Virus record (IMG/VR): IMGVR_UViG_3300009176_000003
Location: 1-64,000 of that record
Source: a virus
Strand: one strand, 5' to 3'
Length of the DNA: 64,000 nt
Shown: positions 1-64,000 of the stretch, piece by piece
Numbering within the stretch: the stretch's first letter is position 1
Layout of the letters: every line of letters starts with the position of its first letter
Program-made: the position numbers and the translations under genes
The notes under the pieces: generated by a model
Seen by the model: the letters and a program-made list of their open reading frames with translations, nothing else
Told to the model about the DNA's origin: nothing
Database searches by the model: none

Positions 1-842
1 ATCGGCCATTCTCCACTTGCGAAGTTGGTCGAATCACTTGAGTTGTTCGGCAGCAAGTTAGAGATGTAAATGGTGAAACGGTCGATCATGCCCAGCCGCC
101 CGTTGCGCAGCATCGAGACGCTGTCGCCCGAGAGATAAGCCTGGCGCAACTCGCTCTGCTTGATCATGCGTCCGGCCCAGGCCGGCATCACCACCCAGCG
201 GCCGACTTCCGGGACGTTCTGCTCGTCGAGCGCCTGCCCCATGCGGAGCAGCACGTCCACCAGCTCGATCTGGCCCGCGCCGGCATTGCGGCCGACGACA
301 GCCAGCGGCGAGCTTTTCACACCGAGATTGAGCGAGGCCGTGATCACGCCCGCCGCGGTGCCTTGATTGGCCGCCGCCATCTGGCCGGCGATGCCGCCCA
401 GCACGTCCTGGTCGACCACGATCTTGAGCTGCTGCGCGGCGTCGTCACTCCACATCGAGAGGATGTTCAGGTCGCTCTGGATCTCCATCACGTCGTCGAG
501 CGCAAGACTGAAGTACTTGCCGGTGCCGATGTAGAGTTCGATGGAGTTGCCGGTCGGGCGGTCGAGCCCGAGCAAGCCGTCCGCGCGATAGTCGCGGATG
601 GTCACCGAGGGCTTGGTGCGGATTTTCACCCGGTCGCCCTGGTTCTTGATCTCGCCTTCATAATCGGTGTTAGAGATTGCCGATAACACCGTGGAAGCAT
701 AGAACTTTTCGATCATCTTACCCGACCAAATCTCGGGTATGAAGCCTGTAGTCTGCAAGTTGTTACTTGCACTACCAGTAGGATATATCGGAGGTGTCGT
801 GAGTGACGTCGCGAGCGGGAAACCAGTCGTCGTAATGGGCAT
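1..842 (-). CDS. Major capsid protein (partial, runs off left edge)
   Basis: I translated this frame by hand. It starts with ATG at 842 after an AAGGA site and stays open to base 1, about 280 codons. The protein begins MPITTTGFPL. The stretch TGFIPEIWSGKMIEKFY, followed by a basic KIRTKPSV segment and a middle LDDVMEIQS..WSDDAAQQLK segment, is typical of podovirus coat proteins. Mid-protein text ending GRWVVMPAWAGRMIK also fits that family. It would build the procapsid shell on the scaffold encoded just upstream (900-2003). The C-terminus lies outside the window. A capsid assignment also fits the leftward order portal, scaffold, capsid. No database comparison was possible. Confidence 0.85.
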   Translation of the reverse strand, partial: MPITTTGFPLATSLTTPPIYPTGSASNNLQTTGFIPEIWSGKMIEKFYASTVLSAISNTDYEGEIKNQGDRVKIRTKPSVTIRDYRADGLLGLDRPTGNSIELYIGTGKYFSLALDDVMEIQSDLNILSMWSDDAAQQLKIVVDQDVLGGIAGQMAAANQGTAAGVITASLNLGVKSSPLAVVGRNAGAGQIELVDVLLRMGQALDEQNVPEVGRWVVMPAWAGRMIKQSELRQAYLSGDSVSMLRNGRLGMIDRFTIYISNLLPNNSSDSTNFASGEWP

Positions 843-899
843 AGCCGCCGTCCTTTGTAAGAGGACGGTCGCGCCATTCAGGCTATGCGCCGCCCCCGG

Positions 900-2003
900 T
901 TATCGGATACGCCCTTCGTTCTGAGCCGCGAAAATCGCGTTCTCGTCCCGTTTACGATCAGCTTCCCGCCCGCTGTAGGCCATGCGGCCTTCATTCGAGT
1001 AGAAATGCTTGACCTGGGCGCGTGTGAAAACTGGCTTGTCGGCAGCGACGGAAACGCCGTTCCCGGACGCTGGCTTTGCCCTGCCGGGGGACGCGATTGC
1101 ACCCAGGTCCATCGCAGCTTGGCGAGGCGCAGGAGGGGTTTCTTCCTGCGGCTGGCTCTGCGGGGCCGGTATCTGTCCCGTGGCCTGTTCCTCGTTGAGG
1201 AACGCTTGAAAGAACGCTGCAACCCGAGGCGCGTCAGCGGCTTTGGCGGCATCGCCGATCAGGTTCCTTCTTACCTGACCAGAGTAAATATCCCGTAAAC
1301 TTACCCACTGCTTGAAGCGCGGGCTGGTGTTTATTTCGCGCCACGTCGGCAGCTGCCGGTCGAGGTCCGCCTCCATGCGATGCTGGGCGGACTGCTGCAC
1401 GCGCTGGCTGGTGTGGCGCACCTGCTGGCTGACTTGATCAAGATCAGGCGCAACCGCGCCGCGTGCGGCACGCGCCACGAAGTCGACCAGCTCCGGACCG
1501 TAAGTCTCGATATCATGCTCGGTAACAGTGCGCGGCGGCGTACGGCGCGCGGGGTCCTGCTGCTGTCGCCCCTGCACCAGTCCGGCGCGGGCCAGTTGCA
1601 GCGCCTGCTGGGTGCGCACCAGCTCGTCGCCCAGCTCGGACATTTGCTCTTGCATCTGGCCGACGGTTATCTGCGACTGGTCGAATCTTCCTTTCATGGC
1701 GAGGTAGCGATGTTCCCACGACCCATGTTCGCCACTCTCTGGAACAGCAGCGCGCACCGGCTGTGGCGCAACCGGATCAAGCCGCTCAGTCCCCTGGACT
1801 GGCTCCTGAGCTGGCTGCTCGGGCTGTCGCTCGGGCTGTCGCTCGCCCTGTTCGCCAGCTGGCTGCTCGCCTTGATCGGCTAGCGGCTCGGCCGGCTCGG
1901 GTGAATACATCGCCTTGTGCAATGCGTCGGCGTTCTCGCCGGCCTGCTTGATGACCGACGGTATGACTACGTTGGGGTCGATGGCGGGCAGGACATCAGG
2001 CAT
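900..2003 (-). CDS. Scaffold-like protein
   Basis: This is a 367-residue hydrophilic protein. The N-terminal third is rich in Glu, Gln and Pro (several ERQPEQP-like runs). The middle is helical and coiled-coil-like (about 105-150, QMQEQMSELGDELVRTQQAL). A segment at about 220-275 (PTWREINTSPRFKQWV, then DAPRVAAFFQAFL) recurs in many podovirus scaffold-like proteins. The basic C-terminus is what a scaffold uses to bind coat protein. It lies directly upstream of the capsid gene in the direction of transcription, the usual position. Function is inferred from composition, motif and position, not from a characterised homologue. Confidence 0.75.
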   Translation of the reverse strand: MPDVLPAIDPNVVIPSVIKQAGENADALHKAMYSPEPAEPLADQGEQPAGEQGERQPERQPEQPAQEPVQGTERLDPVAPQPVRAAVPESGEHGSWEHRYLAMKGRFDQSQITVGQMQEQMSELGDELVRTQQALQLARAGLVQGRQQQDPARRTPPRTVTEHDIETYGPELVDFVARAARGAVAPDLDQVSQQVRHTSQRVQQSAQHRMEADLDRQLPTWREINTSPRFKQWVSLRDIYSGQVRRNLIGDAAKAADAPRVAAFFQAFLNEEQATGQIPAPQSQPQEETPPAPRQAAMDLGAIASPGRAKPASGNGVSVAADKPVFTRAQVKHFYSNEGRMAYSGREADRKRDENAIFAAQNEGRIR

Positions 2004-2035
2004 GGCACGATCTCCCTATTGGCGGCACGGGGCGT

Positions 2036-2290
2036 TCACGCCGTGGCGCGGGGTTCCAGGTGCTCGGTGAACAACAGCAAAAACTTGCGCGCCTGCTGGG
2101 CGCGGCCTTGGGCTTGTAAAATCTCGGTGGAATTCGCCTCGGTTACCGCCAGGGTAACGTCGAAGACGTAGGCTTCCATGATGTGCAGGAACTGCTCGTA
2201 GAGCTGCGGGTCGGTGTTCTTCCAGCGACCGGCGATCTCGCTGAACCGCTTCAGGTCGGCCGGCATGTCACCCCAGGTCTTCGGTCCCAT
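2036..2290 (-). CDS. Small helical phage protein
   Basis: This 84-residue protein starts at MGPKTWGDMPADLKRF. Upstream codons in the same frame encode an Arg/Ser-rich shadow of the next gene, so the internal ATG at 2290 is preferred; it overlaps the end of the upstream gene by 23 bases. The protein looks all-helical and ends in a charged tail. It sits between the scaffold and the small FAKGG-type genes, so it is probably a late protein. Its codons for VTLAVTE contain a copy of the dispersed palindrome (2143-2157). Function unknown. Confidence 0.65.
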   Translation of the reverse strand: MGPKTWGDMPADLKRFSEIAGRWKNTDPQLYEQFLHIMEAYVFDVTLAVTEANSTEILQAQGRAQQARKFLLLFTEHLEPRATA

Positions 2291-2480
2291 AAGGAGCCGT
2301 GGCACCGGGGGCGGGCATCGTCGGCGTCGCCTTGGCGTAGTCGTTGAGGCTGTCGCCGCCGCTGGCGAGCTGGTTGATGTCGCGCCGGTTCGGCATCGCC
2401 GCCGTCTGCGAGCCCTTGCCAGCGACCTTGTCGATGCGGCCACCCTTGCTCAAAGGCGTCAGCTTGTTCTTGAACACCAT
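2268..2480 (-). CDS. Small hypothetical late protein
   Basis: This 70-residue protein starts at MVFKNKLTPLSKGGRIDKV. It contains a SKGG motif and a Pro/Ala-rich C-terminus. The start at 2480 lies 8 bases after the stop of the gene to its right, consistent with an operon of short cotranscribed late genes. It resembles the short flexible proteins often found near podovirus head genes, but I recognise no domain. Confidence 0.6.
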   Translation of the reverse strand: MVFKNKLTPLSKGGRIDKVAGKGSQTAAMPNRRDINQLASGGDSLNDYAKATPTMPAPGATAPYGTEDLG

Positions 2481-2487
2481 CGCGACG

Positions 2488-2694
2488 TCACACTCCAAAT
2501 GGCTTGCCGCCGGCAAACGGCGCGGGCTGGGGCTTGCCGTAATCGCGCGTCGATGCCGCCTCCGGCTTGATCCGGGGGGCCGAGATCGCTGGCGATCTCA
2601 ACACCGACGGACGGGAGCCCAGGACAAAATTCGGCGTCGAGGAAGGCTGCGGCACCTTCATCGGCCGCCCGGTGCTGATCGTGTTGATCGCCAT
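2488..2694 (-). CDS. Small hypothetical late protein
   Basis: This 68-residue protein starts at MAINTISTGRPMKVPQPS. It is rich in Pro, Ser and basic residues, with no predicted membrane segment. Its ATG at 2694 is 5 bases past the stop of the FAKGG protein gene, and its stop is 8 bases from the next start, so the four genes 2920 to 2036 are tightly packed. It looks disordered. Function unknown. Confidence 0.6.
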   Translation of the reverse strand: MAINTISTGRPMKVPQPSSTPNFVLGSRPSVLRSPAISAPRIKPEAASTRDYGKPQPAPFAGGKPFGV

Positions 2695-2698
2695 GGGG

Positions 2699-2920
2699 CT
2701 AACGCGCGCTGGTGATGCCGCTCTGCGCCGGCTGCGAACCGGCAAAACCAAACATCTTGGAAGAACCGCCCTTGGCGAACTCGGCACCCTTGCCGGTCGC
2801 ACCACGGTCACCGGTATGACCCGGCGTCTGCGGCTCGGCCTGCTGCTGGGAAAACATCGGCGTGTCGCCGCCCTTGGCGAACTCGACGTTGTGCTCGCGC
2901 TCGTTCTTGATCTTGGCCAT
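2699..2920 (-). CDS. FAKGG-repeat small phage protein
   Basis: This 73-residue protein begins MAKIKNEREHNVEFAKGG. It carries the FAKGG motif twice, each time followed by a PMF or KMF segment (VEFAKGGDTPMF and AEFAKGGSSKMF). Small proteins with this FAKGG...MF arrangement are common near the head genes of podoviruses, and their role is not established. An AGGA-type site lies just before the start (CTGCAGGAGAG). It is the first of four tightly packed small genes read towards the scaffold. Confidence 0.75.
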   Translation of the reverse strand: MAKIKNEREHNVEFAKGGDTPMFSQQQAEPQTPGHTGDRGATGKGAEFAKGGSSKMFGFAGSQPAQSGITSAR

Positions 2921-2968
2921 GAGAACTCTCCTGCAGGGAGTTGTTCTCTGGCTATAGCCCGGGGACCA

Positions 2969-3700
2969 CTAAGGAATGGTTAACTGCGGGTCGGGGACCT
3001 TCTTCATCAGCAGGTTCATAAAAGTGTACTTCATCCCCATCCACTCGACCGGGGCGTTCCTGCAACTGAGCACCGGGCGCTTGAGCAGACGCAAACCGCA
3101 CTCGGTGGCGAAGATCGTCATCTGCATGACCTCGGTGGCGGTGAAGATCTTCACCGGCGCACCGAACGCGGTTTGTCCTTTGGTGTCGACCGGGCTGTGC
3201 CAGTAGTCGAACGAGGTGAACAGGTAGCCGCCATCGCGCAAGACACGTGACATCTCGACGAAGTACTTCTTCCAGTCGACGCCGTGCTCGATCACGCTGA
3301 GACACGCAATAAACGCGAATTTCTCTTTCGGGTAACTTAATCTTTCGATGTCGCAATATTCGTAACGGACTCCCCCCACCGTTGTGGGGGGTCCAGTTTC
3401 ATCGGTGTTGCACCCGGTAAGGTCCTTGAAACCCAGCTTGGCGAGACTGGGCAGGAACGCGCTCGGCGAGTTGGGATCACGGCAAGCACCTGCGTCCAGC
3501 ACCGGATCGCTTGGCTCGATCAGTCGCTCGACATGATGAATCGCCAAATAACTATCCCAGTTTTTCCACTTGTCGGGGTGCAGGGGCAGCCCGCGCCCGG
3601 CGGCGTACAGCTTGGCGATGTCGACCTGCTTGTTATCTTTTAGCGGCGCACAGGTTTGTTCCTTGGCCCACTTGTCCTCATGCGGCGTGTCCATAAACAT
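2969..3700 (-). CDS. Class I SAM-dependent methyltransferase
   Basis: This is a 243-residue protein. Motif I (VLDAGACRD, about residue 68) is the AdoMet-binding loop of a class I methyltransferase. It is followed by CDIERLSYP, then the IACLSVIEHG and EMSRVLRDGGYLFTSFDY segments typical of the Methyltransf_11 type that modifies small molecules or sugars. The ATG at 3700 is chosen for its GGAG site. It overlaps the end of the upstream glycosyltransferase gene by 23 bases, suggesting coupled translation and a joint role, for example methylating a virion glycan. A DNA substrate is unlikely because no target-recognition domain is present. The exact substrate is unknown. Confidence 0.8.
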   Translation of the reverse strand: MFMDTPHEDKWAKEQTCAPLKDNKQVDIAKLYAAGRGLPLHPDKWKNWDSYLAIHHVERLIEPSDPVLDAGACRDPNSPSAFLPSLAKLGFKDLTGCNTDETGPPTTVGGVRYEYCDIERLSYPKEKFAFIACLSVIEHGVDWKKYFVEMSRVLRDGGYLFTSFDYWHSPVDTKGQTAFGAPVKIFTATEVMQMTIFATECGLRLLKRPVLSCRNAPVEWMGMKYTFMNLLMKKVPDPQLTIP

Positions 3701-5744
3701 GTCCCTGCTCCAGCGCGCGGTCGACCTCGACGGCATCGAGCACCCCGATGCGCGCCTCGCTGTCCCGGTACCCGTAGGACACGATCAGCTCGGCCAGGGG
3801 CTTTTCCGGGTGCCAGCACATCCCGGCGCAGAACTCGATCACCCGGTCGTGAAAACAGAACGGCAGGCTCATGCGCGTGACACTCATGTCGCGCCCGTAC
3901 TCGATGAACCGGTGATAGTAGTAGCGCTTGTGCGGCTCGTGCGGCAGCGGGTGCGCGGTGTGCGAAATACCCAGCCAGCCGCCGTGGCCCCACGGGATCA
4001 ATTGAGAAGATCCACTCAGGTTGTCGGTCATGAACGGCACCGGAGTGTCGATGACTGTGCCGCCTTCCCGGTCCACCACGACTCCGGGCCGGTACAGAAA
4101 CAACGGCTCCTGCGCGCAGTCCCACTTGATCGGCGACCAGTTCTTCTCGGTCACGCGCGGCTCGCGCAGCATGCGCTGCAGGTCCGTGTGCTGGTAATAA
4201 TCTTCCCGGTGCTGGTCGTCGTGAATGCGGAACGCCGGCTTCAGCCGGGTCAGCACCTGCTCGCACTGGCCATCGGCGGCGATCTGTCTCACAGTGGCGG
4301 TGCACCACAGGTCATACTTGTGCGAGAATAATCTGACGTCCTCGAAACCGGTGACCATCGGGTACTCGCAGGGCATGTTACCGGGACGGTAGCACTCCCA
4401 CGATTCCAGCGCGGGACCGAGCGGATCGAACCCGAGATTGACCAGGAAATTGCGCGTATCAATCGGGTTCTCGGCGTTCGCTGTGCCATCGGTAGCGGTG
4501 ATGACGTAGCGGCCATGCTCGTCGATCCGGTAGTTCACCGCGCGCACGTTCACGAACACCTTCTGCAGGTGCACCACCACGCTCGGGTTCATCGCGATCA
4601 GCCCGTCCGGCGGCTCGAACGGGGCGTTTCGCCAGCGAAACGACGGACACAGGCTTGCCAGTGGTTGGATGTACCAAAAAATGTTGGCGCGAGCGCATGA
4701 TCGTGCAGTCCAGTAGTCGGTGGGTTTGAGAGATAGCTCGTCGGTGACGCGCATGCCCTTGGCGGCCTTGCCCGGCACGTAGGCCGCCGCAATGGAGATC
4801 TCCTCCTTGACGCCGACCTCGTAAATGTAGTCGTTGACGAACAGCGAGTCATTCGACTTGGGCAGGTGCTCGACGGCCTCCGCGCAGGCCAGCGCCGCCG
4901 GCTGCATGAACGGCTGCTCGCGGTACCAGTTCGCCAGCGTCCACATGGATTCGGCACGGGTCGGCCGGTAGCTGTAGGCGTCGAGCAGCGTGGCGACGAA
5001 CCCGTTGGTGTCGCCGGTGGCCTTGAGCGCGTGCGCCAGGTCTACCTTGGCCTGCCAGACTTCCTCGGCCCAGCCTCCGGCGGCGATGCGTTTCTTGAAC
5101 CAGTCAACAGCAAGGACAGGCTCCCCAGCGTCGCGATAAGACGCAGCAAGATAGTACAGATAACGAGCATTATCCGGCTCATCCTGAAGTGCCTTTTCCA
5201 GGAGCTTGATGTCGCGTTTGAATTTGTCGGGGCGGTTCGACCCATCAGCGTGGTCGATAAAATAAGCCACGTCCTCGGGGATTCGTCCAGCGGTCTGGAC
5301 ATCAAGGTATTCGTGCGTTGGGGATTTATAGTTGCCCTTGGCCTTGACGTTGAGCAGCCGCGCATTGGTGTAGTGCAGCGCGCCGGCATGCTGGTACATC
5401 TCGTAGGCGAGGCCGTCGCGCGGTGCCAGGAACTGGTCGCGGTCCTTGACCACCAGCTCCATGTCGGCGTCCATCAACAGGAAGAACGACGGCTGGTAAT
5501 CCGGAACATGCTTGCGCGCATAGGCTAGCGCGTCATTGCGCGCCTGACCGAAGTCCTCGAACACCCCGTCATAGATCACGCCGGGCACACCGAACTCGCT
5601 GCACACCCGCCCAATGATCTCCTTGGTACGGTCGGTGCTCCCGGTGTCCAGGATCACGAAGGACGTCAGATACGGCAGGGCCGACTTTAGCGCGCGTTCG
5701 ATCCGCTCGCCCTCGTTGCGAACAATCATACTGAGACAGAGCAT
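3678..5744 (-). CDS. Glycosyltransferase family 2 / TPR / GH130-like fusion protein
   Basis: This is a 688-residue protein. Residues 1-180 form a GT-A glycosyltransferase family 2 domain: SMIVRNEGERIERAL, the nucleotide-sugar loop DTGSTDRT (33-40) and the metal-binding DAD at 92-94. Residues about 185-290 look like TPR helices. Residues about 300-680 resemble a GH130-type five-bladed propeller: a GFEDVRLF segment, then QLIPWGHGGWLGISH, RYYYHRFIEY and HDRVIEFCAGMCWHP, ending in an LIVSYGYRDSEA strand. Family knowledge says GT2 adds a sugar and GH130 relatives cleave or phosphorolyse mannosides. That both act on a virion or host glycan is inference. A terminator precedes the gene, so it may have its own promoter. 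Confidence 0.8.
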   Translation of the reverse strand: MLCLSMIVRNEGERIERALKSALPYLTSFVILDTGSTDRTKEIIGRVCSEFGVPGVIYDGVFEDFGQARNDALAYARKHVPDYQPSFFLLMDADMELVVKDRDQFLAPRDGLAYEMYQHAGALHYTNARLLNVKAKGNYKSPTHEYLDVQTAGRIPEDVAYFIDHADGSNRPDKFKRDIKLLEKALQDEPDNARYLYYLAASYRDAGEPVLAVDWFKKRIAAGGWAEEVWQAKVDLAHALKATGDTNGFVATLLDAYSYRPTRAESMWTLANWYREQPFMQPAALACAEAVEHLPKSNDSLFVNDYIYEVGVKEEISIAAAYVPGKAAKGMRVTDELSLKPTDYWTARSCARANIFWYIQPLASLCPSFRWRNAPFEPPDGLIAMNPSVVVHLQKVFVNVRAVNYRIDEHGRYVITATDGTANAENPIDTRNFLVNLGFDPLGPALESWECYRPGNMPCEYPMVTGFEDVRLFSHKYDLWCTATVRQIAADGQCEQVLTRLKPAFRIHDDQHREDYYQHTDLQRMLREPRVTEKNWSPIKWDCAQEPLFLYRPGVVVDREGGTVIDTPVPFMTDNLSGSSQLIPWGHGGWLGISHTAHPLPHEPHKRYYYHRFIEYGRDMSVTRMSLPFCFHDRVIEFCAGMCWHPEKPLAELIVSYGYRDSEARIGVLDAVEVDRALEQGHVYGHAA

Positions 5745-5756
5745 GCAGGGAGGCTC

Positions 5757-5786
5757 AAAAAAGAAGGGGCTCTGTTGGGAGCCCCC
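5757..5786 (-). terminator. Rho-independent terminator after the collagen-like genes
   Basis: Read on the minus strand, GAGCCCC-type arms (5779-5785 and 5766-5772) enclose a 6-base loop and are followed within a few bases by a run of T (plus-strand A tract 5757-5762). It lies in the 69-base gap between the last collagen-like gene and the glycosyltransferase start. It should reduce read-through from portal and collagen transcription into the sugar-modification genes. Confidence 0.7.
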
Positions 5787-5813
5787 TCAAGTTCACTGCG
5801 TGGTAGACGAAAG

Positions 5814-6359
5814 TCAACCTCCAGAGAACGTTATCACACCGTTGCGCGCCCACATAGCCCCCTTCACGAAGGGGTCCGTGGTCGGAATGGTGAAAACCGT
5901 ATTGCGTGCCGGACCCGGAGGTCCGCCAGGACCGGTACGTCCGGTCGGTCCAGCCGAACCAGTCGGGCCAATGGCACCGGCCGGGCCGTTCGCACCGGTC
6001 AGTCCGGCAGGTCCGGTGGGGCCGGTCGAGGTGTTTGCGCCAGTCGGCCCTGTCGGTCCGGTGAGCGCAGAACTCCCCAGACCACCGGTCGCCCCGGTCG
6101 CACCGGTTGCTCCGGTCGCCGGACGAGGTCCGGCGGGCCCCGCCACACCTGCCGAGCCAGTGTAGCCGGTCGGTCCAGTCGGACCGGCAGTCCCGCCAGC
6201 AGGGCCGGTCGGAGACAGCCCCGTCGCCCCGGTCGGGCCGGTCGAGGTCGCAGCACCGAGCGGTCCGCGCGGGCCGGTCGGCCCCAAACCAGAGTTCTCG
6301 TTGACCGCCTGGGCGGCGTCGCGGAGTCTGCCGTCGATTGAATTGTCGTCGATAGGCAT
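5814..6359 (-). CDS. Collagen-like virion protein A
   Basis: This 181-residue protein has a short N-terminal domain ([19 protein letters not shown]) followed by Gly-X-Y repeats, mostly GPTGPTG and GATGATG, from about residue 25 to 150. It ends in a short non-collagen domain, [27 protein letters not shown]. Collagen-like repeats in phages usually form trimeric fibres on the virion. It is the third of three tandem paralogues. The shared C-terminal pattern DP.V.G..W..NGV.T.S.G may be a folding or trimerisation domain. Confidence 0.85.
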
Positions 6360-6365
6360 GAGGCT

Positions 6366-6944
6366 TTACCCCGCTGAAATCGTCAGGACGCCGCCGTTGC
6401 TCCACACCTGGCCCGCGACGTGCGGGTCGGATGCGGGCGGCACGAAGATGCTACGGCTGGAGCCGGTCGGACCGGTACCCCCGGCGACAGAGGCTGCGCC
6501 TACCGCGCCGCGCGGACCTTGAGCCCCGGCACGCCCGGTCGCGCCAGTCATGTTGGTCCCGGTCGGGCCGGTGGCTGCGCGGATCGGTCCTGCGGGCCCG
6601 GGTGGCCCGGTGTTCGCACCGGTCGCCGCGATGGGTCCGGTCGGGCCGGTTGGTCCTGCCAGACCGCCGAAGCCCGCCGTCCCTTGCGCCCCCGTCGGTC
6701 CAGTCGGGCCAGCCGACCCGGTCGGACCATAGGCACCACGAATGGTGCCGCCAGGCAATCCCGTCGGGCCAGTCGCCGCGATAGGTCCGGTCGGGCCGGT
6801 GGCCGAGCCGTAGGCCCCGGCCGGGCCGGTCGGGCCGGTGACGCCTGTTACCGTGGCGGCATTGACCGCATCGGCGAGTTCTTTCAGCGTCGGAGTGACC
6901 GCGTTGGGGTCGTAGTTCTGGGAAACGAGAGCCGTGCGCGCCAT
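6366..6944 (-). CDS. Collagen-like virion protein B
   Basis: This 192-residue protein begins [22 protein letters not shown], followed by a Gly-X-Y region (about 35-160) of GPTG and GATG triplets with a few interruptions. It ends [21 protein letters not shown]. The start lies 6 bases past the stop of the next paralogue. Its N-terminal region matches protein C (NYD.N.V.P.L.E), so these two are closer to each other than to A. The collagen segment is low in Lys, so any decoration would more likely be on Thr. That is inference. Confidence 0.85.
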
Positions 6945-6950
6945 GATGAA

Positions 6951-7508
6951 TTACCCCGCAGAGATGGTCGGCACGCCGTTATTGTTCCACACACGTCCCG
7001 AGACGTGGGGGTCCGACGTCGGCGCAATGAAAAGACTGACCACGGTGCCGGTCGGGCCCGTGGGCCCGGTCGCGCCCAGCGCTGCCGGCGGCCCCTGCAG
7101 ACCGGTGATGCCAGCCGGACCCGTGGGTCCGGTCGGGCTCGCGCCCAGAGGCCCAGTCGCGCCGGTTGCCGCCCCGGTCGGTCCGGTGGGCCCGAGAATG
7201 CCCTGGGCGGTACCGGCCGGGCCGGCCGGACCGGCAGAGCCTGCCTGACCGGCAAGACCCGTGGGTCCGGTGGGTCCTGTCACGCCTGCAGCGCCCTGCG
7301 GTCCGAACCCGCCCATCGGGCCGGTGTTCAGGCCCGTGGCTCCAGTTGGACCAGTCATGCTCGCGCCGCGCGGTCCAGGCGCACCGGTCGCGCCGCCGGC
7401 TGGACCGGTCGGGCCGGTGACGCCTGCCGCAGCGATCCCCGCGGTGACTTCCTCCAGCACCGGGCCGACTTTGTTCGCGTCGTAATTGGTCGAAGACAGA
7501 ATGGGCAT
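6951..7508 (-). CDS. Collagen-like virion protein C
   Basis: This 185-residue protein begins [20 protein letters not shown], has a Gly-X-Y region at about 30-155, and ends [21 protein letters not shown]. It is the first of the three tandem collagen genes after the portal. The three genes are separated by only 6 bases and have clearly arisen by duplication. Their place between portal and capsid genes suggests late expression and a virion surface role. No anchoring domain is recognised. Confidence 0.85.
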
Positions 7509-7577
7509 GGCGTAACCCTTGTGACGGCGCGCGTGTTACGTGCTTACACTGCGAGTGGTTGATCTTTCCTTAAGTGG

Positions 7578-9962
7578 TCATCCGACCCCGGGAGAAAGTC
7601 GCGGCGTCGCGCCCGGACCGGGGCCGCGCGGCTGGTTTCCTACCAAGTGCGTCTGCGGTCCCATTCCCCCTGTGGGGGGTCCCCTGCGGGTGCCCTGGCC
7701 GTAGGCGGCCATCTGCGCCACATTGCCCTGCCCGCCCGGCTTGCCGCCCTGCGGTTGTGCCCCAAACGGGCCTTTTCCCGGCCCCGGCACCACCCCGCCG
7801 TCGCGGTCGTTGCGCATCGGGCCGCCGCCCGGAGGGGGGCCCTCTCCGGGCGCACCATCCGGGCCGACGTCCTGTTGCTGATCCAACCCGACCTGCGGAC
7901 CGATTCCCAGTGCGGTAAGTTCCGAAGTGATCTTCTGCACGCCCTGGCCGACGCCCTTCTGGACGCCCTGCTCGATCTGCTCCAGCACCGGGCCGTGCTC
8001 GCGTTGCTTGGCTTCCTGCTTCTCCATCGCGTCGAGCTTCTCCTCGCTCGGCACGACTTCCTCGCCGTTCAGGCCAATCGTGGTGGCGATGGATCGCAAC
8101 ACCGCGCCACGCCCGGTGATCCCCATGATCTTCATGTCAGTCGGGTTGAGCGTGGTTTGCAAAAACTCGAGTTGCCGCTGTCTTATTGTCTCGCGCTGGA
8201 TCGCGACGTTCACGCCCAGCACCGTGATGTCCTCGGCACCAGTTAACAGGCCAGTCGTGTCGGTGAGCAGGATCAGGTCGGACAACTGTAAAAGCGCGGG
8301 CTCGATGACCTCGCGGTCGATGTTGGAAGAGACCGTTTGAAGTATCTTGCTGGCGTTGCCCATCAGCATCGCGAGACCACTCGCGGTGCGTCCCGCGCCG
8401 CCGCTCGCGCCCTGCCCGCCGACGTATTTGGGTATGGCGCTGACGTCGTCGGAGATGTCCACGAACTCCTTGTAGACCTTCATCAGGGCCTCGGAGTTCG
8501 AGGTCGGCATGAAGAATGAAATGGGAGGCTGCGCGTTCACCCCCACCGGGTCGTTGCGCGAGTGCCAGCGCTTCCACGGGTAAAGCTGATTGTCGTCGTC
8601 CGGTGTGATCCGGTCGTCGTTGATCATGACCTGGGGGCCGGACGAGATGGAGAGGTTGTTGACGAGACTGCGCAGCGTCGCATTGGCGGCCTGCTGGATG
8701 TCCTGCAACAAGTCGATCAAGGAGTTTCCTACCGGGGTGCCGGGGACTTTCTCGAACGAGGTGATAAAATAAGGATGCCGTTTGCGCGGAGACGGACTCA
8801 GATGGCATTTGATGACATGAGTGCCGATACACCAAACCTGTACGGCATAGTCCCGCAACTCGTCCGGTACCGCCAGTCCGTATTCCTGCAACATCCGCCC
8901 CTGGATGTTGCCGTTGTACTCCATCATCGCGATCATGCCGGACCGGTTCCAGGCGGGGTTCTCCCGGCTTTCCAGAACTGCACGTTCGGCGTCGGTGGTG
9001 TCCCAATTATCGTAAAGTCCGCCTCGGCCATATTCGTCGAGCACTGCCCGTATCTCGTCCTGATTGTAGCCGGGCAAATCGAGAAGATCGTTAAGTTCAC
9101 CACGAGTGACCGAGAGTTTTTCGATCACCTCGGCATTCTCGATGTCGGCGACGCCGGGAGTGAACCAGATGTCGAACGGCGAGACCCGGTTCCAGGTCAG
9201 CTTGGGGGTCATCTTGATGTCGGGCTTGCCCCCGCCGGCGGGCCAGTCCACCTCGGGGACGACCTTGACCACCGGCCCCTTCATCACCGCAAATGGGAAT
9301 ATTGGGAGATCGACTAGGAACTCGGCCATGGCGTGATAGAACCCGCCGTCCCGGAGCAGCTCCTCAATGCGGTCCTCGCTGATGCGCGCCTGCTTGGTGG
9401 CCTTGCGCTTGGCCGCATCGGAGGCGCTCTCGATCAGCGCGTCCTTGCGGTCCTGGATATCTTGCGTCTGCGGCGGCCGGCCCAGGGTCTGCGCCACCTG
9501 CTGTTGTTCCGCCTGCAAGAGTTGCTCAATCGACTGGATGATCTCGTCCGGCACGTCCGGGTCGGCCGGGGGACGCACCGCATAGGGGCGGTCCTGCGAG
9601 AGATAGATATCGCGTAAGAGAGAAGACGCCGCGCGGCATTTCTGGGCCGCGATCCTGGCGTAGATGTTCGACCCGCCAAACTTCTGGATCTCCTGGATCT
9701 GCGTGGCGTCGTACTGGCCGTTGAAAGTACGCATCGCCTGCAGGAGCCGCTCGCTCCAGCCGTTCACCGTGTTGCGGTGGTTACGAAAGATCTCAAAACG
9801 GGTCTTGATGAAACCAGCCAGCTGGCTCGGGTCCTGGTCGGCTTGCGGCATGTTGGAATTGGCGGCCTCGCTCTCGCGTGCCGCGATCTGCCGCTCCAGC
9901 TCGGCCGGCGGCACGACCTGGAGAACGCCCTGCTGGCCCAGACTTCCCGCCGTATCGACCAT
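7578..9962 (-). CDS. Portal protein (P22-like family)
   Basis: This is a 794-residue protein. The N-terminal half contains WSERLLQAMRTFNGQYD, IAAQKCRAASSLLRDIYL and DRPYAVRP, features of the large portal proteins of podoviruses. The central region has the stem- and wing-like segments (CIGTHVIKCHLSP, KVPGTPVGNSLIDLLQDIQ), and GRTASGLAMLMGNASK lies near residue 570. The C-terminal about 110 residues are Gly/Pro/Gln-rich and probably disordered. It forms the dodecameric ring at the capsid vertex through which DNA is packaged and ejected. It is divergent from the terminase genes and leads the leftward head operon. Confidence 0.88.
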   Translation of the reverse strand: MVDTAGSLGQQGVLQVVPPAELERQIAARESEAANSNMPQADQDPSQLAGFIKTRFEIFRNHRNTVNGWSERLLQAMRTFNGQYDATQIQEIQKFGGSNIYARIAAQKCRAASSLLRDIYLSQDRPYAVRPPADPDVPDEIIQSIEQLLQAEQQQVAQTLGRPPQTQDIQDRKDALIESASDAAKRKATKQARISEDRIEELLRDGGFYHAMAEFLVDLPIFPFAVMKGPVVKVVPEVDWPAGGGKPDIKMTPKLTWNRVSPFDIWFTPGVADIENAEVIEKLSVTRGELNDLLDLPGYNQDEIRAVLDEYGRGGLYDNWDTTDAERAVLESRENPAWNRSGMIAMMEYNGNIQGRMLQEYGLAVPDELRDYAVQVWCIGTHVIKCHLSPSPRKRHPYFITSFEKVPGTPVGNSLIDLLQDIQQAANATLRSLVNNLSISSGPQVMINDDRITPDDDNQLYPWKRWHSRNDPVGVNAQPPISFFMPTSNSEALMKVYKEFVDISDDVSAIPKYVGGQGASGGAGRTASGLAMLMGNASKILQTVSSNIDREVIEPALLQLSDLILLTDTTGLLTGAEDITVLGVNVAIQRETIRQRQLEFLQTTLNPTDMKIMGITGRGAVLRSIATTIGLNGEEVVPSEEKLDAMEKQEAKQREHGPVLEQIEQGVQKGVGQGVQKITSELTALGIGPQVGLDQQQDVGPDGAPGEGPPPGGGPMRNDRDGGVVPGPGKGPFGAQPQGGKPGGQGNVAQMAAYGQGTRRGPPTGGMGPQTHLVGNQPRGPGPGATPRLSPGVG

Positions 9963-9982
9963 GCCGGCACGATGGCATGCGA

Positions 9983-10016
9983 CCCGTTAACGGACCGTTA
10001 GCGGGTTTCGTGAAAC
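9983..10016. promoter_or_regulatory. Palindromic operator-like site between portal and terminase genes
   Basis: The 63-base gap between the divergent portal and terminase genes holds CCCGTTAACGG and CCGTTAGCGGG, arms of 11 bases with one mismatch around a single A (9983-10005). It abuts a second inverted repeat, GTTTCGTGAAAC (10005-10016). Such nested palindromes in a divergent promoter usually bind a dimeric regulator. No clear -35/-10 pair was found. Confidence 0.45.
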
Positions 10017-10025
10017 ATTCCCGGC

Positions 10026-10640
10026 ATGAACGACGATTATGTCGAGACCGGCCTGGTCCCCCGGACCGTTACCGCCACGGCAACACCCATTGCAGCGGAT
10101 CATCGCTCGACCCAGCCCGCTGTGATCGCGCCCGCGCCGCCAGCAACTCCCCCCACGGCGCGGGCGATGCCTATGCCGGACGGCTGGACCCTGCACAAGG
10201 TCGCCGCGCTGGTCGGCGACGTGGCGCAGAACATGTACGAGATGCCGTACATCCTGAAGAAGCACGAGCTGACCAAGGAGCAATACGCCACGCTGGAGAA
10301 CAACGAGTTCTTCCAGAAGGCGCTGGAAGCCGAGATCATTACCTGGCAGGGCGCGAATTCCATTCAAAAGCGCCTGATGCTGGAGGCCGCCATCGGGGCC
10401 GAGGCGGCGATGCCGACGCTGGCGGCGCGGATGCAGAGCAAGACCGAGCCTTTGGGCGACATTGTTGCCCTGATGAAGTTGTTCAGCGAGATGGCCGGGG
10501 TCACCGGCGTGAAGGCCGCCGGCGGGCCGAGTTCGTTCGGCGAGCGCTTCAAGATCGTCATCAACCTGGGCAGCGACTCCCTGCAGAAAGAGGCTTCTCC
10601 CAGCGTCGACCCCAAGATCATCGAGCACAGTCCCGCATGA
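10026..10640 (+). CDS. Putative terminase small subunit
   Basis: This is a 204-residue protein. The first 45 residues are Ala/Pro/Thr-rich and probably disordered. Residues about 50-150 are helical and carry the pattern of a DNA-binding helical domain followed by an oligomerisation region (AQNMYEMPYILKKHELTKEQYATLENNEFF). Its stop overlaps the start of the terminase large subunit (ATGA), the usual arrangement for the pair, and no other candidate small subunit lies nearby. It would recognise the packaging site and load the motor. The call rests mainly on position and fold pattern. A palindrome copy lies at 10069-10083 within its N-terminal codons. Confidence 0.65.
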   Translation: MNDDYVETGLVPRTVTATATPIAADHRSTQPAVIAPAPPATPPTARAMPMPDGWTLHKVAALVGDVAQNMYEMPYILKKHELTKEQYATLENNEFFQKALEAEIITWQGANSIQKRLMLEAAIGAEAAMPTLAARMQSKTEPLGDIVALMKLFSEMAGVTGVKAAGGPSSFGERFKIVINLGSDSLQKEASPSVDPKIIEHSPA

Positions 10641-12106
10641 GCGCCGACGACCTGGTTTATACCCCGCCGAGCACGCTCGCGCGGTTCATGCGCTCCAATG
10701 CCTACGGGAGAATATCCGCAGGACCGGTCGGATCGGGCAAGACCACCGCCTGCATGATGGAATTATTGCGCCGGGCCTGCGAGCAGAAGACCGCACCCGA
10801 CGGCTACCGCCACACGAGATTTGCGGTAGTCAGACAGACCTTGAAGTCGCTGAAAGACACGGTGCTCAAGGACTGCGAGACCTGGCTGGCGGCACGCGGC
10901 ATCGGCGTGTGGAAAGTCAGCGAATCTACATTTCATGTCGCGTTCAACGACGTACGGTCAGAGTGGGTGTTCCTCCCCCTGGAGGACGCGCAGGACCAGG
11001 CGAGATTGCTCTCGATGCAGCTGACCGGGGCGTGGCTCTCGGAGTGCGTCGAGATGAATTTAGATATTCTTGGACCCGTCTCGGGCCGCCTGGGCCGCTA
11101 CCCCTCTGGCGCACACGGCCAGCCGACGTGGCACGGCATCATCGCCGACACCAACATGCCCACGGAAATGTCCCCGTGGTACACCTTCATGGAGAACCTG
11201 CCCAGCGACTGGGACAAGTTCATCCAACCCTCCGGCATGAGCGAGACGGCGGAGAATCTCGAATGGCTGGTGCAAACCGACGAGACGATCAGTTTGCCGC
11301 TGCGCCATCCGGTACGGGTACGGCAGGGGCGCAAGTACTACGAGCGCCTGGTCGAGATGTACGGCGCGGATTCGGACTGGGTGAAAAGATACGTTTACGC
11401 CGAGTACGGCGACGATCCGTCCGGCGCGGCAGTGTTCAAGAACACCTTCAAGCTCATGTTCCACACCGTCGACGACACCCTGCTGATCCCGGGCTACCCC
11501 TTGATCATCGGGCAGGACTTCGGGCGTAATCCATGGTCACTGATTTGCCAGCCGGACCACTTGGGGAGACTGCTCGTCCATGAAGAAGTCGCGGGCACGA
11601 ACGTCGGCCTCGAAAAGCACGTCAACGAAAAGCTCAAGCCGCTGCTCTACTCCAACAAGTACCTCGGCTGGCGCGTGGCGACAGTTGGCGACCCCAGCGG
11701 CGTTGCAAAGGGTAGCATTGCAGAAGAGAGCTGTTTCGATGCTCTCAAGAGACTTGGTTTACCTGCTTTCCCAGCGCCAACCAATGATATCGAGCCGCGC
11801 CTACGAGCTGTCGAAACTTTACTTGGACGCCAAGTTGGGGGTGGCCCTGCGCTCGTTATCAGTCGCAGAGGCTGCCCTAAGCTCTGCCGAGCAATGTCTG
11901 GAGGCTATCGTTTCATCAAGACCAAGCAGGGCGCGCTCAAAACCGTCCCCGACAAAAACGACCCGGAAGGCTACTCGCACGTCGCGGACTGTCTCCAGTA
12001 CGCCGCTTTAATTGTGCACGGCAACATGGTGGGGTGGATCACCACCAGGTTAAACCCGCCCAAGCGCGCCACCCCGCAGCAGATTTCAGCTGCGGGATGG
12101 ACTTAA
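10637..12106 (+). CDS. terL: Terminase large subunit
   Basis: This 489-residue protein starts at the ATG that overlaps the small-subunit stop. Longer upstream codons in the same frame are shadow. The ATPase domain has a Walker A (GPVGSGKTT, 29-37) and a Walker B-like WLSECVEM with Glu136. The RNase H-like nuclease domain has its three acidic positions in IGQDFG (Asp294), VGDPSG (Asp352) and HVADCLQYA (Asp451). It pumps DNA through the portal and cuts the concatemer. The length is normal for podovirus large terminases. The last codons contain an inverted repeat (CCCGCAGC/GCTGCGGG, 12073-12096). Confidence 0.93.
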   Translation: MSADDLVYTPPSTLARFMRSNAYGRISAGPVGSGKTTACMMELLRRACEQKTAPDGYRHTRFAVVRQTLKSLKDTVLKDCETWLAARGIGVWKVSESTFHVAFNDVRSEWVFLPLEDAQDQARLLSMQLTGAWLSECVEMNLDILGPVSGRLGRYPSGAHGQPTWHGIIADTNMPTEMSPWYTFMENLPSDWDKFIQPSGMSETAENLEWLVQTDETISLPLRHPVRVRQGRKYYERLVEMYGADSDWVKRYVYAEYGDDPSGAAVFKNTFKLMFHTVDDTLLIPGYPLIIGQDFGRNPWSLICQPDHLGRLLVHEEVAGTNVGLEKHVNEKLKPLLYSNKYLGWRVATVGDPSGVAKGSIAEESCFDALKRLGLPAFPAPTNDIEPRLRAVETLLGRQVGGGPALVISRRGCPKLCRAMSGGYRFIKTKQGALKTVPDKNDPEGYSHVADCLQYAALIVHGNMVGWITTRLNPPKRATPQQISAAGWT

Positions 12107-12108
12107 CC

Positions 12109-12576
12109 TTATTTCTTCTTTTTCTTCTTGGTCTTCGGCTTGTCGGGCTCGTCCGACTCGTCCTCGTCGCTGTCGTCGTACTCGTACTCGTCCTCGTTCT
12201 CCTCGGCTTCCGCCATAGCCGGCGCATGCTCCGGCGTTACCGCGGCGGCAACAGGCTTTGCGGCGGGCTCCTGCTCAAGCAGCTCGGCATCGCCCGGTTC
12301 GAGCGCAGCCCCGGCACGCGCGCGTGCCTGCGCCGCAGCCCTGGGCTCGTCCTCCGGCGCAACAGGAATTTTCGAGCCGCGCAGGGTATCGCGCGGGTCC
12401 GGCGGCGGCATGTTGCTGTCGTCGTGGTGCTGCACCGGGATGAAGCTGTCGACATGCGCGAAGGCGGGCTGGTTTTGCGGCTGCACTCCCGGGTCGGCCG
12501 CCTGGGTCGGGAAGGGCTCGTCGGGCCGGTTCGAGCCGGAGCCGGGCAGCGGCTCTGGAGTCGGGTGCTTGGTCAT
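12109..12576 (-). CDS. Acidic disordered protein with poly-Lys tail
   Basis: This 155-residue protein begins MTKHPTPEPLPGSG after a strong AAGGAGG site. It is Pro/Ala/Gln-rich. Residues 120-145 are very acidic (EENEDEYEYDDSDEDESDE) and the protein ends with a run of lysines. It converges with the terminase gene, leaving only two bases between stops. The mixed acidic/basic tail suggests binding to a protein or nucleic acid, but no domain is recognised. A palindrome copy lies at 12237-12251. It is last in the leftward appendage operon. Confidence 0.7.
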   Translation of the reverse strand: MTKHPTPEPLPGSGSNRPDEPFPTQAADPGVQPQNQPAFAHVDSFIPVQHHDDSNMPPPDPRDTLRGSKIPVAPEDEPRAAAQARARAGAALEPGDAELLEQEPAAKPVAAAVTPEHAPAMAEAEENEDEYEYDDSDEDESDEPDKPKTKKKKKK

Positions 12577-12604
12577 GGTGCGCCTCCTTGGTTAAGACAG
12601 GATA

Positions 12605-15600
12605 TCACAGCCCCCACTTGTTCTTGAGATAGGTGTCGAGCGCGGCGACGGTGGTGGCATCGCTGTAGCCGGTGGCGATGCCACACTCAGCAATTGGCCC
12701 AGCAAACTGACTTGCCAATCCCGGGTCGTTACCGATCCGCAGAGTGCCTGCGTCGGACCAATTGCCACCGGATGCAGCAGTCCCCGCCGAGACGCCATCA
12801 ACATAAACCGTAAAAGTCCCGTCAGACTTGATCGTTGCAATCAGCCGGTGCGGCGCAGGATAGGCCGTCGTCGTTGCCACAGCTGTCGTGCTGTTACGAT
12901 AAAGAACACATTGTGTTGACGACGTGCCATTCTGGGCAAATAGCCAACTGGTCGGACTGCCGTAGTCAACACCCCCGCTGCCACCAAGATAGGAAAAATA
13001 GCGGCCATAATTTTGTGTCCCCGTTGCACCCATTGTGGTGACCAGCCACAAGGTCAAGGTGTTGCCACTGCTCATTGGAAAGCTTGTCGCTTTCAACACA
13101 TTGACCCCAGCAGAAGAAAACACCAGGGCAGGCTTGGTCGAATTAAACCCGGTTGCATTGTAAGTTGGTTTGGCGCTCTCCCAGTTCATGGTGTTGCCAA
13201 GGCCGCTCTGATCGGCCACGCTATTGATGCTCGATCCGGTCAAATTCAGGCTTGCCGTCACGCTCGCATCCCACCAACCAACCAATCCGGTAAGGGCCGT
13301 GGGGGACCACACATACGCCGCAACCGTCACCTTGGGATCGACATAGTACGTGGCACTCGCCTTCCCGACCCGCACCCGCGCGTGGATATAGCCGGGGAGC
13401 TGCGGCGTGATGGTGCTGGCGAGCTTGAAGGGGAGCCAACCGGCACTCGGACTACTGGTTTTATACGGATGACCGCCCGGCAGACTTGCGACCAGACCCC
13501 ACTTCCACGCAAGGTAGCCCTCTAGCTTCTGCCGGTTGAGGGTCGTCGGCTTGTTCTGTAGGATAATCACCTCACCGAACTCACCCCCGTGAAACCAAGT
13601 GGAGACAGCATCGCTAGCGAAGTAACTAGTGGTGGCACGACCAGCCACAGTATTTGAGCCAGTCGTAAACTTGTCAGTACCATCCATGGCGTGACCCCAA
13701 TCACTAGGGGCCGACCAAAGCATTACCTGATGCCAAATATTGACAGCAACCGCGCCCGCCGTTTTACGGCTATTAGACAAAAAATCAGAATATACCGTGC
13801 CGCCAAAAGTGTAATGGTTGTTCTGTGTGTCGCTACCCATGTCGCAGATGCCGCCAGTATCGCCACTCACACCCTTGTTGACCGCAAAGAACGATCCAGA
13901 CGTGAGCGCAGACGCCGAGGCGAAGGTCGCGTATTTGACACCGCCTGCAAAATCCAACGCCTTCAGACTATTCTGTGCATTGGTCTTGGCTGTCGGCGAG
14001 TTAGCTGTTGTCAGCGTGCGGCTGTTGCCTGAGCTGTCGGTCACCGTCGCCACCGCAACGCCGTTGGCTTCCGACATGGCATCGAACTTCCACCACGCCC
14101 ATAAATCCGCGCCAAGATCGGCCGGTGACCATGGTGCTGGCGTAGCCCACACCGAACTGTCGCTCGCCACCGCCGCATTGCTCGCAAGCACGTTCGACTT
14201 GGTCGTGGTGACGATGGTGCCCTTGGGGTCGGTCGATGTCCCGAGGTACTCCGTCTCCAGCCAGATGTCGTCGTTGTTGGGCAGCGCGCCCGCGTTGACC
14301 GTGCCACATACCGTGGCGGTAACCGCGCTCCCCACGGTCGAATTCCATATCGCCATCGGCTCCGACTTGAAGGGGCGCAGCCACTCGGCGTTGGCGCTGG
14401 TGACGATCTTGCGCGCCTGCGCCTGCCCGTTCGGGTCGACGGCACCGCCGGTGCGGACGATGGAGGTTTCCGTCGTCTCGGTCCCCTCGTAGGCGACCCG
14501 CGTCGACTTGTAGGCGGTTGCGGCCGAGTCGGAGCGGATCAACTGCACGTTCATGCCGGAGTTGATCGGGGTCGTGATGGTCATGGCGGCGTTGAGCTTG
14601 CAGTCCTGCACGATCAGCGAGCCGATGGAAGAGTTGCTGGCGTTGGTGAACAGCGAACCGGTGAGCTGCGAGAGGTCGAGGTTGCGCAACACGAACTCGT
14701 TGAACCGACCAGAAGAATTAGACTGCTGCAACAGGGTCGTGGGAACAGATGATCCAGACGCAAGTATTTGTCCGGTATTTTGCCAAATGAAGCGACAAAA
14801 ATAGGGGAGAATGTATCCGGTAGTACCCCCAAATTTAACCGTCGTGTTGTTAAAAGTTACAATACCCCAAGCCGTGCTGGTTGCTCCCATGATAAGCTGC
14901 CCAATCCCAGCCAACCAGAAAGAGCAGTTGTCGAAGCAATACCAGTTCTGGACTTGACCTACTGCAGAAGCCCCGATGAACACCCCGGCCGAAGTCGTGC
15001 TGAAAGTAATACCGTAAAAATAAAACGACCCTTGCGAGGAAAACGTGATCGAGCTGCCGGGCGTAATTGACGCTCCGGTCATGATGTTGCTGTCTGTGGG
15101 CGGATAACTGCCTGAATGATTGTGACAGAGCACCTTGGCCAGAAGCGCACTGGCAAGGCTGATGTTGATCGTCCCGGAACCGGTTTCTGCGTGGTTGTCC
15201 CCAACGTACACTGTGTTGCCGGACGTAAACCAGGTCGAGGTGAACACACTTTGCAGCCGCGCGTGGGGGGCCTGTCCTCCGGTGAAATTACCCACCACCC
15301 CCAGCGAACGCCACGTTGCCGTCCCGCCGCTCTCGGCCGTCGATGTCCCAGCCGTATCACTGAACGCGGGTTCTGCGGCTCCCAGTGTCCCCGCCGTCGT
15401 GCAACACTGATAACTCGATCCGCTGTTGGTCTTGATGATCACACCCAATGACGGCGTCCCCACTGCCTTCATTTGTGCCCAACTGAACGTATTGGCAGCA
15501 TCGCCATTGACCGACGACATGCCGGTGCATTCCGACCACGTCGCGGTGCCATCAGTAACTTGCGCCCCGCGCGTGATGGTCCAGGTCGCATCAGTGGTGT

Positions 15601-15784
15601 TGGCGGTGGTCCCGGCGGTCCGGCAGACAAACACCCGCTCGTTGCCCACACTCGGCGCAGTGAATTGCCTGCACAATTGCCCGGCCGCAACCGCCGCGTT
15701 CTGCGGACGCTTGGCCACCGCGTAATACCCGGTGGTGCTCCCGTCGCCGAAGTTGCAGTACCAAACGACATCGAAGAAGGCCAT
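12605..15784 (-). CDS. Large appendage protein with two LamG/ConA-like domains
   Basis: This is a 1059-residue protein. Residues 1 to about 560 are a paralogue of the next gene to the right: shared TAGTTANTTDATW, GNFTGGQAPHARL and GNTVYVGDNHAET segments, then a Ser/Thr/Asn-rich repeat-like region that looks beta-helical. Residues about 565-780 (LWAWWKFDAM...VTDSSGNSRTL) form a concanavalin-like laminin-G fold. A shared WLPFKL..TPQLPGY...YYVDP segment follows, then a second LamG-like domain (LVGWWDAS...DQSGLGNTM...FTVYVDG) to the end. LamG domains bind glycans, so this is probably a receptor-binding fibre. The start is one base past the paralogue's stop. Confidence 0.8.
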   Translation of the reverse strand: MAFFDVVWYCNFGDGSTTGYYAVAKRPQNAAVAAGQLCRQFTAPSVGNERVFVCRTAGTTANTTDATWTITRGAQVTDGTATWSECTGMSSVNGDAANTFSWAQMKAVGTPSLGVIIKTNSGSSYQCCTTAGTLGAAEPAFSDTAGTSTAESGGTATWRSLGVVGNFTGGQAPHARLQSVFTSTWFTSGNTVYVGDNHAETGSGTINISLASALLAKVLCHNHSGSYPPTDSNIMTGASITPGSSITFSSQGSFYFYGITFSTTSAGVFIGASAVGQVQNWYCFDNCSFWLAGIGQLIMGATSTAWGIVTFNNTTVKFGGTTGYILPYFCRFIWQNTGQILASGSSVPTTLLQQSNSSGRFNEFVLRNLDLSQLTGSLFTNASNSSIGSLIVQDCKLNAAMTITTPINSGMNVQLIRSDSAATAYKSTRVAYEGTETTETSIVRTGGAVDPNGQAQARKIVTSANAEWLRPFKSEPMAIWNSTVGSAVTATVCGTVNAGALPNNDDIWLETEYLGTSTDPKGTIVTTTKSNVLASNAAVASDSSVWATPAPWSPADLGADLWAWWKFDAMSEANGVAVATVTDSSGNSRTLTTANSPTAKTNAQNSLKALDFAGGVKYATFASASALTSGSFFAVNKGVSGDTGGICDMGSDTQNNHYTFGGTVYSDFLSNSRKTAGAVAVNIWHQVMLWSAPSDWGHAMDGTDKFTTGSNTVAGRATTSYFASDAVSTWFHGGEFGEVIILQNKPTTLNRQKLEGYLAWKWGLVASLPGGHPYKTSSPSAGWLPFKLASTITPQLPGYIHARVRVGKASATYYVDPKVTVAAYVWSPTALTGLVGWWDASVTASLNLTGSSINSVADQSGLGNTMNWESAKPTYNATGFNSTKPALVFSSAGVNVLKATSFPMSSGNTLTLWLVTTMGATGTQNYGRYFSYLGGSGGVDYGSPTSWLFAQNGTSSTQCVLYRNSTTAVATTTAYPAPHRLIATIKSDGTFTVYVDGVSAGTAASGGNWSDAGTLRIGNDPGLASQFAGPIAECGIATGYSDATTVAALDTYLKNKWGL

Positions 15785-15785
15785 G

Positions 15786-18170
15786 TCAGCTCACCACGGC
15801 CAGAGGATCGATGTAAAATGTCGAACTCGCCCTGGCGACCTTGACCTGCGGGATCAGGTAGCCGGGCAGTTGCGGGGTGAGGGTGGCGGTGAGTTTGAAG
15901 GGTAACCAAAGGTTATTGCCCCAATCGGCAAACCCACTAGGAACAGCATTCGTAAAAACCGATGCCCCGAAATTTGCGGTGAAAATCTGCCCCGCAGCAC
16001 CGCTGGTGCCACCGAAGGTTATAAACGGAACAATCGTGCCGGCCGGAATCGTGAAACCGCCCACGTTGGTTACCGGACTGGCTGAACCACTGTTGTTCCA
16101 CAGCCCACCGTTCTTGCGGAACCATACCCGGCGATTATCAAGGTCGGCCGCAAGACAGCCCACGTCGCCCGTGACCAGACCAACCGCAAGAGTCCCCACG
16201 TTGCTGCCGGCAGCCCAGACGTTTCCTCCCGACGTAAAACAAATTACGCCCCCCGTCCCGTTGTTACCCATGGCAGTATAAGTCGCCGCTGTCGTCGCAA
16301 CCCCGAACCCCTTGTTGGTCCCGCCTGCCGTGCTGGCACTGACATTCGTCATGACAAACTCGAAATACCATTTACCGGACGTTCGACCGCCCGCAGCCAT
16401 AACGTGGGCACCGCAATCCCCCGAACTGGTCGCGGTGCTGGTAACGGTGAGATTGCCGTTCGACAGCGTGACGTTGGTCGCAGTCGCGCTCTCGAACGTG
16501 TCGTTGGTCGGAGCAAGTCCGCTCCACACCGAACTGTCCGACGCCACCGCCACCCCGGCATCCAGCACCTTGGCCTTGGTGCTGGTCGCGACCGAGCCGA
16601 GGGGGAATGTGCCCGAGCCGAGATAACTCACGTCGAGCCAGATCTCGTCGTTCAACGGCAGCGACCCCGCATTGACCGTGCCGTAGACCGTCACGGTCCT
16701 GGGCGACCCGGTGGTGGCGTTCCAGATCGAGAGTGGCTGCGCCGCGTAGGGCCGCAGCCACTGCGGGTTCGCTGTTGTAATAATCTTCCGGCTCTGTGCC
16801 TGGCTTGCAGGGTCGACGTAGCCACCCGTCCGCACGATGGATGTCTCGGTCGTCTCGGTGGCTTCGTAGGTGATGCGCGAGGACTTGTACGACGTGGCAC
16901 TGCTGTCGGAAGCGGCGAGCTGCACCGTCATCCCGGTGTTGATCGGGGTGGTGAGGGTGGTCGTGGCGTTGAGCTTGCAGTCCTTGATAGTCAGGGAGCC
17001 AATAGATGCCCCAGCCGTATTGGCGAACAAACTGCCAGTCAACTGGGACAAATCAAGAGCTTCCAACAGCACGGAGTCGATCCACCCGGAAGAGGAAATA
17101 CCGCCGCTCAACAATGTTGTCGGAACACTCGACCCACTAGCCAGCACCTGCCCGGTGTTTTTCCAAGTGAACTGGGCGAATGCGTAAAGAATATAATGGG
17201 AAACCGCCGCGAACCGGACAGTGGTGTTATTGAACACGACGACGTTCCAAGCAGAAGCCGTCGCACTCCCCAACTGGATATAAGCCGTAGACGCAGATGT
17301 AAGCCTGAGAGCACAATTATCCAGATAGTACTCACCCTGAACCGACGACCCCCCGAACACGACCCCGCCCGAGATCGCATCCGCAACAAAACTCAATCCA
17401 TAAAAATAGAACGGTCCCGATGGGCGAATGGTTAAGTTGCCGCCCGCCGTAACGGTGATCGACGCACCCGTCGTCAACGTGCTAGGCGGGTAACTGCCAG
17501 CCGCGCTATGACAAAGCACTCTCCCCATCAAGGCATAAGTACCGGCAATGGTAATACTGGTCGCCTGCGTCTCCGCGTGGTTGTCGCCGACGTAGACGGT
17601 GTTGCCCGAGGCAAACCAGTTGGTCGCAAGCGCGTTGGCGAGACGGGCGTGGGGGGCTTGGCCTCCGGTGAAATTCCCCACAGGACCGAGACAGGTCCAG
17701 ACATTGAATCCGTCATTGGTTGTTACTCCCGCCGTATCACTGAAAGCAGGTTCAGTTGCCGGCATAGTCGTCGCCGAAAACGTACACATCTGGTAACTGG
17801 CACCATTATTACGTTTCACCACAGCACCCTGTGAAGGCACCGAATTAACAAGTCGTGCAGCCGCATAAGTCAGGGTGTTGATGGCGTCCCCATTCACGGC
17901 ACTCATACCAGAGCATTCGGCCCATTTTGCCGTACCGTCGGTTATTCCCACGCCGCGCGTAGTCGACCAAGTCGCATCAGTCGTGTTGGCAGTTGTACCA
18001 GCAATAATGCAAATCCAGCAGCGTTCACCGCCGACCGCAGGCGCGGTAAAATTACGCACAATCTGACCCGCCACCACGGCGGTGTTTTGCGGCCGCACCG
18101 GCACAGCGTAATACCCGGTCGACGTGCCGTTGCCGAAGTTGACGTACCAGGTGGTGTCGAAATACGCCAT
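15786..18170 (-). CDS. Appendage protein with a SPRY-like domain
   Basis: This is a 794-residue protein. Residues 1 to about 545 match the LamG paralogue to the left along their length. Residues about 555-745 instead hold a SPRY/B30.2-like domain: GKWYFEF, NKGFGVA and DVGCLAADLDNRRVWFRKNG. The protein then ends with the shared WLPFKL..TPQLPGY...FYIDP segment. So one scaffold carries interchangeable recognition domains. SPRY domains are known in phage adhesins and eukaryotic interaction proteins; a host-receptor role is inferred. Gene spacing to its neighbours is 0-2 bases, so all appendage genes are cotranscribed. Confidence 0.8.
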   Translation of the reverse strand: MAYFDTTWYVNFGNGTSTGYYAVPVRPQNTAVVAGQIVRNFTAPAVGGERCWICIIAGTTANTTDATWSTTRGVGITDGTAKWAECSGMSAVNGDAINTLTYAAARLVNSVPSQGAVVKRNNGASYQMCTFSATTMPATEPAFSDTAGVTTNDGFNVWTCLGPVGNFTGGQAPHARLANALATNWFASGNTVYVGDNHAETQATSITIAGTYALMGRVLCHSAAGSYPPSTLTTGASITVTAGGNLTIRPSGPFYFYGLSFVADAISGGVVFGGSSVQGEYYLDNCALRLTSASTAYIQLGSATASAWNVVVFNNTTVRFAAVSHYILYAFAQFTWKNTGQVLASGSSVPTTLLSGGISSSGWIDSVLLEALDLSQLTGSLFANTAGASIGSLTIKDCKLNATTTLTTPINTGMTVQLAASDSSATSYKSSRITYEATETTETSIVRTGGYVDPASQAQSRKIITTANPQWLRPYAAQPLSIWNATTGSPRTVTVYGTVNAGSLPLNDEIWLDVSYLGSGTFPLGSVATSTKAKVLDAGVAVASDSSVWSGLAPTNDTFESATATNVTLSNGNLTVTSTATSSGDCGAHVMAAGGRTSGKWYFEFVMTNVSASTAGGTNKGFGVATTAATYTAMGNNGTGGVICFTSGGNVWAAGSNVGTLAVGLVTGDVGCLAADLDNRRVWFRKNGGLWNNSGSASPVTNVGGFTIPAGTIVPFITFGGTSGAAGQIFTANFGASVFTNAVPSGFADWGNNLWLPFKLTATLTPQLPGYLIPQVKVARASSTFYIDPLAVVS

Positions 18171-18437
18171 TTAGTAGTTCTCATGCGGCAGCAGCAGCGT
18201 GTAAGTCGAGGCGACCGAGCCGGTCACCAGCAGGTTGATCGCGTGCGCGGTCTCGCCGATCACCGGCGCGGGCGGCCCGGTGACCGCCGGCGCAGACAGG
18301 TAATTCACGTAGATCAGCTGGTGCGATACCGCGGCGGTAACGGCACCGCCAAGTTCTTTACCGACGTCGTCGGCCCACCAGGTGACGCCGTTCTCGTCGA
18401 AGAAACTGGTTCGCGCGAGGTCGTCCTCCAGGGCCAT
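18171..18437 (-). CDS. Small appendage-operon protein
   Basis: This 88-residue protein begins MALEDDLARTSFFDENGVTWWADD. The middle is hydrophobic and beta-rich (AVSHQLIYVNYLSAPAVTG). Its stop codon abuts the start of the SPRY appendage protein and its start is 6 bases from the tailspike stop. It may be a connector or chaperone for the appendage proteins, but no family is recognised. A palindrome copy lies at 18326-18340. Confidence 0.65.
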   Translation of the reverse strand: MALEDDLARTSFFDENGVTWWADDVGKELGGAVTAAVSHQLIYVNYLSAPAVTGPPAPVIGETAHAINLLVTGSVASTYTLLLPHENY

Positions 18438-18443
18438 GGGGTA

Positions 18444-20057
18444 TTACACCGCCGTGTCGCCGGAGAGTGTCCACAAGTCGGAGCCGTCGCAAGTAAGCGT
18501 GGCGCAGGAGTATTGCGCGCGCAGTTTCAACCCATTGGCGGAACGCACGGTGACGCCGGACGCGCCGGCAAAAACAGTCTGGCCGGTGTTGACCTGCTGC
18601 ACCTCGATCTTGCTGCCGGCGACCAGCCGGATGGTGTTGTCGCTGGTCTTCGGCACCGTCACGGTCTGGCCGGTGGCGCGGTCGAACAGGATCTTGGAGC
18701 TGCAGTCGTAGCCCTGCACCGAGTAAGTCGCCGCCGTCTGCGTGGTGACGCGCTGCGGCGTGACCTGCAGGTGGGTGAAATTATCCGCCCCGGCAGTGAG
18801 GTAGTCGGAGCGCTGGAAATCGCAGTAGGTGATGGCCAGGCGCGGGTTGCCCTCGACGTAGCCGTTGATCGAGCTGCAGCTGTCCAGCGTCACATATCCC
18901 GAGCCGGACCAGAAATATCCCGAGGTCCCGAGCGTCTGGTTGCAGCCGGAAATGTGCACCGGCTGCGCCGCGCCCTGCTTGAAAAAATTCGCGCTCTCGG
19001 AGCGGCAGCCGGCCACCGAATAACTATCCTGCGCGCCGTTGATCACGTAGATGTCGCAGTCGGTCTGCGCCTGGAAGCTCACACCGTTGATGGTGTTGAA
19101 CGACCCCGAGGTAACGAGAATGCCGATGGCGCATGACGCGATGTTGCCGCCGACAATCGTGTTGTCGCAGGCGTTGTAGTTCCACGTCGAAATCCCCGCG
19201 ACACTGCAGCCGCCGGTGTAGCAGTTCAGCACCATGGTCTCCGAGCCCATGTCCTGCCCGGCCCCAATCATCAGGCCGTATTTCGGCGCGGTGTGCCCGC
19301 CGATCCCGCCGAACGTGACGTTGTGGAACGTGTTCGACTGCAGCGCACAGGTCCCAGTGTCGGAATTCGCCCAGTCGAGCTGGAACGCGATGCCGTTGGC
19401 ATCGGCGGCGAACGTCAGGTTCTCGAAGCGCGAGTAGGCGCAGCCGTTGGTGCAGACCACCGCGGCGTTGGGCGAGGCGCTCTCGATGAACGTCCCCATC
19501 CGCCCGCCGCCGGTGATCAGTGCGCCCTGGGTGCTCTTGAGCCGCAGGCACGGCGTGGTGATGGTGCCGCCGCTGACGTAGGCATTGGCGAACGCACTCA
19601 TCTGCAGGTCGAGATGGGTGGCGTCGATGACTGTTACAAACCAGGGAAAATTTGCCTCGGTGGTGCCAGTCACACCCACGACGTGGACGTTGTCGCCGGT
19701 GGTCAACCCCGTGGTGGAGACGGTCAGGCGTATCAGCCCGCTGCCGTTGTTGGCGGCACCGGAGATCGCGCGCGAGGCGATGGCCGAGGAGACCTTGTAG
19801 TGCCCAACCGGGAAAAATACCGGCCGGTTGGTGTATATCAGGCTGCCGACGTCGTTGAGCCCGCCGTGCGGCGCTGCATAGGTGCCGTAGGCGAGATCGA
19901 ACGCGGCTTGGATGGCGGCAGTGTCGTCGGTGGTGCCGTTGCCTGCCGCCCCCATGCTCTTGACGTTGATGACGTCGCCGAGATGGTCGCGCAGCTCGCG
20001 CGCGGCGGTCGCGTCGCGCACTTTAAATAATGCAGTATTATACGGGTCGGCGGTCAT
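18444..20057 (-). CDS. Pectate-lyase-like beta-helix tailspike
   Basis: This is a 537-residue protein. Residues about 28-60 (INVKSMGAAGNGTTDDTAAIQAAFD) are the signature start of Pectate_lyase_3/tailspike right-handed beta-helices. About 150-400 is a repetitive Asn/Gly/Ser-rich helix (NTFHNVTFGG, NTIVGGNIASCAIGI). The C-terminal 110 residues form a separate beta-domain. Trimeric tailspikes of this kind bind and often depolymerise surface polysaccharide; the catalytic residues cannot be assigned by eye. It overlaps the neighbouring gene by 4 bases. Confidence 0.85.
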   Translation of the reverse strand: MTADPYNTALFKVRDATAARELRDHLGDVINVKSMGAAGNGTTDDTAAIQAAFDLAYGTYAAPHGGLNDVGSLIYTNRPVFFPVGHYKVSSAIASRAISGAANNGSGLIRLTVSTTGLTTGDNVHVVGVTGTTEANFPWFVTVIDATHLDLQMSAFANAYVSGGTITTPCLRLKSTQGALITGGGRMGTFIESASPNAAVVCTNGCAYSRFENLTFAADANGIAFQLDWANSDTGTCALQSNTFHNVTFGGIGGHTAPKYGLMIGAGQDMGSETMVLNCYTGGCSVAGISTWNYNACDNTIVGGNIASCAIGILVTSGSFNTINGVSFQAQTDCDIYVINGAQDSYSVAGCRSESANFFKQGAAQPVHISGCNQTLGTSGYFWSGSGYVTLDSCSSINGYVEGNPRLAITYCDFQRSDYLTAGADNFTHLQVTPQRVTTQTAATYSVQGYDCSSKILFDRATGQTVTVPKTSDNTIRLVAGSKIEVQQVNTGQTVFAGASGVTVRSANGLKLRAQYSCATLTCDGSDLWTLSGDTAV

Positions 20058-21211
20058 GCGGTCACCTCGACGGGAAACCCGCCAAACCCCTGCGCCGGCA
20101 CGCCGTTGCGGTCCTGCAGCGGGATGCTACCGGGGGTGTAGCTGACCGTGCCGGGCCCGCCGGTGTAGGCCGTGCCGAACTGCAGGATGACCCGTGCGCC
20201 GTTGACCGTGACGCCGGTGGGCACGCCCGACCCGAAGTCGCCGGTCCCGATGAAGTCCCCCGGGCCGGGGCGCGAATTGTAGTCCAGCTGCACGTCGAAG
20301 AAGATGGTGATCTGCTTGTCGTTGCCGGACGTGCTGGCGGAGACGGGTTTCGGCCCCATGCCGGTGTCGGGGCGCTCGATCTCGTCGGGCAGGTTGATCG
20401 GCAGCACGGGCAGGGTCTGCATGCCCTGCGGCAGCGAGGTGAGCTGCATGCGGGTGACCGTGAGCGGCCCCGCCACACGCCCGACCACCTGCATCGGCTC
20501 GGGCGCGGCCTTGGTGTGGATCAGCTCGGTCCACTCGTTGCGGTCGGTGCGAATCCGCCCGGTGACCGTCGTCATGGTCAGGTCGAACCGGTGCGACCCG
20601 GTACTGGTGGCAGGGGTCCGGTGCACCACGATATTTCCGGCCGGACCGGTATACTTGCAGGAATTGGTCTTGGTGTCGGACCCGTCGGCCACCGAGAACA
20701 CGCGAAACTCGTCGTCGGCAAAGCAGATATTCAAGTCGCCCAGCCCGGTGACGGTGTAGTTGATCTTCGCGTCCATCCCCAGATAGACCAGGATGTGCGC
20801 CAGCGTCGGCGTGAACGCGAAGTTGCACTGCCCGCCGGGCGAATACAGCCCGACGCCCGGCACCAGCGCCGCCGGGTCGACCTTGCCCCATTTTGAATTC
20901 GGGTCGAAGATCTGGTCGAGCGTGTAGGGCGTGCCGCTCACCGTGTACACGCCACCGACGAAGTCGAGCACGATGTCCACCGGCAGGGTCCAGCCGCCCG
21001 GCACATACCCCTCGATGAATGCCTCGGGCAGGCCCGGCAGCCAGCCCCCCGAGTCGATCACCGTCTCGACGGTGCGCGAGTCCTCGGATGTGAGCAGCCA
21101 GCTGCGGGTATGCGGCCAGGACTTGCCGCGGATATTGACCTTGCGCCACAGCGGATTGACCGTGCCGGGGGGCATGACGCGCACGCGCTTGCGCAGGGGG
21201 TTGTCCGGCAT
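20054..21211 (-). CDS. Structural protein with C-terminal SwmB-like repeat
   Basis: This is a 385-residue protein. The N-terminus (MPDNPLRKRVRVMPPGTVNPLWRKV) is basic, and the middle is beta-rich without a known fold. Residues about 285-385 (ITIFFDVQLDY, GVTVNGARVILQF, AYTGGPGTVSYTPG, LQDRNGVPAQGF) match the pattern of the SwmB-type Ig-like repeat seen in surface proteins. It overlaps the tailspike start by 4 bases, so it probably connects the spike to the virion or forms part of the baseplate. This role is inferred from context only. Confidence 0.65.
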   Translation of the reverse strand: MPDNPLRKRVRVMPPGTVNPLWRKVNIRGKSWPHTRSWLLTSEDSRTVETVIDSGGWLPGLPEAFIEGYVPGGWTLPVDIVLDFVGGVYTVSGTPYTLDQIFDPNSKWGKVDPAALVPGVGLYSPGGQCNFAFTPTLAHILVYLGMDAKINYTVTGLGDLNICFADDEFRVFSVADGSDTKTNSCKYTGPAGNIVVHRTPATSTGSHRFDLTMTTVTGRIRTDRNEWTELIHTKAAPEPMQVVGRVAGPLTVTRMQLTSLPQGMQTLPVLPINLPDEIERPDTGMGPKPVSASTSGNDKQITIFFDVQLDYNSRPGPGDFIGTGDFGSGVPTGVTVNGARVILQFGTAYTGGPGTVSYTPGSIPLQDRNGVPAQGFGGFPVEVTA

Positions 21212-21214
21212 GGG

Positions 21215-21673
21215 TCAACTCACCGGGTCGTCGAGGTCGGGGCACTGCATCAGCAGCTCTACCAGGTCCGCGAGCGCCAGGCGCTTGGTGGTGAACACCG
21301 CGTGGTGGTCGTGGAAACGGGCGTACAGGAGGTCGGGCAGGCGCTGTTTGGCGGGAGCATCGGGATTATCGGGCCCGGGCGCGGTGTCGGCGAGCTGCTG
21401 GCGCTTGTCGAGCACGGTGACGGCACGGCCGAGCGTCACCGCGCGGTCCATGGCGGCGGTCTCCCCGGCCAGGTCGTTGCACAGCTCCAGCACGTCAGTG
21501 AAGAAGTCACGCTCGACCTGGCGGTCGTAGCAGGCCAGCACGACGAGAGAAGTCAGCAGCTGCAGCGTGTGTGGCGTGCAGGGGCGCTCGACGTCACGCA
21601 GGCGCGCGAGCAGCCGCCGCTCGTCCACCGGAGGGTACGACTGGTAGGGCAGGGCGGGCTGGTCGTGCACCAT
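21215..21673 (-). CDS. Hypothetical helical protein
   Basis: This 152-residue protein starts at MVHDQPALPYQSYPP. It is strongly helical (RRLLARLRDVERPCTPHTLQLLTSL, VLELCNDLAGETAAMDRAVTLG) and ends in an acidic tail. The start overlaps the end of the OmpR-type regulator gene by about 80 bases in another frame. The stop is 3 bases from the next start. No domain is recognised. Being first in the appendage run, it may be a chaperone or late regulator. Confidence 0.6.
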   Translation of the reverse strand: MVHDQPALPYQSYPPVDERRLLARLRDVERPCTPHTLQLLTSLVVLACYDRQVERDFFTDVLELCNDLAGETAAMDRAVTLGRAVTVLDKRQQLADTAPGPDNPDAPAKQRLPDLLYARFHDHHAVFTTKRLALADLVELLMQCPDLDDPVS

Positions 21674-22331
21674 GAGCCGAGCTTCCCATGCCGGCATCTA
21701 ACATTTGGTAAACCATGTCCTTGACGCCGGGGTCGAGGAAATACCCCTTGCCCCACGACGTGCGGATCTGCACCGGCACCGCCAGCTCGTTGCTGTGGGC
21801 GTGCAGGGTCATCTTCTTGCGCAGCTTACATATCATCACGTCGACCATCTTGACGTCTGTCACCTCCTCCTGGGCAGGGCGTATTGCGCGGGTGGCACGC
21901 TGCGACTCGATCACGGCGTGCAGCTTCTCCTTGTCGGCAAAGAGGCATTTCAGCAAGACAGCGAGAAACCCGGCCTCCAGGTTGGTCAGCCGGAACGTAT
22001 GCCGGCAGAGAAACTCGACGTCCTGCGACGGCAAGGTCGACGCGACGGTTACCGTCGCGGTATTGCGCGGGCGCGGCAGCGGCAGCGCGGGCGCGGGACT
22101 GCGGTCGGCGGGGGACTGGGCGGGGGGCCAGTCGGGGCGCGGCACCTCGGTGATCGCGCCGAGCCGCTTGGCGCGGGTGAGATAGTGCAGCACCCTGTCA
22201 TAAGGCAGCCGCAAAGTGCGGGCGATGGCGGCGACCGGCACGCCCTCGGCGGCGGCACGCACCGCTATTGCAATAAACTCGGTCGGGGGCGGGGCATCGG
22301 GATCGGGCAGCGCGGCAGCGTACGTCGCCAT
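21594..22331 (-). CDS. Transcription regulator with N-terminal HTH and OmpR-type winged helix
   Basis: This is a 245-residue protein. Residues 18-65 look like a helix-turn-helix (VAAIARTLRLPYDRVLHYLTRAKRLGAI). A Pro/Ala linker follows (66-100). Residues 113-200 fit the OmpR/PhoB DNA-binding domain: FRLTNLEAGFLAVLL, a recognition helix VDVMICKLRKKM (163-174) and a wing VQIRTSWGKGYFLD. There is no receiver domain. It lies upstream of the appendage genes, so late-gene control is plausible. Its own coding sequence carries a dispersed-palindrome copy (22049-22063), flanked by a longer inverted repeat, which could be autoregulatory. The C-terminal 30 residues overlap the next gene and are low in information. 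Confidence 0.7.
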   Translation of the reverse strand: MATYAAALPDPDAPPPTEFIAIAVRAAAEGVPVAAIARTLRLPYDRVLHYLTRAKRLGAITEVPRPDWPPAQSPADRSPAPALPLPRPRNTATVTVASTLPSQDVEFLCRHTFRLTNLEAGFLAVLLKCLFADKEKLHAVIESQRATRAIRPAQEEVTDVKMVDVMICKLRKKMTLHAHSNELAVPVQIRTSWGKGYFLDPGVKDMVYQMLDAGMGSSAHGARPARPALPVVPSGGRAAAARAPA

Positions 22332-22467
22332 GGGGGACCAACTCTTCCGGGAGCGCTGGCACCTATGGCGGCGGCACGGGGGCGAATTGCGGCCGGCAGG
22401 CGCGGGTGATTCGTGCCTCTTGTACCGATATGACGTTAGGGCTGCAACTGCCTGTCGTATAGGCGAC

Positions 22468-22716
22468 TTATCCTTCTCGCTGCGCCTGGCCGGACGGCAT
22501 CGGGTTTGGAGTGTCCTTGAGCAGCCGCACCGCGCGGGTCCACAGCCCGATCAGGTTCTGCAGGTTGTCGCCGGACGGGTCGCAGAAGAACTTCTCGGTA
22601 TAATCATCGAGATTCTGCCGCACGGTGACGAAGAGATACCTGGTGGTGCCGTCCTGCGAGAGCGTGGCGGCAGCACTGAGCTGGTCGACGAGGGGCTGGC
22701 TCTGGTCGTACTGCAT
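22468..22716 (-). CDS. Small hypothetical protein
   Basis: This 82-residue protein starts at MQYDQSQPLVDQLSAAATL. The middle VRQNLDDYTEKFFCDPSGDNLQNLIGLWTRAVRLL is helical. The ATG at 2716 of the 22 kb block (22716) sits inside a TGGGGAGTCCCCA palindrome, leaving no clear ribosome site. The 136 bases to the next gene and the 126 bases upstream suggest separate control. Function unknown. Confidence 0.55.
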   Translation of the reverse strand: MQYDQSQPLVDQLSAAATLSQDGTTRYLFVTVRQNLDDYTEKFFCDPSGDNLQNLIGLWTRAVRLLKDTPNPMPSGQAQREG

Positions 22717-22806
22717 GGGGAGTCCCCACAAGGGTCGGGTCGGGTCCCTGAACCGGCAGGGAGGCCGCGAGTTCCCGTAACATGATACTTGGGGAACTCC
22801 TAGACC

Positions 22807-22827
22807 GTATGACCTACAGCGTCATAC
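22807..22827. promoter_or_regulatory. Inverted repeat upstream of the 82-residue gene
   Basis: GTATGAC and GTCATAC form perfect 7-base arms around CTACAGC. CTACAGCGT is then repeated directly at 22831-22839. The site lies about 90 bases upstream of the minus-strand start at 22716, in a gap without genes. An operator is plausible; nothing identifies its binder. Confidence 0.4.
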
Positions 22828-22842
22828 CCCTACAGCGTGTCG

Positions 22843-23190
22843 TCATGCAGGGGCGGCTAGTTTCTTGAGATACCGCTGCCGGGTGTACTCGCGTGTGCAC
22901 GCCCGGCAATAGGGTGCGTGTTGCCGTTCTTTTTGGTTGCCGCATTTGGGGCAAGGGTAACTCCCGTGAACGGGAGGGTGGTAGCGTATTTGCTTGTTGT
23001 GTTTTGGGGCCTTCTCCATGATCTGGCGTGCCCAGAAGGCGTCTGCAGCGGGGCGGGCGTCAAACCATTTCACCTTGGTGGCGGCGATCTCCGCGGTCCA
23101 CGGCGCGGCAGGCATGTTGGTCGAGCGGCCAATAAAAAGCAGGGACATGGTGCGGTCGTAATACCATACGACGGGACGAGGAGATGACAC
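22843..23190 (-). CDS. Degenerate GIY-YIG-like protein with C-terminal zinc ribbon
   Basis: This is a 115-residue protein with a GTG start. Residues 8-65 follow the GIY-YIG pattern: VVWYYDRTMSLLFIGRSTNM in place of GIY..YIG, with a terminal KAPKHN helix. The conserved arginine expected after the YIG strand is not visible, so nuclease activity is doubtful. Residues 79-97 hold CPKCGNQ...YCRACTRE, a four-cysteine zinc ribbon. It may be a DNA-binding relic of a homing enzyme or a regulator. A sigma-70-like promoter lies just upstream (23221-23249). Confidence 0.6.
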   Translation of the reverse strand: MSSPRPVVWYYDRTMSLLFIGRSTNMPAAPWTAEIAATKVKWFDARPAADAFWARQIMEKAPKHNKQIRYHPPVHGSYPCPKCGNQKERQHAPYCRACTREYTRQRYLKKLAAPA

Positions 23191-23220
23191 GGCAGGGGGT
23201 CTCTGTATTTAATATACTGA

Positions 23221-23249
23221 ATAAAACTCATGTTTTATTAGAATGTCAA
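23221..23249 (-). promoter_or_regulatory. Sigma-70-like promoter with overlapping palindrome
   Basis: On the minus strand a perfect -35 TTGACA (23249-23244) is followed after 17 bases by TTTTAT (23226-23221), four of six matches to the -10 consensus. AATAAAAC and GTTTTATT (23220-23239), perfect 8-base arms, overlap the spacer and -10 and could be an operator. The promoter would serve the gene starting at 23190. This is one of the few AT-rich spots in the window. Confidence 0.55.
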
Positions 23250-23374
23250 CCCCATAATTACGGCACACGCTTGCCGCGCACGCAGGAGCCCCGGCGGGCC
23301 ACCGTGGGGGAGGGGTCGCCTCCCCCGCGCCAGCCCGACGGGGTGCCGGGGTGTCACCCCCGGCGCGCTGCGCC

Positions 23375-23473
23375 CTAGCTCACGGTGTCACGTGACAGGG
23401 TGCAGATGATGTCGATGAGTCTAGCGTCGTCGTAACCAAACAACGCCAAACCGTCCAGCATGTCGTAGGGCAT
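23375..23473 (-). CDS. 32-residue small protein
   Basis: This is a short frame starting MPYDMLDGLALFGYDDARL and ending TAG at 23375. It has a good ribosome site (GAAAGGACGTTCCCT before ATG), the same leader type used by the neighbouring early genes. The composition (acidic, helical) looks coded rather than random. The function is unknown; tiny proteins like this in early regions are often host-takeover factors, but that is only inference. Confidence 0.55.
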   Translation of the reverse strand: MPYDMLDGLALFGYDDARLIDIICTLSRDTVS

Positions 23474-23495
23474 AGGGAACGTCCTTTCGGGTTAG

Positions 23496-23525
23496 GGGAG
23501 CGCCGGGCGGTCGCCCGGCGCTCCC
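23496..23525 (-). promoter_or_regulatory. Strong GC-rich stem-loop between two small genes
   Basis: GGGAGCGCCGGGCG (23496-23509) and CGCCCGGCGCTCCC (23512-23525) pair over 14 bases. It follows the second GGGCGCAGCGCG copy. No T tract follows on either strand, so a standard rho-independent terminator is not supported. An RNA processing or stability element is an alternative. Confidence 0.55.
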
Positions 23526-23542
23526 GCCGCGCTGCGCCCGGC

Positions 23543-23731
23543 CTAGGCCTTGGCCAGGGGGATAGTCGCGTTCAGGCTGATGCCCACGTCGCCGAACCGG
23601 GTGAAGCCGCCGGTGGTGGCGAGGAGGAGGGTCTTGCCCGACTTGGAGGGCTGGGCACCCTTACGGGCAGTCTCGGACACGTCGATGGTGAGGACCAGCT
23701 TGTCGCCCTTGATCTCGCCTTGGATGGACAT
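23543..23731 (-). CDS. 62-residue beta-rich protein
   Basis: This is a 62-residue protein starting MSIQGEIKGDKLVLTIDV after an AGAAAGG site. Upstream in-frame codons are Arg/Gly-rich shadow, so the internal ATG is used. The sequence looks like a small beta-barrel or sheet (KLVLTIDV, KTLLLATTGGFTRF, ISLNATIPLAKA). It is the first leftward gene from the divergent control region and therefore probably early. Function unknown. Confidence 0.7.
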   Translation of the reverse strand: MSIQGEIKGDKLVLTIDVSETARKGAQPSKSGKTLLLATTGGFTRFGDVGISLNATIPLAKA

Positions 23732-23846
23732 TGCGTAAGCCTTTCTGTGGTGAGGCACCGTTGGCGGAGCGCCGCCGGTTGCCGCTCCCGCCGCGCTGCG
23801 CCCTCCAACCACAACGCGCGCGTTGTGGCGTGGCGCGACCGCCAGT

Positions 23847-23917
23847 GGAAGCATTCACTCTGGCGCGGTGTCACCCTGTGGGACCCGCACGGGCGAGGCG
23901 GGAAGCATTCACTCTGG
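23847..23917. repeat. 17-base direct repeat GGAAGCATTCACTCTGG
   Basis: Identical copies lie at 23847-23863 and 23901-23917, 54 bases apart. They are upstream of the first leftward early gene. They could be promoter or activator sites. A shorter GCATTCACTC match near 55744 is probably chance. Confidence 0.7.
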
Positions 23918-23989
23918 TTCAATCATACCACAAGGGACCTCGCTCTGCAGGACCATACTCCTAAATGTGGTGTAATGACACCTGTATAG

Positions 23990-24028
23990 TGTGTCATCAT
24001 TATACCTACATGTGTCATCATTATACCT
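23990..24028. repeat. Two 18-base direct repeats with 21-base period
   Basis: TGTGTCATCATTATACCT is perfect at 23990-24007 and 24011-24028. The 21-base period places both on the same face of the helix. TAATGACAC just upstream (23973-23981) is a partial inverted copy. This looks like a cooperative operator between the divergent early operons. Confidence 0.7.
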
Positions 24029-24214
24029 GCAGCAGGTTGTAAAGAGGGTCAAAAAACATCAGTTCACATGCCTAGCGACAACACCGTCGACTTGTACAGT
24101 TCTTTCCATAACAACATCAATGGTTTGCCGAGAACTGTCCGTTGGGCAGTGTTTGGGCATGCGGATTATGGAGGGAGCGTGCGTCTCTCACGTATACTTG
24201 GTTGTATGCACGCA

Positions 24215-24300
24215 GACCATTTTTTTTACTTTTATATATACTCTTGGAACAAAACATAAACATAATCTAAATTATATAATGAAATCAATAGGGGTAGATT
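24215..24300. other. AT-rich core, possible origin or early promoter
   Basis: This is a run dominated by A and T (T tract 24220-24227, TATATATA around 24232, ATTATATAAT 24271-24280) in an otherwise GC-rich genome. TATAAT at 24275 is a good -10 but has no matching -35 at 16-18 bases. DNA unwinding for replication is an alternative role. Confidence 0.45.
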
Positions 24301-24525
24301 ATATTCCCACGGAAGCGGGATGCCGACACGACAAGGGCCAGGTCGCTTTTTAAGTGATTACAACCAAGCCCACGTGCCACGCGCACGGCTACTCCGAACC
24401 TCTGCTGGAGAGCCGTTTTATTATGCTCAACTTGCGTAATCGATACACACCAAATACAACAGCCCCTACTAATGTACCACACACCATAAGTGCTCAATTC
24501 GCCCTGCCAATCCTCCCCACGCCAA

Positions 24526-24537
24526 GGGCGCAGCGCG
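24526..24537 (+). repeat. GGGCGCAGCGCG element, plus-strand copy
   Basis: This copy lies 49 bases before the first rightward gene and reads in its direction. It is followed by CCGG and CCGCC, which can form a short A-rich-loop hairpin. Confidence 0.65.
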
Positions 24538-24586
24538 CCGGAAAAACCGCCGCAAATTTTCGCTCCACCACGAAAGGACGCTCCCG

Positions 24587-24901
24587 ATGCCCACACCCAC
24601 AGCCCGCTCGCTGCACAACGCAGTCATGTGCCGCTACCACAACTCCATCCATACCAATGCGGCCCCCAGGCACTCCTATTCGCTCGTGCCGAATCTCAGC
24701 TACGCCTACGTCGTCGGCACTTACCGCGGCGGTAAGCGCACCGCGGAAGGGTTTGACTCATTGACGCTGGCAAAACGTCACGCCGACCTGAACGCACCCG
24801 CGTTCGTCTACCGCTCAGCCCAAGTCAAACGCGTTGCCCAGGGCACCTGCTACCTCGATGCCGCCAACAAAGACCCGATCTACGTCGGCCAGAAAGGCTG
24901 A
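24587..24901 (+). CDS. First rightward early gene, hypothetical
   Basis: This 104-residue protein begins MPTPTARSLHNAVMCRYHNS with the leader CGAAAGGACGCTCCCG before ATG. It is basic with a Tyr-rich centre (SYSLVPNLSYAYVVGTYRGG) and a mixed C-terminus (FVYRSAQVKRVAQGTCYLD). No known fold is recognised. As the promoter-proximal gene of the early operon it is a candidate host-interaction factor. Confidence 0.65.
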   Translation: MPTPTARSLHNAVMCRYHNSIHTNAAPRHSYSLVPNLSYAYVVGTYRGGKRTAEGFDSLTLAKRHADLNAPAFVYRSAQVKRVAQGTCYLDAANKDPIYVGQKG

Positions 24902-24908
24902 TGCAGAC

Positions 24909-25004
24909 ATGTCAGGCACGGAAATAATCATCATCGCCATTGCAGTCGTCTGGGCGCAGCTGTTCGTGCTCGCCTGGGCCATGTTCACGCCCGACCAGGA
25001 CTAA
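24909..25004 (+). CDS. 31-residue single-span membrane peptide
   Basis: This is a short frame, MSGTEIIIIAIAVVWAQLF, continuing to TPDQD. Residues 4-26 form one hydrophobic helix. It starts 8 bases after the previous stop. The ribosome site is weak (GCAGAC). Its size and operon place fit a real small membrane peptide, but its function is unknown. Confidence 0.5.
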   Translation: MSGTEIIIIAIAVVWAQLFVLAWAMFTPDQD

Positions 25005-25110
25005 CCCTCACGCACGCTGGCAGGGTGGCACGCTGTCACCCTGCCATTCACACGTCCCAACAGCAAAACGCATCCACAGGGCTCCCTGCCCCAACCAGAA
25101 AGGCCACCCA

Positions 25111-25335
25111 ATGCAGACCTCCCATGTCGACAAGACCATGACCCACGTGGACTGGCAGCTGCTCGCCGAGCAGAAACTGGCGCTGCTGGAAGTCCTCAGT
25201 GCCTGCCGATACAGCGCAGACCCGCAACCGCTGGCTGGCCTGCTGCACTTTATCGACGCCCTGCAGGATGCCGCCGAGAAAGACGGCCACAGGGTCGTCT
25301 GGCTGACCGACGACAACAACGAGGAGACACGCTGA
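25111..25335 (+). CDS. Small hypothetical early protein
   Basis: This is a 74-residue protein, MQTSHVDKTMTHVDWQLLAEQK onwards. The start follows CCAGAAAGGCCACCCA, the leader shared by several early genes. It is helical (ALLEVLSACRYSADP, GLLHFIDALQDAAEK). The stop overlaps the next start (TGATG). No family is recognised. Confidence 0.65.
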   Translation: MQTSHVDKTMTHVDWQLLAEQKLALLEVLSACRYSADPQPLAGLLHFIDALQDAAEKDGHRVVWLTDDNNEETR

Positions 25336-25688
25336 TGCACACACTTATCATCAAAGGCGACAAATACGCCGCCTATGCCGCCTGCAACGCCCACGACATC
25401 GATATCCTGTCGATCACGCGTCATCCCCAATTCGACGAGTGCATTATCTCCACCGACGGCCATGCCGACACCACCGCGATACTCAGTGCGTGGTTCTGCG
25501 AGCACAGCGGCGCGCCCCCGGCCCCTGCAGGCACGCTGATGTGGTACGGGCCGGCGAACAGCGCGCCGCTGCCCGACAACGCCACCGCAGACGGCCACAT
25601 GGCCCCTGTGCCCCATGCACCGCTACAGGGTGACACCGCTGCGGTCACGCACGACGACACCGCGACGGTCATGCAGGAGGGCGTCTGA
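25335..25688 (+). CDS. Hypothetical early protein
   Basis: This 117-residue protein begins MHTLIIKGDKYAAYAACNAHDIDILSI. The N-terminal half (about 1-70) looks alpha/beta. The C-terminal 45 residues are Ala/Asp/Thr-rich and probably disordered. It is translationally coupled to both neighbours by overlapping stop and start codons. Function unknown. Confidence 0.6.
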   Translation: MHTLIIKGDKYAAYAACNAHDIDILSITRHPQFDECIISTDGHADTTAILSAWFCEHSGAPPAPAGTLMWYGPANSAPLPDNATADGHMAPVPHAPLQGDTAAVTHDDTATVMQEGV

Positions 25689-25918
25689 TGCAGCTCTATT
25701 ACCTGCAGGCCGACGCTTACACAGGCGACGCCGACGGCCCGATCAGCATGGACCTGTTCGTCCATGCCGAGTCGCCCGAGCAGGCCCAGGAGTTCTGGAA
25801 GCGCTATTACGACGACTGGGACGACGCCGAGACATTACGCGTGTGGGCAGTCCCCACACCGGCATTGCCCGGCGCGGTCCCCTGGGATAGCGTGACCTGT
25901 ACCGAGTTCAAGGTGTGA
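25688..25918 (+). CDS. Small acidic early protein
   Basis: This is a 76-residue protein, MQLYYLQADAYTGDADGPIS onwards, with an acidic, aromatic-rich middle (QEFWKRYYDDWDDAETL). It is start-coupled to the gene before. The strong negative charge resembles DNA-mimic or inhibitor proteins of phages, but there is no sequence match to support that role. Confidence 0.6.
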   Translation: MQLYYLQADAYTGDADGPISMDLFVHAESPEQAQEFWKRYYDDWDDAETLRVWAVPTPALPGAVPWDSVTCTEFKV

Positions 25919-25919
25919 C

Positions 25920-26318
25920 ATGCTCACTGACGACGAGACCAAGCTCGCCATGCACCACTGCGACGTGGTGCGCCGCACTCATCCCGTGCCGTTCCTGCAA
26001 GTGCGGCCCGATCCGGTCAGCGCCTATAACGTGCAGCTGCGTTACCGGCGCAGTGCGTGGAGAACCATGCACTGGACCGATGCGGTGGCGTTCACCCGCA
26101 ACGCCCGGCGCACCCGCATCAACCAGCGCAAGCAGCCCCCCGGCTCCCGCAAAGCCTATCAGGCCGCTTACGCCGTCAAGCGCCGCCAGCAGATCAGGCA
26201 GCAGCGCCAGGACAGGATCAGGGAGCTGCTTGAGCTGAAGGGCCGCATCCTGGACTACGAGGTCAAGGAGCTGCTGCACACCCATGCAACCCCGCCAGCC
26301 AAGGGCGACCAGACATGA
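25920..26318 (+). CDS. Basic helical early protein
   Basis: This is a 132-residue protein. The N-terminal 65 residues are mixed (VQLRYRRSAWRTMHWTDAVAF). Residues about 70-120 are very basic and helical (KRRQQIRQQRQDRIRELLELK), consistent with nucleic-acid binding. It begins one base after the previous stop and ends in an ATGA overlap with a small membrane peptide. No family is recognised. Confidence 0.6.
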   Translation: MLTDDETKLAMHHCDVVRRTHPVPFLQVRPDPVSAYNVQLRYRRSAWRTMHWTDAVAFTRNARRTRINQRKQPPGSRKAYQAAYAVKRRQQIRQQRQDRIRELLELKGRILDYEVKELLHTHATPPAKGDQT

Positions 26319-26419
26319 CCGACCGGCAGGATATGATCCTAGGCATCCTGATATTCGTGGTGTTGTTCTGGTCAGTCATGTCCTCGACGCCAAGGTTCTG
26401 CGTTGCCGCCGGCTGCTAG
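26315..26419 (+). CDS. 34-residue single-span membrane peptide
   Basis: MTDRQDMILGILIFVVLFW opens a 34-residue frame with one hydrophobic helix (8-23) and a short tail containing two cysteines. It is coupled to the previous gene by ATGA. It is the second tiny membrane peptide in this operon. Function unknown. Confidence 0.5.
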   Translation: MTDRQDMILGILIFVVLFWSVMSSTPRFCVAAGC

Positions 26420-26437
26420 ACCACCTGCCCTGCCCGG

Positions 26438-26464
26438 GGGCGCAGCGCGGCGGCAACGCCGCGC
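26438..26464 (+). repeat. GGGCGCAGCGCG element with GCAA-capped hairpin
   Basis: This fifth copy (26438-26449) runs into a hairpin with 8-base arms, GCGCGGCG (26445-26452) and CGCCGCGC (26457-26464), closed by a GCAA tetraloop. A dispersed-palindrome copy follows at 26469-26483. Both lie in the 119-base leader of the next gene. Confidence 0.7.
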
Positions 26465-26538
26465 CGCGTTACCGCTGCGGCAACGCAAAAATTTCGCTCC
26501 AACCACCACCCCACTGCAAAACGAAAGGTACTCCCCAC

Positions 26539-27261
26539 ATGCACACGCAAATCCCGCTGCCGGCCGATGGCCCGGCAACCCAGTCTCCCGGACTTGCCAA
26601 GTCCAACGCGCCCTCGTTCGACGACCTGCTCGCCATGGCCAAGGAACTCGGCGTGCAGTGCGGCCAGGGCAAGGACACCCAGATCAAGTTCGACTTGAAA
26701 TTGATCGAGGCGGCGTATCTGGGATCACTCTCGCTCGACCCTGACCGGCACGGCAAGGGCCGTGACGACTCGACATTGATGGCCGAGGCCTACGTCAGGG
26801 CAACACAGGGTGCGGTCGTATTTGATGCAAAAGCCGACAAGACGCGCAAGCAGGTGTCCAACGTGCGCAAGTGCATCAAGCTCGGCACCATGACCAAGCT
26901 GGGCCGCGGCCAGCCGCTGCAGTTCGTGCAGGAGTTCGTCGAGTATCGCCAGAAGGTCCGCGCCAAGGACCCGATTGCCCTCAAGAAGGCACCGCACGGC
27001 AAGACCGAGAAGGACCTCGACGACGCCCACAACGGCCTGATGCGCCTCGCCACCGTGCAGATCAAGGCAACGTCGCTCTTGAGCGAGGACGAGCGCAACC
27101 GGTTTGCGTTCAAGACCGACACGGCCGAGAAGACCGAGACCGAGAAGCTGGAGCAGGCCCGCAAGATGCTGCGCAAGTCCGGCGACAACTCCACCGAGGT
27201 GCAGGCCGCCATCACCTCGATCACCAACCGCCTGATCAACCTCGCCAAGGGCGCAAAATGA
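26539..27261 (+). CDS. Hypothetical 240-residue early protein
   Basis: The protein starts MHTQIPLPADGPATQSPG after AAAGGTACTCCCCAC. From residue 30 it is helical and highly charged (DDLLAMAKELGVQCGQGKDTQIKFDLKLIEAAYLG). Further segments, KTRKQVSNVRKCIKLGTM and EKLEQARKMLRKSGDNSTEVQ, suggest coiled coils. It is followed by a coupled zinc-ribbon protein. The pattern would fit a DNA-binding or recombination accessory, but I recognise no family. Confidence 0.6.
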   Translation: MHTQIPLPADGPATQSPGLAKSNAPSFDDLLAMAKELGVQCGQGKDTQIKFDLKLIEAAYLGSLSLDPDRHGKGRDDSTLMAEAYVRATQGAVVFDAKADKTRKQVSNVRKCIKLGTMTKLGRGQPLQFVQEFVEYRQKVRAKDPIALKKAPHGKTEKDLDDAHNGLMRLATVQIKATSLLSEDERNRFAFKTDTAEKTETEKLEQARKMLRKSGDNSTEVQAAITSITNRLINLAKGAK

Positions 27262-27440
27262 AGCCCGCCAAGGTTGATTGGGTCTGCGAGCACTGCGGCA
27301 GCAACGACGTGCTGGTAGACGCCTATGCCGAATGGAACGTAGACACCCAGCAATGGGAGATCCACAGCACGTTCAACAAGGGCTCGTACTGCCGGGAATG
27401 CGATGGCGAGTGCCGTCTCACCGAGAAGGTGCTGCCATAA
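27258..27440 (+). CDS. Small zinc-ribbon protein
   Basis: This 60-residue protein has WVCEHCGSNDV near residue 8 and YCRECDGEC near residue 46, two CxxC pairs that should bind one zinc. It overlaps the gene before by ATGA. Such proteins usually act as adaptors in transcription or repair. A partnership with the coupled 240-residue protein is suggested by context only. Confidence 0.65.
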   Translation: MKPAKVDWVCEHCGSNDVLVDAYAEWNVDTQQWEIHSTFNKGSYCRECDGECRLTEKVLP

Positions 27441-27448
27441 CCGATACC

Positions 27449-27544
27449 GTCACGCTGTGGTGGCGTGACGGGTGCGCCGGACCTCCTGTTTCAACCGGCG
27501 CACGGCGGCCGGACGCTGCTTAAGCCTTTCAAGCGTCCGGCCGC
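27449..27544 (+). ncRNA. Structured leader with three stem-loops
   Basis: Three strong hairpins follow one another in the 187-base gap before the MoxR-like gene. The first has 7-base arms, GTCACGC/GCGTGAC (27449-27469). The second has 9-base arms, GTGCGCCGG/CCGGCGCAC (27472-27503). The third has 13-base arms, GCGGCCGGACGCT/AGCGTCCGGCCGC (27505-27544). None is followed by a T tract. No known riboswitch family is recognised. It could be a regulatory 5' leader or a processed small RNA. Confidence 0.55.
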
Positions 27545-27627
27545 TCCCTCTGCCCTCTGAAAGGCTGACACGATGCACCGCTGCGGTCACACCTCTGGCC
27601 GCCTATACAACCAGAAAGGCTATTCTT

Positions 27628-28815
27628 ATGAACTTGCGTACTGCCAAGAAGCACCTGCAGGCCAACATCCTGGCCGGCAATGCCACGATACTCATATCCG
27701 ACCCGGGTGTCGGCAAGACCGACATGATGGACGGCGTCTGCCGCTGGTTCCTCGACTACACCCGTGCCGGCAACCCGAAGGCACGCGTGGGAAAATCCCT
27801 GTTCTTCATGGCCACTCAGTCCCCGATTGGCTTCACCGGGCTGCCGTGGAAAGGGGCGCGCAGCTACATCGACGAGCGCACCGGCCTGCAGCACGACTAC
27901 ACCGTCACCGACCCGGCGATTCCGCAGTGGTACATGGCGCAGGACCTCGTCACCGGCGAGGTGCTGCCTGCGAACATGTTCGACAAGGTGGTGCTGGTGA
28001 TCGAGGAGTGGGGACAGGGCTCGGCCGAGACCAAAAGGGCGGGTGCCGAGGTATTGCGTGCCGGGGGGACTCCCCCCTGGTATCTGCCGGAAGGCTCGCC
28101 GCGCATTGCGCTCAGCAACCACGACACGCGTGACGGCGTCACCAAGGAGATGGGCTTCCTGATCAACCGCGCCAACCGCGTGCATATCGTCGGCGATGCC
28201 AAGATCTGGCACGACGACTTTGCCGACCACCCCTACCAGTGGCAGGGACGCACCTGGCAGATGCTCGGCGTGAGCAAGATGTGGGGGCTGCGCAACCCCG
28301 CGATACTGTTCGAGCCGCGCCCCGACAAGGAAGGCCCGTGGTGCACCGCCCGCTCGTTCACCGCACAGGACCGCTACGTGCAGACGGTCACCGAGCTGAA
28401 CGACGGCGAGATCCCGCTCAACGACCCCGGGTTCCGCGAGACCTGCGCGGGCTACACCGGCATGAGCGCAGCGCAGAGCTTCCTCTCGATGCTGCAGTTC
28501 GCGCTGGAGCTGCCGTCCTACGAGAGCATCGTGAAGGACCCGATGGGCACGCCGGTGCCTACAAAAGCCGACCTGCAGATGCTCTTGTCATACGAGCTGG
28601 CCGGCCGCTGCGAGCGCAACGACCTGGCCAACGTCCTCAAGTTCATGGATAAGCGCGACGCCGACGGCAAGGGCATGCCGAAGGACGTGAACATCACGTT
28701 CGTCAGCACGTTGCTGCGCAGGGACTATGACCTGCTCAACGAGCCGGCCATGGAGGCGTGGGTCTCTCGTAATGCTAATCTTGTGGGTGTTATTGGTAAG
28801 TTAGCCCGTAATTAA
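27628..28815 (+). CDS. MoxR-like AAA+ ATPase
   Basis: This 395-residue protein starts at MNLRTAKKHLQAN after CCAGAAAGG. Walker A is SDPGVGKT (24-31). Walker B is the VVLVIEEWGQ segment near residue 125, and IALSNHDTRDGV follows as sensor 1. The pore-loop region PIGFTGLPW is typical of MoxR. MoxR ATPases work with von Willebrand A partners as remodelling chaperones. The matching VWA/metallopeptidase gene lies two small genes downstream. In a phage the target is unknown; candidates are host or virion metalloproteins. A structured leader precedes the gene. Confidence 0.82.
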   Translation: MNLRTAKKHLQANILAGNATILISDPGVGKTDMMDGVCRWFLDYTRAGNPKARVGKSLFFMATQSPIGFTGLPWKGARSYIDERTGLQHDYTVTDPAIPQWYMAQDLVTGEVLPANMFDKVVLVIEEWGQGSAETKRAGAEVLRAGGTPPWYLPEGSPRIALSNHDTRDGVTKEMGFLINRANRVHIVGDAKIWHDDFADHPYQWQGRTWQMLGVSKMWGLRNPAILFEPRPDKEGPWCTARSFTAQDRYVQTVTELNDGEIPLNDPGFRETCAGYTGMSAAQSFLSMLQFALELPSYESIVKDPMGTPVPTKADLQMLLSYELAGRCERNDLANVLKFMDKRDADGKGMPKDVNITFVSTLLRRDYDLLNEPAMEAWVSRNANLVGVIGKLARN

Positions 28816-28883
28816 CCGCGACGGGGTGTTACCGCGACGGTGACACCCCCACTCCCCACAACACCAACACAAGGACTCCCCAC

Positions 28884-29183
28884 ATGAATCGCAAATGGGT
28901 GATCGAGGTCGTCGCCGACATGCGCGACAAGGGCAAGATCGACACCATCACCAAGCTGGTATGCCGGCAGGCCGCGCATCTGCAGGCTGCCGTGTATCTC
29001 ATTGCCGACGAGCAGAAGCCGCAGGTCGCCGCTTATTCCGACGACTTCTTTGCCGGGCGCAGCGAGCTGGCGCTGATGATCGAGAATGACAGCTATCCGG
29101 AGGCTGCGGTCACTGCCGAGCCCCCTGCCGATAGCGACGACGAGATAAGCGACGAGCTGATGGACGCATTCACAAAAAAGTAG
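28884..29183 (+). CDS. Small protein in the MoxR/VWA cassette
   Basis: This 99-residue protein, MNRKWVIEVVADMRDKGKIDT onwards, is mostly helical with an acidic C-terminal tail (DSDDEISDELMDAFTKK). It lies between the MoxR-like ATPase and its VWA partner. A palindrome copy (28829-28843) sits in the gap before it. It may be an adaptor for the pair, by position only. Confidence 0.6.
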   Translation: MNRKWVIEVVADMRDKGKIDTITKLVCRQAAHLQAAVYLIADEQKPQVAAYSDDFFAGRSELALMIENDSYPEAAVTAEPPADSDDEISDELMDAFTKK

Positions 29184-29209
29184 CCGGGGACAGTGACTGC
29201 ACCAGGCGC

Positions 29210-29449
29210 ATGCACTGTCCCCCCGGCAAATGCCTGGCCGAGATCGTCTACCTCACTGCCGCCAGCGAGCGTGCCGAGGTCGTGCTCTGGCAGGGCCCCG
29301 GCACGCTCTGCAGCAAGGTCAACAGCGTGCAGTGGAAGCAATTCTACAACTGGAAAAAGGACTGGTTCGATGCAGTTAGCAAGCACTTCCCCCAGTACTG
29401 CTGCAAACGATGGAAGCAGCGGGCTTTCGACCGCCGCCATAACCGCTGA
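29210..29449 (+). CDS. Small Cys-containing protein in the MoxR/VWA cassette
   Basis: This 79-residue protein, MHCPPGKCLAEIVYLTAASER onwards, has a plausible alpha/beta start and an aromatic basic C-terminus (WKQFYNWKKDWFDAV). It is preferred here over a long upstream extension of the VWA gene because that extension is Ser/Arg-rich shadow. It overlaps the VWA start by 80 bases. No family is known. Confidence 0.55.
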   Translation: MHCPPGKCLAEIVYLTAASERAEVVLWQGPGTLCSKVNSVQWKQFYNWKKDWFDAVSKHFPQYCCKRWKQRAFDRRHNR

Positions 29450-30758
29450 GCACGACCGTAAATGGCAGGACACCGCTGCGATGATGCAGTGGACTGCCCC
29501 CGGGTTCGTGCATCTCCTGTACAAGCTACTCAATGCCCAGAACAATCTGGACGAGAAGGGCTATGTCGCGGTGCACTCGCGCGACGTGCCCATCGCGGCA
29601 ACCGACGGCAAGAACGTGATTATTAACCCGGACACTTATTACAAGCTCGCCCTGCCGCAGCGCGTGTATGTCTTGGGCCACGAGATCGTGCACAACATGT
29701 TCGGCGACGTTGAGTTGCTGCACGCGTGCCACGAGAGCGGCACCGTCACCATGCCGGACGGGCGCAAGATCCCGTTCGACGAGGAGGAGATGCAGCTGGC
29801 GATGGACGCCAGGATCAACGCGTTGCTCGACGAGAGCCACATCGGGTCGCGGCCCGACATCGGCTGGTTCGACAAGGAGGTCAAGGCCGCGGACAGCGTC
29901 TACCCGATCTACGAGCGCTACGTGAAAGCCAAGGCGAAAAAGCCGCCGGGCGACCAGCCCGGTAACCGTCCCGGTAACAAGCCCGGCACGTCGCCCCAGC
30001 CCAACGGCAACCCGGGTGGCGGCTTCGATAAATTGCTCAAGCCCGGCGCAGCCACGGGCCAGGCCCCGCAGGACGCAGTCTCCGAGCGTGACCCGCAGCA
30101 GTGGGCGGTCGAGATCCAGACCGCCAAGACGCTGGAGAGCCTGCGCCAGCAGGGCGACCTGCCGGCCGGCCTGGAGAAGCTGTTCAAGCAATTACTGGAG
30201 CCGGAGATCTCGTGGCTCGACCACATCGAGACGCTGGTCATGCGCCAGGTCGGCGACGGGTCCATCGACTGGACCCAGCCGCACCCGTACTGGGGCGCAT
30301 ATGACTTCTATGTGCCGAACGAGTCCGGCACCGGTGCCGGGTGGATCGTGGTGTGGGGGGACACTTCCGGCAGCGTGTTCAGCGACGGCGTGCAGGCGCG
30401 CAACATCGCCGAGCTGGCTGGACTGATGGAGCAGGTCAACCCCGCACGACTGACGCTGATCTGGTGCGATGCCGGGATACAAAAAGGCAGCGTGATCGAG
30501 CTGCAGGACCCCAGCGAGTTGCGCGACGCCAAGCCGGTGGGCGGCGGCGGCACCAGCTACAAGCCGGTGCTCGACTGGATCGCCAAGAACAATCGTGGGG
30601 AGTCCCCCGATCTGTTCCTGGCCTTCACCGACGGCTACGTGACGTTCGCCAAGGAGCACCCGTTCCCCACCATCTGGTGCAGCAGCACCAAGAAGGGCGA
30701 GGTGAAGTACCCGTTTGGCCAAGTCGTCTACATCAACGACCTCAAGAAGGGCGCATAA
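29370..30758 (+). CDS. Metallopeptidase-like / VWA protein (DUF2201-like)
   Basis: This 462-residue protein starts at MQLASTSPSTAANDG after AAAAGGA. Residues 97-150 carry a zinc-peptidase motif, HEIVH (104-108), with a likely third ligand in LAMDARIN (Asp146). A Gly/Pro/Asn-rich linker spans 190-230. Residues about 325-425 form a von Willebrand A-like domain with MIDAS residues DTSGS (331-335), Thr395 and Asp421. This two-part layout matches DUF2201-type proteins, which usually pair with MoxR ATPases, as here. Protease activity is possible but unproven. Confidence 0.8.
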   Translation: MQLASTSPSTAANDGSSGLSTAAITAEHDRKWQDTAAMMQWTAPGFVHLLYKLLNAQNNLDEKGYVAVHSRDVPIAATDGKNVIINPDTYYKLALPQRVYVLGHEIVHNMFGDVELLHACHESGTVTMPDGRKIPFDEEEMQLAMDARINALLDESHIGSRPDIGWFDKEVKAADSVYPIYERYVKAKAKKPPGDQPGNRPGNKPGTSPQPNGNPGGGFDKLLKPGAATGQAPQDAVSERDPQQWAVEIQTAKTLESLRQQGDLPAGLEKLFKQLLEPEISWLDHIETLVMRQVGDGSIDWTQPHPYWGAYDFYVPNESGTGAGWIVVWGDTSGSVFSDGVQARNIAELAGLMEQVNPARLTLIWCDAGIQKGSVIELQDPSELRDAKPVGGGGTSYKPVLDWIAKNNRGESPDLFLAFTDGYVTFAKEHPFPTIWCSSTKKGEVKYPFGQVVYINDLKKGA

Positions 30759-30785
30759 GCGCCCCCAACCAGAAAGGACAACTGC

Positions 30786-30995
30786 GTGAACAATCTTACC
30801 AAGCGACAACACCAGCTCATGCTTGAGTTGGTGAAGGGACTCCCCGACAAGGAAATCGGTAAACGACTCGACATCACCACCGGCACCGTGCGTCAAATGC
30901 TACATAACCTCTATCAACGCACCGGCAATGCCAACCGCACCGAGCTGGCAGTACAGTACATCGACCATGCACGACGTAACCGCGACGGTAACTAG
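30786..30995 (+). CDS. Stand-alone LuxR-type HTH protein
   Basis: This is a 69-residue protein with a GTG start after CCAGAAAGGACAACTGC. It is essentially a single GerE/LuxR helix-turn-helix: LTKRQHQLMLELVKGLPDKEIGKRL, then the recognition helix TTGTVRQMLHNLY. It would bind DNA as a dimer, probably regulating phage or host transcription. It has no sensor domain. A palindrome copy (30977-30991) spans its last codons. Confidence 0.82.
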   Translation: MNNLTKRQHQLMLELVKGLPDKEIGKRLDITTGTVRQMLHNLYQRTGNANRTELAVQYIDHARRNRDGN

Positions 30996-31041
30996 CGCCG
31001 TAAGACAATTGATCAACCAGACAACAATAGGAATCACTGCA

Positions 31042-31734
31042 ATGGGTAGACAGAGACAGCACACCATCAACACCCAGACCTGGGAGCCGGCCCTCACCTG
31101 CATCAACCGCATGGAGAAGGCGATGGTCCGGGTCATGGTCAAGACCGGCGACCTCACCTATCACGACATGATCGACTGGCTGCTGCCGCCCGAACCGCTG
31201 CAGGCGATGCGGGTGGCTGCACCTTATGCCGACCTCTCGCGCGGCAGCGATGTCTCCAAGGACTTCGACTTCGGCAACAAGGCCTCGTTCGCACTCGACT
31301 TCGCCAACATGGGGTACATCACGCCCAAGCGCAGCCTGTTCGCCATCCAGCACGACAACAAGAACCACATGCAGTTCGCCGGGATAATCTCCAAGGTGAT
31401 CGGCATCGTGATCCAGCACAACAAGCTGCGCACGATTCTCGCCCACTTCCGCAACAAGAACGTCACCCCTGGCGCGGCCAAGCACTACTGGCCGACGCTG
31501 CAGAGCCTGCTGCCCAGCGACCACGCGTTCTTCCAGGTCAAGGGCGACCGGTTCAAGGACGTGTTCTTCGAGCAGAACGTCATGGAGCACCTGCGCGAGG
31601 CCCCCGAGATCGTCGCCAAGGGGTTGCTCTGTGACCCGAACGTCAACGGCCTGTACCGCAGCAACGAGCGTGTGTTGATCCGGATGAGCGTGGACCAGAG
31701 CCAGTATTTCCCGCTGTTCGTGCAGCCCACATGA
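31042..31734 (+). CDS. Hypothetical 230-residue early protein
   Basis: The start at MGRQRQHTINTQTWEPA is chosen for its AGGA site; an upstream ATG at 30967 would overlap the HTH gene. It is mixed alpha/beta with aromatic positions (DFDFGNKASFALDFANMGYITPK, AKHYWPTLQSLL, GDRFKDVFFEQNVMEHL). No catalytic motif is recognised. It is coupled to the next gene (ATGA). Confidence 0.6.
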   Translation: MGRQRQHTINTQTWEPALTCINRMEKAMVRVMVKTGDLTYHDMIDWLLPPEPLQAMRVAAPYADLSRGSDVSKDFDFGNKASFALDFANMGYITPKRSLFAIQHDNKNHMQFAGIISKVIGIVIQHNKLRTILAHFRNKNVTPGAAKHYWPTLQSLLPSDHAFFQVKGDRFKDVFFEQNVMEHLREAPEIVAKGLLCDPNVNGLYRSNERVLIRMSVDQSQYFPLFVQPT

Positions 31735-32138
31735 CGCCGCCCGTCCATGCGTCGGTATTGCTGGCAATGCTGCCGCTGGCGATGTTCGGCACGGCGTGGG
31801 GTGTCCGCCCCGCGCCGCTGCCGCCCGCGCCGCCGCAGCAACAGGTTGTTGCCGCCACGGTAATTTCCGAGGGCGTGCGCAAGATCGACCTCGACACGCG
31901 CACGTTCGCGGCACGCTGGCTGCCGGTGTGGGGTCTCCCCACACCGGTCACCTATTTACAACAGCAACAGCAGCAACAGGAGGCAGCCGTCGAGGAGCCA
32001 GCCTTGCCAAGGGCCCGCCCGATGCCTAATGTGGTTGTCAGGGAGTCCCCACTGATTAGAAGACCGCGCGATATTTGTCAGCGGCACGGCCAGCACAAGG
32101 TGATGGTCGGCCGCTATAAATGGAGATGCCGTCGATGA
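31731..32138 (+). CDS. Putative exported or membrane-anchored small protein
   Basis: This is a 135-residue protein. Residues 7-25 (ASVLLAMLPLAMFGTAWG) look like a signal peptide or anchor. Pro- and Gln-rich linkers follow (a run of Gln near residue 76), and the C-terminus is basic with a CQRHGQHKVMVGRYKWRCRR segment. A perfect 11-base hairpin lies inside the gene (31923-31947). Function unknown. Confidence 0.55.
   Translation: MTPPVHASVLLAMLPLAMFGTAWGVRPAPLPPAPPQQQVVAATVISEGVRKIDLDTRTFAARWLPVWGLPTPVTYLQQQQQQQEAAVEEPALPRARPMPNVVVRESPLIRRPRDICQRHGQHKVMVGRYKWRCRR
31923..31947. repeat. Perfect inverted repeat inside a coding region
   Basis: CCGGTGTGGGG and CCCCACACCGG pair over 11 bases around TCT. 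It belongs to a looser group of GGGG..CCCC palindromes found in the early region. Confidence 0.6.
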
Positions 32139-32329
32139 AGGACGACCCCGAGAAGATTGCCGACATTAGCCTGCACCAGCGCGCCGCCATGCAGGATGAG
32201 ATCGAGCGGCTGCAGTTCGAGATCGAGCGGCTGCAGTTCGAGATCGAGACGCTGAATGCCAAGATCACCGGACTGCAAGACGAGATCGTGCGCTGGCGCG
32301 CACTGGTCAGATCGCGAAAGGGCCAGTGA
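32135..32329 (+). CDS. Short coiled-coil protein with a 21-base tandem repeat
   Basis: This 64-residue protein starts at MKDDPEKIADISLHQRAAM, overlapping the previous stop (ATGA). From residue 20 it is an uninterrupted coiled coil. ERLQFEI is encoded twice in a row by a 21-base tandem repeat and continues as ETLNAKITGLQDEI. It is probably an oligomerisation module. Copy number of the repeat could vary. Confidence 0.65.
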   Translation: MKDDPEKIADISLHQRAAMQDEIERLQFEIERLQFEIETLNAKITGLQDEIVRWRALVRSRKGQ

Positions 32330-32532
32330 TGCCGAGCACCCAGAAGATCAAGCGGATACTCAGGCAAGAGTACCCCGGCACTGAGATCACCCACACCGAC
32401 GGCGGGCACCTTCGACTGGTGCTGCCCAACGGTGCCAAGCTGTTCATCTCGGCGACGCCGTCGGACGAGCACTTCTTCTGGCGCAACGTGCGGGCCGACA
32501 TCAGGCGCAAGCTCAAGGAGAGCACGACATGA
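32329..32532 (+). CDS. HicA-like small protein (dsRBD-like fold)
   Basis: This is a 67-residue protein. The pattern KIKRILRQEYPGTEI, then GGHLRLVLPNGAKLFI and a final basic helix RADIRRKLKE, resembles the HicA/YcfA fold. The catalytic histidine of HicA usually sits in a GSHH segment; here GGH occupies that place. No HicB partner is adjacent. It may be an RNA-binding relative rather than a toxin. The match is by eye. Confidence 0.5.
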   Translation: MPSTQKIKRILRQEYPGTEITHTDGGHLRLVLPNGAKLFISATPSDEHFFWRNVRADIRRKLKESTT

Positions 32533-32870
32533 GCAACCACCAGCTCTACAACGAGTGGCGGGTCTATCACGAGAACAACCCGCGCATTTACCAGCTGATC
32601 TGCGCCTATGCCGAAGCTGCGATCCGGCGCGGGCACAACAAGTATGCCATCGCGACGATCTGGGAGAGAATTCGCTGGGAGATCACGGTCGACACCAACG
32701 ACATCGACTTCAAGATGCCGAACAACCACCGCGCCTACTACGCAAGACTGTGGCTCAAGGACCATCCGCAGCACCCGGGTTTTTTTCGGCTCGCTGAGCT
32801 GCGCAGCGAGCGTGGCCTGATCGACAGGTTTGGGCGCAGCATGGAGAGCGTGGTCTCCAATGAGCAGTAG
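32529..32870 (+). CDS. Conserved phage protein of unknown function
   Basis: This is a 113-residue protein: YNEWRVYHENNPRIYQLICAYAEAAIRRGHNKY, WERIRWEITV and NNHRAYYARLWLKDHPQHPGFFRL. This succession of helices with a central IRWE motif is one I associate with small phage proteins near replication genes. It overlaps the polymerase start by 11 bases. No biochemical role is known. Confidence 0.7.
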   Translation: MSNHQLYNEWRVYHENNPRIYQLICAYAEAAIRRGHNKYAIATIWERIRWEITVDTNDIDFKMPNNHRAYYARLWLKDHPQHPGFFRLAELRSERGLIDRFGRSMESVVSNEQ

Positions 32871-34803
32871 CAAACAGATTTTGTATTTCGACCTGGAAAC
32901 TTATTACGACAGTGAGTACTCGCTCAAGAATATGGCCCCGCCCAACTACATCCTCGATCCGCGCTTCGAGGTCATCGGATGTGCTGTACGTCTTGAAGGC
33001 GAGGCTGGCAGCCAGTTCATTGATGGCCCGGACCTGCCTGCGTATCTTGACCGGCTCGATCCGGCCACCACTACCACGGTCGCGTTCAACGCCCTGTTTG
33101 ATAACTGTATTCTTGCGTACCGGTATAACTTCGTTCCGGCCCGCATACTGTGCACGATGCGGATGGCTGTGGCCCTGCGCGGCCACCTGCTGCCGAATTT
33201 TTCCCTGGCCAAAGTCGGAAGTCTGCTTGGCGTGGGCGACAAGGGCACAGTGCTGCACCAGTACCAGGGCAAGCACCGCGCCGACATCGTCGGAAACTAT
33301 TTGCTGTGGGAAGCCTACAAAGCCTACGCCAACAACGACAACGACATGAACCAGCGGATTTATCACACGCTGCTGCCGGAGTTTCCCACGTCGGAGCAGC
33401 GCATCATGAACCTGGTCATGCGCTGCGCGGTGGTGCCGCGGCTTGTCGTGGACACGGCCCTGCTGCAGGGGCACATGGGCGACATCAAGGAGCTGCAGGC
33501 GCAGCTTCTCATCGACGCGGGTGCGCCCACCGAGATGGACGCGCCTGATCGCGCCGACAAGCTGGAGGAGTTCGCCAAAGAATTAAGGAGCAACCCCAAG
33601 TTCGAGCAGGTCCTGCTCAGCCGCGGCGTCGATGTCGAGTACAAGGCGAGCGCCACCGACCCGGAGCGCAAGATTCCCGCGTTTGCCAAGACCGACAGTT
33701 TCATGGGCAAGCTGCAGGAGCACGACGATGTCGAGGTGCAGGCACTGGCTGCGGCGCGACTGGGCTGCAGGTCGACCATCGAGGAGACGCGCGGCAAGAG
33801 AATTTTATCCATCGCAAGTCTGCCGTGGCCGAGTTACTGCGCCGGTAACATGCCGGTGCCGCTGCGCTACGCCGGCGCGCACACGCACAGACTGAGCGGC
33901 GACTGGAGCATCAACATGCAAAACCTGCCGTCGGGACGCGGCGGCAGGCTCTCCAAGCTGCGCAAATCCATCTGCGCTCCCGCCGGCCACAAGATCGTGG
34001 TCGCGGATAAATCGCAGATCGAGTGCCGCATCGCGGCGTACATCTGCGGGCAGCAGAGCTTGCTCGACGCGTTCGCCAGCAACCGCGACCCCTATGCGCA
34101 GATGGCGACGGCAATCTTCGGCTACGAGGTGAGCAAGCACTATCACCCGGTGCAGCGCTTCATTGGAAAAACAGCAGTCCTGGGCTGCGGCTACGGCTGC
34201 GGGCACCAGCGGTTCTTCGGCATGGTGGTGGCGAGTGCACGCAACCTTGGCATGGACATGGACGCGCTGCGCGAGATTTGGGACATCAATGCCGCCGACA
34301 AGGCGGTGAAGACCTATCGCGCCATGAACCGGCAGATCGCCAACGCATGGACCGCGCTGGACATGGTCTTGCGCACCACCTGGACCATGGGAATACCCAC
34401 GGTGTCGCGCTTTGGCCCGGTCGAGATCGGCAAGGGCTACGTGGAGGGTCCCGGCTATTTGTTCATGCGCTACGAGAACCCGCGCTTCGACACCGGCAGC
34501 AACACGTTCTTGTACGACTACGCCGGCAAGACCCACGTCATGTACGGCGCGAAATTCCTGGAGAACATCGTGCAGTTCCTGGCGCGGACCAACGTGATGC
34601 ACGACGCGCTGCGTATCGCAGATCGCGGGTTTCCGTTTGTTCTGCAGGCGCATGATGAATTAGCGTGGGTGGTGCCTGACGATCAGGTGAGACTCTGCAT
34701 GGCGGTGGCGCTGCGCGAGATGCGCAGACCCCCCTCGTGGGCGGCGAACATCCCGCTGGCTGCCGAAGCCAGCTACGGGCAATCATACGGAGACGCAAAA
34801 TGA
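32860..34803 (+). CDS. Family A DNA polymerase with 3'-5' exonuclease domain
   Basis: This 647-residue protein starts at MSSSKQILYFDLETYYD. Exonuclease motifs are DLETYYD (Exo I), FNALFDNCI (Exo II) and ANNDNDMNQRIY (Exo III). Polymerase motif A is VADKSQIECRIAA, motif B RFIGKTAVLGCGYGCG and motif C LQAHDELAW. In motif A, Lys replaces the usual Tyr or Phe after Asp, and Cys replaces Leu or Arg after Glu, so fidelity or nucleotide choice could differ. There is no 5'-3' exonuclease domain. It copies the phage genome together with the primase-helicase and SF2 helicase encoded downstream. Confidence 0.92.
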   Translation: MSSSKQILYFDLETYYDSEYSLKNMAPPNYILDPRFEVIGCAVRLEGEAGSQFIDGPDLPAYLDRLDPATTTTVAFNALFDNCILAYRYNFVPARILCTMRMAVALRGHLLPNFSLAKVGSLLGVGDKGTVLHQYQGKHRADIVGNYLLWEAYKAYANNDNDMNQRIYHTLLPEFPTSEQRIMNLVMRCAVVPRLVVDTALLQGHMGDIKELQAQLLIDAGAPTEMDAPDRADKLEEFAKELRSNPKFEQVLLSRGVDVEYKASATDPERKIPAFAKTDSFMGKLQEHDDVEVQALAAARLGCRSTIEETRGKRILSIASLPWPSYCAGNMPVPLRYAGAHTHRLSGDWSINMQNLPSGRGGRLSKLRKSICAPAGHKIVVADKSQIECRIAAYICGQQSLLDAFASNRDPYAQMATAIFGYEVSKHYHPVQRFIGKTAVLGCGYGCGHQRFFGMVVASARNLGMDMDALREIWDINAADKAVKTYRAMNRQIANAWTALDMVLRTTWTMGIPTVSRFGPVEIGKGYVEGPGYLFMRYENPRFDTGSNTFLYDYAGKTHVMYGAKFLENIVQFLARTNVMHDALRIADRGFPFVLQAHDELAWVVPDDQVRLCMAVALREMRRPPSWAANIPLAAEASYGQSYGDAK

Positions 34804-34979
34804 AAGAGCCAGAAAACTTGCTGGAGCAAATCTGCATGCAGAACAGCATTCGAGGCAATGGCTCGACCCGCAAGTATCGGAAGAAACCCATATTCAGTGC
34901 CACCACCAAGCTAACTAAAATTCTGGTGCATGCTGGCAAGTCAAAAAAGAAAATAACTCTCGCAGGAGGCACGAAATGA
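34800..34979 (+). CDS. Small basic protein after the polymerase gene
   Basis: This 59-residue protein, MKEPENLLEQICMQNSIRG onwards, has a Lys/Arg-rich C-terminus (RKYRKKP, KSKKKITLAGG). It overlaps the polymerase stop and the next start (ATGA at both ends). It probably binds nucleic acid. No family is known. Confidence 0.6.
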   Translation: MKEPENLLEQICMQNSIRGNGSTRKYRKKPIFSATTKLTKILVHAGKSKKKITLAGGTK

Positions 34980-35311
34980 AAATCTACCTTGCCGGTCCCA
35001 TGACGGGACATCCGAATCTGAATTACCCAGCTTTCCTGGAAGCCGCCATGTACCTGCGCGAACAGGGGCACGAGGTGTTCTCGCCGGCCGAGGCTGATGT
35101 CGAGCGGCACGGGCCGGAGATCATGCACCCGTTCGGGGATGCCGACGCGCATCCGGATTTCTCGCTGCGCGAGGCGCTCAAGATCGACCTCACCTGGATT
35201 TGCGAGCACGCCGAGGGCATCGCGCTGCTGCCCGGGTGGGAGCGCTCCAAGGGCGCACGAACCGAGAAGGCGCTGGCCGACGCGCTGGATTTAGCGGTGA
35301 TTCACCTGTGA
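34976..35311 (+). CDS. DUF4406 protein (deoxyribosyltransferase-like fold)
   Basis: This is a 111-residue protein. MKIYLAGPMTGHPNLNYPAF, LREQGHEVFSPAEAD and EGIALLPGWERSKGARTEKALA are the hallmarks of DUF4406, related to nucleoside 2-deoxyribosyltransferases. The SKGARTE segment contains the conserved Glu near the C-terminus. It might hydrolyse or exchange bases of modified nucleotides during replication. The substrate is unknown. It is coupled to the next gene by a GTGA overlap. Confidence 0.85.
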   Translation: MKIYLAGPMTGHPNLNYPAFLEAAMYLREQGHEVFSPAEADVERHGPEIMHPFGDADAHPDFSLREALKIDLTWICEHAEGIALLPGWERSKGARTEKALADALDLAVIHL

Positions 35312-35727
35312 CCGACATCGTGCAGCGGCTTCGTGCCTACAGCAATCTCACGATGGACGGCATCCCGCTTTACGACGAGGCCGCCAACGAGATCGAGAAG
35401 TTGCGAGCACTCAAGACACCGGCATCGCGCCATCTGTTGAACATAACGAAGGCGTGCCTTGACGATGCAGAGGCCGAAGTCACGCGGCTACAATCCTCGC
35501 TGGACGCGGCCACAAAATACTGGCCGAAGGATGCCAACGAGATCAAGCAATTGCGCGGGCTGCTCAAGGGCTGTGCCGACGGGTTGGCCGATCAGATCGA
35601 GGGCCACTACGCCCAGACCAAGGACCACCCGGCGATGAAGCGCCGGTATGACCGTGACATGCAGCCAGTGCTGGCCGCGCGCGAGGCGCTAGCCGGCCGT
35701 AAAGGAGACACCGATGAGCTACCCTGA
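35308..35727 (+). CDS. Coiled-coil phage protein, GTG start
   Basis: This is a 139-residue protein, MTDIVQRLRAYSNLTMDGIP onwards, with the DEAANEIEKLRAL heptad pattern common in small phage proteins. The C-terminal half is helical and charged (LKGCADGLADQIEGHYAQTK). The GTG overlaps the DUF4406 stop; longer upstream reading is shadow. Function unknown. Confidence 0.65.
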   Translation: MTDIVQRLRAYSNLTMDGIPLYDEAANEIEKLRALKTPASRHLLNITKACLDDAEAEVTRLQSSLDAATKYWPKDANEIKQLRGLLKGCADGLADQIEGHYAQTKDHPAMKRRYDRDMQPVLAAREALAGRKGDTDELP

Positions 35728-35998
35728 GTTTCCCGCGTTTCTCAAGCGCAACCCCGACAACACGTTCGTCGACAAGAAGCCGTGGGGCAAGCTCACGCCG
35801 CTGAAAACAGCCGTGCTCGTGCCGCCCGAGGATATCGCGGGCTGGAGCGATGCGCGCCTCGCCGCCGAAATGGATACCGCGACGGTAACCGAGCGCCAGC
35901 CGATGATCCGCGAGCGCAGACGGCGCGATGACAAAGAACGCGCGCGTGTGAGGATAGCCGAGATGAAGGCAAGACTGGCCGAGCGTGGTATAGAGTGA
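35714..35998 (+). CDS. Small basic hypothetical protein
   Basis: This is a 94-residue protein, MSYPEFPAFLKRNPDNTFVD onwards. Residues 60-94 are a long charged helix (RERRRRDDKERARVRIAEMK). It overlaps the previous stop by 14 bases. A palindrome copy (35874-35888) encodes DTATVT within it. No family is recognised. Confidence 0.6.
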   Translation: MSYPEFPAFLKRNPDNTFVDKKPWGKLTPLKTAVLVPPEDIAGWSDARLAAEMDTATVTERQPMIRERRRRDDKERARVRIAEMKARLAERGIE

Positions 35999-36033
35999 CC
36001 ACACTGGTCACACACAGAGAAGAAGGGGGCCGC

Positions 36034-36765
36034 ATGGCCAAGGCATTTGCATGGTCGTATTCTAGGTACAAAGCGTATGACACCTGTCCCAAACGCTACT
36101 ACGAGTGCGACGTCGCCAAGAACTACACCGACTCCAGCGAGCAGCTGGTCTGGGGCAGCGAGGTGCACGAGGCGCTGCAGGACGCCACCACCGGCAAGCG
36201 GCCTTTGCCGGAGAGCATGCAGGACTACCAGCACTGGGTGGACGAGATTACCGCCGGCAAGTTCACGCGCGAGGCCGAGATGCCGCCGTGGACGAGACAC
36301 TTGGCGGGACCGAACTGCACCGTGGTGGTGGAGCAGCAGTACGCCATTACCAAGGACTTCCGCCCGACCGAGTGGTTCGCACCCAACGTCTGGTTCCGCG
36401 GCATCTGCGACGTGGCACGGTTCGACCCGACCACGACGGTAGGCTTGGCGCGTGACTACAAGACAGGTCAGGTCAAGCACGACTCAAGGCAGCTGATGCT
36501 GATGGCGCAGTGCATGTTCGTGCACCACCCGACCCTGAAAAGGTTACGCACCGAGTTCATCTGGCTCAAGGACGACTGCATCACCGCCGAGACGTTCGAC
36601 AAGAGCACCATCGCGCGGGAGTGGCCGCCGTTGCTGCCGCTGGTCCGGCAAATGGAGGAGGCATCGAAGACAATGGACTACCCACCCAAGCCGTGCGGGT
36701 TGTGTGCGCGGTACTGCCCGGTAATTTCGTGCGCCTTCCACGGGAAGCGCTACAGAGCCGCGTAA
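36034..36765 (+). CDS. PD-(D/E)XK exonuclease, Cas4/RecB-like
   Basis: This 243-residue protein starts at MAKAFAWSYSRYKAYDTCPKR after AAGGGGG; a GTG 39 bases upstream is an alternative. The nuclease core shows FRGICDVARF, then ARDYKTGQVK with the D..K motif, and QLMLMAQCMF. Cys16 in YDTCPKR and the C-terminal CGLCARYCPVISC cluster could bind an iron-sulphur centre as in Cas4 and AddB. It probably resects DNA ends in phage recombination. Chemistry and cluster are inferred from motifs. Confidence 0.83.
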   Translation: MAKAFAWSYSRYKAYDTCPKRYYECDVAKNYTDSSEQLVWGSEVHEALQDATTGKRPLPESMQDYQHWVDEITAGKFTREAEMPPWTRHLAGPNCTVVVEQQYAITKDFRPTEWFAPNVWFRGICDVARFDPTTTVGLARDYKTGQVKHDSRQLMLMAQCMFVHHPTLKRLRTEFIWLKDDCITAETFDKSTIAREWPPLLPLVRQMEEASKTMDYPPKPCGLCARYCPVISCAFHGKRYRAA

Positions 36766-36782
36766 TAAAGGAGTACAATATA

Positions 36783-37034
36783 ATGAGCATCGAACGACAC
36801 ATCTCGAAATCGCTGGCTGTTGTCAGAAAACAACCCAGCATCAAGCGTGCGATCACCTACATATCGCCGAATGTGACCGTGAAGGTAACGCGACAAAAAC
36901 GCTACCGCGCCAACGCCAAGCAGCGTACATATCTGGTCAGCGAAGGAAGCCCGAATTTCCTCGAACGCCGCGCACTAAAGGCGGGCAAGATTAAGAAATA
37001 CCCGCTGCACGTTTATGAGGAATTTACCGCTTGA
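36783..37034 (+). CDS. Small basic protein
   Basis: This is an 83-residue protein, MSIERHISKSLAVVRKQPSIK onwards, with a good AAAGGAG site. It is very basic (TRQKRYRANAKQRTYLV, ERRALKAGKIKKYPLHV), which suggests DNA or RNA binding. It follows the exonuclease gene by 17 bases. No family is known. Confidence 0.65.
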   Translation: MSIERHISKSLAVVRKQPSIKRAITYISPNVTVKVTRQKRYRANAKQRTYLVSEGSPNFLERRALKAGKIKKYPLHVYEEFTA

Positions 37035-37137
37035 CAGACTGATTTGTGGGGAGTACCCACAAAAGGCGGCGGCCGATGCCCTCCGCTTCCCCTGCGGTCG
37101 CCGTGTTGAGTGCCGCATCGAAGTAAGCGTTGCGTAA
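37015..37137 (+). CDS. Possible 40-residue protein
   Basis: This is a short frame, MRNLPLDRLICGEYPQKAAAD, ending SVA. It overlaps the previous gene by 20 bases and has no visible ribosome site, but the composition (Cys, aromatic, alternating charge) looks coded. It contains the TTGTGGGGAGTACCCACAA palindrome (37044-37062). It could equally be leader sequence for the next gene. Confidence 0.3.
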   Translation: MRNLPLDRLICGEYPQKAAADALRFPCGRRVECRIEVSVA

Positions 37138-37215
37138 TCAAGTAACCAGCGTGCTCGATATTCATATCGGGCACGCTTGGCGCGTCTGGACCACGCTGCA
37201 GAACAGGATGATCCA

Positions 37216-37464
37216 ATGTCGGACGACAACCTCAAGCGCAACCCCTATCCCGAGTTCGATATCGTCACCGGCAAGACCGTGTGGCGCTGGCGCGACGAGC
37301 TGGGACGGCCGCACTACAAGCTTTATTCCGATCAGATGGCCGCGCTGCACGACCTGCTCAAGTACATAAAATATCTGAACGAGGGTGCCACCATCTGGCA
37401 GCAGCTGTGGTGGCCGATCCGCCACGGGCTGTGGCCGCACCTGCAGAGGCTGTGGCGCGCATGA
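37216..37464 (+). CDS. Small hypothetical protein
   Basis: This is an 82-residue protein, MSDDNLKRNPYPEFDIVTGK onwards. It is rich in aromatic residues (VWRWRDELGRPHYKLY) with an amphipathic C-terminal helix (IWQQLWWPIRHGLWPHLQRLW) that may contact membrane or protein. An AGGA site precedes it. It overlaps the VRR-nuclease start by ATGA. Confidence 0.6.
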   Translation: MSDDNLKRNPYPEFDIVTGKTVWRWRDELGRPHYKLYSDQMAALHDLLKYIKYLNEGATIWQQLWWPIRHGLWPHLQRLWRA

Positions 37465-37799
37465 CCACGCCCGAGGGCCTTGTGAAGATCAAGGTGAAGA
37501 AGGCGCTCGACGCGCTGGGCGTCTACTACTTCATGCCGGTGCCGATGGGGCTGAGTGCGACGACGCTGGATTACCTGTGCTGCTATCACGGGATGTTCTT
37601 CGGCATCGAGACCAAGGTGCCGAAGAAAAAACTCACGCCCCGGCAGCACGTGGTGGCCAGCGCCATCGTCAAGGCCGGCGGGTTTGTGCTGGTGATCCGC
37701 GATGCCGACGACGTCTGGCATATGGATCGGCTGCTGAAAAACCGCATGGAAGTGTCTGCGATCTACGACACGCTGGAAGGACGGCAATGGCCACTGTGA
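37461..37799 (+). CDS. VRR-NUC domain nuclease
   Basis: This is a 112-residue protein. The core TTLDYLCCYHGMFFGIETKVPKKKLTPRQ contains the D...(I/V)ExK signature (Asp then GIETK), and FVLVIRDADDV follows. VRR-NUC enzymes are small PD-(D/E)XK endonucleases that resolve or nick branched DNA, usually beside a helicase, as here. Its stop overlaps the helicase start by 13 bases. Length is normal for phage members. Confidence 0.82.
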   Translation: MTTPEGLVKIKVKKALDALGVYYFMPVPMGLSATTLDYLCCYHGMFFGIETKVPKKKLTPRQHVVASAIVKAGGFVLVIRDADDVWHMDRLLKNRMEVSAIYDTLEGRQWPL

Positions 37800-39331
37800 C
37801 CGTCTCGCGCAAGCACAAGGTTCTTCTCGTTCCCTCAACACCTGGAGTCGACGCAATGTTCAACGGCGTGCCGGTTACCGCCAGCGGTAACAAGATCATC
37901 CCGCACGGGATGCGCGAGACGCTGATGCTGCGGCACCTCGGGTACACTGTCCCCAGCCCGCTCGACACGCACTACGACTGGTGCGGCGGCAAGCCATTCG
38001 CGGTGCAGCGCGCCACCTGCCGCATGCTGACCGAGAACCCGCGCGCCTATTGCCTGAACCACATGGGCACCGGCAAGACCAAGGCGGCGCTGTGGTCGTG
38101 GGACATGCTCAACAAGCAGAAACTGGCGAAGAAGCTGCTCGTGGTCGCGCCGTTGAGCACGCTCAATTTCGTCTGGGCCAGGGAGATCTTCGACACGCTG
38201 CCGGGCCGCAAGGTGACGGTCTTGTACGGCAGCAGGCAGCAGCGGCTGGAGCGGCTGAAGGAGCCTGCTGATATCTACGTGATAAATCACGACGGGCTGA
38301 AGGTCATCGAGAACGAGCTGCACGCCCGCACCGACATCGACACCCTGGTGCTGGACGAGCTGGCGGTTTACCGCAACAACTCTGATCGCAGCAAGCGCAT
38401 GCGCAAGTTCGCGCAGCGGTTCCATATCGTGTGGGGACTGACCGGCGCGCCAATGCCCAACGAGCCCACCGACGTGTGGGCGCAGTGCCAGATCATCACC
38501 CCCAACCGGGTGCCGCGATTCAAATCTCACGCCCGCGACATGCTGATGCTGAATATCGGGCCGTACCTGTGGATACCGAAGAACAACGCCATCGAGACTG
38601 CCTTCTCCTGGATGCAGCCGAGCTGCCGCTACCAGCTCGAAGACGTGACCGAGCTGCCGCCGGTTATCTCGCGCACCGTCAACGTGGCGATGAGCGACGA
38701 GCAGCAGAGTACCTACAAGAAGGTCGCTACCGTGATGGCAACAATGGTGAAGAACAAGCAGATCACGGCTTTGAACGCCGGCGCGGCGATGAGCAAGCTT
38801 TTACAAATCGCCGGTGGGTGGGTCTACACCCAGCGCCCCGAGTTCGTGCGTGTCGACCCCACGCCCCGTGTCGTGGCGATGGCCGACATGATCAAGTCTT
38901 GCGACGAGAAAGTGCTGGTCGCGATACCCTTTCGCCACATGATAGAGGGGATATCCAAGATCCTATCGATGAAGGGCGTCGACATCGAGCACTGCTGCGT
39001 GCACGGGGACACTCCACACCGCGAGCAGTTCTTCAACCTGTTCCAGAACACCGACAAGTACAAGGTCATGCTGGTGCACCCGCAGTGCGTGTCACACGGG
39101 CTGACGCTGACCGCCGCCTCGATGGTGATCTGGTATCTGCCGGTGACCTCTTTGGAAACCTACGACCAGCTCAATGCGCGGGTCACGCGCATCGGCCAGA
39201 AGCACAAGCAGCAAATCCTGCACCTGCAGTCCTCGCCCGTGGAGAAGAAGCTCTACCGGATGCTGCAGGAGCACCAGAAGATGCAGAACATGTTCCTTGA
39301 GCTGGTCGAGGGTGCCACCGATGACGCGTAA
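37787..39331 (+). CDS. SNF2-like SF2 DNA helicase
   Basis: This is a 514-residue protein. Motif I is NHMGTGKTK (91-99), motif Ia VVAPLSTLNFVW, motif II LVLDELAVY, motif III WGLTGAPMPN, and the C-terminal motifs V and VI are SHGLTLTAASMVIW and DQLNARVTRIGQKHKQ. This set is characteristic of phage SNF2-family helicases. With the VRR nuclease and polymerase it should unwind or remodel replication intermediates. The GGAAGGACGGCA leader supports the ATG at 37787. A wide-spaced palindrome copy (GTTACCGC/GCGGTAAC) lies at 37874-37891. Confidence 0.88.
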   Translation: MATVTVSRKHKVLLVPSTPGVDAMFNGVPVTASGNKIIPHGMRETLMLRHLGYTVPSPLDTHYDWCGGKPFAVQRATCRMLTENPRAYCLNHMGTGKTKAALWSWDMLNKQKLAKKLLVVAPLSTLNFVWAREIFDTLPGRKVTVLYGSRQQRLERLKEPADIYVINHDGLKVIENELHARTDIDTLVLDELAVYRNNSDRSKRMRKFAQRFHIVWGLTGAPMPNEPTDVWAQCQIITPNRVPRFKSHARDMLMLNIGPYLWIPKNNAIETAFSWMQPSCRYQLEDVTELPPVISRTVNVAMSDEQQSTYKKVATVMATMVKNKQITALNAGAAMSKLLQIAGGWVYTQRPEFVRVDPTPRVVAMADMIKSCDEKVLVAIPFRHMIEGISKILSMKGVDIEHCCVHGDTPHREQFFNLFQNTDKYKVMLVHPQCVSHGLTLTAASMVIWYLPVTSLETYDQLNARVTRIGQKHKQQILHLQSSPVEKKLYRMLQEHQKMQNMFLELVEGATDDA

Positions 39332-39539
39332 ATACGCCGAGGGCGAGGAGCGCCGCCGCCTGCTGCAGGAGATGGGCTACGACCCCGACGACCCGACCTT
39401 CAGCGTCGAGCTGTTCGACACCGAGTACACTCCCGTTACCGAAATGGAAACAAAGCGCGACCCAGAAGTAAATGAACTCACGACCGCGCTGCAGGAAGCC
39501 ATAACGGCCATGCAGCGCGTACTTAAACTACTCACATAA
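39321..39539 (+). CDS. Small acidic hypothetical protein
   Basis: This is a 72-residue protein, MTRKYAEGEERRRLLQEMGY onwards. Its C-terminal helix (ELTTALQEAITAMQRVLKLL) looks like an oligomerisation segment. It overlaps the helicase stop by 11 bases. No family is recognised. Confidence 0.6.
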   Translation: MTRKYAEGEERRRLLQEMGYDPDDPTFSVELFDTEYTPVTEMETKRDPEVNELTTALQEAITAMQRVLKLLT

Positions 39540-39559
39540 AAACAGGAGCACACTGCGAA

Positions 39560-39961
39560 ATGAGCGAAGACATCGAAAACCGCGTAAAACAATATGTCGC
39601 AGTCCGCGACATAATCCGTGACCTGGAGCTAAAACACGAGGAGGAATTAAAGAAGCCACGAGAGATGCTGGAGAAACTCGCCGGCATCATCCACAAGTTC
39701 CTAGACCAGCATAAGCTGGAAAACTTGAAGACCTCTGCCGGCACGTGTTACATCTCGACTCGCTGGACTGCGTCGGTGCAGGACCCCGACGCATTCATCA
39801 ATTACGTCATCGAAAACAAAGAGTTCGATCTGCTGGAACGCCGGGCGTCTGCCACGGCGGTAAAGGCATACGTGCAGGACCACAACCACCTGCCGAGCGG
39901 CGTCAGCCTCAATGCGCTGGCGTCCGTGGGTGTCCGGCGACCCGCAGGCACAAAGTCTTAA
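39560..39961 (+). CDS. Gam/Gp157-like phage protein
   Basis: This is a 133-residue protein. An N-terminal coiled coil (RVKQYVAVRDIIRDLELKHEEELKK) is followed by the conserved block SAGTCYISTRWTASVQDPDAF and a final SATAVKAYVQDHNHLPSGV. This layout is common in phages next to ssDNA-binding genes and resembles Gp157 and host-nuclease-inhibitor proteins that coat DNA ends. A role in protecting or recombining DNA is likely but not shown. The AGGAGC site before ATG is good. Confidence 0.7.
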   Translation: MSEDIENRVKQYVAVRDIIRDLELKHEEELKKPREMLEKLAGIIHKFLDQHKLENLKTSAGTCYISTRWTASVQDPDAFINYVIENKEFDLLERRASATAVKAYVQDHNHLPSGVSLNALASVGVRRPAGTKS

Positions 39962-40002
39962 CCAAGAAGTCCCACACTGCGTCCCATTCAAAGGAGTAAA
40001 AA

Positions 40003-41085
40003 ATGGGTCAAGAACTACAGGTTCCCGACGCCTTCAAAGCCAAGGGAATGGCCAAGGTATTCCAGGGCCGCGTCAATCTCGACGACAACCTGGCGGACGG
40101 CATCGGGCAGAGCTACCCGATCATCCGCATCAAGGGCAAAATCTGGTCGATCCAGCACCGGGGCGAGCGCAAGATCGTCTCGCGCCCCGACGACGGCTCG
40201 CCCTCCGGGCATCTCGATGTGGTGATTCTCGAACAGGCCAAGGGCAAGTCGAAGAGCTACTACAAGAAGTACGACGCCGGAACTTCGGACGGCGACCGTC
40301 CGATATGCGCGTCCATCGATGGCATCGTGCCGGACGACGACGTGCAAGCCAAGCAAAACGACACCTGTGCGTTGTGCCAGCGCAACGTCTGGAAGACCGA
40401 CCCCGAGACGGGCCGCCGGGGCCGCGAGTGCACCGACTACAAGCGCCTCGCAGTCTTAGTCATGCCCAACCAGACCACGCCGTTGTTCGGGCAGGCTTTG
40501 CTGGAGCCGATGTTCCTGCGCGTGCCGCCGGACTCGTTGCAGTCGCTGGCGATCATGGGCGAAACCATGACCAACCAGGGCTACCACTATAAGACTTACC
40601 TGACGCGGATCAGCTTCGACCCGCAGAAGGCGCACCCCAGCATGCTGTTCCGTCCGGTGCGACCGTTAGACGAGAACGAGGGTGCGGTGGTGCTGGAGGT
40701 TTCCGATAACCCCTCGATTGGGCGCATCGTCGGGACCGACGTGGCGACCGGCGGCATGAAGACGGTGTCGACAGCCGCAGAGCCCACCGGGCTGAACACG
40801 GTTACCGCCACGGTCACCAAGCCGCGCCCGGTGGCGGTTGCTAAGCCGAAACCTGCGCCCGAGCCAGAGCCGGAACCGGAAGAAGAGCAACTCAGCCTGC
40901 TCACGCCTCCGCCGGCGGCGGTCCCGGTCAAGAAGCCGCCGCGTGCCGCGCGTGTGGTGCCGGCAGCGCCTCCTGCGGCGGCAGCGCCGCAGAACAACGG
41001 CCATGCCGAGGAAGACGTCGATCTGGCCGTCGCCAGCGACGATGACCTGGATGCCGAGATCGCCAAGCTGATCGCCACCAAATAA
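40003..41085 (+). CDS. Candidate ssDNA-binding protein with acidic tail
   Basis: This is a 360-residue protein. Residues 1-235 form a compact domain with an internal CALCQRN...GRECTDY pair of Cys segments (possible zinc site) and IRIKGKIWSIQH at the start. Residues about 265-330 are a Pro/Ala/Glu-rich linker. The end, DDLDAEIAKLIATK, is acidic then amphipathic, like the protein-binding tails of SSBs. It sits between the Gam-like gene and the primase-helicase. SSB function is inferred from layout and neighbours, not from an OB-fold match. A palindrome copy lies at 40802-40816. Confidence 0.5.
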   Translation: MGQELQVPDAFKAKGMAKVFQGRVNLDDNLADGIGQSYPIIRIKGKIWSIQHRGERKIVSRPDDGSPSGHLDVVILEQAKGKSKSYYKKYDAGTSDGDRPICASIDGIVPDDDVQAKQNDTCALCQRNVWKTDPETGRRGRECTDYKRLAVLVMPNQTTPLFGQALLEPMFLRVPPDSLQSLAIMGETMTNQGYHYKTYLTRISFDPQKAHPSMLFRPVRPLDENEGAVVLEVSDNPSIGRIVGTDVATGGMKTVSTAAEPTGLNTVTATVTKPRPVAVAKPKPAPEPEPEPEEEQLSLLTPPPAAVPVKKPPRAARVVPAAPPAAAAPQNNGHAEEDVDLAVASDDDLDAEIAKLIATK

Positions 41086-41099
41086 GGGCGATCAGCGTG

Positions 41100-44000
41100 A
41101 TGTTGCCCGCCGACTTCATGTCGCGTGTGGTTGACTGGCCGGGGGACGACAACGCCCCCGGCTGGGTCAACGTGCACTGGCTGAGCCCCAAGGGCCCCGG
41201 CATGCGCGGGCGTCCGTTCAAGCACCTGCACGACTTCATGAGCTTCGTGCAGTACGCCGCCAACAAGCCGGGAATATTCAAGGATATTTTCTTCTGTACC
41301 TCGACCCAGAAAGACCACGGCAAGGAGTTCCGCGGTAGATACACGGCGCACCGCCACCACTCCAAGGCGCTGTGGCACAAGGCGTTATTCCTCGACGTGG
41401 ACATCAAGCCCGAGGGCTACGCCACGCTGAAAGAGGCGCTGCAGGCGGTGCACGCGTTCCGCCTGAAAGCCGGCCTGCCACCCCCGTCCGCCATCGTGCT
41501 GACCGGGGGAGGAATTCATGTATACTGGATCAGTCTCAAGCCGCTCACCACCGAGCAGTGGCGTCCCTACGCCGAGGGCCTGAAAGCCGAAGTGCTATCA
41601 TTTGGCTTGAAGTGCGACGTCGGCGTGATCGCCGATGCCGCGCGTATCCTGCGCGTGCCGGGGACCGTCAACAACAAGCAGGACAAGCCGCGACCGGTGC
41701 GCCTGGCGCATCTGGGCGCGAGTTATGATTTTAGTGATGTCGCGTTTGCCGGCCTGGCCGCAAAGGCCCCTGTCGCCCCGGTGCAAAAAGTTCCGGTTAC
41801 CGCGGCGGCAACATTTGCAATTCCGCCAGAGTTCGCCGCCGGGCCGGCAAAAATCCTCGCGCATCTCGATCCCCTGGCGGGCGGGTTCTCCGGGATTGGC
41901 GCACGCGATAACGACTTGCCCTTGGACGCCACCGAGATCTTCAAGGGCTGCAACCATTTTCGCGACAGCGTCAAGACCGGCGGAAAATCCCAGTCGCAGA
42001 GCCTGTGGCACCTCAACGCGCTGGCCTGCACGTGGCTGGACAATGGGAGAACGATCTTTCACGGGATGGCCAGGGGCTACCGGACCTACACCTACGACGA
42101 GTCGGACAAGATGTTCGACCGCAAGGTCAAGGACCGTGCCCAGTACCCCGACCTGGGCTGGCCGCTGTGCGAGACGCTGGAGAGCGAGGGGGCCAAGTGT
42201 GCAGGGTGTCCCTACTACGGCAAACTAAAATCCCCGCTCAGTCTGGCGGAACGGGTGTATGTCCCGCCCCCGCCGATGCCGCCACCGCCGCCCGAGCTGG
42301 AGCTGCCGGAGGAGTACACCGTCAACGAAAAAGGTTTCATCTGCGAGATCGTCGAGAAGGAAGACCGTCACGGTAACAGCCGGACCGAGTACGTGCCGCT
42401 GTTCTGGAGCAAATTGCGCGCGTTCAACGCGCAGGGCGGCAACCGGCAGCTCCAGTTTCAGACTTCTCTCGATCTCGACAAATGGGGTACAGTCGAGATC
42501 AACGAAGCGACCGACCTGATCAACGAAACCACCATCGTGAAAGCGCTGCGTCAGCATGGCGTCAAACCCAACACCAGCATCTCGGCCAAGAGGATTATCA
42601 CGTTTGTGACCAGCTACATGGCCAAGCTGGACGCCTCCAAGGCACGCCAAAACACCGTGCCGTTCGGCTGGCTGCGCGAAACCGGCGAGATGCCGGTGGG
42701 CTTTGCCTACGGTGGAAGGGTCATTCTCCAGAACAACACCGAGCGCCAGGCCGGCTACTCCGACAAGCAGCTGGAGAAATTCTATACCCCGACAGGCGAT
42801 CCCGAGCCGTGGTGGAAACTGCTGCGCATTATTACCGCGCGGCACCACCCGGCCCTGGAGTGCATCGTGGCATCCAGCTTTGCCGCCCCCCTGAGTTATG
42901 CGACCGGGCTGTACAACGGGATTATCTGTTCCTGGTCGCCGGGAGGGGGTGCCCACAAGAGCACCTCCATGCAGGTCGGTGCCGCGGTGTGGGGCTGTCC
43001 CAAGCTCACCAAGGAACACCCGGGTGCCTCGCACAAGGGCATCATCCACAAGATGGGGATGATAAAAAACCTCCCGGTGTACTGGGACGAGATTAACTCC
43101 CCGGAACTCATGAAGGGCGTGGCCAGTATCCTCGGCAACAGCACGCAGGGGTCCGGCGGGAGCAAACTGACCAGCGGGCGCGATTTTCACGTTTACGACG
43201 AGTGGCAGACGCTGATGCAGGTGGGCGCGAACTTGTCGCTGGTCGAGCACATCATCAACAACAGGACCGGCACCGACGCGCAGCTGCAGCGCGTGTTCGA
43301 GTTCCAGGTAGAGAAACGCATCGATACCCAGAAGCACTACAATACCGACAGGCTGTCCAACGCGCTCGACCACAACTACGGCCACGTCGGGGTACGCTAC
43401 AGCCAGCTGCTCGGCACCAACGTCGAGCGCATCCACAAGCAGATGACTGGCGTGTTAGAGCGGTTCTCCAACGAGGTGAGCATCCGCTCGGAGGAGCGCT
43501 TCCGCTGCGCCGTCGCCGCGACGGTCTACATGGGTGCGGTGCTGGCCAACGAGATCGGCTGCGACTTCAACGTCAACGAGATGTGGAGCTTTCTCAAGGA
43601 CGAGTTCCTCAAGCAGCGCCACAAGATCGACACCGCCAACGTGGTCGCCGGCACTGGCGAGAACTCGGCCAACTGGACCAGCCATTTCCTCAAGACCAAC
43701 GCCGACAACGCGGTGTGGATCGACACCATGCCGTCGCGCCGTCCGGGCCAGCCGCCCGGTATCGTGTGGGTCGCGGGCGTAAACCATCTGCGGCCACGGC
43801 CGATCCATGTGCGGCTGTCGATATCCGACCGTGTCATTGATATTTCCCGCACCAAGTTCTTTGAATGGCTTGTGCTGAAAGAGGTCATACCGTCATCGGT
43901 GCTCACTGGCCTCGTGCGGCACTTCGGCGCGACCGAGCCTGGTCGTCTCAACCTAGCGGCTGGGGCAGGGGTGCTGGGTGGCGGACGGGAGCCCGTCATT

Positions 44001-44144
44001 CGCATCCCTGTGCCGGACGATTCGCCGTTCCTGAGCGACCTCTATGCCCATACGCCGCCGGACCAGCGTCCCATGACGACGCCGACAACATCGCTAAGCG
44101 GCGCTACCGCGACGGTAATTTCCATCGACAAGGCACGACCCTGA
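41100..44144 (+). CDS. Primase-helicase (AEP-like plus DUF927-like)
   Basis: This 1014-residue protein starts at ATG 41100 after AAGGGCG; GTG 41097 is the alternative. The N-terminal archaeo-eukaryotic primase-like part shows FLDVD (Asp99, Asp101), GGGIHVYW (136-143) and ARILRVPGT (181-189). The C-terminal half matches DUF927-type helicases: SWSPGGGAHKSTS, then VYWDEIN with the Walker B Asp-Glu (about 662) and GGSKLTSGRDFH. The P-loop reads GGGAHKST (615-622), His replacing the usual Gly before Lys. It should prime and unwind at the fork. Palindrome copies lie at 41797 and 44104. Confidence 0.82.
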   Translation: MLPADFMSRVVDWPGDDNAPGWVNVHWLSPKGPGMRGRPFKHLHDFMSFVQYAANKPGIFKDIFFCTSTQKDHGKEFRGRYTAHRHHSKALWHKALFLDVDIKPEGYATLKEALQAVHAFRLKAGLPPPSAIVLTGGGIHVYWISLKPLTTEQWRPYAEGLKAEVLSFGLKCDVGVIADAARILRVPGTVNNKQDKPRPVRLAHLGASYDFSDVAFAGLAAKAPVAPVQKVPVTAAATFAIPPEFAAGPAKILAHLDPLAGGFSGIGARDNDLPLDATEIFKGCNHFRDSVKTGGKSQSQSLWHLNALACTWLDNGRTIFHGMARGYRTYTYDESDKMFDRKVKDRAQYPDLGWPLCETLESEGAKCAGCPYYGKLKSPLSLAERVYVPPPPMPPPPPELELPEEYTVNEKGFICEIVEKEDRHGNSRTEYVPLFWSKLRAFNAQGGNRQLQFQTSLDLDKWGTVEINEATDLINETTIVKALRQHGVKPNTSISAKRIITFVTSYMAKLDASKARQNTVPFGWLRETGEMPVGFAYGGRVILQNNTERQAGYSDKQLEKFYTPTGDPEPWWKLLRIITARHHPALECIVASSFAAPLSYATGLYNGIICSWSPGGGAHKSTSMQVGAAVWGCPKLTKEHPGASHKGIIHKMGMIKNLPVYWDEINSPELMKGVASILGNSTQGSGGSKLTSGRDFHVYDEWQTLMQVGANLSLVEHIINNRTGTDAQLQRVFEFQVEKRIDTQKHYNTDRLSNALDHNYGHVGVRYSQLLGTNVERIHKQMTGVLERFSNEVSIRSEERFRCAVAATVYMGAVLANEIGCDFNVNEMWSFLKDEFLKQRHKIDTANVVAGTGENSANWTSHFLKTNADNAVWIDTMPSRRPGQPPGIVWVAGVNHLRPRPIHVRLSISDRVIDISRTKFFEWLVLKEVIPSSVLTGLVRHFGATEPGRLNLAAGAGVLGGGREPVIRIPVPDDSPFLSDLYAHTPPDQRPMTTPTTSLSGATATVISIDKARP

Positions 44145-44158
44145 AGGAGGGTTTAACA

Positions 44159-44893
44159 ATGAAGAAGCTACTTGCGACAGTTGCCGTGCTCGCCGCACTT
44201 GCGACTCCCGCCTACGCCGATGTCATTCTTGGCGGCCAGACCTGGACCGGCAACGGCACCGTCCTCGACATCGCCGCTGTCGTCCCGGGCGGCAACCAGC
44301 CGCGCAACATCCCGTGTCTCATTTGCGGCGAGAACCAGCCGCAACAGATAGCCGGGTTTGGCTACAACGACTTCGGCAACTCCGGCAACCAGACCACCAT
44401 CAACGCCTTCTCGTCCGGCATTGTGCGCGACCGTCTGGCCGACGACACCATCGGCACCGGCTACACCCTTGGTGCCGGGAGCGTTTTCCTCGCGGCACTC
44501 GCCGGTCGTACCGACTTTGCGGTCGGCGTCGACGTCAACGATACCGGCGTGGCGCAGACGCTGGAGAGCTTCTGGTTCCTCAACCTGACGCAGCACACGG
44601 TCCTCGCCGTGCTCTCGCCCGGTCCGGGCGGAATAGCGATCCCCTCGCTCAACAACGGCACCGGCTTTCCCGACTACACCATCAGCGGTTTCGACCTGAA
44701 CCGGGGCGACATCCGTCCGGGCGACCAGATTATTTTCTTTGCGCGCATCACGGGTGCGAACGACGGTCCCGACTCGTTCTTCTTAGTGCCGCAGGCCGTC
44801 CCCGGCCCGGTCCTCGGTGCTGGACTACCCGGTCTGGCGTTCGTGCTTGGCTGCCTCGCCTACTGGCGTCAACGCCGGCGCAACACCATATAA
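44159..44893 (+). CDS. Secreted protein with PEP-CTERM-like C-terminus
   Basis: This 244-residue protein has a strong AAGGAGG site. Residues 1-21 (MKKLLATVAVLAALATPAYA) are a clear signal peptide. The mature part is a Gly/Asn/Thr-rich beta domain (ILGGQTWTGNGTVLDIAAV). The C-terminal 30 residues read VPGPVLGAGLPGL, a hydrophobic span, then WRQRRR: the tripartite PEP-CTERM-like sorting signal. In bacteria this signal is processed by exosortase and linked to exopolysaccharide. It is unusual in a phage, and no exosortase is present here, so the host enzyme would be needed. It was probably acquired from a host. Confidence 0.8.
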   Translation: MKKLLATVAVLAALATPAYADVILGGQTWTGNGTVLDIAAVVPGGNQPRNIPCLICGENQPQQIAGFGYNDFGNSGNQTTINAFSSGIVRDRLADDTIGTGYTLGAGSVFLAALAGRTDFAVGVDVNDTGVAQTLESFWFLNLTQHTVLAVLSPGPGGIAIPSLNNGTGFPDYTISGFDLNRGDIRPGDQIIFFARITGANDGPDSFFLVPQAVPGPVLGAGLPGLAFVLGCLAYWRQRRRNTI

Positions 44894-44920
44894 GGTAGAC
44901 ATTCCAACAGGATAGATACA

Positions 44921-45184
44921 ATGCAACGCGAGACGATCCTACAGTATTTCGAGTACAAGCACCTGAAGCCAGAGCTGCAGAACCACAGCAAGTCGTTCTG
45001 GGCCCTGGCGCATCACGTCTGCAACACCATCCCCGAGAGCCCGGAGCGCACCATTGCGCTGCGAAAACTCTTGGAGGCCAAGGACGCGGCAGTGCGTGCC
45101 GCGCTCTACGACATCACCAAGGGCGATGTGCAGGAAGTGCTGACCGAGCAGGACCAGCGGCCTGCCGTGCGCGGCGTAGCCTAG
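44921..45184 (+). CDS. Acb2/Tad1 hairpin-like protein (candidate anti-defence sponge)
   Basis: This is an 87-residue, fully helical protein. FEYKHLKPELQNHSKSFWALA followed by ERTIALRKLLEAKDAAVRAAL matches my recollection of the helical-hairpin family to which the phage cyclic-nucleotide sponges Acb2 and Tad1 belong. Those proteins capture CBASS or Thoeris signalling molecules. It is the last gene of the early operon, the usual place for accessory anti-defence genes. Ligand binding cannot be judged from sequence alone. A terminator follows inside the antisense gene. Confidence 0.55.
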   Translation: MQRETILQYFEYKHLKPELQNHSKSFWALAHHVCNTIPESPERTIALRKLLEAKDAAVRAALYDITKGDVQEVLTEQDQRPAVRGVA

Positions 45185-45357
45185 GTTTCTTCATTCTCAA
45201 TGAAATAACGGCACCAGCCGTCTGGACTGATCGGGTCAACCACCGCAACACAGTGCGGTGGTTGACCCTTTTGGTACATGGTGCAGAGCGAGCACTTCTC
45301 GTATTTGTCGCCCGGGCCGTACTGCGCCACCGCATGAGAAGACTTCTTCTCAGCCAC
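45181..45357 (-). CDS. Small HiPIP-like cysteine protein
   Basis: This 58-residue protein has a GTG start overlapping the previous stop by 8 bases. The cysteines lie in CSLC, a later PHC and GWC, giving C-x2-C-x10-C-x11-GWC, close to the high-potential iron-sulphur protein pattern. It begins [20 protein letters not shown] and has no signal peptide. Iron-sulphur binding is plausible but unproven; zinc is an alternative. The stop codons of this gene and the convergent early gene overlap. Confidence 0.65.
   Translation of the reverse strand: MAEKKSSHAVAQYGPGDKYEKCSLCTMYQKGQPPHCVAVVDPISPDGWCRYFIENEET
45233..45272 (+). terminator. Strong terminator at the end of the early operon
   Basis: GGGTCAACCACCGCA (45233-45247) and TGCGGTGGTTGACCC (45254-45268) pair perfectly over 15 bases around ACACAG, followed by TTTT on the plus strand. 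It lies inside the coding region of the convergent minus-strand Cys-rich protein gene. No T run follows on the minus strand, so it should stop rightward transcription only. Confidence 0.8.
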
Positions 45358-45532
45358 GCGGCTTCACCGCCGGGAGCGATTTGGTCTTGGGCGCGGCAGG
45401 TGCCGGCACCTCGATCTTCGACCTGAATTGGGCGTCGCGAAATCTGTCCGGGGTTTTGAGAAACTTGCTGTCGGTAGTCGTGACAGGTCCGCCTTTGGCG
45501 TAGCTCGCTGTTTTCGCGCCTGAACTCTTCAT
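45350..45532 (-). CDS. Small AKGG-type protein
   Basis: This 60-residue protein, [21 protein letters not shown] onwards, has the (Y/F)AKGG motif also present in the small protein at 2699-2920. It is basic and probably disordered. It overlaps both neighbours by a few bases, so the three small genes are coupled. Function unknown. Confidence 0.7.
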
Positions 45533-45684
45533 CTGGTTTTCTCCTGGGGTTTGCGTTTCGGCAGCTTGCCGCCTTTGTCGGATTTAACAAATTCAGCACC
45601 AACAGACTTTGGGATTCCCAAAGTGCTCTTGCCAGCCTTAGCGGCGTACATCGCCTTGCGTTGCTGTTGCGACACCATTGGCAT
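45529..45684 (-). CDS. 51-residue basic protein
   Basis: This frame reads [20 protein letters not shown] onwards and ends KRKPQEKTR. It is rich in Lys, with [20 protein letters not shown] typical of small phage late proteins. ATGA links it to the next gene. It is the first of a three-gene minus-strand cluster beyond the HNH gene. No function is known. Confidence 0.65.
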
Positions 45685-45720
45685 ATTGACTCTCCGTTCT
45701 AGGTGGCATATTCACGCTGC

Positions 45721-46293
45721 ATGAGGAAACGAAATCCTTGTGCTTGTGGCTGCGGTAAGTTGGCCCCGGTCATTTTTCGGGAGAGCGGACCACGAAAGGG
45801 TCATGTTAAGCGCTACGCCCAGTTCATTCCTGGTCATGGGAATAGAGATTGGGGTCGCCGTATGAAGGCAATGCTTCCCGGCACACTGGATTTGCTGCCG
45901 ATTGGTGCCACCAGACTTCATCATTCCAATCCCACACTTGTCTACAGACAGATCAAAGCTGGTCCCGGTAGAGCCGGCTGGCGTTTCGAACATCGTGTAG
46001 TAGTTGAACAACACATAGGTCGTCGGCTTGATCGAAATGAACACGTCCATCACAGGAACGGAAACACGCTCGATAATCGAATCGAAAATCTCGTGTGTAT
46101 GTCTCACTCAGATCACAGCAAGCATCATCATAATTTGCAGCGCTGGGCCAAGAAATTTGACCATTGCCGATGGTGTGGAACAGACAAGAAAGAGCATGTA
46201 GGTCATGGTCTCTGTACAACATGCTATCAACGCTCACTCATCGGAATCACACCGCGTGTTGCCGTCGCGGTAACCAGCCCGCCATGCTCGTAG
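45721..46293 (+). CDS. HNH homing endonuclease
   Basis: This is a 190-residue protein (ATG 45721; GTG 45703 possible). The HNH core is FEHRVVVEQHIGRRLDRNEHVHHRNGN followed by LDNRIENLVCMSHSDHSKHH, the HNH_3 arrangement. CGCGKL near the N-terminus and CRWCGT...GLCTTCYQ at the C-terminus can bind zinc. It is the only plus-strand gene in the right-hand late block. Its last 67 bases overlap, in antisense, the 3' end of the giant ejection-protein gene, and base composition is more AT-rich than the surroundings. All this suggests insertion as a mobile gene. Confidence 0.85.
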   Translation: MRKRNPCACGCGKLAPVIFRESGPRKGHVKRYAQFIPGHGNRDWGRRMKAMLPGTLDLLPIGATRLHHSNPTLVYRQIKAGPGRAGWRFEHRVVVEQHIGRRLDRNEHVHHRNGNTLDNRIENLVCMSHSDHSKHHHNLQRWAKKFDHCRWCGTDKKEHVGHGLCTTCYQRSLIGITPRVAVAVTSPPCS

Positions 46294-49200
46294 CCCTTGA
46301 TCGCCTTATTGACTCCGCTCTCAATCAAGCCGCGCGGACGCTTGTCGCGAGCGCGCTCGCTCTGCATCTGCAGCTTGACGCGCATGATCTCGCGCCTGAC
46401 CTGTCCCGGTGAGGGCGTATTGATGCCGCCGATGATCAGTTGCTCGATCACCTTCTGGGCGATCAGGCTGGCATCGGCGTCTGGACGCATCGCCACGTTG
46501 GACGCCACCTTGTAGGGTGGCACCGCTTGCCCAACTAGGTATTCGGTCAGCTGACCAACAGCCTTAGCGGCGTTCTCTGGGTCGAGCAGGTTTTGCGTCT
46601 CGACAATCGGCTTGCCGCGCCAATCTTTATTACCAAGCAATTCCCACGCTGCGTTAGTTGGTACTGAAGGCGTATAGACAATCTGGGTCAAACTCTGCGG
46701 GTCCTTTTCGCCTTTTGCCACGTCCCGGACCAGGCCGGCGATGCGCGTCATGCCGCGCTCGTCGAACTTGGATTTCGGGTTGCCGGTGAGAGAAGCGTAC
46801 CCTTCCGAGAGCGCCGGATAGACCAACGTCATCAGGGCAATCATGGCGGCGGCCTGCCCTGCCGCCACGCCGCGCTCTTTGTAGGAGGCGTCGGGACGGG
46901 TCAGGTTGCGCAAAATCGTGGCGAACCCGCGCAGCAGGCCATAATGGTACGGGTTGAACATGCTCAGAAACGGCGTGCTGAGCACCTTCTTGGCGAGGCG
47001 GCTGCCCAGCACGGTCGGCGGCACCTGATAGCTGTCCACGAAGTCGTGCACGCTCTTGGCGGCCTTCTCGGGAGATAACCCCGCCTCGCGTTCCTCCAGG
47101 TAGCGCTGGGTGTAGAGAATGTCCGACAGCCACCACATCGGCGCGCTCGCCGCATCGTAGGCCCGGGATGCCGCCTCTGCGGTGGACACCCCAAACACGC
47201 GGGCTATCGGGTCGAGCTTGCTGAGTTTCTTCGGCACCTCGGTGCCGGATGCCTTGGCGATCTGCTCCATGACGCCGTGGGTCAGCGTATGCATAAGCAT
47301 CGGGTTGCCGCCCGCCTCGATGATCTCGCGCTGTAAATCATCCTGCTCGCGCACCGACTTCACCGCACGCGCGAACGTCTTGACGAGTATCTTGGTGTCC
47401 TTCGGGCTGAGCCATTTTGCACCCCGGCCGATAAAAAATTTATCCGCCTCGTTGAACGCCTGCACCAAGGGTGCCCACACCACGATGTTCTTGGTGAAGA
47501 AGCTGGAGAACGCGTCCAGCTTCTTGATCGCCCATTTGCCGTCGTGCTCGTTCCAGCTCTGCGAGATGCTCGGGTTCATGAAGTCGTTCATGACCCAGGC
47601 CCAGCGCTGCGGCATCCACATGTTCTTGAACTGCGGCAGGTTGGTCTGCGCGTACTTGAGTTCCTTGACCTCCTTCTTGGACAAGCCGCGCTTGAGGTGG
47701 GACTGGAAGTCGTTGCTGGAGATAATCTCGTCGTAGAGCTTGAGGTTCTCCAACGCTGATTGCAGTCCCATCAGGGCGTTCGAGTAGGTCAGCAGCGGGT
47801 TGTCGTGATACTCAACGCGCCACTCACCAGTGGCCGGGTCCTTGCCCATGGCGTGCTTGATCTCGTCGATCCCGGAATGATCGACCTGAAAGAGTGTTTC
47901 CTTGCCTTTCTTCTTCAGCCGGACCGTGGAGCCCACCTGGTTCGGGTTGAAATTCCCCATGTCGCGAGTGAGCTTAAGCTTGCTCGGCGCGCCGTTGCGC
48001 ATGAACGTAATGGAGTCGGCACCCGGGATGTAGACCACGCGGTGCCCGCTGACAGTGTCGACCAGGGTGAAGTAGCCGCGCTTCTGCGCGGTGCCGGCGA
48101 ACTGGTGCAGCGACGCCTCGCCCTCGCCGCCCCACGGATCGAGCGTGCGCTCCTTGGTCGGGTCGGCATAGGGGTCGTACTCGTCGACGTGGTCCCACTT
48201 CTGCGAGCCCTTCTGGATGCGCGGCACGAACTCGTAGAACCCGTTGCCGTTGCTGGTGCGCTCCGGCAGGTCTTCCCAGCCGGTGACCTTGTAGTTTTCC
48301 GCTTTGGCTTTGTATTCGTCGTAGAACTTCGCGTAGTCGTCCTCCATCCACTTGATGTGCGTGTCGTAATAGTCCTTCAGCTTCGCCGGCAGCGCGCGGG
48401 CCTGGCCGAGTTCCAGTGCCTGGCGCAGCTGCGTGTGCTCCAGCGGCGAGAGTTGTGACTTCTTGGTCTTGGGGTCGCGCGCCTTTAATGCGTTCTTGCG
48501 CAGCTTGCCGCGGTACTCGGTCTTGCGGTTGGTGAGCCTGACGAATTTCGCACCGAGCTGGTCGGCATACTGCCGGGTCGGCTCGTTGTAGCCGGGCCAC
48601 CAGAAGCTCTTGACCGTGTGCTTGACCGTCTTGACCGGGTTGAGCATCCACTCCGGGATCTCGACCGCGCCGCGCTCGTCGGTGACAATCTCGTCAAAGA
48701 AGTCGCTCACCCGCTCGAACGTGCCTTTCTCGGCACGCACCTGCTCGGCTTCGGCCAGCTTCTGGTCGGCTGCCGCACGGGCTTCCTTGCCGACCACCAC
48801 CGGCTTGGCCTGCAGCGCCGCCAGGGTCGCGGCAGCAATCGCCTTAAACTCGGGGGAGTTTCTATCCAGCACCGTGCCGGTGGAGAGTTTCTCGGCGGTT
48901 GCCGGCGCGGTAACGATCCGCTCGCGCTTCGGGATATCCGCCGCGGTCTTGACCGACGTGGTCTTGACTACCGGCGCGTCCTCGGCCGGCACCGCCTCGA
49001 ACGTCGCCTCCAGCTGGTTGAACAAGATCCTGCGTAATTTATCCGGGTCCTGCGTGGTCGCGACATTGGTCTCCAGGTCGGGATGAAGCGTAAACAACAA
49101 ATTATGCGCGTCGTCGGGTAGCCCGTTGATCCAGTTGACCAGCGTGTCGTGCTGCAGGACGTAAGTCTGGCTCTCACCGCCGTCGGAGTTGTCGATTTGC

Positions 49201-52073
49201 CTTAGCTCGGGACGGCCACGGCTCTCGCCCTCGCGCGCCTTGGACAGGAGAACTTCCGCGGCGGCATCGGGGAGCGACCGGCGGTTCTTCTCGATGTCGG
49301 CCTCGATGCGCTTGGTCTCTTGCTCCAGCCGCGCGCCTTCTTCCGGGGTGTACTTGGCTGGCGACAACACTTCGCGCGTGGCTTCCTGCTGCGCCTTCCA
49401 CTCGCCCGCGATGGCTTCCCGCTCGGCCTGCTTATGCTGCGGCGACAACGTCGATGTCTTGAGCAGCTCCTCGCGCTCCAACAGGCGCTTGCGCCATGCC
49501 TCGACGTCCGGTTTTTCAGACTCGGTTGCCGTGGCGGTAGCGCCCTTGCCGTCGCCGTAGATATTGAACTCGGTCTGGCGGAACGCCGCCGCGCCCTTCA
49601 CGCCGGGAGACTTCTTGAAGCGCCTTGCCGCAGCAACAATCTGCATGCCCGGGGTCTTCACCCGTGGCTTGTAGGTCTGGCCCTTGGCGAGTTCAGTCGC
49701 GCGGTCGAGTATGCGCATCGCGCGCCGGAACAGATCCTGGTCGGTCTCTTTGCCAGCGGGCTTGGCGTTCTCTTTGTAGGCGGTCTCGTGCGCGGCGATC
49801 ACCGCGTCGTTGCGCTCCGCCAGCGCCTTGCTGCCGGGGGTCACGCCCGTCACGGTCTTGGCCCGTGCGGTCGGCATGCGTAATTTGTCTTTCGCGCCGC
49901 CCGCCGCTGTCGCCGTGCCGCTGGCGCTGCGCAACGCCGTGATCGTCTTGGTGGCGAGAAGTGCGCGCTCGCGCGGTGTCGCGTTCACCCACTCCGGGGC
50001 ACTGGTCAGTTTCGCCGGGTCGAGGCCCTTGGCCTGCATCTCGGCAATCGCCGTGTCGATCAGGCGCTGTTCTTGATGTTGCGTTGCAGCACCGGGCTGG
50101 CTGCGACCGATATCGCGCGGGCCTCCCTCGGCACCGGCTTTGGACTGGGCAATGGCGTGCGCCGCCTGCATCGCCGGGTCCTTGCTGTCCCTGGCGTCCT
50201 CCGCGATGTCCTTCAGCGCCTGTGCATAGGTGCCGTCTCCCCCTGCACGGTAGTCCTCGACGATCTGTTCCGGCGTCATACGGGCGTTGGCGGCCTGCAT
50301 CTCGGCCACCGTCGATTGCCTGCCAAGCTCGGCCGCCTCCTCCGGGGCCCCGACATCCTGGACGGGAGCAGCACGCTGCCGCGCCATAGCCTGCTCGACC
50401 AGCTGTTTCTTGAAGTTGCCGGTCCCGCTCGGACGTGCCGCTGCCGGAGCAGGTGCTACCGGAGCTGGCTGCGCCGTTGGCGCAGGCGCGCGTGCCGCAA
50501 TCGCCGCAGCGGCAGCAGGGGGTTGTCGTGTCGGACTAAGTTGCCCCTTTGACGCCATGCTATCCATCTGTACCGGTGGAACCGGCGGCGCGGCCTCGCG
50601 GGTGGCGACTTGTGGTGCGGCTGGTGCGGCAGCCTGCGGGGGCCGTCCCGCTATCGCGTCCTGTGCGGCCGGCGGACGTGCCGGTTTGGTCCCGGCCATC
50701 GCTGCCGCCACGTCGTCGGAAATAGGTGCGCGTGATATCTTGGTGCTGGGCTGCGTCACCACGCCCGGCGCGGGGGTCACCGTGTCCTTGGCGAGGTTGC
50801 GCGCTGGATCGTTCGGCCGCGCCGCGATGCGCGCCGCCATCGGTGCGCCATAGGGGTTGCCCGCCCCTTCGACGGTGACCGGCCGGTTCTCGTGCGCCAC
50901 GCCCGAGGACGTCGTTGTCACGTCGTTGGCGGCGTTACCGTCGCGGTAAGTGAACGGATTTTCTTCCGAGCGAGGCCCCATCGAGGCATCGACGTCGACC
51001 CAACCCTTGTTCTCGTCGCGCCCCTGCAACTCGGTGGCGTAGTCGTTCCACGCCTTCCACATCATGCTGTCTTGCGGATGCTGGTCGCGCTGCTCCTGCG
51101 CGTTCTTGATCGCGCGGGCGTGATAACCGGTGTTCTCGTAGGGGAGCGCGCCCGGCTCCGGCGAAATTACTTCTCCCTCCAACGGGCCACCGCCACCACG
51201 AGGGCCCCGGCCAGGCGCAGGTCCACCGCCACCGCCACCACCGCCGGGTCCGCCACCCAGCGGGTTCCAGTTGCCGTTCTCGTCCGGGAACATCGGGCTG
51301 CGCCCGGCACCCGGCATGCGCGAGGTGACCGGCTGGGTGAAGCCGCGCGGCTGGGCGAACGCCGCACCGGCCGCACCGGCCATGCCGATCTTGGCCGGGT
51401 CGAACCCCTCGCCCTGATACGCCTGGTGCGCGCCCTCCATGCCAGCCTGCAAGCCAGCCCCGAATACGCGCTGGCCGACCATGGGACCGGCACCGACACC
51501 GAATGTCGGGGCGGCACCGCCAACCAGCTGACCGCCGAAACTCGAATACGGGTGCTGGGTTACGTCGGCGAGCTGCTGCGCCTCGGAGAAAAACCCCGCG
51601 CCTTGCTTGTAACCGGCTTTCTCCAGCAGCCAGTCCTGCACCGCGCGTGCGCCGTAGTTCGCCGCCATGCCTGCAGGGATACCCGTTGCCAGACCGCCCG
51701 CGACCGAGCCGACACCGGGCCCTGCCGCCACCGTGCCGAGTGCCGCACCGGGAACGGCAGCCGCCAATCCCGCAACGCCACCGGCAACGCCGGGAACGAC
51801 CGCCTGCACGCCCTGCCGGAACGCCGCGCCGATTGCGCCAGACGTGACCTCGGTCGGGATGCCCCAGTCGAGAACGTCGTCGGGATGGTATGCTTTACGT
51901 TCTTCCGGTGCGCCCCAGTCCTTCACGTCCTCGGCGGAATATCTGGTCGGCTCGGCCGACGTCGGCGTAGAAGTCGACGGCAGGACGTCGCCATCCCCCT
52001 CGTCGCCATAGGCTGCCATCGGCGGAGGTGCAGCATCCTCCGGCGGCTCGTAGTACTCCATGGTGTCCGGCAT
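46227..52073 (-). CDS. Giant internal virion / ejection protein
   Basis: This is a 1948-residue protein. The N-terminal 250 residues hold repeated alanine/glycine-rich hydrophobic stretches (AAFRQGVQAVVPGVAGGVAGL) suggestive of membrane insertion. Residues about 250-900 are Gly/Pro/Ala-rich and disordered. Residues about 900-1900 are helical. The last 250 (AAAMIALMTLVYPALSEGY..., WELLGNKDWRGKPIVETQ) resemble the large polyvalent-protein LPD38 type found in phage ejection proteins. It is probably packed inside the capsid and injected with the DNA. No transglycosylase motif was seen. Palindrome copies lie at 46259 and 50935, the second perfect. Confidence 0.75.
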   Translation of the reverse strand: MPDTMEYYEPPEDAAPPPMAAYGDEGDGDVLPSTSTPTSAEPTRYSAEDVKDWGAPEERKAYHPDDVLDWGIPTEVTSGAIGAAFRQGVQAVVPGVAGGVAGLAAAVPGAALGTVAAGPGVGSVAGGLATGIPAGMAANYGARAVQDWLLEKAGYKQGAGFFSEAQQLADVTQHPYSSFGGQLVGGAAPTFGVGAGPMVGQRVFGAGLQAGMEGAHQAYQGEGFDPAKIGMAGAAGAAFAQPRGFTQPVTSRMPGAGRSPMFPDENGNWNPLGGGPGGGGGGGGPAPGRGPRGGGGPLEGEVISPEPGALPYENTGYHARAIKNAQEQRDQHPQDSMMWKAWNDYATELQGRDENKGWVDVDASMGPRSEENPFTYRDGNAANDVTTTSSGVAHENRPVTVEGAGNPYGAPMAARIAARPNDPARNLAKDTVTPAPGVVTQPSTKISRAPISDDVAAAMAGTKPARPPAAQDAIAGRPPQAAAPAAPQVATREAAPPVPPVQMDSMASKGQLSPTRQPPAAAAAIAARAPAPTAQPAPVAPAPAAARPSGTGNFKKQLVEQAMARQRAAPVQDVGAPEEAAELGRQSTVAEMQAANARMTPEQIVEDYRAGGDGTYAQALKDIAEDARDSKDPAMQAAHAIAQSKAGAEGGPRDIGRSQPGAATQHQEQRLIDTAIAEMQAKGLDPAKLTSAPEWVNATPRERALLATKTITALRSASGTATAAGGAKDKLRMPTARAKTVTGVTPGSKALAERNDAVIAAHETAYKENAKPAGKETDQDLFRRAMRILDRATELAKGQTYKPRVKTPGMQIVAAARRFKKSPGVKGAAAFRQTEFNIYGDGKGATATATESEKPDVEAWRKRLLEREELLKTSTLSPQHKQAEREAIAGEWKAQQEATREVLSPAKYTPEEGARLEQETKRIEADIEKNRRSLPDAAAEVLLSKAREGESRGRPELRQIDNSDGGESQTYVLQHDTLVNWINGLPDDAHNLLFTLHPDLETNVATTQDPDKLRRILFNQLEATFEAVPAEDAPVVKTTSVKTAADIPKRERIVTAPATAEKLSTGTVLDRNSPEFKAIAAATLAALQAKPVVVGKEARAAADQKLAEAEQVRAEKGTFERVSDFFDEIVTDERGAVEIPEWMLNPVKTVKHTVKSFWWPGYNEPTRQYADQLGAKFVRLTNRKTEYRGKLRKNALKARDPKTKKSQLSPLEHTQLRQALELGQARALPAKLKDYYDTHIKWMEDDYAKFYDEYKAKAENYKVTGWEDLPERTSNGNGFYEFVPRIQKGSQKWDHVDEYDPYADPTKERTLDPWGGEGEASLHQFAGTAQKRGYFTLVDTVSGHRVVYIPGADSITFMRNGAPSKLKLTRDMGNFNPNQVGSTVRLKKKGKETLFQVDHSGIDEIKHAMGKDPATGEWRVEYHDNPLLTYSNALMGLQSALENLKLYDEIISSNDFQSHLKRGLSKKEVKELKYAQTNLPQFKNMWMPQRWAWVMNDFMNPSISQSWNEHDGKWAIKKLDAFSSFFTKNIVVWAPLVQAFNEADKFFIGRGAKWLSPKDTKILVKTFARAVKSVREQDDLQREIIEAGGNPMLMHTLTHGVMEQIAKASGTEVPKKLSKLDPIARVFGVSTAEAASRAYDAASAPMWWLSDILYTQRYLEEREAGLSPEKAAKSVHDFVDSYQVPPTVLGSRLAKKVLSTPFLSMFNPYHYGLLRGFATILRNLTRPDASYKERGVAAGQAAAMIALMTLVYPALSEGYASLTGNPKSKFDERGMTRIAGLVRDVAKGEKDPQSLTQIVYTPSVPTNAAWELLGNKDWRGKPIVETQNLLDPENAAKAVGQLTEYLVGQAVPPYKVASNVAMRPDADASLIAQKVIEQLIIGGINTPSPGQVRREIMRVKLQMQSERARDKRPRGLIESGVNKAIKGYEHGGLVTATATRGVIPMSER
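50935..50949. repeat. Dispersed palindrome TTACCGYNRCGGTAA, perfect copy
   Basis: TTACCGTCGCGGTAA matches the consensus without mismatch. Copies with one mismatch start at 2143, 10069, 12237, 14308, 18326, 22049, 26469, 28829, 30977, 31849, 35874, 40802, 41797, 44104, 46259, 56268 and 58450. Weaker or wider-spaced copies start at 6848, 37875, 48899, 49526, 54694, 60366, 62270 and 63973. The spread covers the whole window. Confidence 0.8.
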
Positions 52074-52079
52074 GTGGGG

Positions 52080-54938
52080 TTACCTTGCCGGGACGTAGGA
52101 CCCGTCCGGCTGCTGGATCATCGGCTTGCCGGCGTAGGGCCCGCGCGGGAACACCACGATCTTGGGGGCACTGCCGGACGCACCATCGCCGCCTCCTCCG
52201 CTGGACGGCGCAGGGGCACCGCCGCCTGCTCCGCCAGGCGCAAACGGCGTGCCGCCGTTGAGCCACAAGTCGTGCATCGCCTGCGGGTTGATGCGCTGCT
52301 GGCGCGCCATCTGGGTGATGGTCTGGGAGGCTTTGTCCGGGTCGGCAAACAAGTCCGGTCGCGCGGTCGCCAGGGTGCGCGCCATGCTCATGACGTTGTT
52401 GACCTGGGCGCGATAAGTCGTGGCGAGCTGGTTTTGCTGCGCGATGCGCTCCTTGCTGCTGGCTGCCTCGCGATAGCGCCCCTCGCGCTCACGCTTGAAC
52501 TCCAGATCGCCCGCGTCCTTCTTCTCCTTGCGTTCGCGTTCCAGCCGGGCGCGCTCGTCCTTGCCCTCCTCGCTGGCGATGGCCTTGTTGCCTTTGATCG
52601 TCTCGACGCTTTCTTTGGTGGCACGGTCGGCCAGCTGCCCCAGGCCGCGGTTGATGAAGTCCTGGCGCTGTGCCGCCTGCGAGGCAGCCGGGAACAAGCG
52701 ACTCGCCTGGTTCTCCAGCTGCTGTTCCGGGGATTGGCTTCCGCCGCTGGGACCGGGCGCGCTGGCACTGCCACGGATGCCTCCTCCGCCGCCTCCGCTG
52801 TAGCCTTTGTCCAGCCGCGAGACCGGCACGCCCGAGCCATACCGGTCGCCGGGTGCCGCGCCGTAGTCCGGCGTGTTCTTGCGCGCCTGGGCTGCCTCCC
52901 GGCCGGAAATCGTGCGCCCGTCGGCGGTTGTCGTGGGGTAGACCGGCTGCGGGCCCTGGTACCTGAACTTGGGGTCCATGAACGACGGGTCGCCGGTTTG
53001 TTCGCGCAACCCGGGGCCATAACCCGGCACCCGGCGCGAGCTGTAGGCCGGCGCACCGCTTGGATCGAAGCCGGACGGGTGCGCGGCAATCTGGCCGCGC
53101 CGCTGCCACTCGCTGCCCGGTGCGTTGCGGATGACGCCGGCACCCCGGAGTTCGGCCTCGGTTGGCTCTTGGGCTTTGCCGGTCGGGATCACGCCGTTGC
53201 CGCCTTGTGCTGGTGCACCACCCCCGCCCCTGCGGGCTTCGCGCCGGCCGTAGTAGTCCGCCGCACTGGTGTCCCCGCCAGCCTGCCGGTTCCACCCCGG
53301 CACGCTGCGTTGGGCACTCGGCGACAGTGCCTGTCCCTGGGATGCGCGTTCCCAGCCCTCCATCATCGACACCGGCGACATGCCGGAGGCCATAGGGCGG
53401 TTTGCCAATGGGTTAGCGGCTGGGCGCAGCGCGCCGGGAGCGGGCGTAGCTGCTGCAGCCGGCGCAGCAGCCGACGCTGCGGGTGGTGTTACCGGGGCGG
53501 CAGCAGGCGCAGCTGCAGCCGGTGCCGCGGTCGGCACCACGCCGTCGCCCCCTGCAGGAGCCGGTTTTGCCTCGACTCCGCCCCCGCCCAGCGGAGTGAC
53601 CATCCAGTTTCCAGCGGCTTGCGCGCCTTCCTGGACTTTTCTCATCCAGTCCGGCTGCGACCACAACGGCCCGACCGGCTGCTCCGCGCCTGCCGGAGCG
53701 GGTGGAGCTGCTGCGGCTTGCGCCGGGGCTGCGCCACCCTCCTGGTCCTTGCCGCTGACCAGGTTGTCAAACCCTTTGTCGAGCAGGCGCACAACGTCCT
53801 GCGCCTGCAGCACCTGCGGCCGGTCGACGTTGGGCTGCATCGGCGGCGGTGCCGGGGGCGTATAGCGCTCGCCGGTCTGCACCACCGGCTCCGGGCGCAA
53901 GCCTGCGGTCTCAACCTGTTCGCGCGGCTGTGGCCGGTCCATGACCGTGTCCGACTGCTGCGGCATGGTGGCCTGGGCGTCGTCTGTCAGCGGCTGCTGC
54001 TCGGGAACTGATACGTCCGGGGCGTCGGTAACGGCCTGCGCGACGTCTTCCTCGACCTCGCCGCCCTCCGCGTAGGACTGCTCCTCGTCGTCGCCCTCCG
54101 GCTCCTGTTTCTCCCGGTATGCCCTGGCACGCGGGTCCTCCGGCATCTCGCGGGCTTCGCGGTCCATGGACTGCTGGTAGAACGGCCCCCGGTTCGCCGG
54201 AGACGTCTTCTGGGGCAAATCCGGAACCGGCGAGTTTGGGTCTTTCGGCCGGTTAAACCAGTCGTACACCGTCTTGACGAATCCGCCGTCGTCAAAGCTC
54301 TGCTGCTGGGGACGCCCACCGCCGCGCGCGAACGCGGGCTTGCTCATCATCGCGAGGCCGCCCTGCATTGGCGCAAATTGCGTGCGCTGCCCGTTCGGCA
54401 CCGCGTCCATCGCCATGGTGGCGCTTCTTGCCGCCTCGCCCAGGTCGCCGCGGTTGAGCGCGGCCTTGGTCGCGCCCGCGTAGGCGTTGAACTTGCTGCG
54501 GTAGTGCTGCAACAAACCAAATTTGGCCTCGTCGTTGGGGGCGACGCCTATCGCTGCCGTCGCGCGCTGGGTCGGGTTCATCTGCCCCTGCGGGTCGATG
54601 CGCTGTTCGAGCGCCTGTGCGACCTCGGCTGACACCGCGCCGTCGCCGCTCAGATACGCCATCGCCTGGCGCGGGTCGGGGCCCGCCGCCGGGTTACCGC
54701 CGCCGGTAACTTGCTCGTCCGGCTGGGTCGGCACCACCCCGCCGTCGTTGAAGCCCATCTGGTCGTCGTCGGTGGGAATGCCGTATTTCTTCTTGCCGTA
54801 GTTCAATGCAGCAGTGACGTACTGCATCGGGTCGATGGTGGCGTCGTCGGAGCCCTGGCCCGCCACGCTGTCGTAGTCGTCGTCCTCGGCGTAGCCGCCG
54901 TCGGCGAACGCGGGCTGAATCACGCCCAGATTAGGCAT
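52080..54938 (-). CDS. Internal virion / ejection protein, low complexity
   Basis: This is a 952-residue protein. FADGGYAEDDDYD at the start and FNDGGVVPTQPDEQ are DGG-type motifs seen in podovirus ejection proteins. Residues about 90-190 are helical (QALEQRIDPQGQMNPTQRATA). About 370-700 are Ala/Pro/Gly-rich. A charged helical stretch follows (RARLERERKEKKDAGDLEF, 790-830). It ends DGSYVPAR, 6 bases before the giant protein's start. It may form part of the injected complex. Long antisense open frames over this gene reflect its GC-rich repeats. Confidence 0.7.
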   Translation of the reverse strand: MPNLGVIQPAFADGGYAEDDDYDSVAGQGSDDATIDPMQYVTAALNYGKKKYGIPTDDDQMGFNDGGVVPTQPDEQVTGGGNPAAGPDPRQAMAYLSGDGAVSAEVAQALEQRIDPQGQMNPTQRATAAIGVAPNDEAKFGLLQHYRSKFNAYAGATKAALNRGDLGEAARSATMAMDAVPNGQRTQFAPMQGGLAMMSKPAFARGGGRPQQQSFDDGGFVKTVYDWFNRPKDPNSPVPDLPQKTSPANRGPFYQQSMDREAREMPEDPRARAYREKQEPEGDDEEQSYAEGGEVEEDVAQAVTDAPDVSVPEQQPLTDDAQATMPQQSDTVMDRPQPREQVETAGLRPEPVVQTGERYTPPAPPPMQPNVDRPQVLQAQDVVRLLDKGFDNLVSGKDQEGGAAPAQAAAAPPAPAGAEQPVGPLWSQPDWMRKVQEGAQAAGNWMVTPLGGGGVEAKPAPAGGDGVVPTAAPAAAAPAAAPVTPPAASAAAPAAAATPAPGALRPAANPLANRPMASGMSPVSMMEGWERASQGQALSPSAQRSVPGWNRQAGGDTSAADYYGRREARRGGGGAPAQGGNGVIPTGKAQEPTEAELRGAGVIRNAPGSEWQRRGQIAAHPSGFDPSGAPAYSSRRVPGYGPGLREQTGDPSFMDPKFRYQGPQPVYPTTTADGRTISGREAAQARKNTPDYGAAPGDRYGSGVPVSRLDKGYSGGGGGGIRGSASAPGPSGGSQSPEQQLENQASRLFPAASQAAQRQDFINRGLGQLADRATKESVETIKGNKAIASEEGKDERARLERERKEKKDAGDLEFKREREGRYREAASSKERIAQQNQLATTYRAQVNNVMSMARTLATARPDLFADPDKASQTITQMARQQRINPQAMHDLWLNGGTPFAPGGAGGGAPAPSSGGGGDGASGSAPKIVVFPRGPYAGKPMIQQPDGSYVPAR

Positions 54939-55665
54939 CGGTCTTCTCCGTGACGGTGATCACCGCGTCGGCGGGCGCGGTGATGGTGATGGTGACGGTC
55001 TTGGTGGCGGTGGGGGGCGGCAGCGGAATAATGATTTCGTCCTCGATGTACGAGGACACCAGCGCGGCCAGGAAGCTGGCGTGGTAGTCGGCGATCAGGC
55101 GTCCAATCGGCACCCCGTTCGACCACTTCGGGATCGTATTCTTGTCGCCATTAATGATTTCCCGCGCGCCGAAAGGGTCGTCCACGTCGGCGTTGAAGTA
55201 GCGCATCAGGGTCTGCCGTCCGCCCTTGTCGCCCCGGAACCACCCTTCGGCCATGCCGAGAAACATGATGTCGGCTGCGATGTCCGGGTCGAGTGCCTTC
55301 TCGGCGTGCCATTCAAGGTCATTCTCGCCTTCAAGCTCCAACTCGTTGGCTGCCTTGCGGTAGTTGTCGCGCCACGTAAGCTGGACGTAGCCCCTCCCAT
55401 AGTAAGTCTGTCCGGTGGTGGCGTCCTTCTGGCCGTAAGGGTGTCCCTTGCCCTTGCCGTACTCTTCGATGGGCAGCATCGTGCTGGCGGTCTCGTGTTT
55501 GGTGGTGGCCAGGGCGTAGGCGAGCCAGCGCAAATCAGTCGTGGTGGGGTCGCGAACCCACGAGGCCAGGATGAATTTCTGCCCGTTGACCTGCTGCTGG
55601 GTAAGCGAGCCGCCGAACGGAGTTATTCTGACCATGTCGAAGTAGATCTTCTCGTCGAAGCTCAT
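54931..55665 (-). CDS. Endolysin, GH19/lysozyme-like
   Basis: This 244-residue protein starts at MSFDEKIYFDMVRITPFGG; longer upstream codons are shadow. Residues 45-170 follow the glycoside hydrolase 19 pattern: LAYALATTKHETASTM with the catalytic Glu after His, then YYGRGYVQLTWRDNY and FNADVDDPFGAREIINGD. It cleaves peptidoglycan. The C-terminal 45 residues are Pro/Thr/Ile-rich and may anchor to the envelope. It overlaps the neighbouring membrane-protein gene by 4 bases and lies close to the holin, forming the lysis cassette. Confidence 0.85.
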   Translation of the reverse strand: MSFDEKIYFDMVRITPFGGSLTQQQVNGQKFILASWVRDPTTTDLRWLAYALATTKHETASTMLPIEEYGKGKGHPYGQKDATTGQTYYGRGYVQLTWRDNYRKAANELELEGENDLEWHAEKALDPDIAADIMFLGMAEGWFRGDKGGRQTLMRYFNADVDDPFGAREIINGDKNTIPKWSNGVPIGRLIADYHASFLAALVSSYIEDEIIIPLPPPTATKTVTITITAPADAVITVTEKTDA

Positions 55666-55949
55666 GGCGGGTTGCTCCCGCCGATGGGGACGGGCGCGAA
55701 AAGATCGAGCACCTGCCCGCGCTGCTGGCGCTGCGGGACTATGCATTCACTCAGGAGTTTCTGGACTTCACGTTGGACATCGGTGAAGAGCCTCACGTTG
55801 TCGGAGCGCTGCGAATTGAACTGCGAGGACTGGAAGTACATGAACACGATCAGGCTGAAGTTCATGACACAGAGCGCAAGCGACAGCGGCTCGTTCTGCA
55901 TCACCTTGGCGAAGCCGGTGGCTGCCTTGACTACCTGTTCGGTCGGCAC
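55662..55949 (-). CDS. Single-span membrane protein, spanin-like
   Basis: This 95-residue protein has one membrane helix at about 22-44 (LSLALCVMNFSLIVFMYFQ) and a polar helical periplasmic part (SDNVRLFTDVQREVQKLLSEC). That layout fits an inner-membrane spanin or an accessory holin. Coupling to the endolysin start (overlap of 4 bases) supports a lysis role. No outer-membrane lipoprotein partner was found. Confidence 0.6.
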   Translation of the reverse strand: MPTEQVVKAATGFAKVMQNEPLSLALCVMNFSLIVFMYFQSSQFNSQRSDNVRLFTDVQREVQKLLSECIVPQRQQRGQVLDLFAPVPIGGSNPP

Positions 55950-56038
55950 GTTGTCCCCGTAGTTACCAGCATCAGCATCCCGTGCAGATGTCCGGCGGTC
56001 TGGGCGGGTAGGGCTTCATCGGTTCGACCTGGCTCTCT

Positions 56039-56254
56039 TTAGTGGAATCGAAAGTTGCCGATGCTTCCGGTCATCACGACCGTCAGCAGGGCAATCAGCG
56101 CCAGCAGCAAGACCACCACCCAGACGCCCTTCTTGATCTGCTCGGGGATCGGCATGACGAACTGCTCGATCACGTAGATCGCCAGCCAGATGACCCCGCA
56201 CAGGATGATCAGCCCGATCAGGAACCACAAAACGCCGATTGCCATCGAGAGCAT
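56039..56254 (-). CDS. Putative holin, two membrane spans
   Basis: This 71-residue protein starts at MLSMAIGVLWFLIGLIILCGV, after an AAGGAGG site. Two hydrophobic helices (about 5-28 and 45-65) flank a short basic loop (PEQIKKG). The size and topology suit a class II holin that permeabilises the inner membrane for the endolysin. The gap of 89 bases to the spanin-like gene contains only a 15-codon frame, MKPYPPRPPDICTGC, which I do not call. Confidence 0.65.
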   Translation of the reverse strand: MLSMAIGVLWFLIGLIILCGVIWLAIYVIEQFVMPIPEQIKKGVWVVVLLLALIALLTVVMTGSIGNFRFH

Positions 56255-56267
56255 GGGGGCCTCCTTG

Positions 56268-58424
56268 TTACCGCGGCGGTAGCGGGCGCGACTGGAATGC
56301 TGGCCGCGCCCCTGCATTGGGCAGTGCCGGACGCATGGTCGGGCCGGGCTTCGCGCCGGCCATGCCGGTGCGGAGTTTTCGCGATTTCGCGATCAAGTCG
56401 GTGAAGAACTTGGTGCCCTGGTGTTTGACGACGTCGCGCGGGATCACGTACTCGCCGGCGTTTAACCTGGCAGCGATATCGTCGGTCTGCCGGCCCTGGC
56501 TAGGGCTCGCTGACCGGGGAACAGGCCCGCCGGTGGTCGGCACCACGCCCTGCTGTTGAGCACCGGGACGCGGGCGGCGCAGCATCGGGCGCTGTGACAG
56601 TGCGCCGTTCGGCTTCGGCATCGGGCGTTGTGGACGCCGGGGTGGGCCTCCCGGCCGCATGCCCGGCGGACGCCGCACCGGTCCACCTTGTGCATAATAA
56701 TCCGCGCTGTCGCCACTGAATGACTCGCCACCGTAGTCGCCGCTATAGCCCCCGCTGTCGTCGTAACCGCTGTAGTCGTCGTAGCCGCTGTCATAATAGT
56801 CGTCGTAGTAGCTGTTGTCCTCGTAGTCGCCAGACGCGTCATAGCCGGAGTCGTCGTAACCGCTGCTGTCGTAGTCGTCGTAGTAGCTGTTGTCCTCGTA
56901 GTCGCTCTGATCGTAATAACTGTCGTCGTTCTGGTCCTGCGCGCTGTAATAATCGTCGGAATAACTGTTGTCCTGGTAGTCGTCGACCCCGCTCGGGTTC
57001 TCGTAGTCGGCAAAATCCTGCCCGCCCCACGGGTCGTTAGTCGTGCTTCCCTGGCCGATGTCGCTCCAGGTGTCGCCGTCGCCGCCACCCGGCTGCTGGT
57101 AGCTCGCCTGCTGATAGTTGTTGCTCTGGTCCTGCCAGCTCTGCAGCGGCGACTCGTTGTTTTGTTGTGCCGGCGTCGCGTCAGGCCAGGTCGCGTCTAG
57201 GTTCCATTTGCTTCCTTCATAGGGATTGGCAGTGGGGTCGACGTTGAACCCGCCCGGGCCGACGTTGTTGGAGTATTCCGGCGGCAAGTTCCAGTTCGAC
57301 ACCCCCGGCTCGTTCCACTGCGGAGTATCAGCCCCGTATTCCTTGCCGACATCAAACGTGTCCGGCTGCCACTGCGGCATCAGCCCGCCGGTGGACGGGT
57401 CAAAATACGGGATCGTCCCGTAGTAGCCCTCCTCGCCGCCGGTGCCGGCCCCAGGATCTTCGTCTTCCGCGTCGGTCTTGTAGACGCCGCTGCCGGCGCT
57501 TCCCTTGGGGGCGACCGCCATCCCCGGACCGCTGCCACCGCCTCCGCTGCCATCGCCCTTGCCGGCACCGCCGCCCTTCTCCTTGGGCTGCTGCTGTTGC
57601 TTCTGGCCGCCTTCGCCTTTTTCCGGGTCGCGCTGCTGGCTCTGCGAACTCTGCTGCGAGCCGCCCTGCGAGGTCGACTGCTGCTTATTGGCGACCGGCG
57701 GCAGCTTGTTGGCGGCGACTGCGGCGTTGAAAAACGGCGCAGCCGACTGGGCCAGGTTCGCGCCGGTGTTGAGCAGGCCCAAGATCGCGTTCTCGGCCCC
57801 GGTCAGTCCCGCATAAGACGACTGGATCGCGTTGATCGCCTGGCCGGGCATGTTCTGCCCCCAGTTGATCCCCTGCGCGGTCATCTGGCGGCCGACGTCC
57901 TCGGTATGCTGCGCCGCCGCGGTGCCAGCACCGGCGCGGGCCGCCGCGTCCTGGGTGCGCGCCGACAGCAGCATGTCCTGGTAGCGGCCGGAGTTCACGT
58001 TGACGCCAAAGGAGCCGAGCTTCTGCTCCATCGCGCTCATCGCGGCCTGGTCCGCCTGCCCCACGGTGGACATCGCCTTGCCGGCCTCGAACGCCTGGCG
58101 GCCCTCCGACGCGTAAGAGCCCGCGTCGCGCAGCCACTGATCCATCAGTGGTTTGATCTGGTCGGTGTACTGGTGCAAAATCGTGTCGGCGAGGCCCTTG
58201 CCCTTGCCGGACATCTCCAGGAAGTTTGCAATAGTCTGGTCGGTGACGCCCTCGCCCTTGGCGTACTGGTCCATCGCCCAGTTGTACTGGCGGTCGCCCA
58301 GTGCGTTGAGCAGCGTCGACTGCATCAGCCCCCAGTTCGACTGGGCGCTGTCCATAATCTGGGGAGTCGAGGTGCTCTGTGACTCGCTAAAGGACGTGCC
58401 CTGGGAAGAGCTTTCGCCAGCCAT
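56268..58424 (-). CDS. Internal virion protein with Tyr/Asp repeats
   Basis: This is a 718-residue protein. Residues 1-240 are helical (MDSAQSNWGLMQSTLLNALG and on). Residues 240-330 are Gln/Gly/Lys-rich. About 495-590 is a Tyr/Asp/Ser tract (YEDNSYYDDYD, SGYDDSGYD) encoded partly by a 33-base direct repeat. The C-terminus carries YAQGGPVRRPP and the motif DDIAARLNAGEYVIPRDVVKHQG..FF, common in podovirus virion proteins. Its stop codon TAA is supplied by a dispersed-palindrome copy (56268-56282). Role: probably ejection or core protein, by position. Confidence 0.7.
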   Translation of the reverse strand: MAGESSSQGTSFSESQSTSTPQIMDSAQSNWGLMQSTLLNALGDRQYNWAMDQYAKGEGVTDQTIANFLEMSGKGKGLADTILHQYTDQIKPLMDQWLRDAGSYASEGRQAFEAGKAMSTVGQADQAAMSAMEQKLGSFGVNVNSGRYQDMLLSARTQDAAARAGAGTAAAQHTEDVGRQMTAQGINWGQNMPGQAINAIQSSYAGLTGAENAILGLLNTGANLAQSAAPFFNAAVAANKLPPVANKQQSTSQGGSQQSSQSQQRDPEKGEGGQKQQQQPKEKGGGAGKGDGSGGGGSGPGMAVAPKGSAGSGVYKTDAEDEDPGAGTGGEEGYYGTIPYFDPSTGGLMPQWQPDTFDVGKEYGADTPQWNEPGVSNWNLPPEYSNNVGPGGFNVDPTANPYEGSKWNLDATWPDATPAQQNNESPLQSWQDQSNNYQQASYQQPGGGDGDTWSDIGQGSTTNDPWGGQDFADYENPSGVDDYQDNSYSDDYYSAQDQNDDSYYDQSDYEDNSYYDDYDSSGYDDSGYDASGDYEDNSYYDDYYDSGYDDYSGYDDSGGYSGDYGGESFSGDSADYYAQGGPVRRPPGMRPGGPPRRPQRPMPKPNGALSQRPMLRRPRPGAQQQGVVPTTGGPVPRSASPSQGRQTDDIAARLNAGEYVIPRDVVKHQGTKFFTDLIAKSRKLRTGMAGAKPGPTMRPALPNAGARPAFQSRPLPPR
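56798..56905 (-). repeat. 33-base direct repeat in the Tyr/Asp region
   Basis: Identical 33-base segments lie at 56798-56830 and 56873-56905, 75 bases (25 codons) apart. They encode the DYEDNSYYDDY segment. The in-frame period means recombination could lengthen or shorten the tract without a frameshift. Confidence 0.75.
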
Positions 58425-58498
58425 GAAAAATCCGCCTCAGCAGTCTATGTGACCGTGGCGGTAACATGCCCCCAATCCGGTTAAGTAAGTCTGAACCC

Positions 58499-58813
58499 CT
58501 AGGTGCCGTCGCCCTGGACAATCGGCACGGTCAGCGTCTCGCCGGTGAGCGTGTTGACATAGGTCACCGAGACCAGAGTCACGCGCCGGGCTTTGGAATT
58601 CTCCTCCGGGATCTCGGACCGCTCATCAAGCGCGTTAACCGAGTGTAGCACCCAGTCCGGCGACAGCCCGCCGGTTGACGATGGTGGCAGCGGCAAAGAC
58701 AACAGAGGCGGCGGGGGCGGGACCGCACGGGACATGATGTTTGCTTCGAGCATGTGGCGCTCGATCATGTCTTTGACCTGGGCCTGGATGTTGATTTCGG
58801 GCGGATCGTCCAT
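58499..58813 (-). CDS. Small late protein
   Basis: This is a 104-residue protein, MDDPPEINIQAQVKDMIERHM onwards. A Pro run in the middle (VPPPPPLLSLPLPPS) separates a helical N-terminus from a beta-rich end (VTLVSVTYVNTLTGETLTV). The 74-base gap to the next gene contains a palindrome copy (58450-58464). No family is recognised; it is probably structural. Confidence 0.6.
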   Translation of the reverse strand: MDDPPEINIQAQVKDMIERHMLEANIMSRAVPPPPPLLSLPLPPSSTGGLSPDWVLHSVNALDERSEIPEENSKARRVTLVSVTYVNTLTGETLTVPIVQGDGT

Positions 58814-58818
58814 GCCGG

Positions 58819-59931
58819 CTACTCCGCGTCAGGTTCGGGCAAGGCATCAGGCTCGGGCTTGACCCCCGGAGGCAGCGGCAGGCGGATCGGCGGCTGGTCG
58901 GGCTCGAACTCGTAATACACGTCGGTCGGCGGAATCGGCGACAGGCTGATCCGATAAGGATGAAATTTTTTGCCGTAGTTGTCGGTCTGCCGGTAGTCCG
59001 GGTCCTCGTGTTTTTTCACGCTGATCAGAAAATTTCCCTGGCTCTCGCTCGTCAGGTTCATGACATATTCGTGGTCGGGGTCGAGTTTCTGGTCCTCGTA
59101 GTCGATTCCAAAGCCTTGTTCACCGAGATTAGCGACTTGTTCTACTTTTGTCAGGGGTTTGCGTGCGGTCGAGAACACCGCCAAATCAATACCAGCATAT
59201 CCTTCCTGGTAAGGCGGCGTGTCAGTTTGTCGTTTTAATATATTGCCGACGTTCAAGGAAATAATCTCGTCGCCTGGCTTGATCGCGAAAAGATACTCGA
59301 TAAACCTGACTTGCTTTGAAAAATAATTTACCGGTATTATGGCAAGCTGCACATAATATGTTGCTGATCGGCTAGCGTGATCGTTCCACGAGTCCATACT
59401 GGCAACAGGGTACTGCCCCGGATAGACCGGATCGAAATAGAGCGGGCATGACGTCCCCTCGATGGATGGACGGAAGGCGTAGGGAAAAGACAGCCCTCCA
59501 GGCCTACCGAAGCCAATCCTAATACCGTCATAGGCTGCCTGCGCGCTGTGACCCACCGGCCCCATGATCGGGTCGGCCCACCCCAACGGACCCTCCGGCG
59601 GCGGAATGACATAAAATGGTCCCCAATCGACGAACGCGGTCTGCTCCGGCACGTACTGCATGCACGTAGAAAACCCATCCTCGCTTTGCTCATTGAAATC
59701 AAGGTCAGTAACTTTATCTATCTCAGTTACTCCCTCGTGCGGCCGAAGGGTGTAATCCGGCGGGCTAACATTGGCAACCGGGGTAGGTCCTTGGCCGTAC
59801 CGAAAATTCCCCAACCGAAGCCGCACATACAGAAATAACTTCCCGCCCCAGTGCACGTCGACGATCTTGGTCATCCACGGTTCGCGCACCGGGCGATAGC
59901 CGGGGAACGCCTGGGACTTCCAGTCGAACAT
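58819..59931 (-). CDS. Structural protein of the tail region
   Basis: This 370-residue protein begins MFDWKSQAFPGYRPVREPWM. It is beta-rich with many aromatic residues (LFLYVRLRLGNFRYG, FVDWGPFYVIPPPEG, DVYYEFEPDQPPIRLPLPP). It ends one base before the next gene's stop and is in the same operon as the tail nozzle-like protein. No known family is recognised. The look is that of a tail or adaptor protein. Confidence 0.6.
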   Translation of the reverse strand: MFDWKSQAFPGYRPVREPWMTKIVDVHWGGKLFLYVRLRLGNFRYGQGPTPVANVSPPDYTLRPHEGVTEIDKVTDLDFNEQSEDGFSTCMQYVPEQTAFVDWGPFYVIPPPEGPLGWADPIMGPVGHSAQAAYDGIRIGFGRPGGLSFPYAFRPSIEGTSCPLYFDPVYPGQYPVASMDSWNDHASRSATYYVQLAIIPVNYFSKQVRFIEYLFAIKPGDEIISLNVGNILKRQTDTPPYQEGYAGIDLAVFSTARKPLTKVEQVANLGEQGFGIDYEDQKLDPDHEYVMNLTSESQGNFLISVKKHEDPDYRQTDNYGKKFHPYRISLSPIPPTDVYYEFEPDQPPIRLPLPPGVKPEPDALPEPDAE

Positions 59932-60375
59932 CTAGCCGTTCTCTTCCGAGCCCGCCTGCACGCCGCGTCCCGCGTTGGCGTCCTGCCAGACCCAGTTCGC
60001 GCCGGTCTTCTGGTCGTGCATGGTCAGCGCCTTGACCCGGTCGTCGATCACCCACTGCTCTTTGTCTTTGGGATTCTCCACTTTGATCTTCTGGCGCACG
60101 ATGCTCATTTGCGTGAAGCGCAGCCTGCCGACCTCCTTGCTGGCGGCAACCCGGACCTGGCTGGGCTTCACGCCGCTCGACGGCCGCAAGATATCGTTGC
60201 GTAAATTCCGGTCGAACTCCTGCTGCTGGCGCGTCGGCGAGAGGTTCTCGTTGGTAATGCGAATAACATCGGCCAGCGTGGCGTTAGGTGGAATGGGTCG
60301 CAACCCCACCGGCGACTGCGGGCCGGGCGGCGGCGCGAAGACCGTCACATTGCAGAAAGGCGCTGATGCCGCCAC
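59932..60375 (-). CDS. Small tail-region protein, GTG start
   Basis: This is a 147-residue protein, MAASAPFCNVTVFAPPPGPQS onwards, with an AGGAGG site. A helical middle (SPTRQQQEFDRNLRNDILRPS) is followed by a charged part (IVRQKIKVENPKDKEQWVI). The start codon lies in a palindrome copy (60366-60380). It is placed directly after the nozzle-like gene and is possibly a head-tail joining or tail component. No family match. Confidence 0.6.
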   Translation of the reverse strand: MAASAPFCNVTVFAPPPGPQSPVGLRPIPPNATLADVIRITNENLSPTRQQQEFDRNLRNDILRPSSGVKPSQVRVAASKEVGRLRFTQMSIVRQKIKVENPKDKEQWVIDDRVKALTMHDQKTGANWVWQDANAGRGVQAGSEENG

Positions 60376-60387
60376 GGTAACCTCCTG

Positions 60388-63201
60388 TTAAATCTGTCCG
60401 AGGTCTTTCACCGACGTGCCAATTTGCACGTCGCTGATCTGCACCCGCGCCTCGATCTGCCAGATCCAGTTGTCCGCCTTGAAGCCATCGACGATACGCA
60501 GCACTTCGCCCGGCTTGCGGATCTCGCGGCAGTCCATCAGCCGGTAGGTGCCGTTACCGTTGGTGTCGGCGTAGGTCTTGATGTAGCCGTAACGGTCCTC
60601 CGGCAACTCGTCCCACGCGGGATCGTCGGCGTCTTCCTCCAGGCGCTCTTCGTTCTGCACAGGTGTGTTCGGCGGCACCGAGAAGAACACTTTCATCGCC
60701 GAGTAATTCCGCTTGGCGTTCTGCTGGTACTCTTTTGACCGCCAGACGTAGGACTTCAGTGCCGGCGCGGGATCGCTGAAGTCGAAATAATACACACCCC
60801 CATTGGCCACGACGATGCCGATGCCGGTCCACGGGTCGGTCTGCACGTTCTGGATGTTGATATCCAGCGGGCTGTCGAGGATCTGCAAACCCAGCCTGTG
60901 CCCGCCGGGGTGTGGCCAGATCGAGAACCCAAGATTGTCCTGGTCGAGTTCAATCGTGAACCCCTGCTGCGCCACGCTGGTGTCGAGTCCGTCGCGCGAG
61001 GTGGTCCCCAGGCAGTAGTAGCAGGACTCCAGAAGGATCGCGCGGGTGTGCTTCTGCGGCACGAGTTGCTGCCAGCGCTCGCGCGTGATCCACTTGTCGC
61101 TGGTGTTGCTGGCGCTGCCGTTGCCCGAGACAAAAATCAGCCCGTTCGGGCTCATGTAGGCGACGTGATTGTCGCCGCCGAGAATGCTGGCGCGCGAGAT
61201 GCACGGCTGCACCGCCGCGCACTTCACCTGGGTCATCTGGCTGGGAACAACACCGTTGATCACGTAGGGTGCGGCAGCGGTGCACACGACCAGCGAGCCA
61301 CCGGTCAGTCCCAACCCGACCACCGGGAAGTCCACGGTCAGCACATAGCCGGGCGGCCACGCATGAGGCCGGTACGGCTCGCAGAACCAGACTTCATTTC
61401 CGATGAAAGAAGCCAGCATGCCGTTCTGCATCACGGTCAGGCCCTGCAGGTTCGCCGGCGGGGGAAACCAGTTGGTGCTGGCCATCACGTCGTTGAGCGC
61501 CACGGTGTCGTTGGGGATCTCGTCGACAAAACTCGCGGTGCCGATGACGAACTCCTCGACGAAGAAGAACGCCGCGCCGCCGCCGACGTCCGGCACGGTG
61601 CGATAAAGCCTTAGTTTTTTCAGGTTGCGGTGCACCCCCATGTCGTTGGGTGGCGGCTGCCACAGCCCCACCGTCCAGACGCCGTTCGACCACCCGGTGA
61701 GCAACACCGGCGGAGAAGGCGGTCCCTCCTCGTTGTACTCGGTCACCCAGGTGTAGACGTAGGAGCGCGACTCCAAGACGTCAGACGTAATCAAGTCCGC
61801 CCACATGTTCAGTGCCGCGCCGGTCGAGCCCATGCCGAAGGCGTTGGCCGGGGGACCGTTGGTAAACGTCGTATGAAACGCGACGTGCACGCCTTGTCCC
61901 GCGTCCCAGTCGGCCGGGCCGCCCATCACGCCGACACTGGTGTCGAACATGATGCCGACCCAGTAATCCGTGTCGCTGCTGAGATTTGTCGGGTTCACAA
62001 ACGAGCTGACGTTGGCGATGTCGGTGACCACGCCCGCGGTGATACTCCCGGTGTTGAGCAAGGTGCCGGGCTGGCCGGCTTCGTCGGCGTAGAGCACGGC
62101 GGCAAAATACGACGCCGGGTAACCATTCGCCGGGTCGTTCGGCATGGTGTTGAACTTGACGTCCTGGATTTGCGTCGTGCCGGGAGAAGTTATTTTGGTC
62201 AAGTAGACGTGGTTGGCCAGGACATCGACCTTGACGCCGTCTTGGGTGAGGTTGCCAAGTTTCAGGCTGTTACCGCCACCGGTAACATCGGCCGTAGGAG
62301 CGCACCCGGGAGGCGGCACACCGAGTAAGTATGGCGGCATCCCGCCCACGATACGATTGTACGTATTGTACGACGGCATCTGGCTGGGACTGGCAAAGTA
62401 ATAGCGGTCGTACATATCGTCGACCACGGGCGACTTGACGACATTCGTGTCCGGGTCGTTGAACTCCAGCCATGCGGCAGCCCCCGTAATGGTGTTGTCG
62501 AACGTCGGGTTGGTGCCGCCCAAAAACGTGCTGGTTACGTGCGAGAAGTCCACCGTGTCGTAGAGCCACTTCATGCGCTCGGTGTTGGTGCTCTCCTGCA
62601 CGACGATCAGGTTGAACGACGCACCGAAGTCTTCTGCACCGACTTCGAGGAACGTGCCCACCAGGTCTTGTCCGGTGTCGGGGGCGTGCAGACCTAAAAT
62701 AGGCTCGGTGTCGGGCAGGAAGAACTTCACCGCGCCGTTGAACGGCGTGGAAGTGCCGTATTGAATTCCTGCGTTGGTGTTCTCGCCGCTGTCGGCGGTG
62801 AGCGCGTGGCCGAGATTCGTGGCCGACGCCATCACGTCTGCGCCAATGAGAACCTCGAACGGCTGGCCCACGATGGCATCGTCGGGGTTGGCCGTCAGCA
62901 CCAAGGTGGTGCGGAACGTGTAGACGTGATCGCCGACGGTGACCGTGTCGCCGTCACGCGGCAGGTCGAGAAACACCAGATAGGCGCGGGCCTGGGTCTT
63001 GGAGACCACAGGCACGCGGTAGACCATGCGCGCCGCCGAGTTGGTCAGCGCGCGGAGTAATTTCGGCTTGCGCCAGCCGATCAGCTCGCCGGAAAACAGG
63101 AAGCCGTTTTCAGCGTAAGATGCTTGACCGGTTGGCAGAAGTGCCGGACTCCAAGCTGGCAACATCCCGCCGAAACTGTTCGAGTTGCAGGCTAGGCACA
63201 A
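60388..63201 (-). CDS. Tail nozzle / tubular protein B-like
   Basis: This 937-residue protein begins at a TTG (63201) with GGGGG in front, keeping the conserved SFGGMLPAWSPALLPTGQASYAENG segment; ATG 63165 would cut into it. The C-terminal half has the recurrent block VMQNGMLASFIGNEVWFCEPY, PHAWPPGYVLTVDFPVVGL, AAAPYVINGVVPSQM and VAYMSPNGLIFVSGNG, seen in podovirus tail proteins that close the portal channel. It is long for the family because of beta-rich inserts at about 100-450. The original 5' start appears displaced by an HNH gene, so the start is uncertain. Confidence 0.75.
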   Translation of the reverse strand: MCLACNSNSFGGMLPAWSPALLPTGQASYAENGFLFSGELIGWRKPKLLRALTNSAARMVYRVPVVSKTQARAYLVFLDLPRDGDTVTVGDHVYTFRTTLVLTANPDDAIVGQPFEVLIGADVMASATNLGHALTADSGENTNAGIQYGTSTPFNGAVKFFLPDTEPILGLHAPDTGQDLVGTFLEVGAEDFGASFNLIVVQESTNTERMKWLYDTVDFSHVTSTFLGGTNPTFDNTITGAAAWLEFNDPDTNVVKSPVVDDMYDRYYFASPSQMPSYNTYNRIVGGMPPYLLGVPPPGCAPTADVTGGGNSLKLGNLTQDGVKVDVLANHVYLTKITSPGTTQIQDVKFNTMPNDPANGYPASYFAAVLYADEAGQPGTLLNTGSITAGVVTDIANVSSFVNPTNLSSDTDYWVGIMFDTSVGVMGGPADWDAGQGVHVAFHTTFTNGPPANAFGMGSTGAALNMWADLITSDVLESRSYVYTWVTEYNEEGPPSPPVLLTGWSNGVWTVGLWQPPPNDMGVHRNLKKLRLYRTVPDVGGGAAFFFVEEFVIGTASFVDEIPNDTVALNDVMASTNWFPPPANLQGLTVMQNGMLASFIGNEVWFCEPYRPHAWPPGYVLTVDFPVVGLGLTGGSLVVCTAAAPYVINGVVPSQMTQVKCAAVQPCISRASILGGDNHVAYMSPNGLIFVSGNGSASNTSDKWITRERWQQLVPQKHTRAILLESCYYCLGTTSRDGLDTSVAQQGFTIELDQDNLGFSIWPHPGGHRLGLQILDSPLDINIQNVQTDPWTGIGIVVANGGVYYFDFSDPAPALKSYVWRSKEYQQNAKRNYSAMKVFFSVPPNTPVQNEERLEEDADDPAWDELPEDRYGYIKTYADTNGNGTYRLMDCREIRKPGEVLRIVDGFKADNWIWQIEARVQISDVQIGTSVKDLGQI

Positions 63202-63716
63202 CTCACCCCCTTCTCTTCCACATACTTGGCAAGACGCCGCAGACGATGTGGATCGTCTTCGCACATACCCAATGCCGTGTTGCAGTACTGACAAAGAATC
63301 CCACGCAAAGCGCCTGTGTCGTGACAATGGTCAACAGCCCACCCATTCTTAGATCTTGGGTCAGTGGAGCTGCACCCCGCACAACACAAACCTTGGGCAG
63401 CAAACATCGCTTCCCATTCCTGTCTAGTTAGTCCGTATGCGCATTTGATTTTAGACCATTTGTTATGCGCTTTTTGTTTGTCCGGATTAGCAAGCCGCCA
63501 CGCTTGATGGTACGCGTTACGTTTTTCTTTTTGCTCTGGCGATAAACTTTTATAGTAGCTAGCAGCCGCTGCTCTCCCCTCCACCGTCTGGTATCTCCTC
63601 CGTTTGTATTCAGTCTCTTTCATTCTGTTTTCAGGATTAAGTCGCCAGCGCTTCCGTGCCGCATGCTGGTTCGCACGTCCACGCTCTGTTAGATGATACG
63701 TGCGAACCGCTGGCAT
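63192..63716 (-). CDS. HNH endonuclease, endonuclease VII-like
   Basis: This is a 174-residue protein. The N-terminal half is very basic and helical (KRWRLNPENRMKETEYKRRRY, KEKRNAYHQAWRLANPDK) for DNA binding. The catalytic part is GLCCAGCSST, AVDHCHDTGALRGILCQYCN and LGMCEDD, the recombination endonuclease VII/HNH pattern with its zinc cysteines. It is more AT-rich than the flanking genes. It occupies the space between the upstream GAAGGAG ribosome site and the tail gene, and overlaps that gene's start by 10 bases. It is probably a homing insertion. Confidence 0.85.
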   Translation of the reverse strand: MPAVRTYHLTERGRANQHAARKRWRLNPENRMKETEYKRRRYQTVEGRAAAASYYKSLSPEQKEKRNAYHQAWRLANPDKQKAHNKWSKIKCAYGLTRQEWEAMFAAQGLCCAGCSSTDPRSKNGWAVDHCHDTGALRGILCQYCNTALGMCEDDPHRLRRLAKYVEEKGVSCA

Positions 63717-63724
63717 ATCTCACT

Positions 63725-64000
63725 CTACTCCTTCAGCGGGGCACTCGTCGCCTTGATGTTGCCCTGGCCCTTGGCCTGGTCAGGCACGTAATCCGGCGGG
63801 CGGAACACCTCGACCGAGCCCTTGTCGGCCCACTTGTCGCGCTTGTGGCGCTCGTGCGCCTCCTGCCGCTCGATCTCCTGGGAGGCGAACTCCATCACGC
63901 GTCTCGCGCCAACCTCCATCTCCAGCTTGGTCTGCTCGACCATTGCCGGCGGCAGTGACGGAGGGGGTGGCGTTACCGCCACGGCAGCCGGCGCACGCGC
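63725..64000 (-). CDS. Small tail-region protein (possibly partial)
   Basis: The frame is open to the right edge. A GTG at 63982 could start an 85-residue protein, MAVTPPPPSLPPAMVEQTKLE, but codons upstream are also open, so the true start may lie outside. It is helical and charged (EIERQEAHERHKRDKWADK). Its final codons contain GAAGGAG, the ribosome site now used by the HNH gene. The GTG lies in a palindrome copy (63973-63987). Function unknown. Confidence 0.6.
   Translation of the reverse strand, partial: ARAPAAVAVTPPPPSLPPAMVEQTKLEMEVGARRVMEFASQEIERQEAHERHKRDKWADKGSVEVFRPPDYVPDQAKGQGNIKATSAPLKE

Follow-up and report, generated by a model that had tools for sequence, protein, structure and literature searches.

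A phage cargo gene family encoding putative surface proteins with exchangeable exosortase-type sorting tails

We describe a moron-like phage cargo gene encoding what is probably a surface protein sorted by the exosortase of the host, with the displayed body most likely changing the coat of the infected cell. The window, i.e. the whole stretch of 64,000 nucleotides that was analysed, is part of a 68,833-bp IMG/VR virus record with terminase, portal/adaptor, polymerase and helicase genes. Sequence comparison shows the identity of the tail, the exchange of tails, the co-occurrence of tail and exosortase, the lack of a detected phage exosortase and the PEP-CTERM-type cellular relatives; expression, processing, location, host and effect are inferred. 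It is important to note what speaks against this reading: it has no experiment behind it, none of the curated sorting models recognises the window protein, the closest isolated phages are phages of Rhizobium, and the Bradyrhizobium enzyme described below is a divergent one that reaches 25 bits for a cut-off of 23.

The gene and its surroundings comprise the following features:

41097–44144 (+), primase/helicase gene directly upstream in the same operon (phrog_25314, phrog_8841)
44144–44151 (+), ribosome-binding site AAGGAGGG, 7 nt ahead of the ATG, read from the sequence
44159–44893 (+), gene of the secreted cargo protein, 244 aa with ATG start, a putative exosortase-type substrate
44159–44218 (+), signal peptide of 20 aa ending A-Y-A, by sequence inspection, with similar N-termini in relatives with complete starts
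44219–44782 (+), conserved beta-rich body ending NDGPDSFF, from family conservation and a model
44798–44890 (+), putative sorting tail of VPGP type, VPGPVLGAGLPGL followed by a hydrophobic stretch and RQRRR, from the match to bacterial tails
44921–45184 (+), 87-aa ORF downstream of the cargo gene, with a 55% identical stretch in phage L074
45233–45268 (+), strong terminator-like hairpin of 15 pairs at the operon end

The cargo gene begins 14 bp past the primase/helicase stop. The original prediction had described a likely expressed gene with a strong ribosome-binding site at the end of the replication operon, a clean N-terminal signal peptide and a phage without its own exosortase. The reading frame and its strong ribosome-binding site are real, and the match to bacterial tails and the low dN/dS of the body, both given below, speak against a chance resemblance. 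The N-terminus, MKKLLATVAVLAALATPAYA followed by D, has a basic n-region, a hydrophobic core and A-Y-A, in agreement with a signal peptide, although this was judged by inspection and not with a dedicated predictor. The position was only partly right: the gene does share the operon with primase/helicase, but it is not the last ORF, as the 87-aa ORF and the hairpin come after it. A search for an exosortase was negative both for the 68.8-kb record and for 17 related phage records, although records of this kind may be fragments. In L074 about 1.6 kb separate the stretch resembling the 87-aa ORF from the family gene downstream of it; that phage shares little else with the window, and the ORF is a possible second cargo gene.

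Exosortase substrates carry a tripartite tail of this kind, have genes near exopolysaccharide loci and help to bind exopolysaccharide to the cell (PMC12188702; PMC9850573). A secretion signal and a tail made of a Pro motif, a hydrophobic helix and a basic cluster are both present in the window protein. Its full C-terminal tail is VPGPVLGAGLPGLAFVLGCLAYWRQRRRNTI, in the layout VPGP..GAGLPGL, hydrophobic stretch, RRR, with the helix predicted at residues 223–241. Curated PEP-CTERM models do not match the protein. More specifically, TIGR02595 and PF07589 give nothing at E 10, NF035944 (PEPxxWA-CTERM) is not met, and no matching family was found in Pfam, NCBIfam or PHROGs. When the 1,108 frames of the window were searched with a profile made solely from 13 bacterial tails, this ORF was found at E 2e-11, the next best frame being at 0.17. 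The tail as a real exosortase-type signal is supported by five sequence tests despite failing the curated models.

Pattern scans of IMG/VR each returned about 180–200 loci with relatives of the body (183, 182, 197 and 193; 86 with a divergent query), and the body is a member of a large, so far unnamed phage family. The homologues that the original prediction proposed to look for are thus numerous among IMG/VR loci, whereas at the limits used none was found among 50,697 deposited phages (INPHARED) or 72,556 plasmids (PLSDB). Where a relative has a complete start, its N-terminus resembles a signal peptide, and a Shine-Dalgarno-like site precedes nearly all of these starts. Of the distinct bodies, 118 have a complete C-terminus, and every one of these terminates in a Pro motif, a hydrophobic stretch and basic residues, the tail being of VPGP type in 71, VPLPA-like in 28, PEPxxW in 9, PEP-GSL in 9 and of another type in one. 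Several relatives satisfy the models that the window protein fails. Its sister L001 (support 100/97) has a PEPxxWA tail scoring 41.5 bits with NF035944 against a cut-off of 35, which L025 also meets; the TIGR02595 cut-off is met by L060 (22.5 against 16), L071, L001 and L025, and that of TIGR03370 by L052 (27.6 against 25.35). The sorting claim of the original prediction was to fall if the tail failed PEP-CTERM models and the homologues were merely generic anchored proteins. The tail does fail, but homologues that share this body end in signals of the curated PEPxxWA-, PEP- and VPLPA-CTERM kinds and are not generic, so that the claim stands. The window protein is a VPGP-type variant, not a strict TIGR02595/PF07589 member, in a family whose other members are.

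Tail types have changed repeatedly on this body. At least 12 switches between VPGP and another type fall on supported branches of a body-only tree, which was a quick one with SH-aLRT support only; a more careful tree of 69 bodies requires at least six tail-type switches. In L024 (1157–1933) and L025 (5001–5777) a VPGP stub is followed at once by a full PEPATW tail (AVPGPTVGAVPEPATWAMM) of PEPxxWA type, and this hybrid looks like a recombination junction, as a recombination product would. The body itself has 33 invariant columns across 65 members, and its dN/dS of 0.03–0.22 indicates purifying selection. The tail appears to act as an exchangeable address label that has been traded repeatedly among phages, on a body that remains under constraint. 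This suggests that many uncultured soil phages place one of their own proteins in the coat of the bacterium that they infect.

The VPGP tail also occurs in bacteria. In a scan of 84,980 genomes the motif VPGPxxGAG[LF]PG[LF] occurred at 17 loci, and at 13 of them it forms the C-terminal tail of a protein. Nearly all of these tails come from Bradyrhizobium or other alphaproteobacterial MAGs; they sit on unrelated proteins, most of which are recognisably secreted. Phage and bacterial tails do not differ at the Pro/Gly motif positions, and the tails of L039 (phage) and L094 (Bradyrhizobium) are 84% identical. Bradyrhizobium MAG G003 has more tail matches than any other genome, ten on different proteins. 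Three of these tails lie on an 83-kb contig that starts with an exosortase/archaeosortase-family gene of 28.5 bits with TIGR04178, followed by exopolysaccharide transport and polymerase genes. The Bradyrhizobium enzymes L099 and L100 score 28.5 and 26.2 bits with TIGR04178 in the genome search and 25 and 23 bits as trimmed proteins, the cut-off being 23, and both have the conserved Cys, Arg and His (CSSLANMS, NVTRISLMG, IH..WGD) of the TIGR04178 signature, as expected of family members. An empty PF09721 search of 61 genomes around the Bradyrhizobium MAG had suggested that VPGP hosts lack an exosortase; this was rejected when the enzyme was found by TIGR04178 and then by itself as query. Note that PF09721 does not reach the Bradyrhizobium enzyme.

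Among 196 genomes of the genus the enzyme was found in 23, the tail in 22 and both in 20, where 2.6 would be expected (Fisher p 3.8e-22). The test ignores relatedness of the genomes, and part of the co-occurrence within a single genus reflects common descent. Canonical tails above 50 bits occur in four genomes, exactly the four that have an exosortase above 540 bits, and in several further genomes, e.g. G116, G079, G242 and G199, a tailed protein adjoins the enzyme. Together with the curated tails of the relatives, this co-occurrence supports the proposal that the phage encodes an exosortase-type substrate and borrows the host enzyme. As a separate observation, the divergent exosortase (L099, 206–1093; L100, 1471–2340 on the minus strand; and other genomes), barely above the TIGR04178 cut-off, falls into two subtypes that accompany VPGP tails of strong and of weaker form, and neither subtype has a dedicated model.

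Tails are also shared within phages. A filter for a signal peptide and a tripartite tail, applied to 12,587 frames of the window and the phage loci, kept eight proteins outside the family, all near a family gene:

Second tailed secreted proteins: L014, 4466–4996; L031, 5792–6523; L060, 3344–4102; L061, 5703–6365; L067, 3405–4169; L074, 4171–4935; L405, 2245–3024; L184, 2319–3032 (−)

The tail type equals that of the neighbouring family protein in all eight; seven pairs are independent and agree, for which the permutation chance is 24/5040. The bodies of these second proteins look unrelated to the family, by eye only. The same motif on unrelated proteins of one genome, as expected of a shared sorting tail, is thus found both in G003 and in these phages.

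Only two cellular homologues of the body were found. Peptide patterns found none in 84,980 genomes and a profile search found none in 266 congeneric genomes, whereas a body profile, for which the phages served as positive control, gave two distant relatives, L410 and L411, among 385 genomes from across the class. The tail of L411 is PEP-CTERM and above the cut-off, whereas that of L410 is of VPLPA type and falls short of it; a clear exosortase is present in each of the two genomes (69 and 72 bits). As both cellular homologues are PEP-CTERM/VPLPA-type proteins with an exosortase in the genome, bacterial exosortase substrates are the most likely ancestors of the phage family. PepA, a flocculation-associated PEP-CTERM protein (NF033554; PMC9850573), is likewise a secreted exosortase-type substrate, and weak profile matches of L001, L410 and L411 running into the body had suggested kinship with it. 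PepA is a host protein and not a phage one, and no body matches the NF033554 model once the tails are removed, so that kinship of the bodies was rejected and the likeness comes mostly from the tail.

We propose that phages acquired the gene from a bacterial exosortase substrate. The cargo protein would be made along with the replication genes, the signal peptide would take it out of the cytoplasm, and the host's own exosortase would recognise the C-terminal tail; expression, secretion and processing are all inferences here. The body would then be delivered to the outer surface or the exopolysaccharide coat, again by inference. Relatives with the same body would bear the tail type fitting their presumed host, VPGP for exosortase-bearing Bradyrhizobium-like hosts and PEPxxWA, PEP-GSL or VPLPA elsewhere. 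Most likely the displayed body would change the coat of the infected cell so as to shut out competing phages or to hold exopolysaccharide to the cell. Neither effect, superinfection exclusion or exopolysaccharide change, has direct support. As a tentative conjecture, a widespread guild of soil phages may use exosortase-sorted proteins of its own, in some phages two of them, to build part of the exopolysaccharide coat of the infected cell, adapting to a new host by swapping only the label so that it suits the exosortase there, with the resulting layer excluding competing phages.

What the body does on the surface can be read in another way. The exported body may bind, retain or reorganise exopolysaccharide to the benefit of the phage, for example so that infected cells clump or progeny diffuse more slowly, and not exclude rivals; this is possible, although we consider it rather unlikely. 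Overexpression of a PEP-CTERM protein moves exopolysaccharide from the soluble to the bound form (PMC9850573). The body is predicted to be a beta-rich domain (beta-sandwich model, mean pLDDT 84.5), and several carbohydrate-binding modules are among its weak fold neighbours. However, fold searches with the model gave only middling beta-sandwich matches, none significant (best Z 7.0, below kinship level), sequence search found no relative with a solved structure, and profile searches assigned no enzyme or binding family. Because the matches are only middling, we neither claim nor exclude a fold family.

We cannot exclude that the protein is a decoy, made in excess to occupy the host exosortase so that host proteins are not exported, the exopolysaccharide coat becomes thinner and progeny spread. 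Close resemblance of phage and host tails such as those of L039 and L094 would suit this, as would the control that PEP-CTERM proteins exert over the amount of exopolysaccharide kept bound (PMC9850573). Such a role would not require the body to be conserved, and the strong constraint on it makes the possibility improbable.

It is very unlikely that the tail is a generic inner-membrane anchor with basic residues that undergoes no sorting. A hydrophobic helix followed by arginines is indeed a general stop-transfer design, and the window tail has no curated-model match. A plain anchor, however, needs neither an invariant Pro/Gly motif ahead of the helix nor relatives matching three curated sorting models, and its type would not have to track the presence of an exosortase and the tail of a neighbouring protein.

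The family gene has moved between phages, its neighbours varying by locus between terminase, head protease, portal, endolysin, HNH and integrase genes. A conserved neighbourhood had been expected and was not found across the family loci, and replication genes like those of the window almost never adjoin the family gene. The nearest isolates are Rhizobium phages, e.g. RHph_TM27A, with the same helicase-to-primase order and an unrelated 94-aa gene at the position of the cargo gene. A virion component whose tail has a role in particle assembly or anchors the protein in a membrane of the particle is scarcely credible, since the position of the gene among terminase, head and portal genes in 16–17 loci is outweighed by the signal peptide in members with complete starts, by locations that include replication genes and loci with integrase or endolysin genes, and by the lack of a match to structural PHROGs.

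Phages reach the host envelope through lipoprotein sorting. Phage surface lipoproteins for superinfection exclusion, such as T5 Llp and phi80 Cor, are examples that use signal peptidase II and lipid anchoring. The proteins described here are similar in being phage cargo that would reach the envelope via a host sorting route, but they carry an exosortase tail, which Llp and Cor lack. With PEP-CTERM/exosortase substrates (TIGR02595, PF07589; NF035944 PEPxxWA-CTERM, TIGR03370 VPLPA-CTERM) they share the signal peptide, Pro motif, hydrophobic helix and basic end, models met by same-body relatives, and the tie to exopolysaccharide loci and exosortase genomes. They differ in being a phage family encoded without a detected exosortase, in the unmodelled VPGP-GAGLPGL variant of the window tail and in the swapping of tail types on one body. 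TIGR03118-family proteins with a putative exosortase interaction domain have been noted as gene transfers in hot-spring viral contigs (PMC11003980); these too are viral, but they are another family, given as a list entry only, with no tail exchange or host link studied. Apart from that entry we found no report of phages using the exosortase pathway, and such use appears undescribed in the literature searched; this is weak evidence, as most subscription papers were not covered.

The repeated exchange of tail types within a single family of bodies provides natural evidence that short tails act as enzyme-specific labels and can be interchanged, which is hard to show with bacterial proteins alone. 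The family also offers a natural reporter of how an exosortase treats its substrate. The tail type suggests the exosortase type and is thereby a clue to the host of anonymous soil phages. Our results also point to an unmodelled exosortase signal and a divergent enzyme in Bradyrhizobium.

Two further observations concern the window. Adjacent genes at 27472–30758 match phrog_1297 (phage ATPase family) and phrog_1314, and resemble a MoxR-type ATPase and a metallopeptidase/VWA-like partner despite the PHROG label 'HNH endonuclease'. At 3678–5744 on the minus strand, among structural genes, lies a gene for a 688-aa protein with a glycosyltransferase domain (PHROG moron class), which could also alter the host or virion surface.
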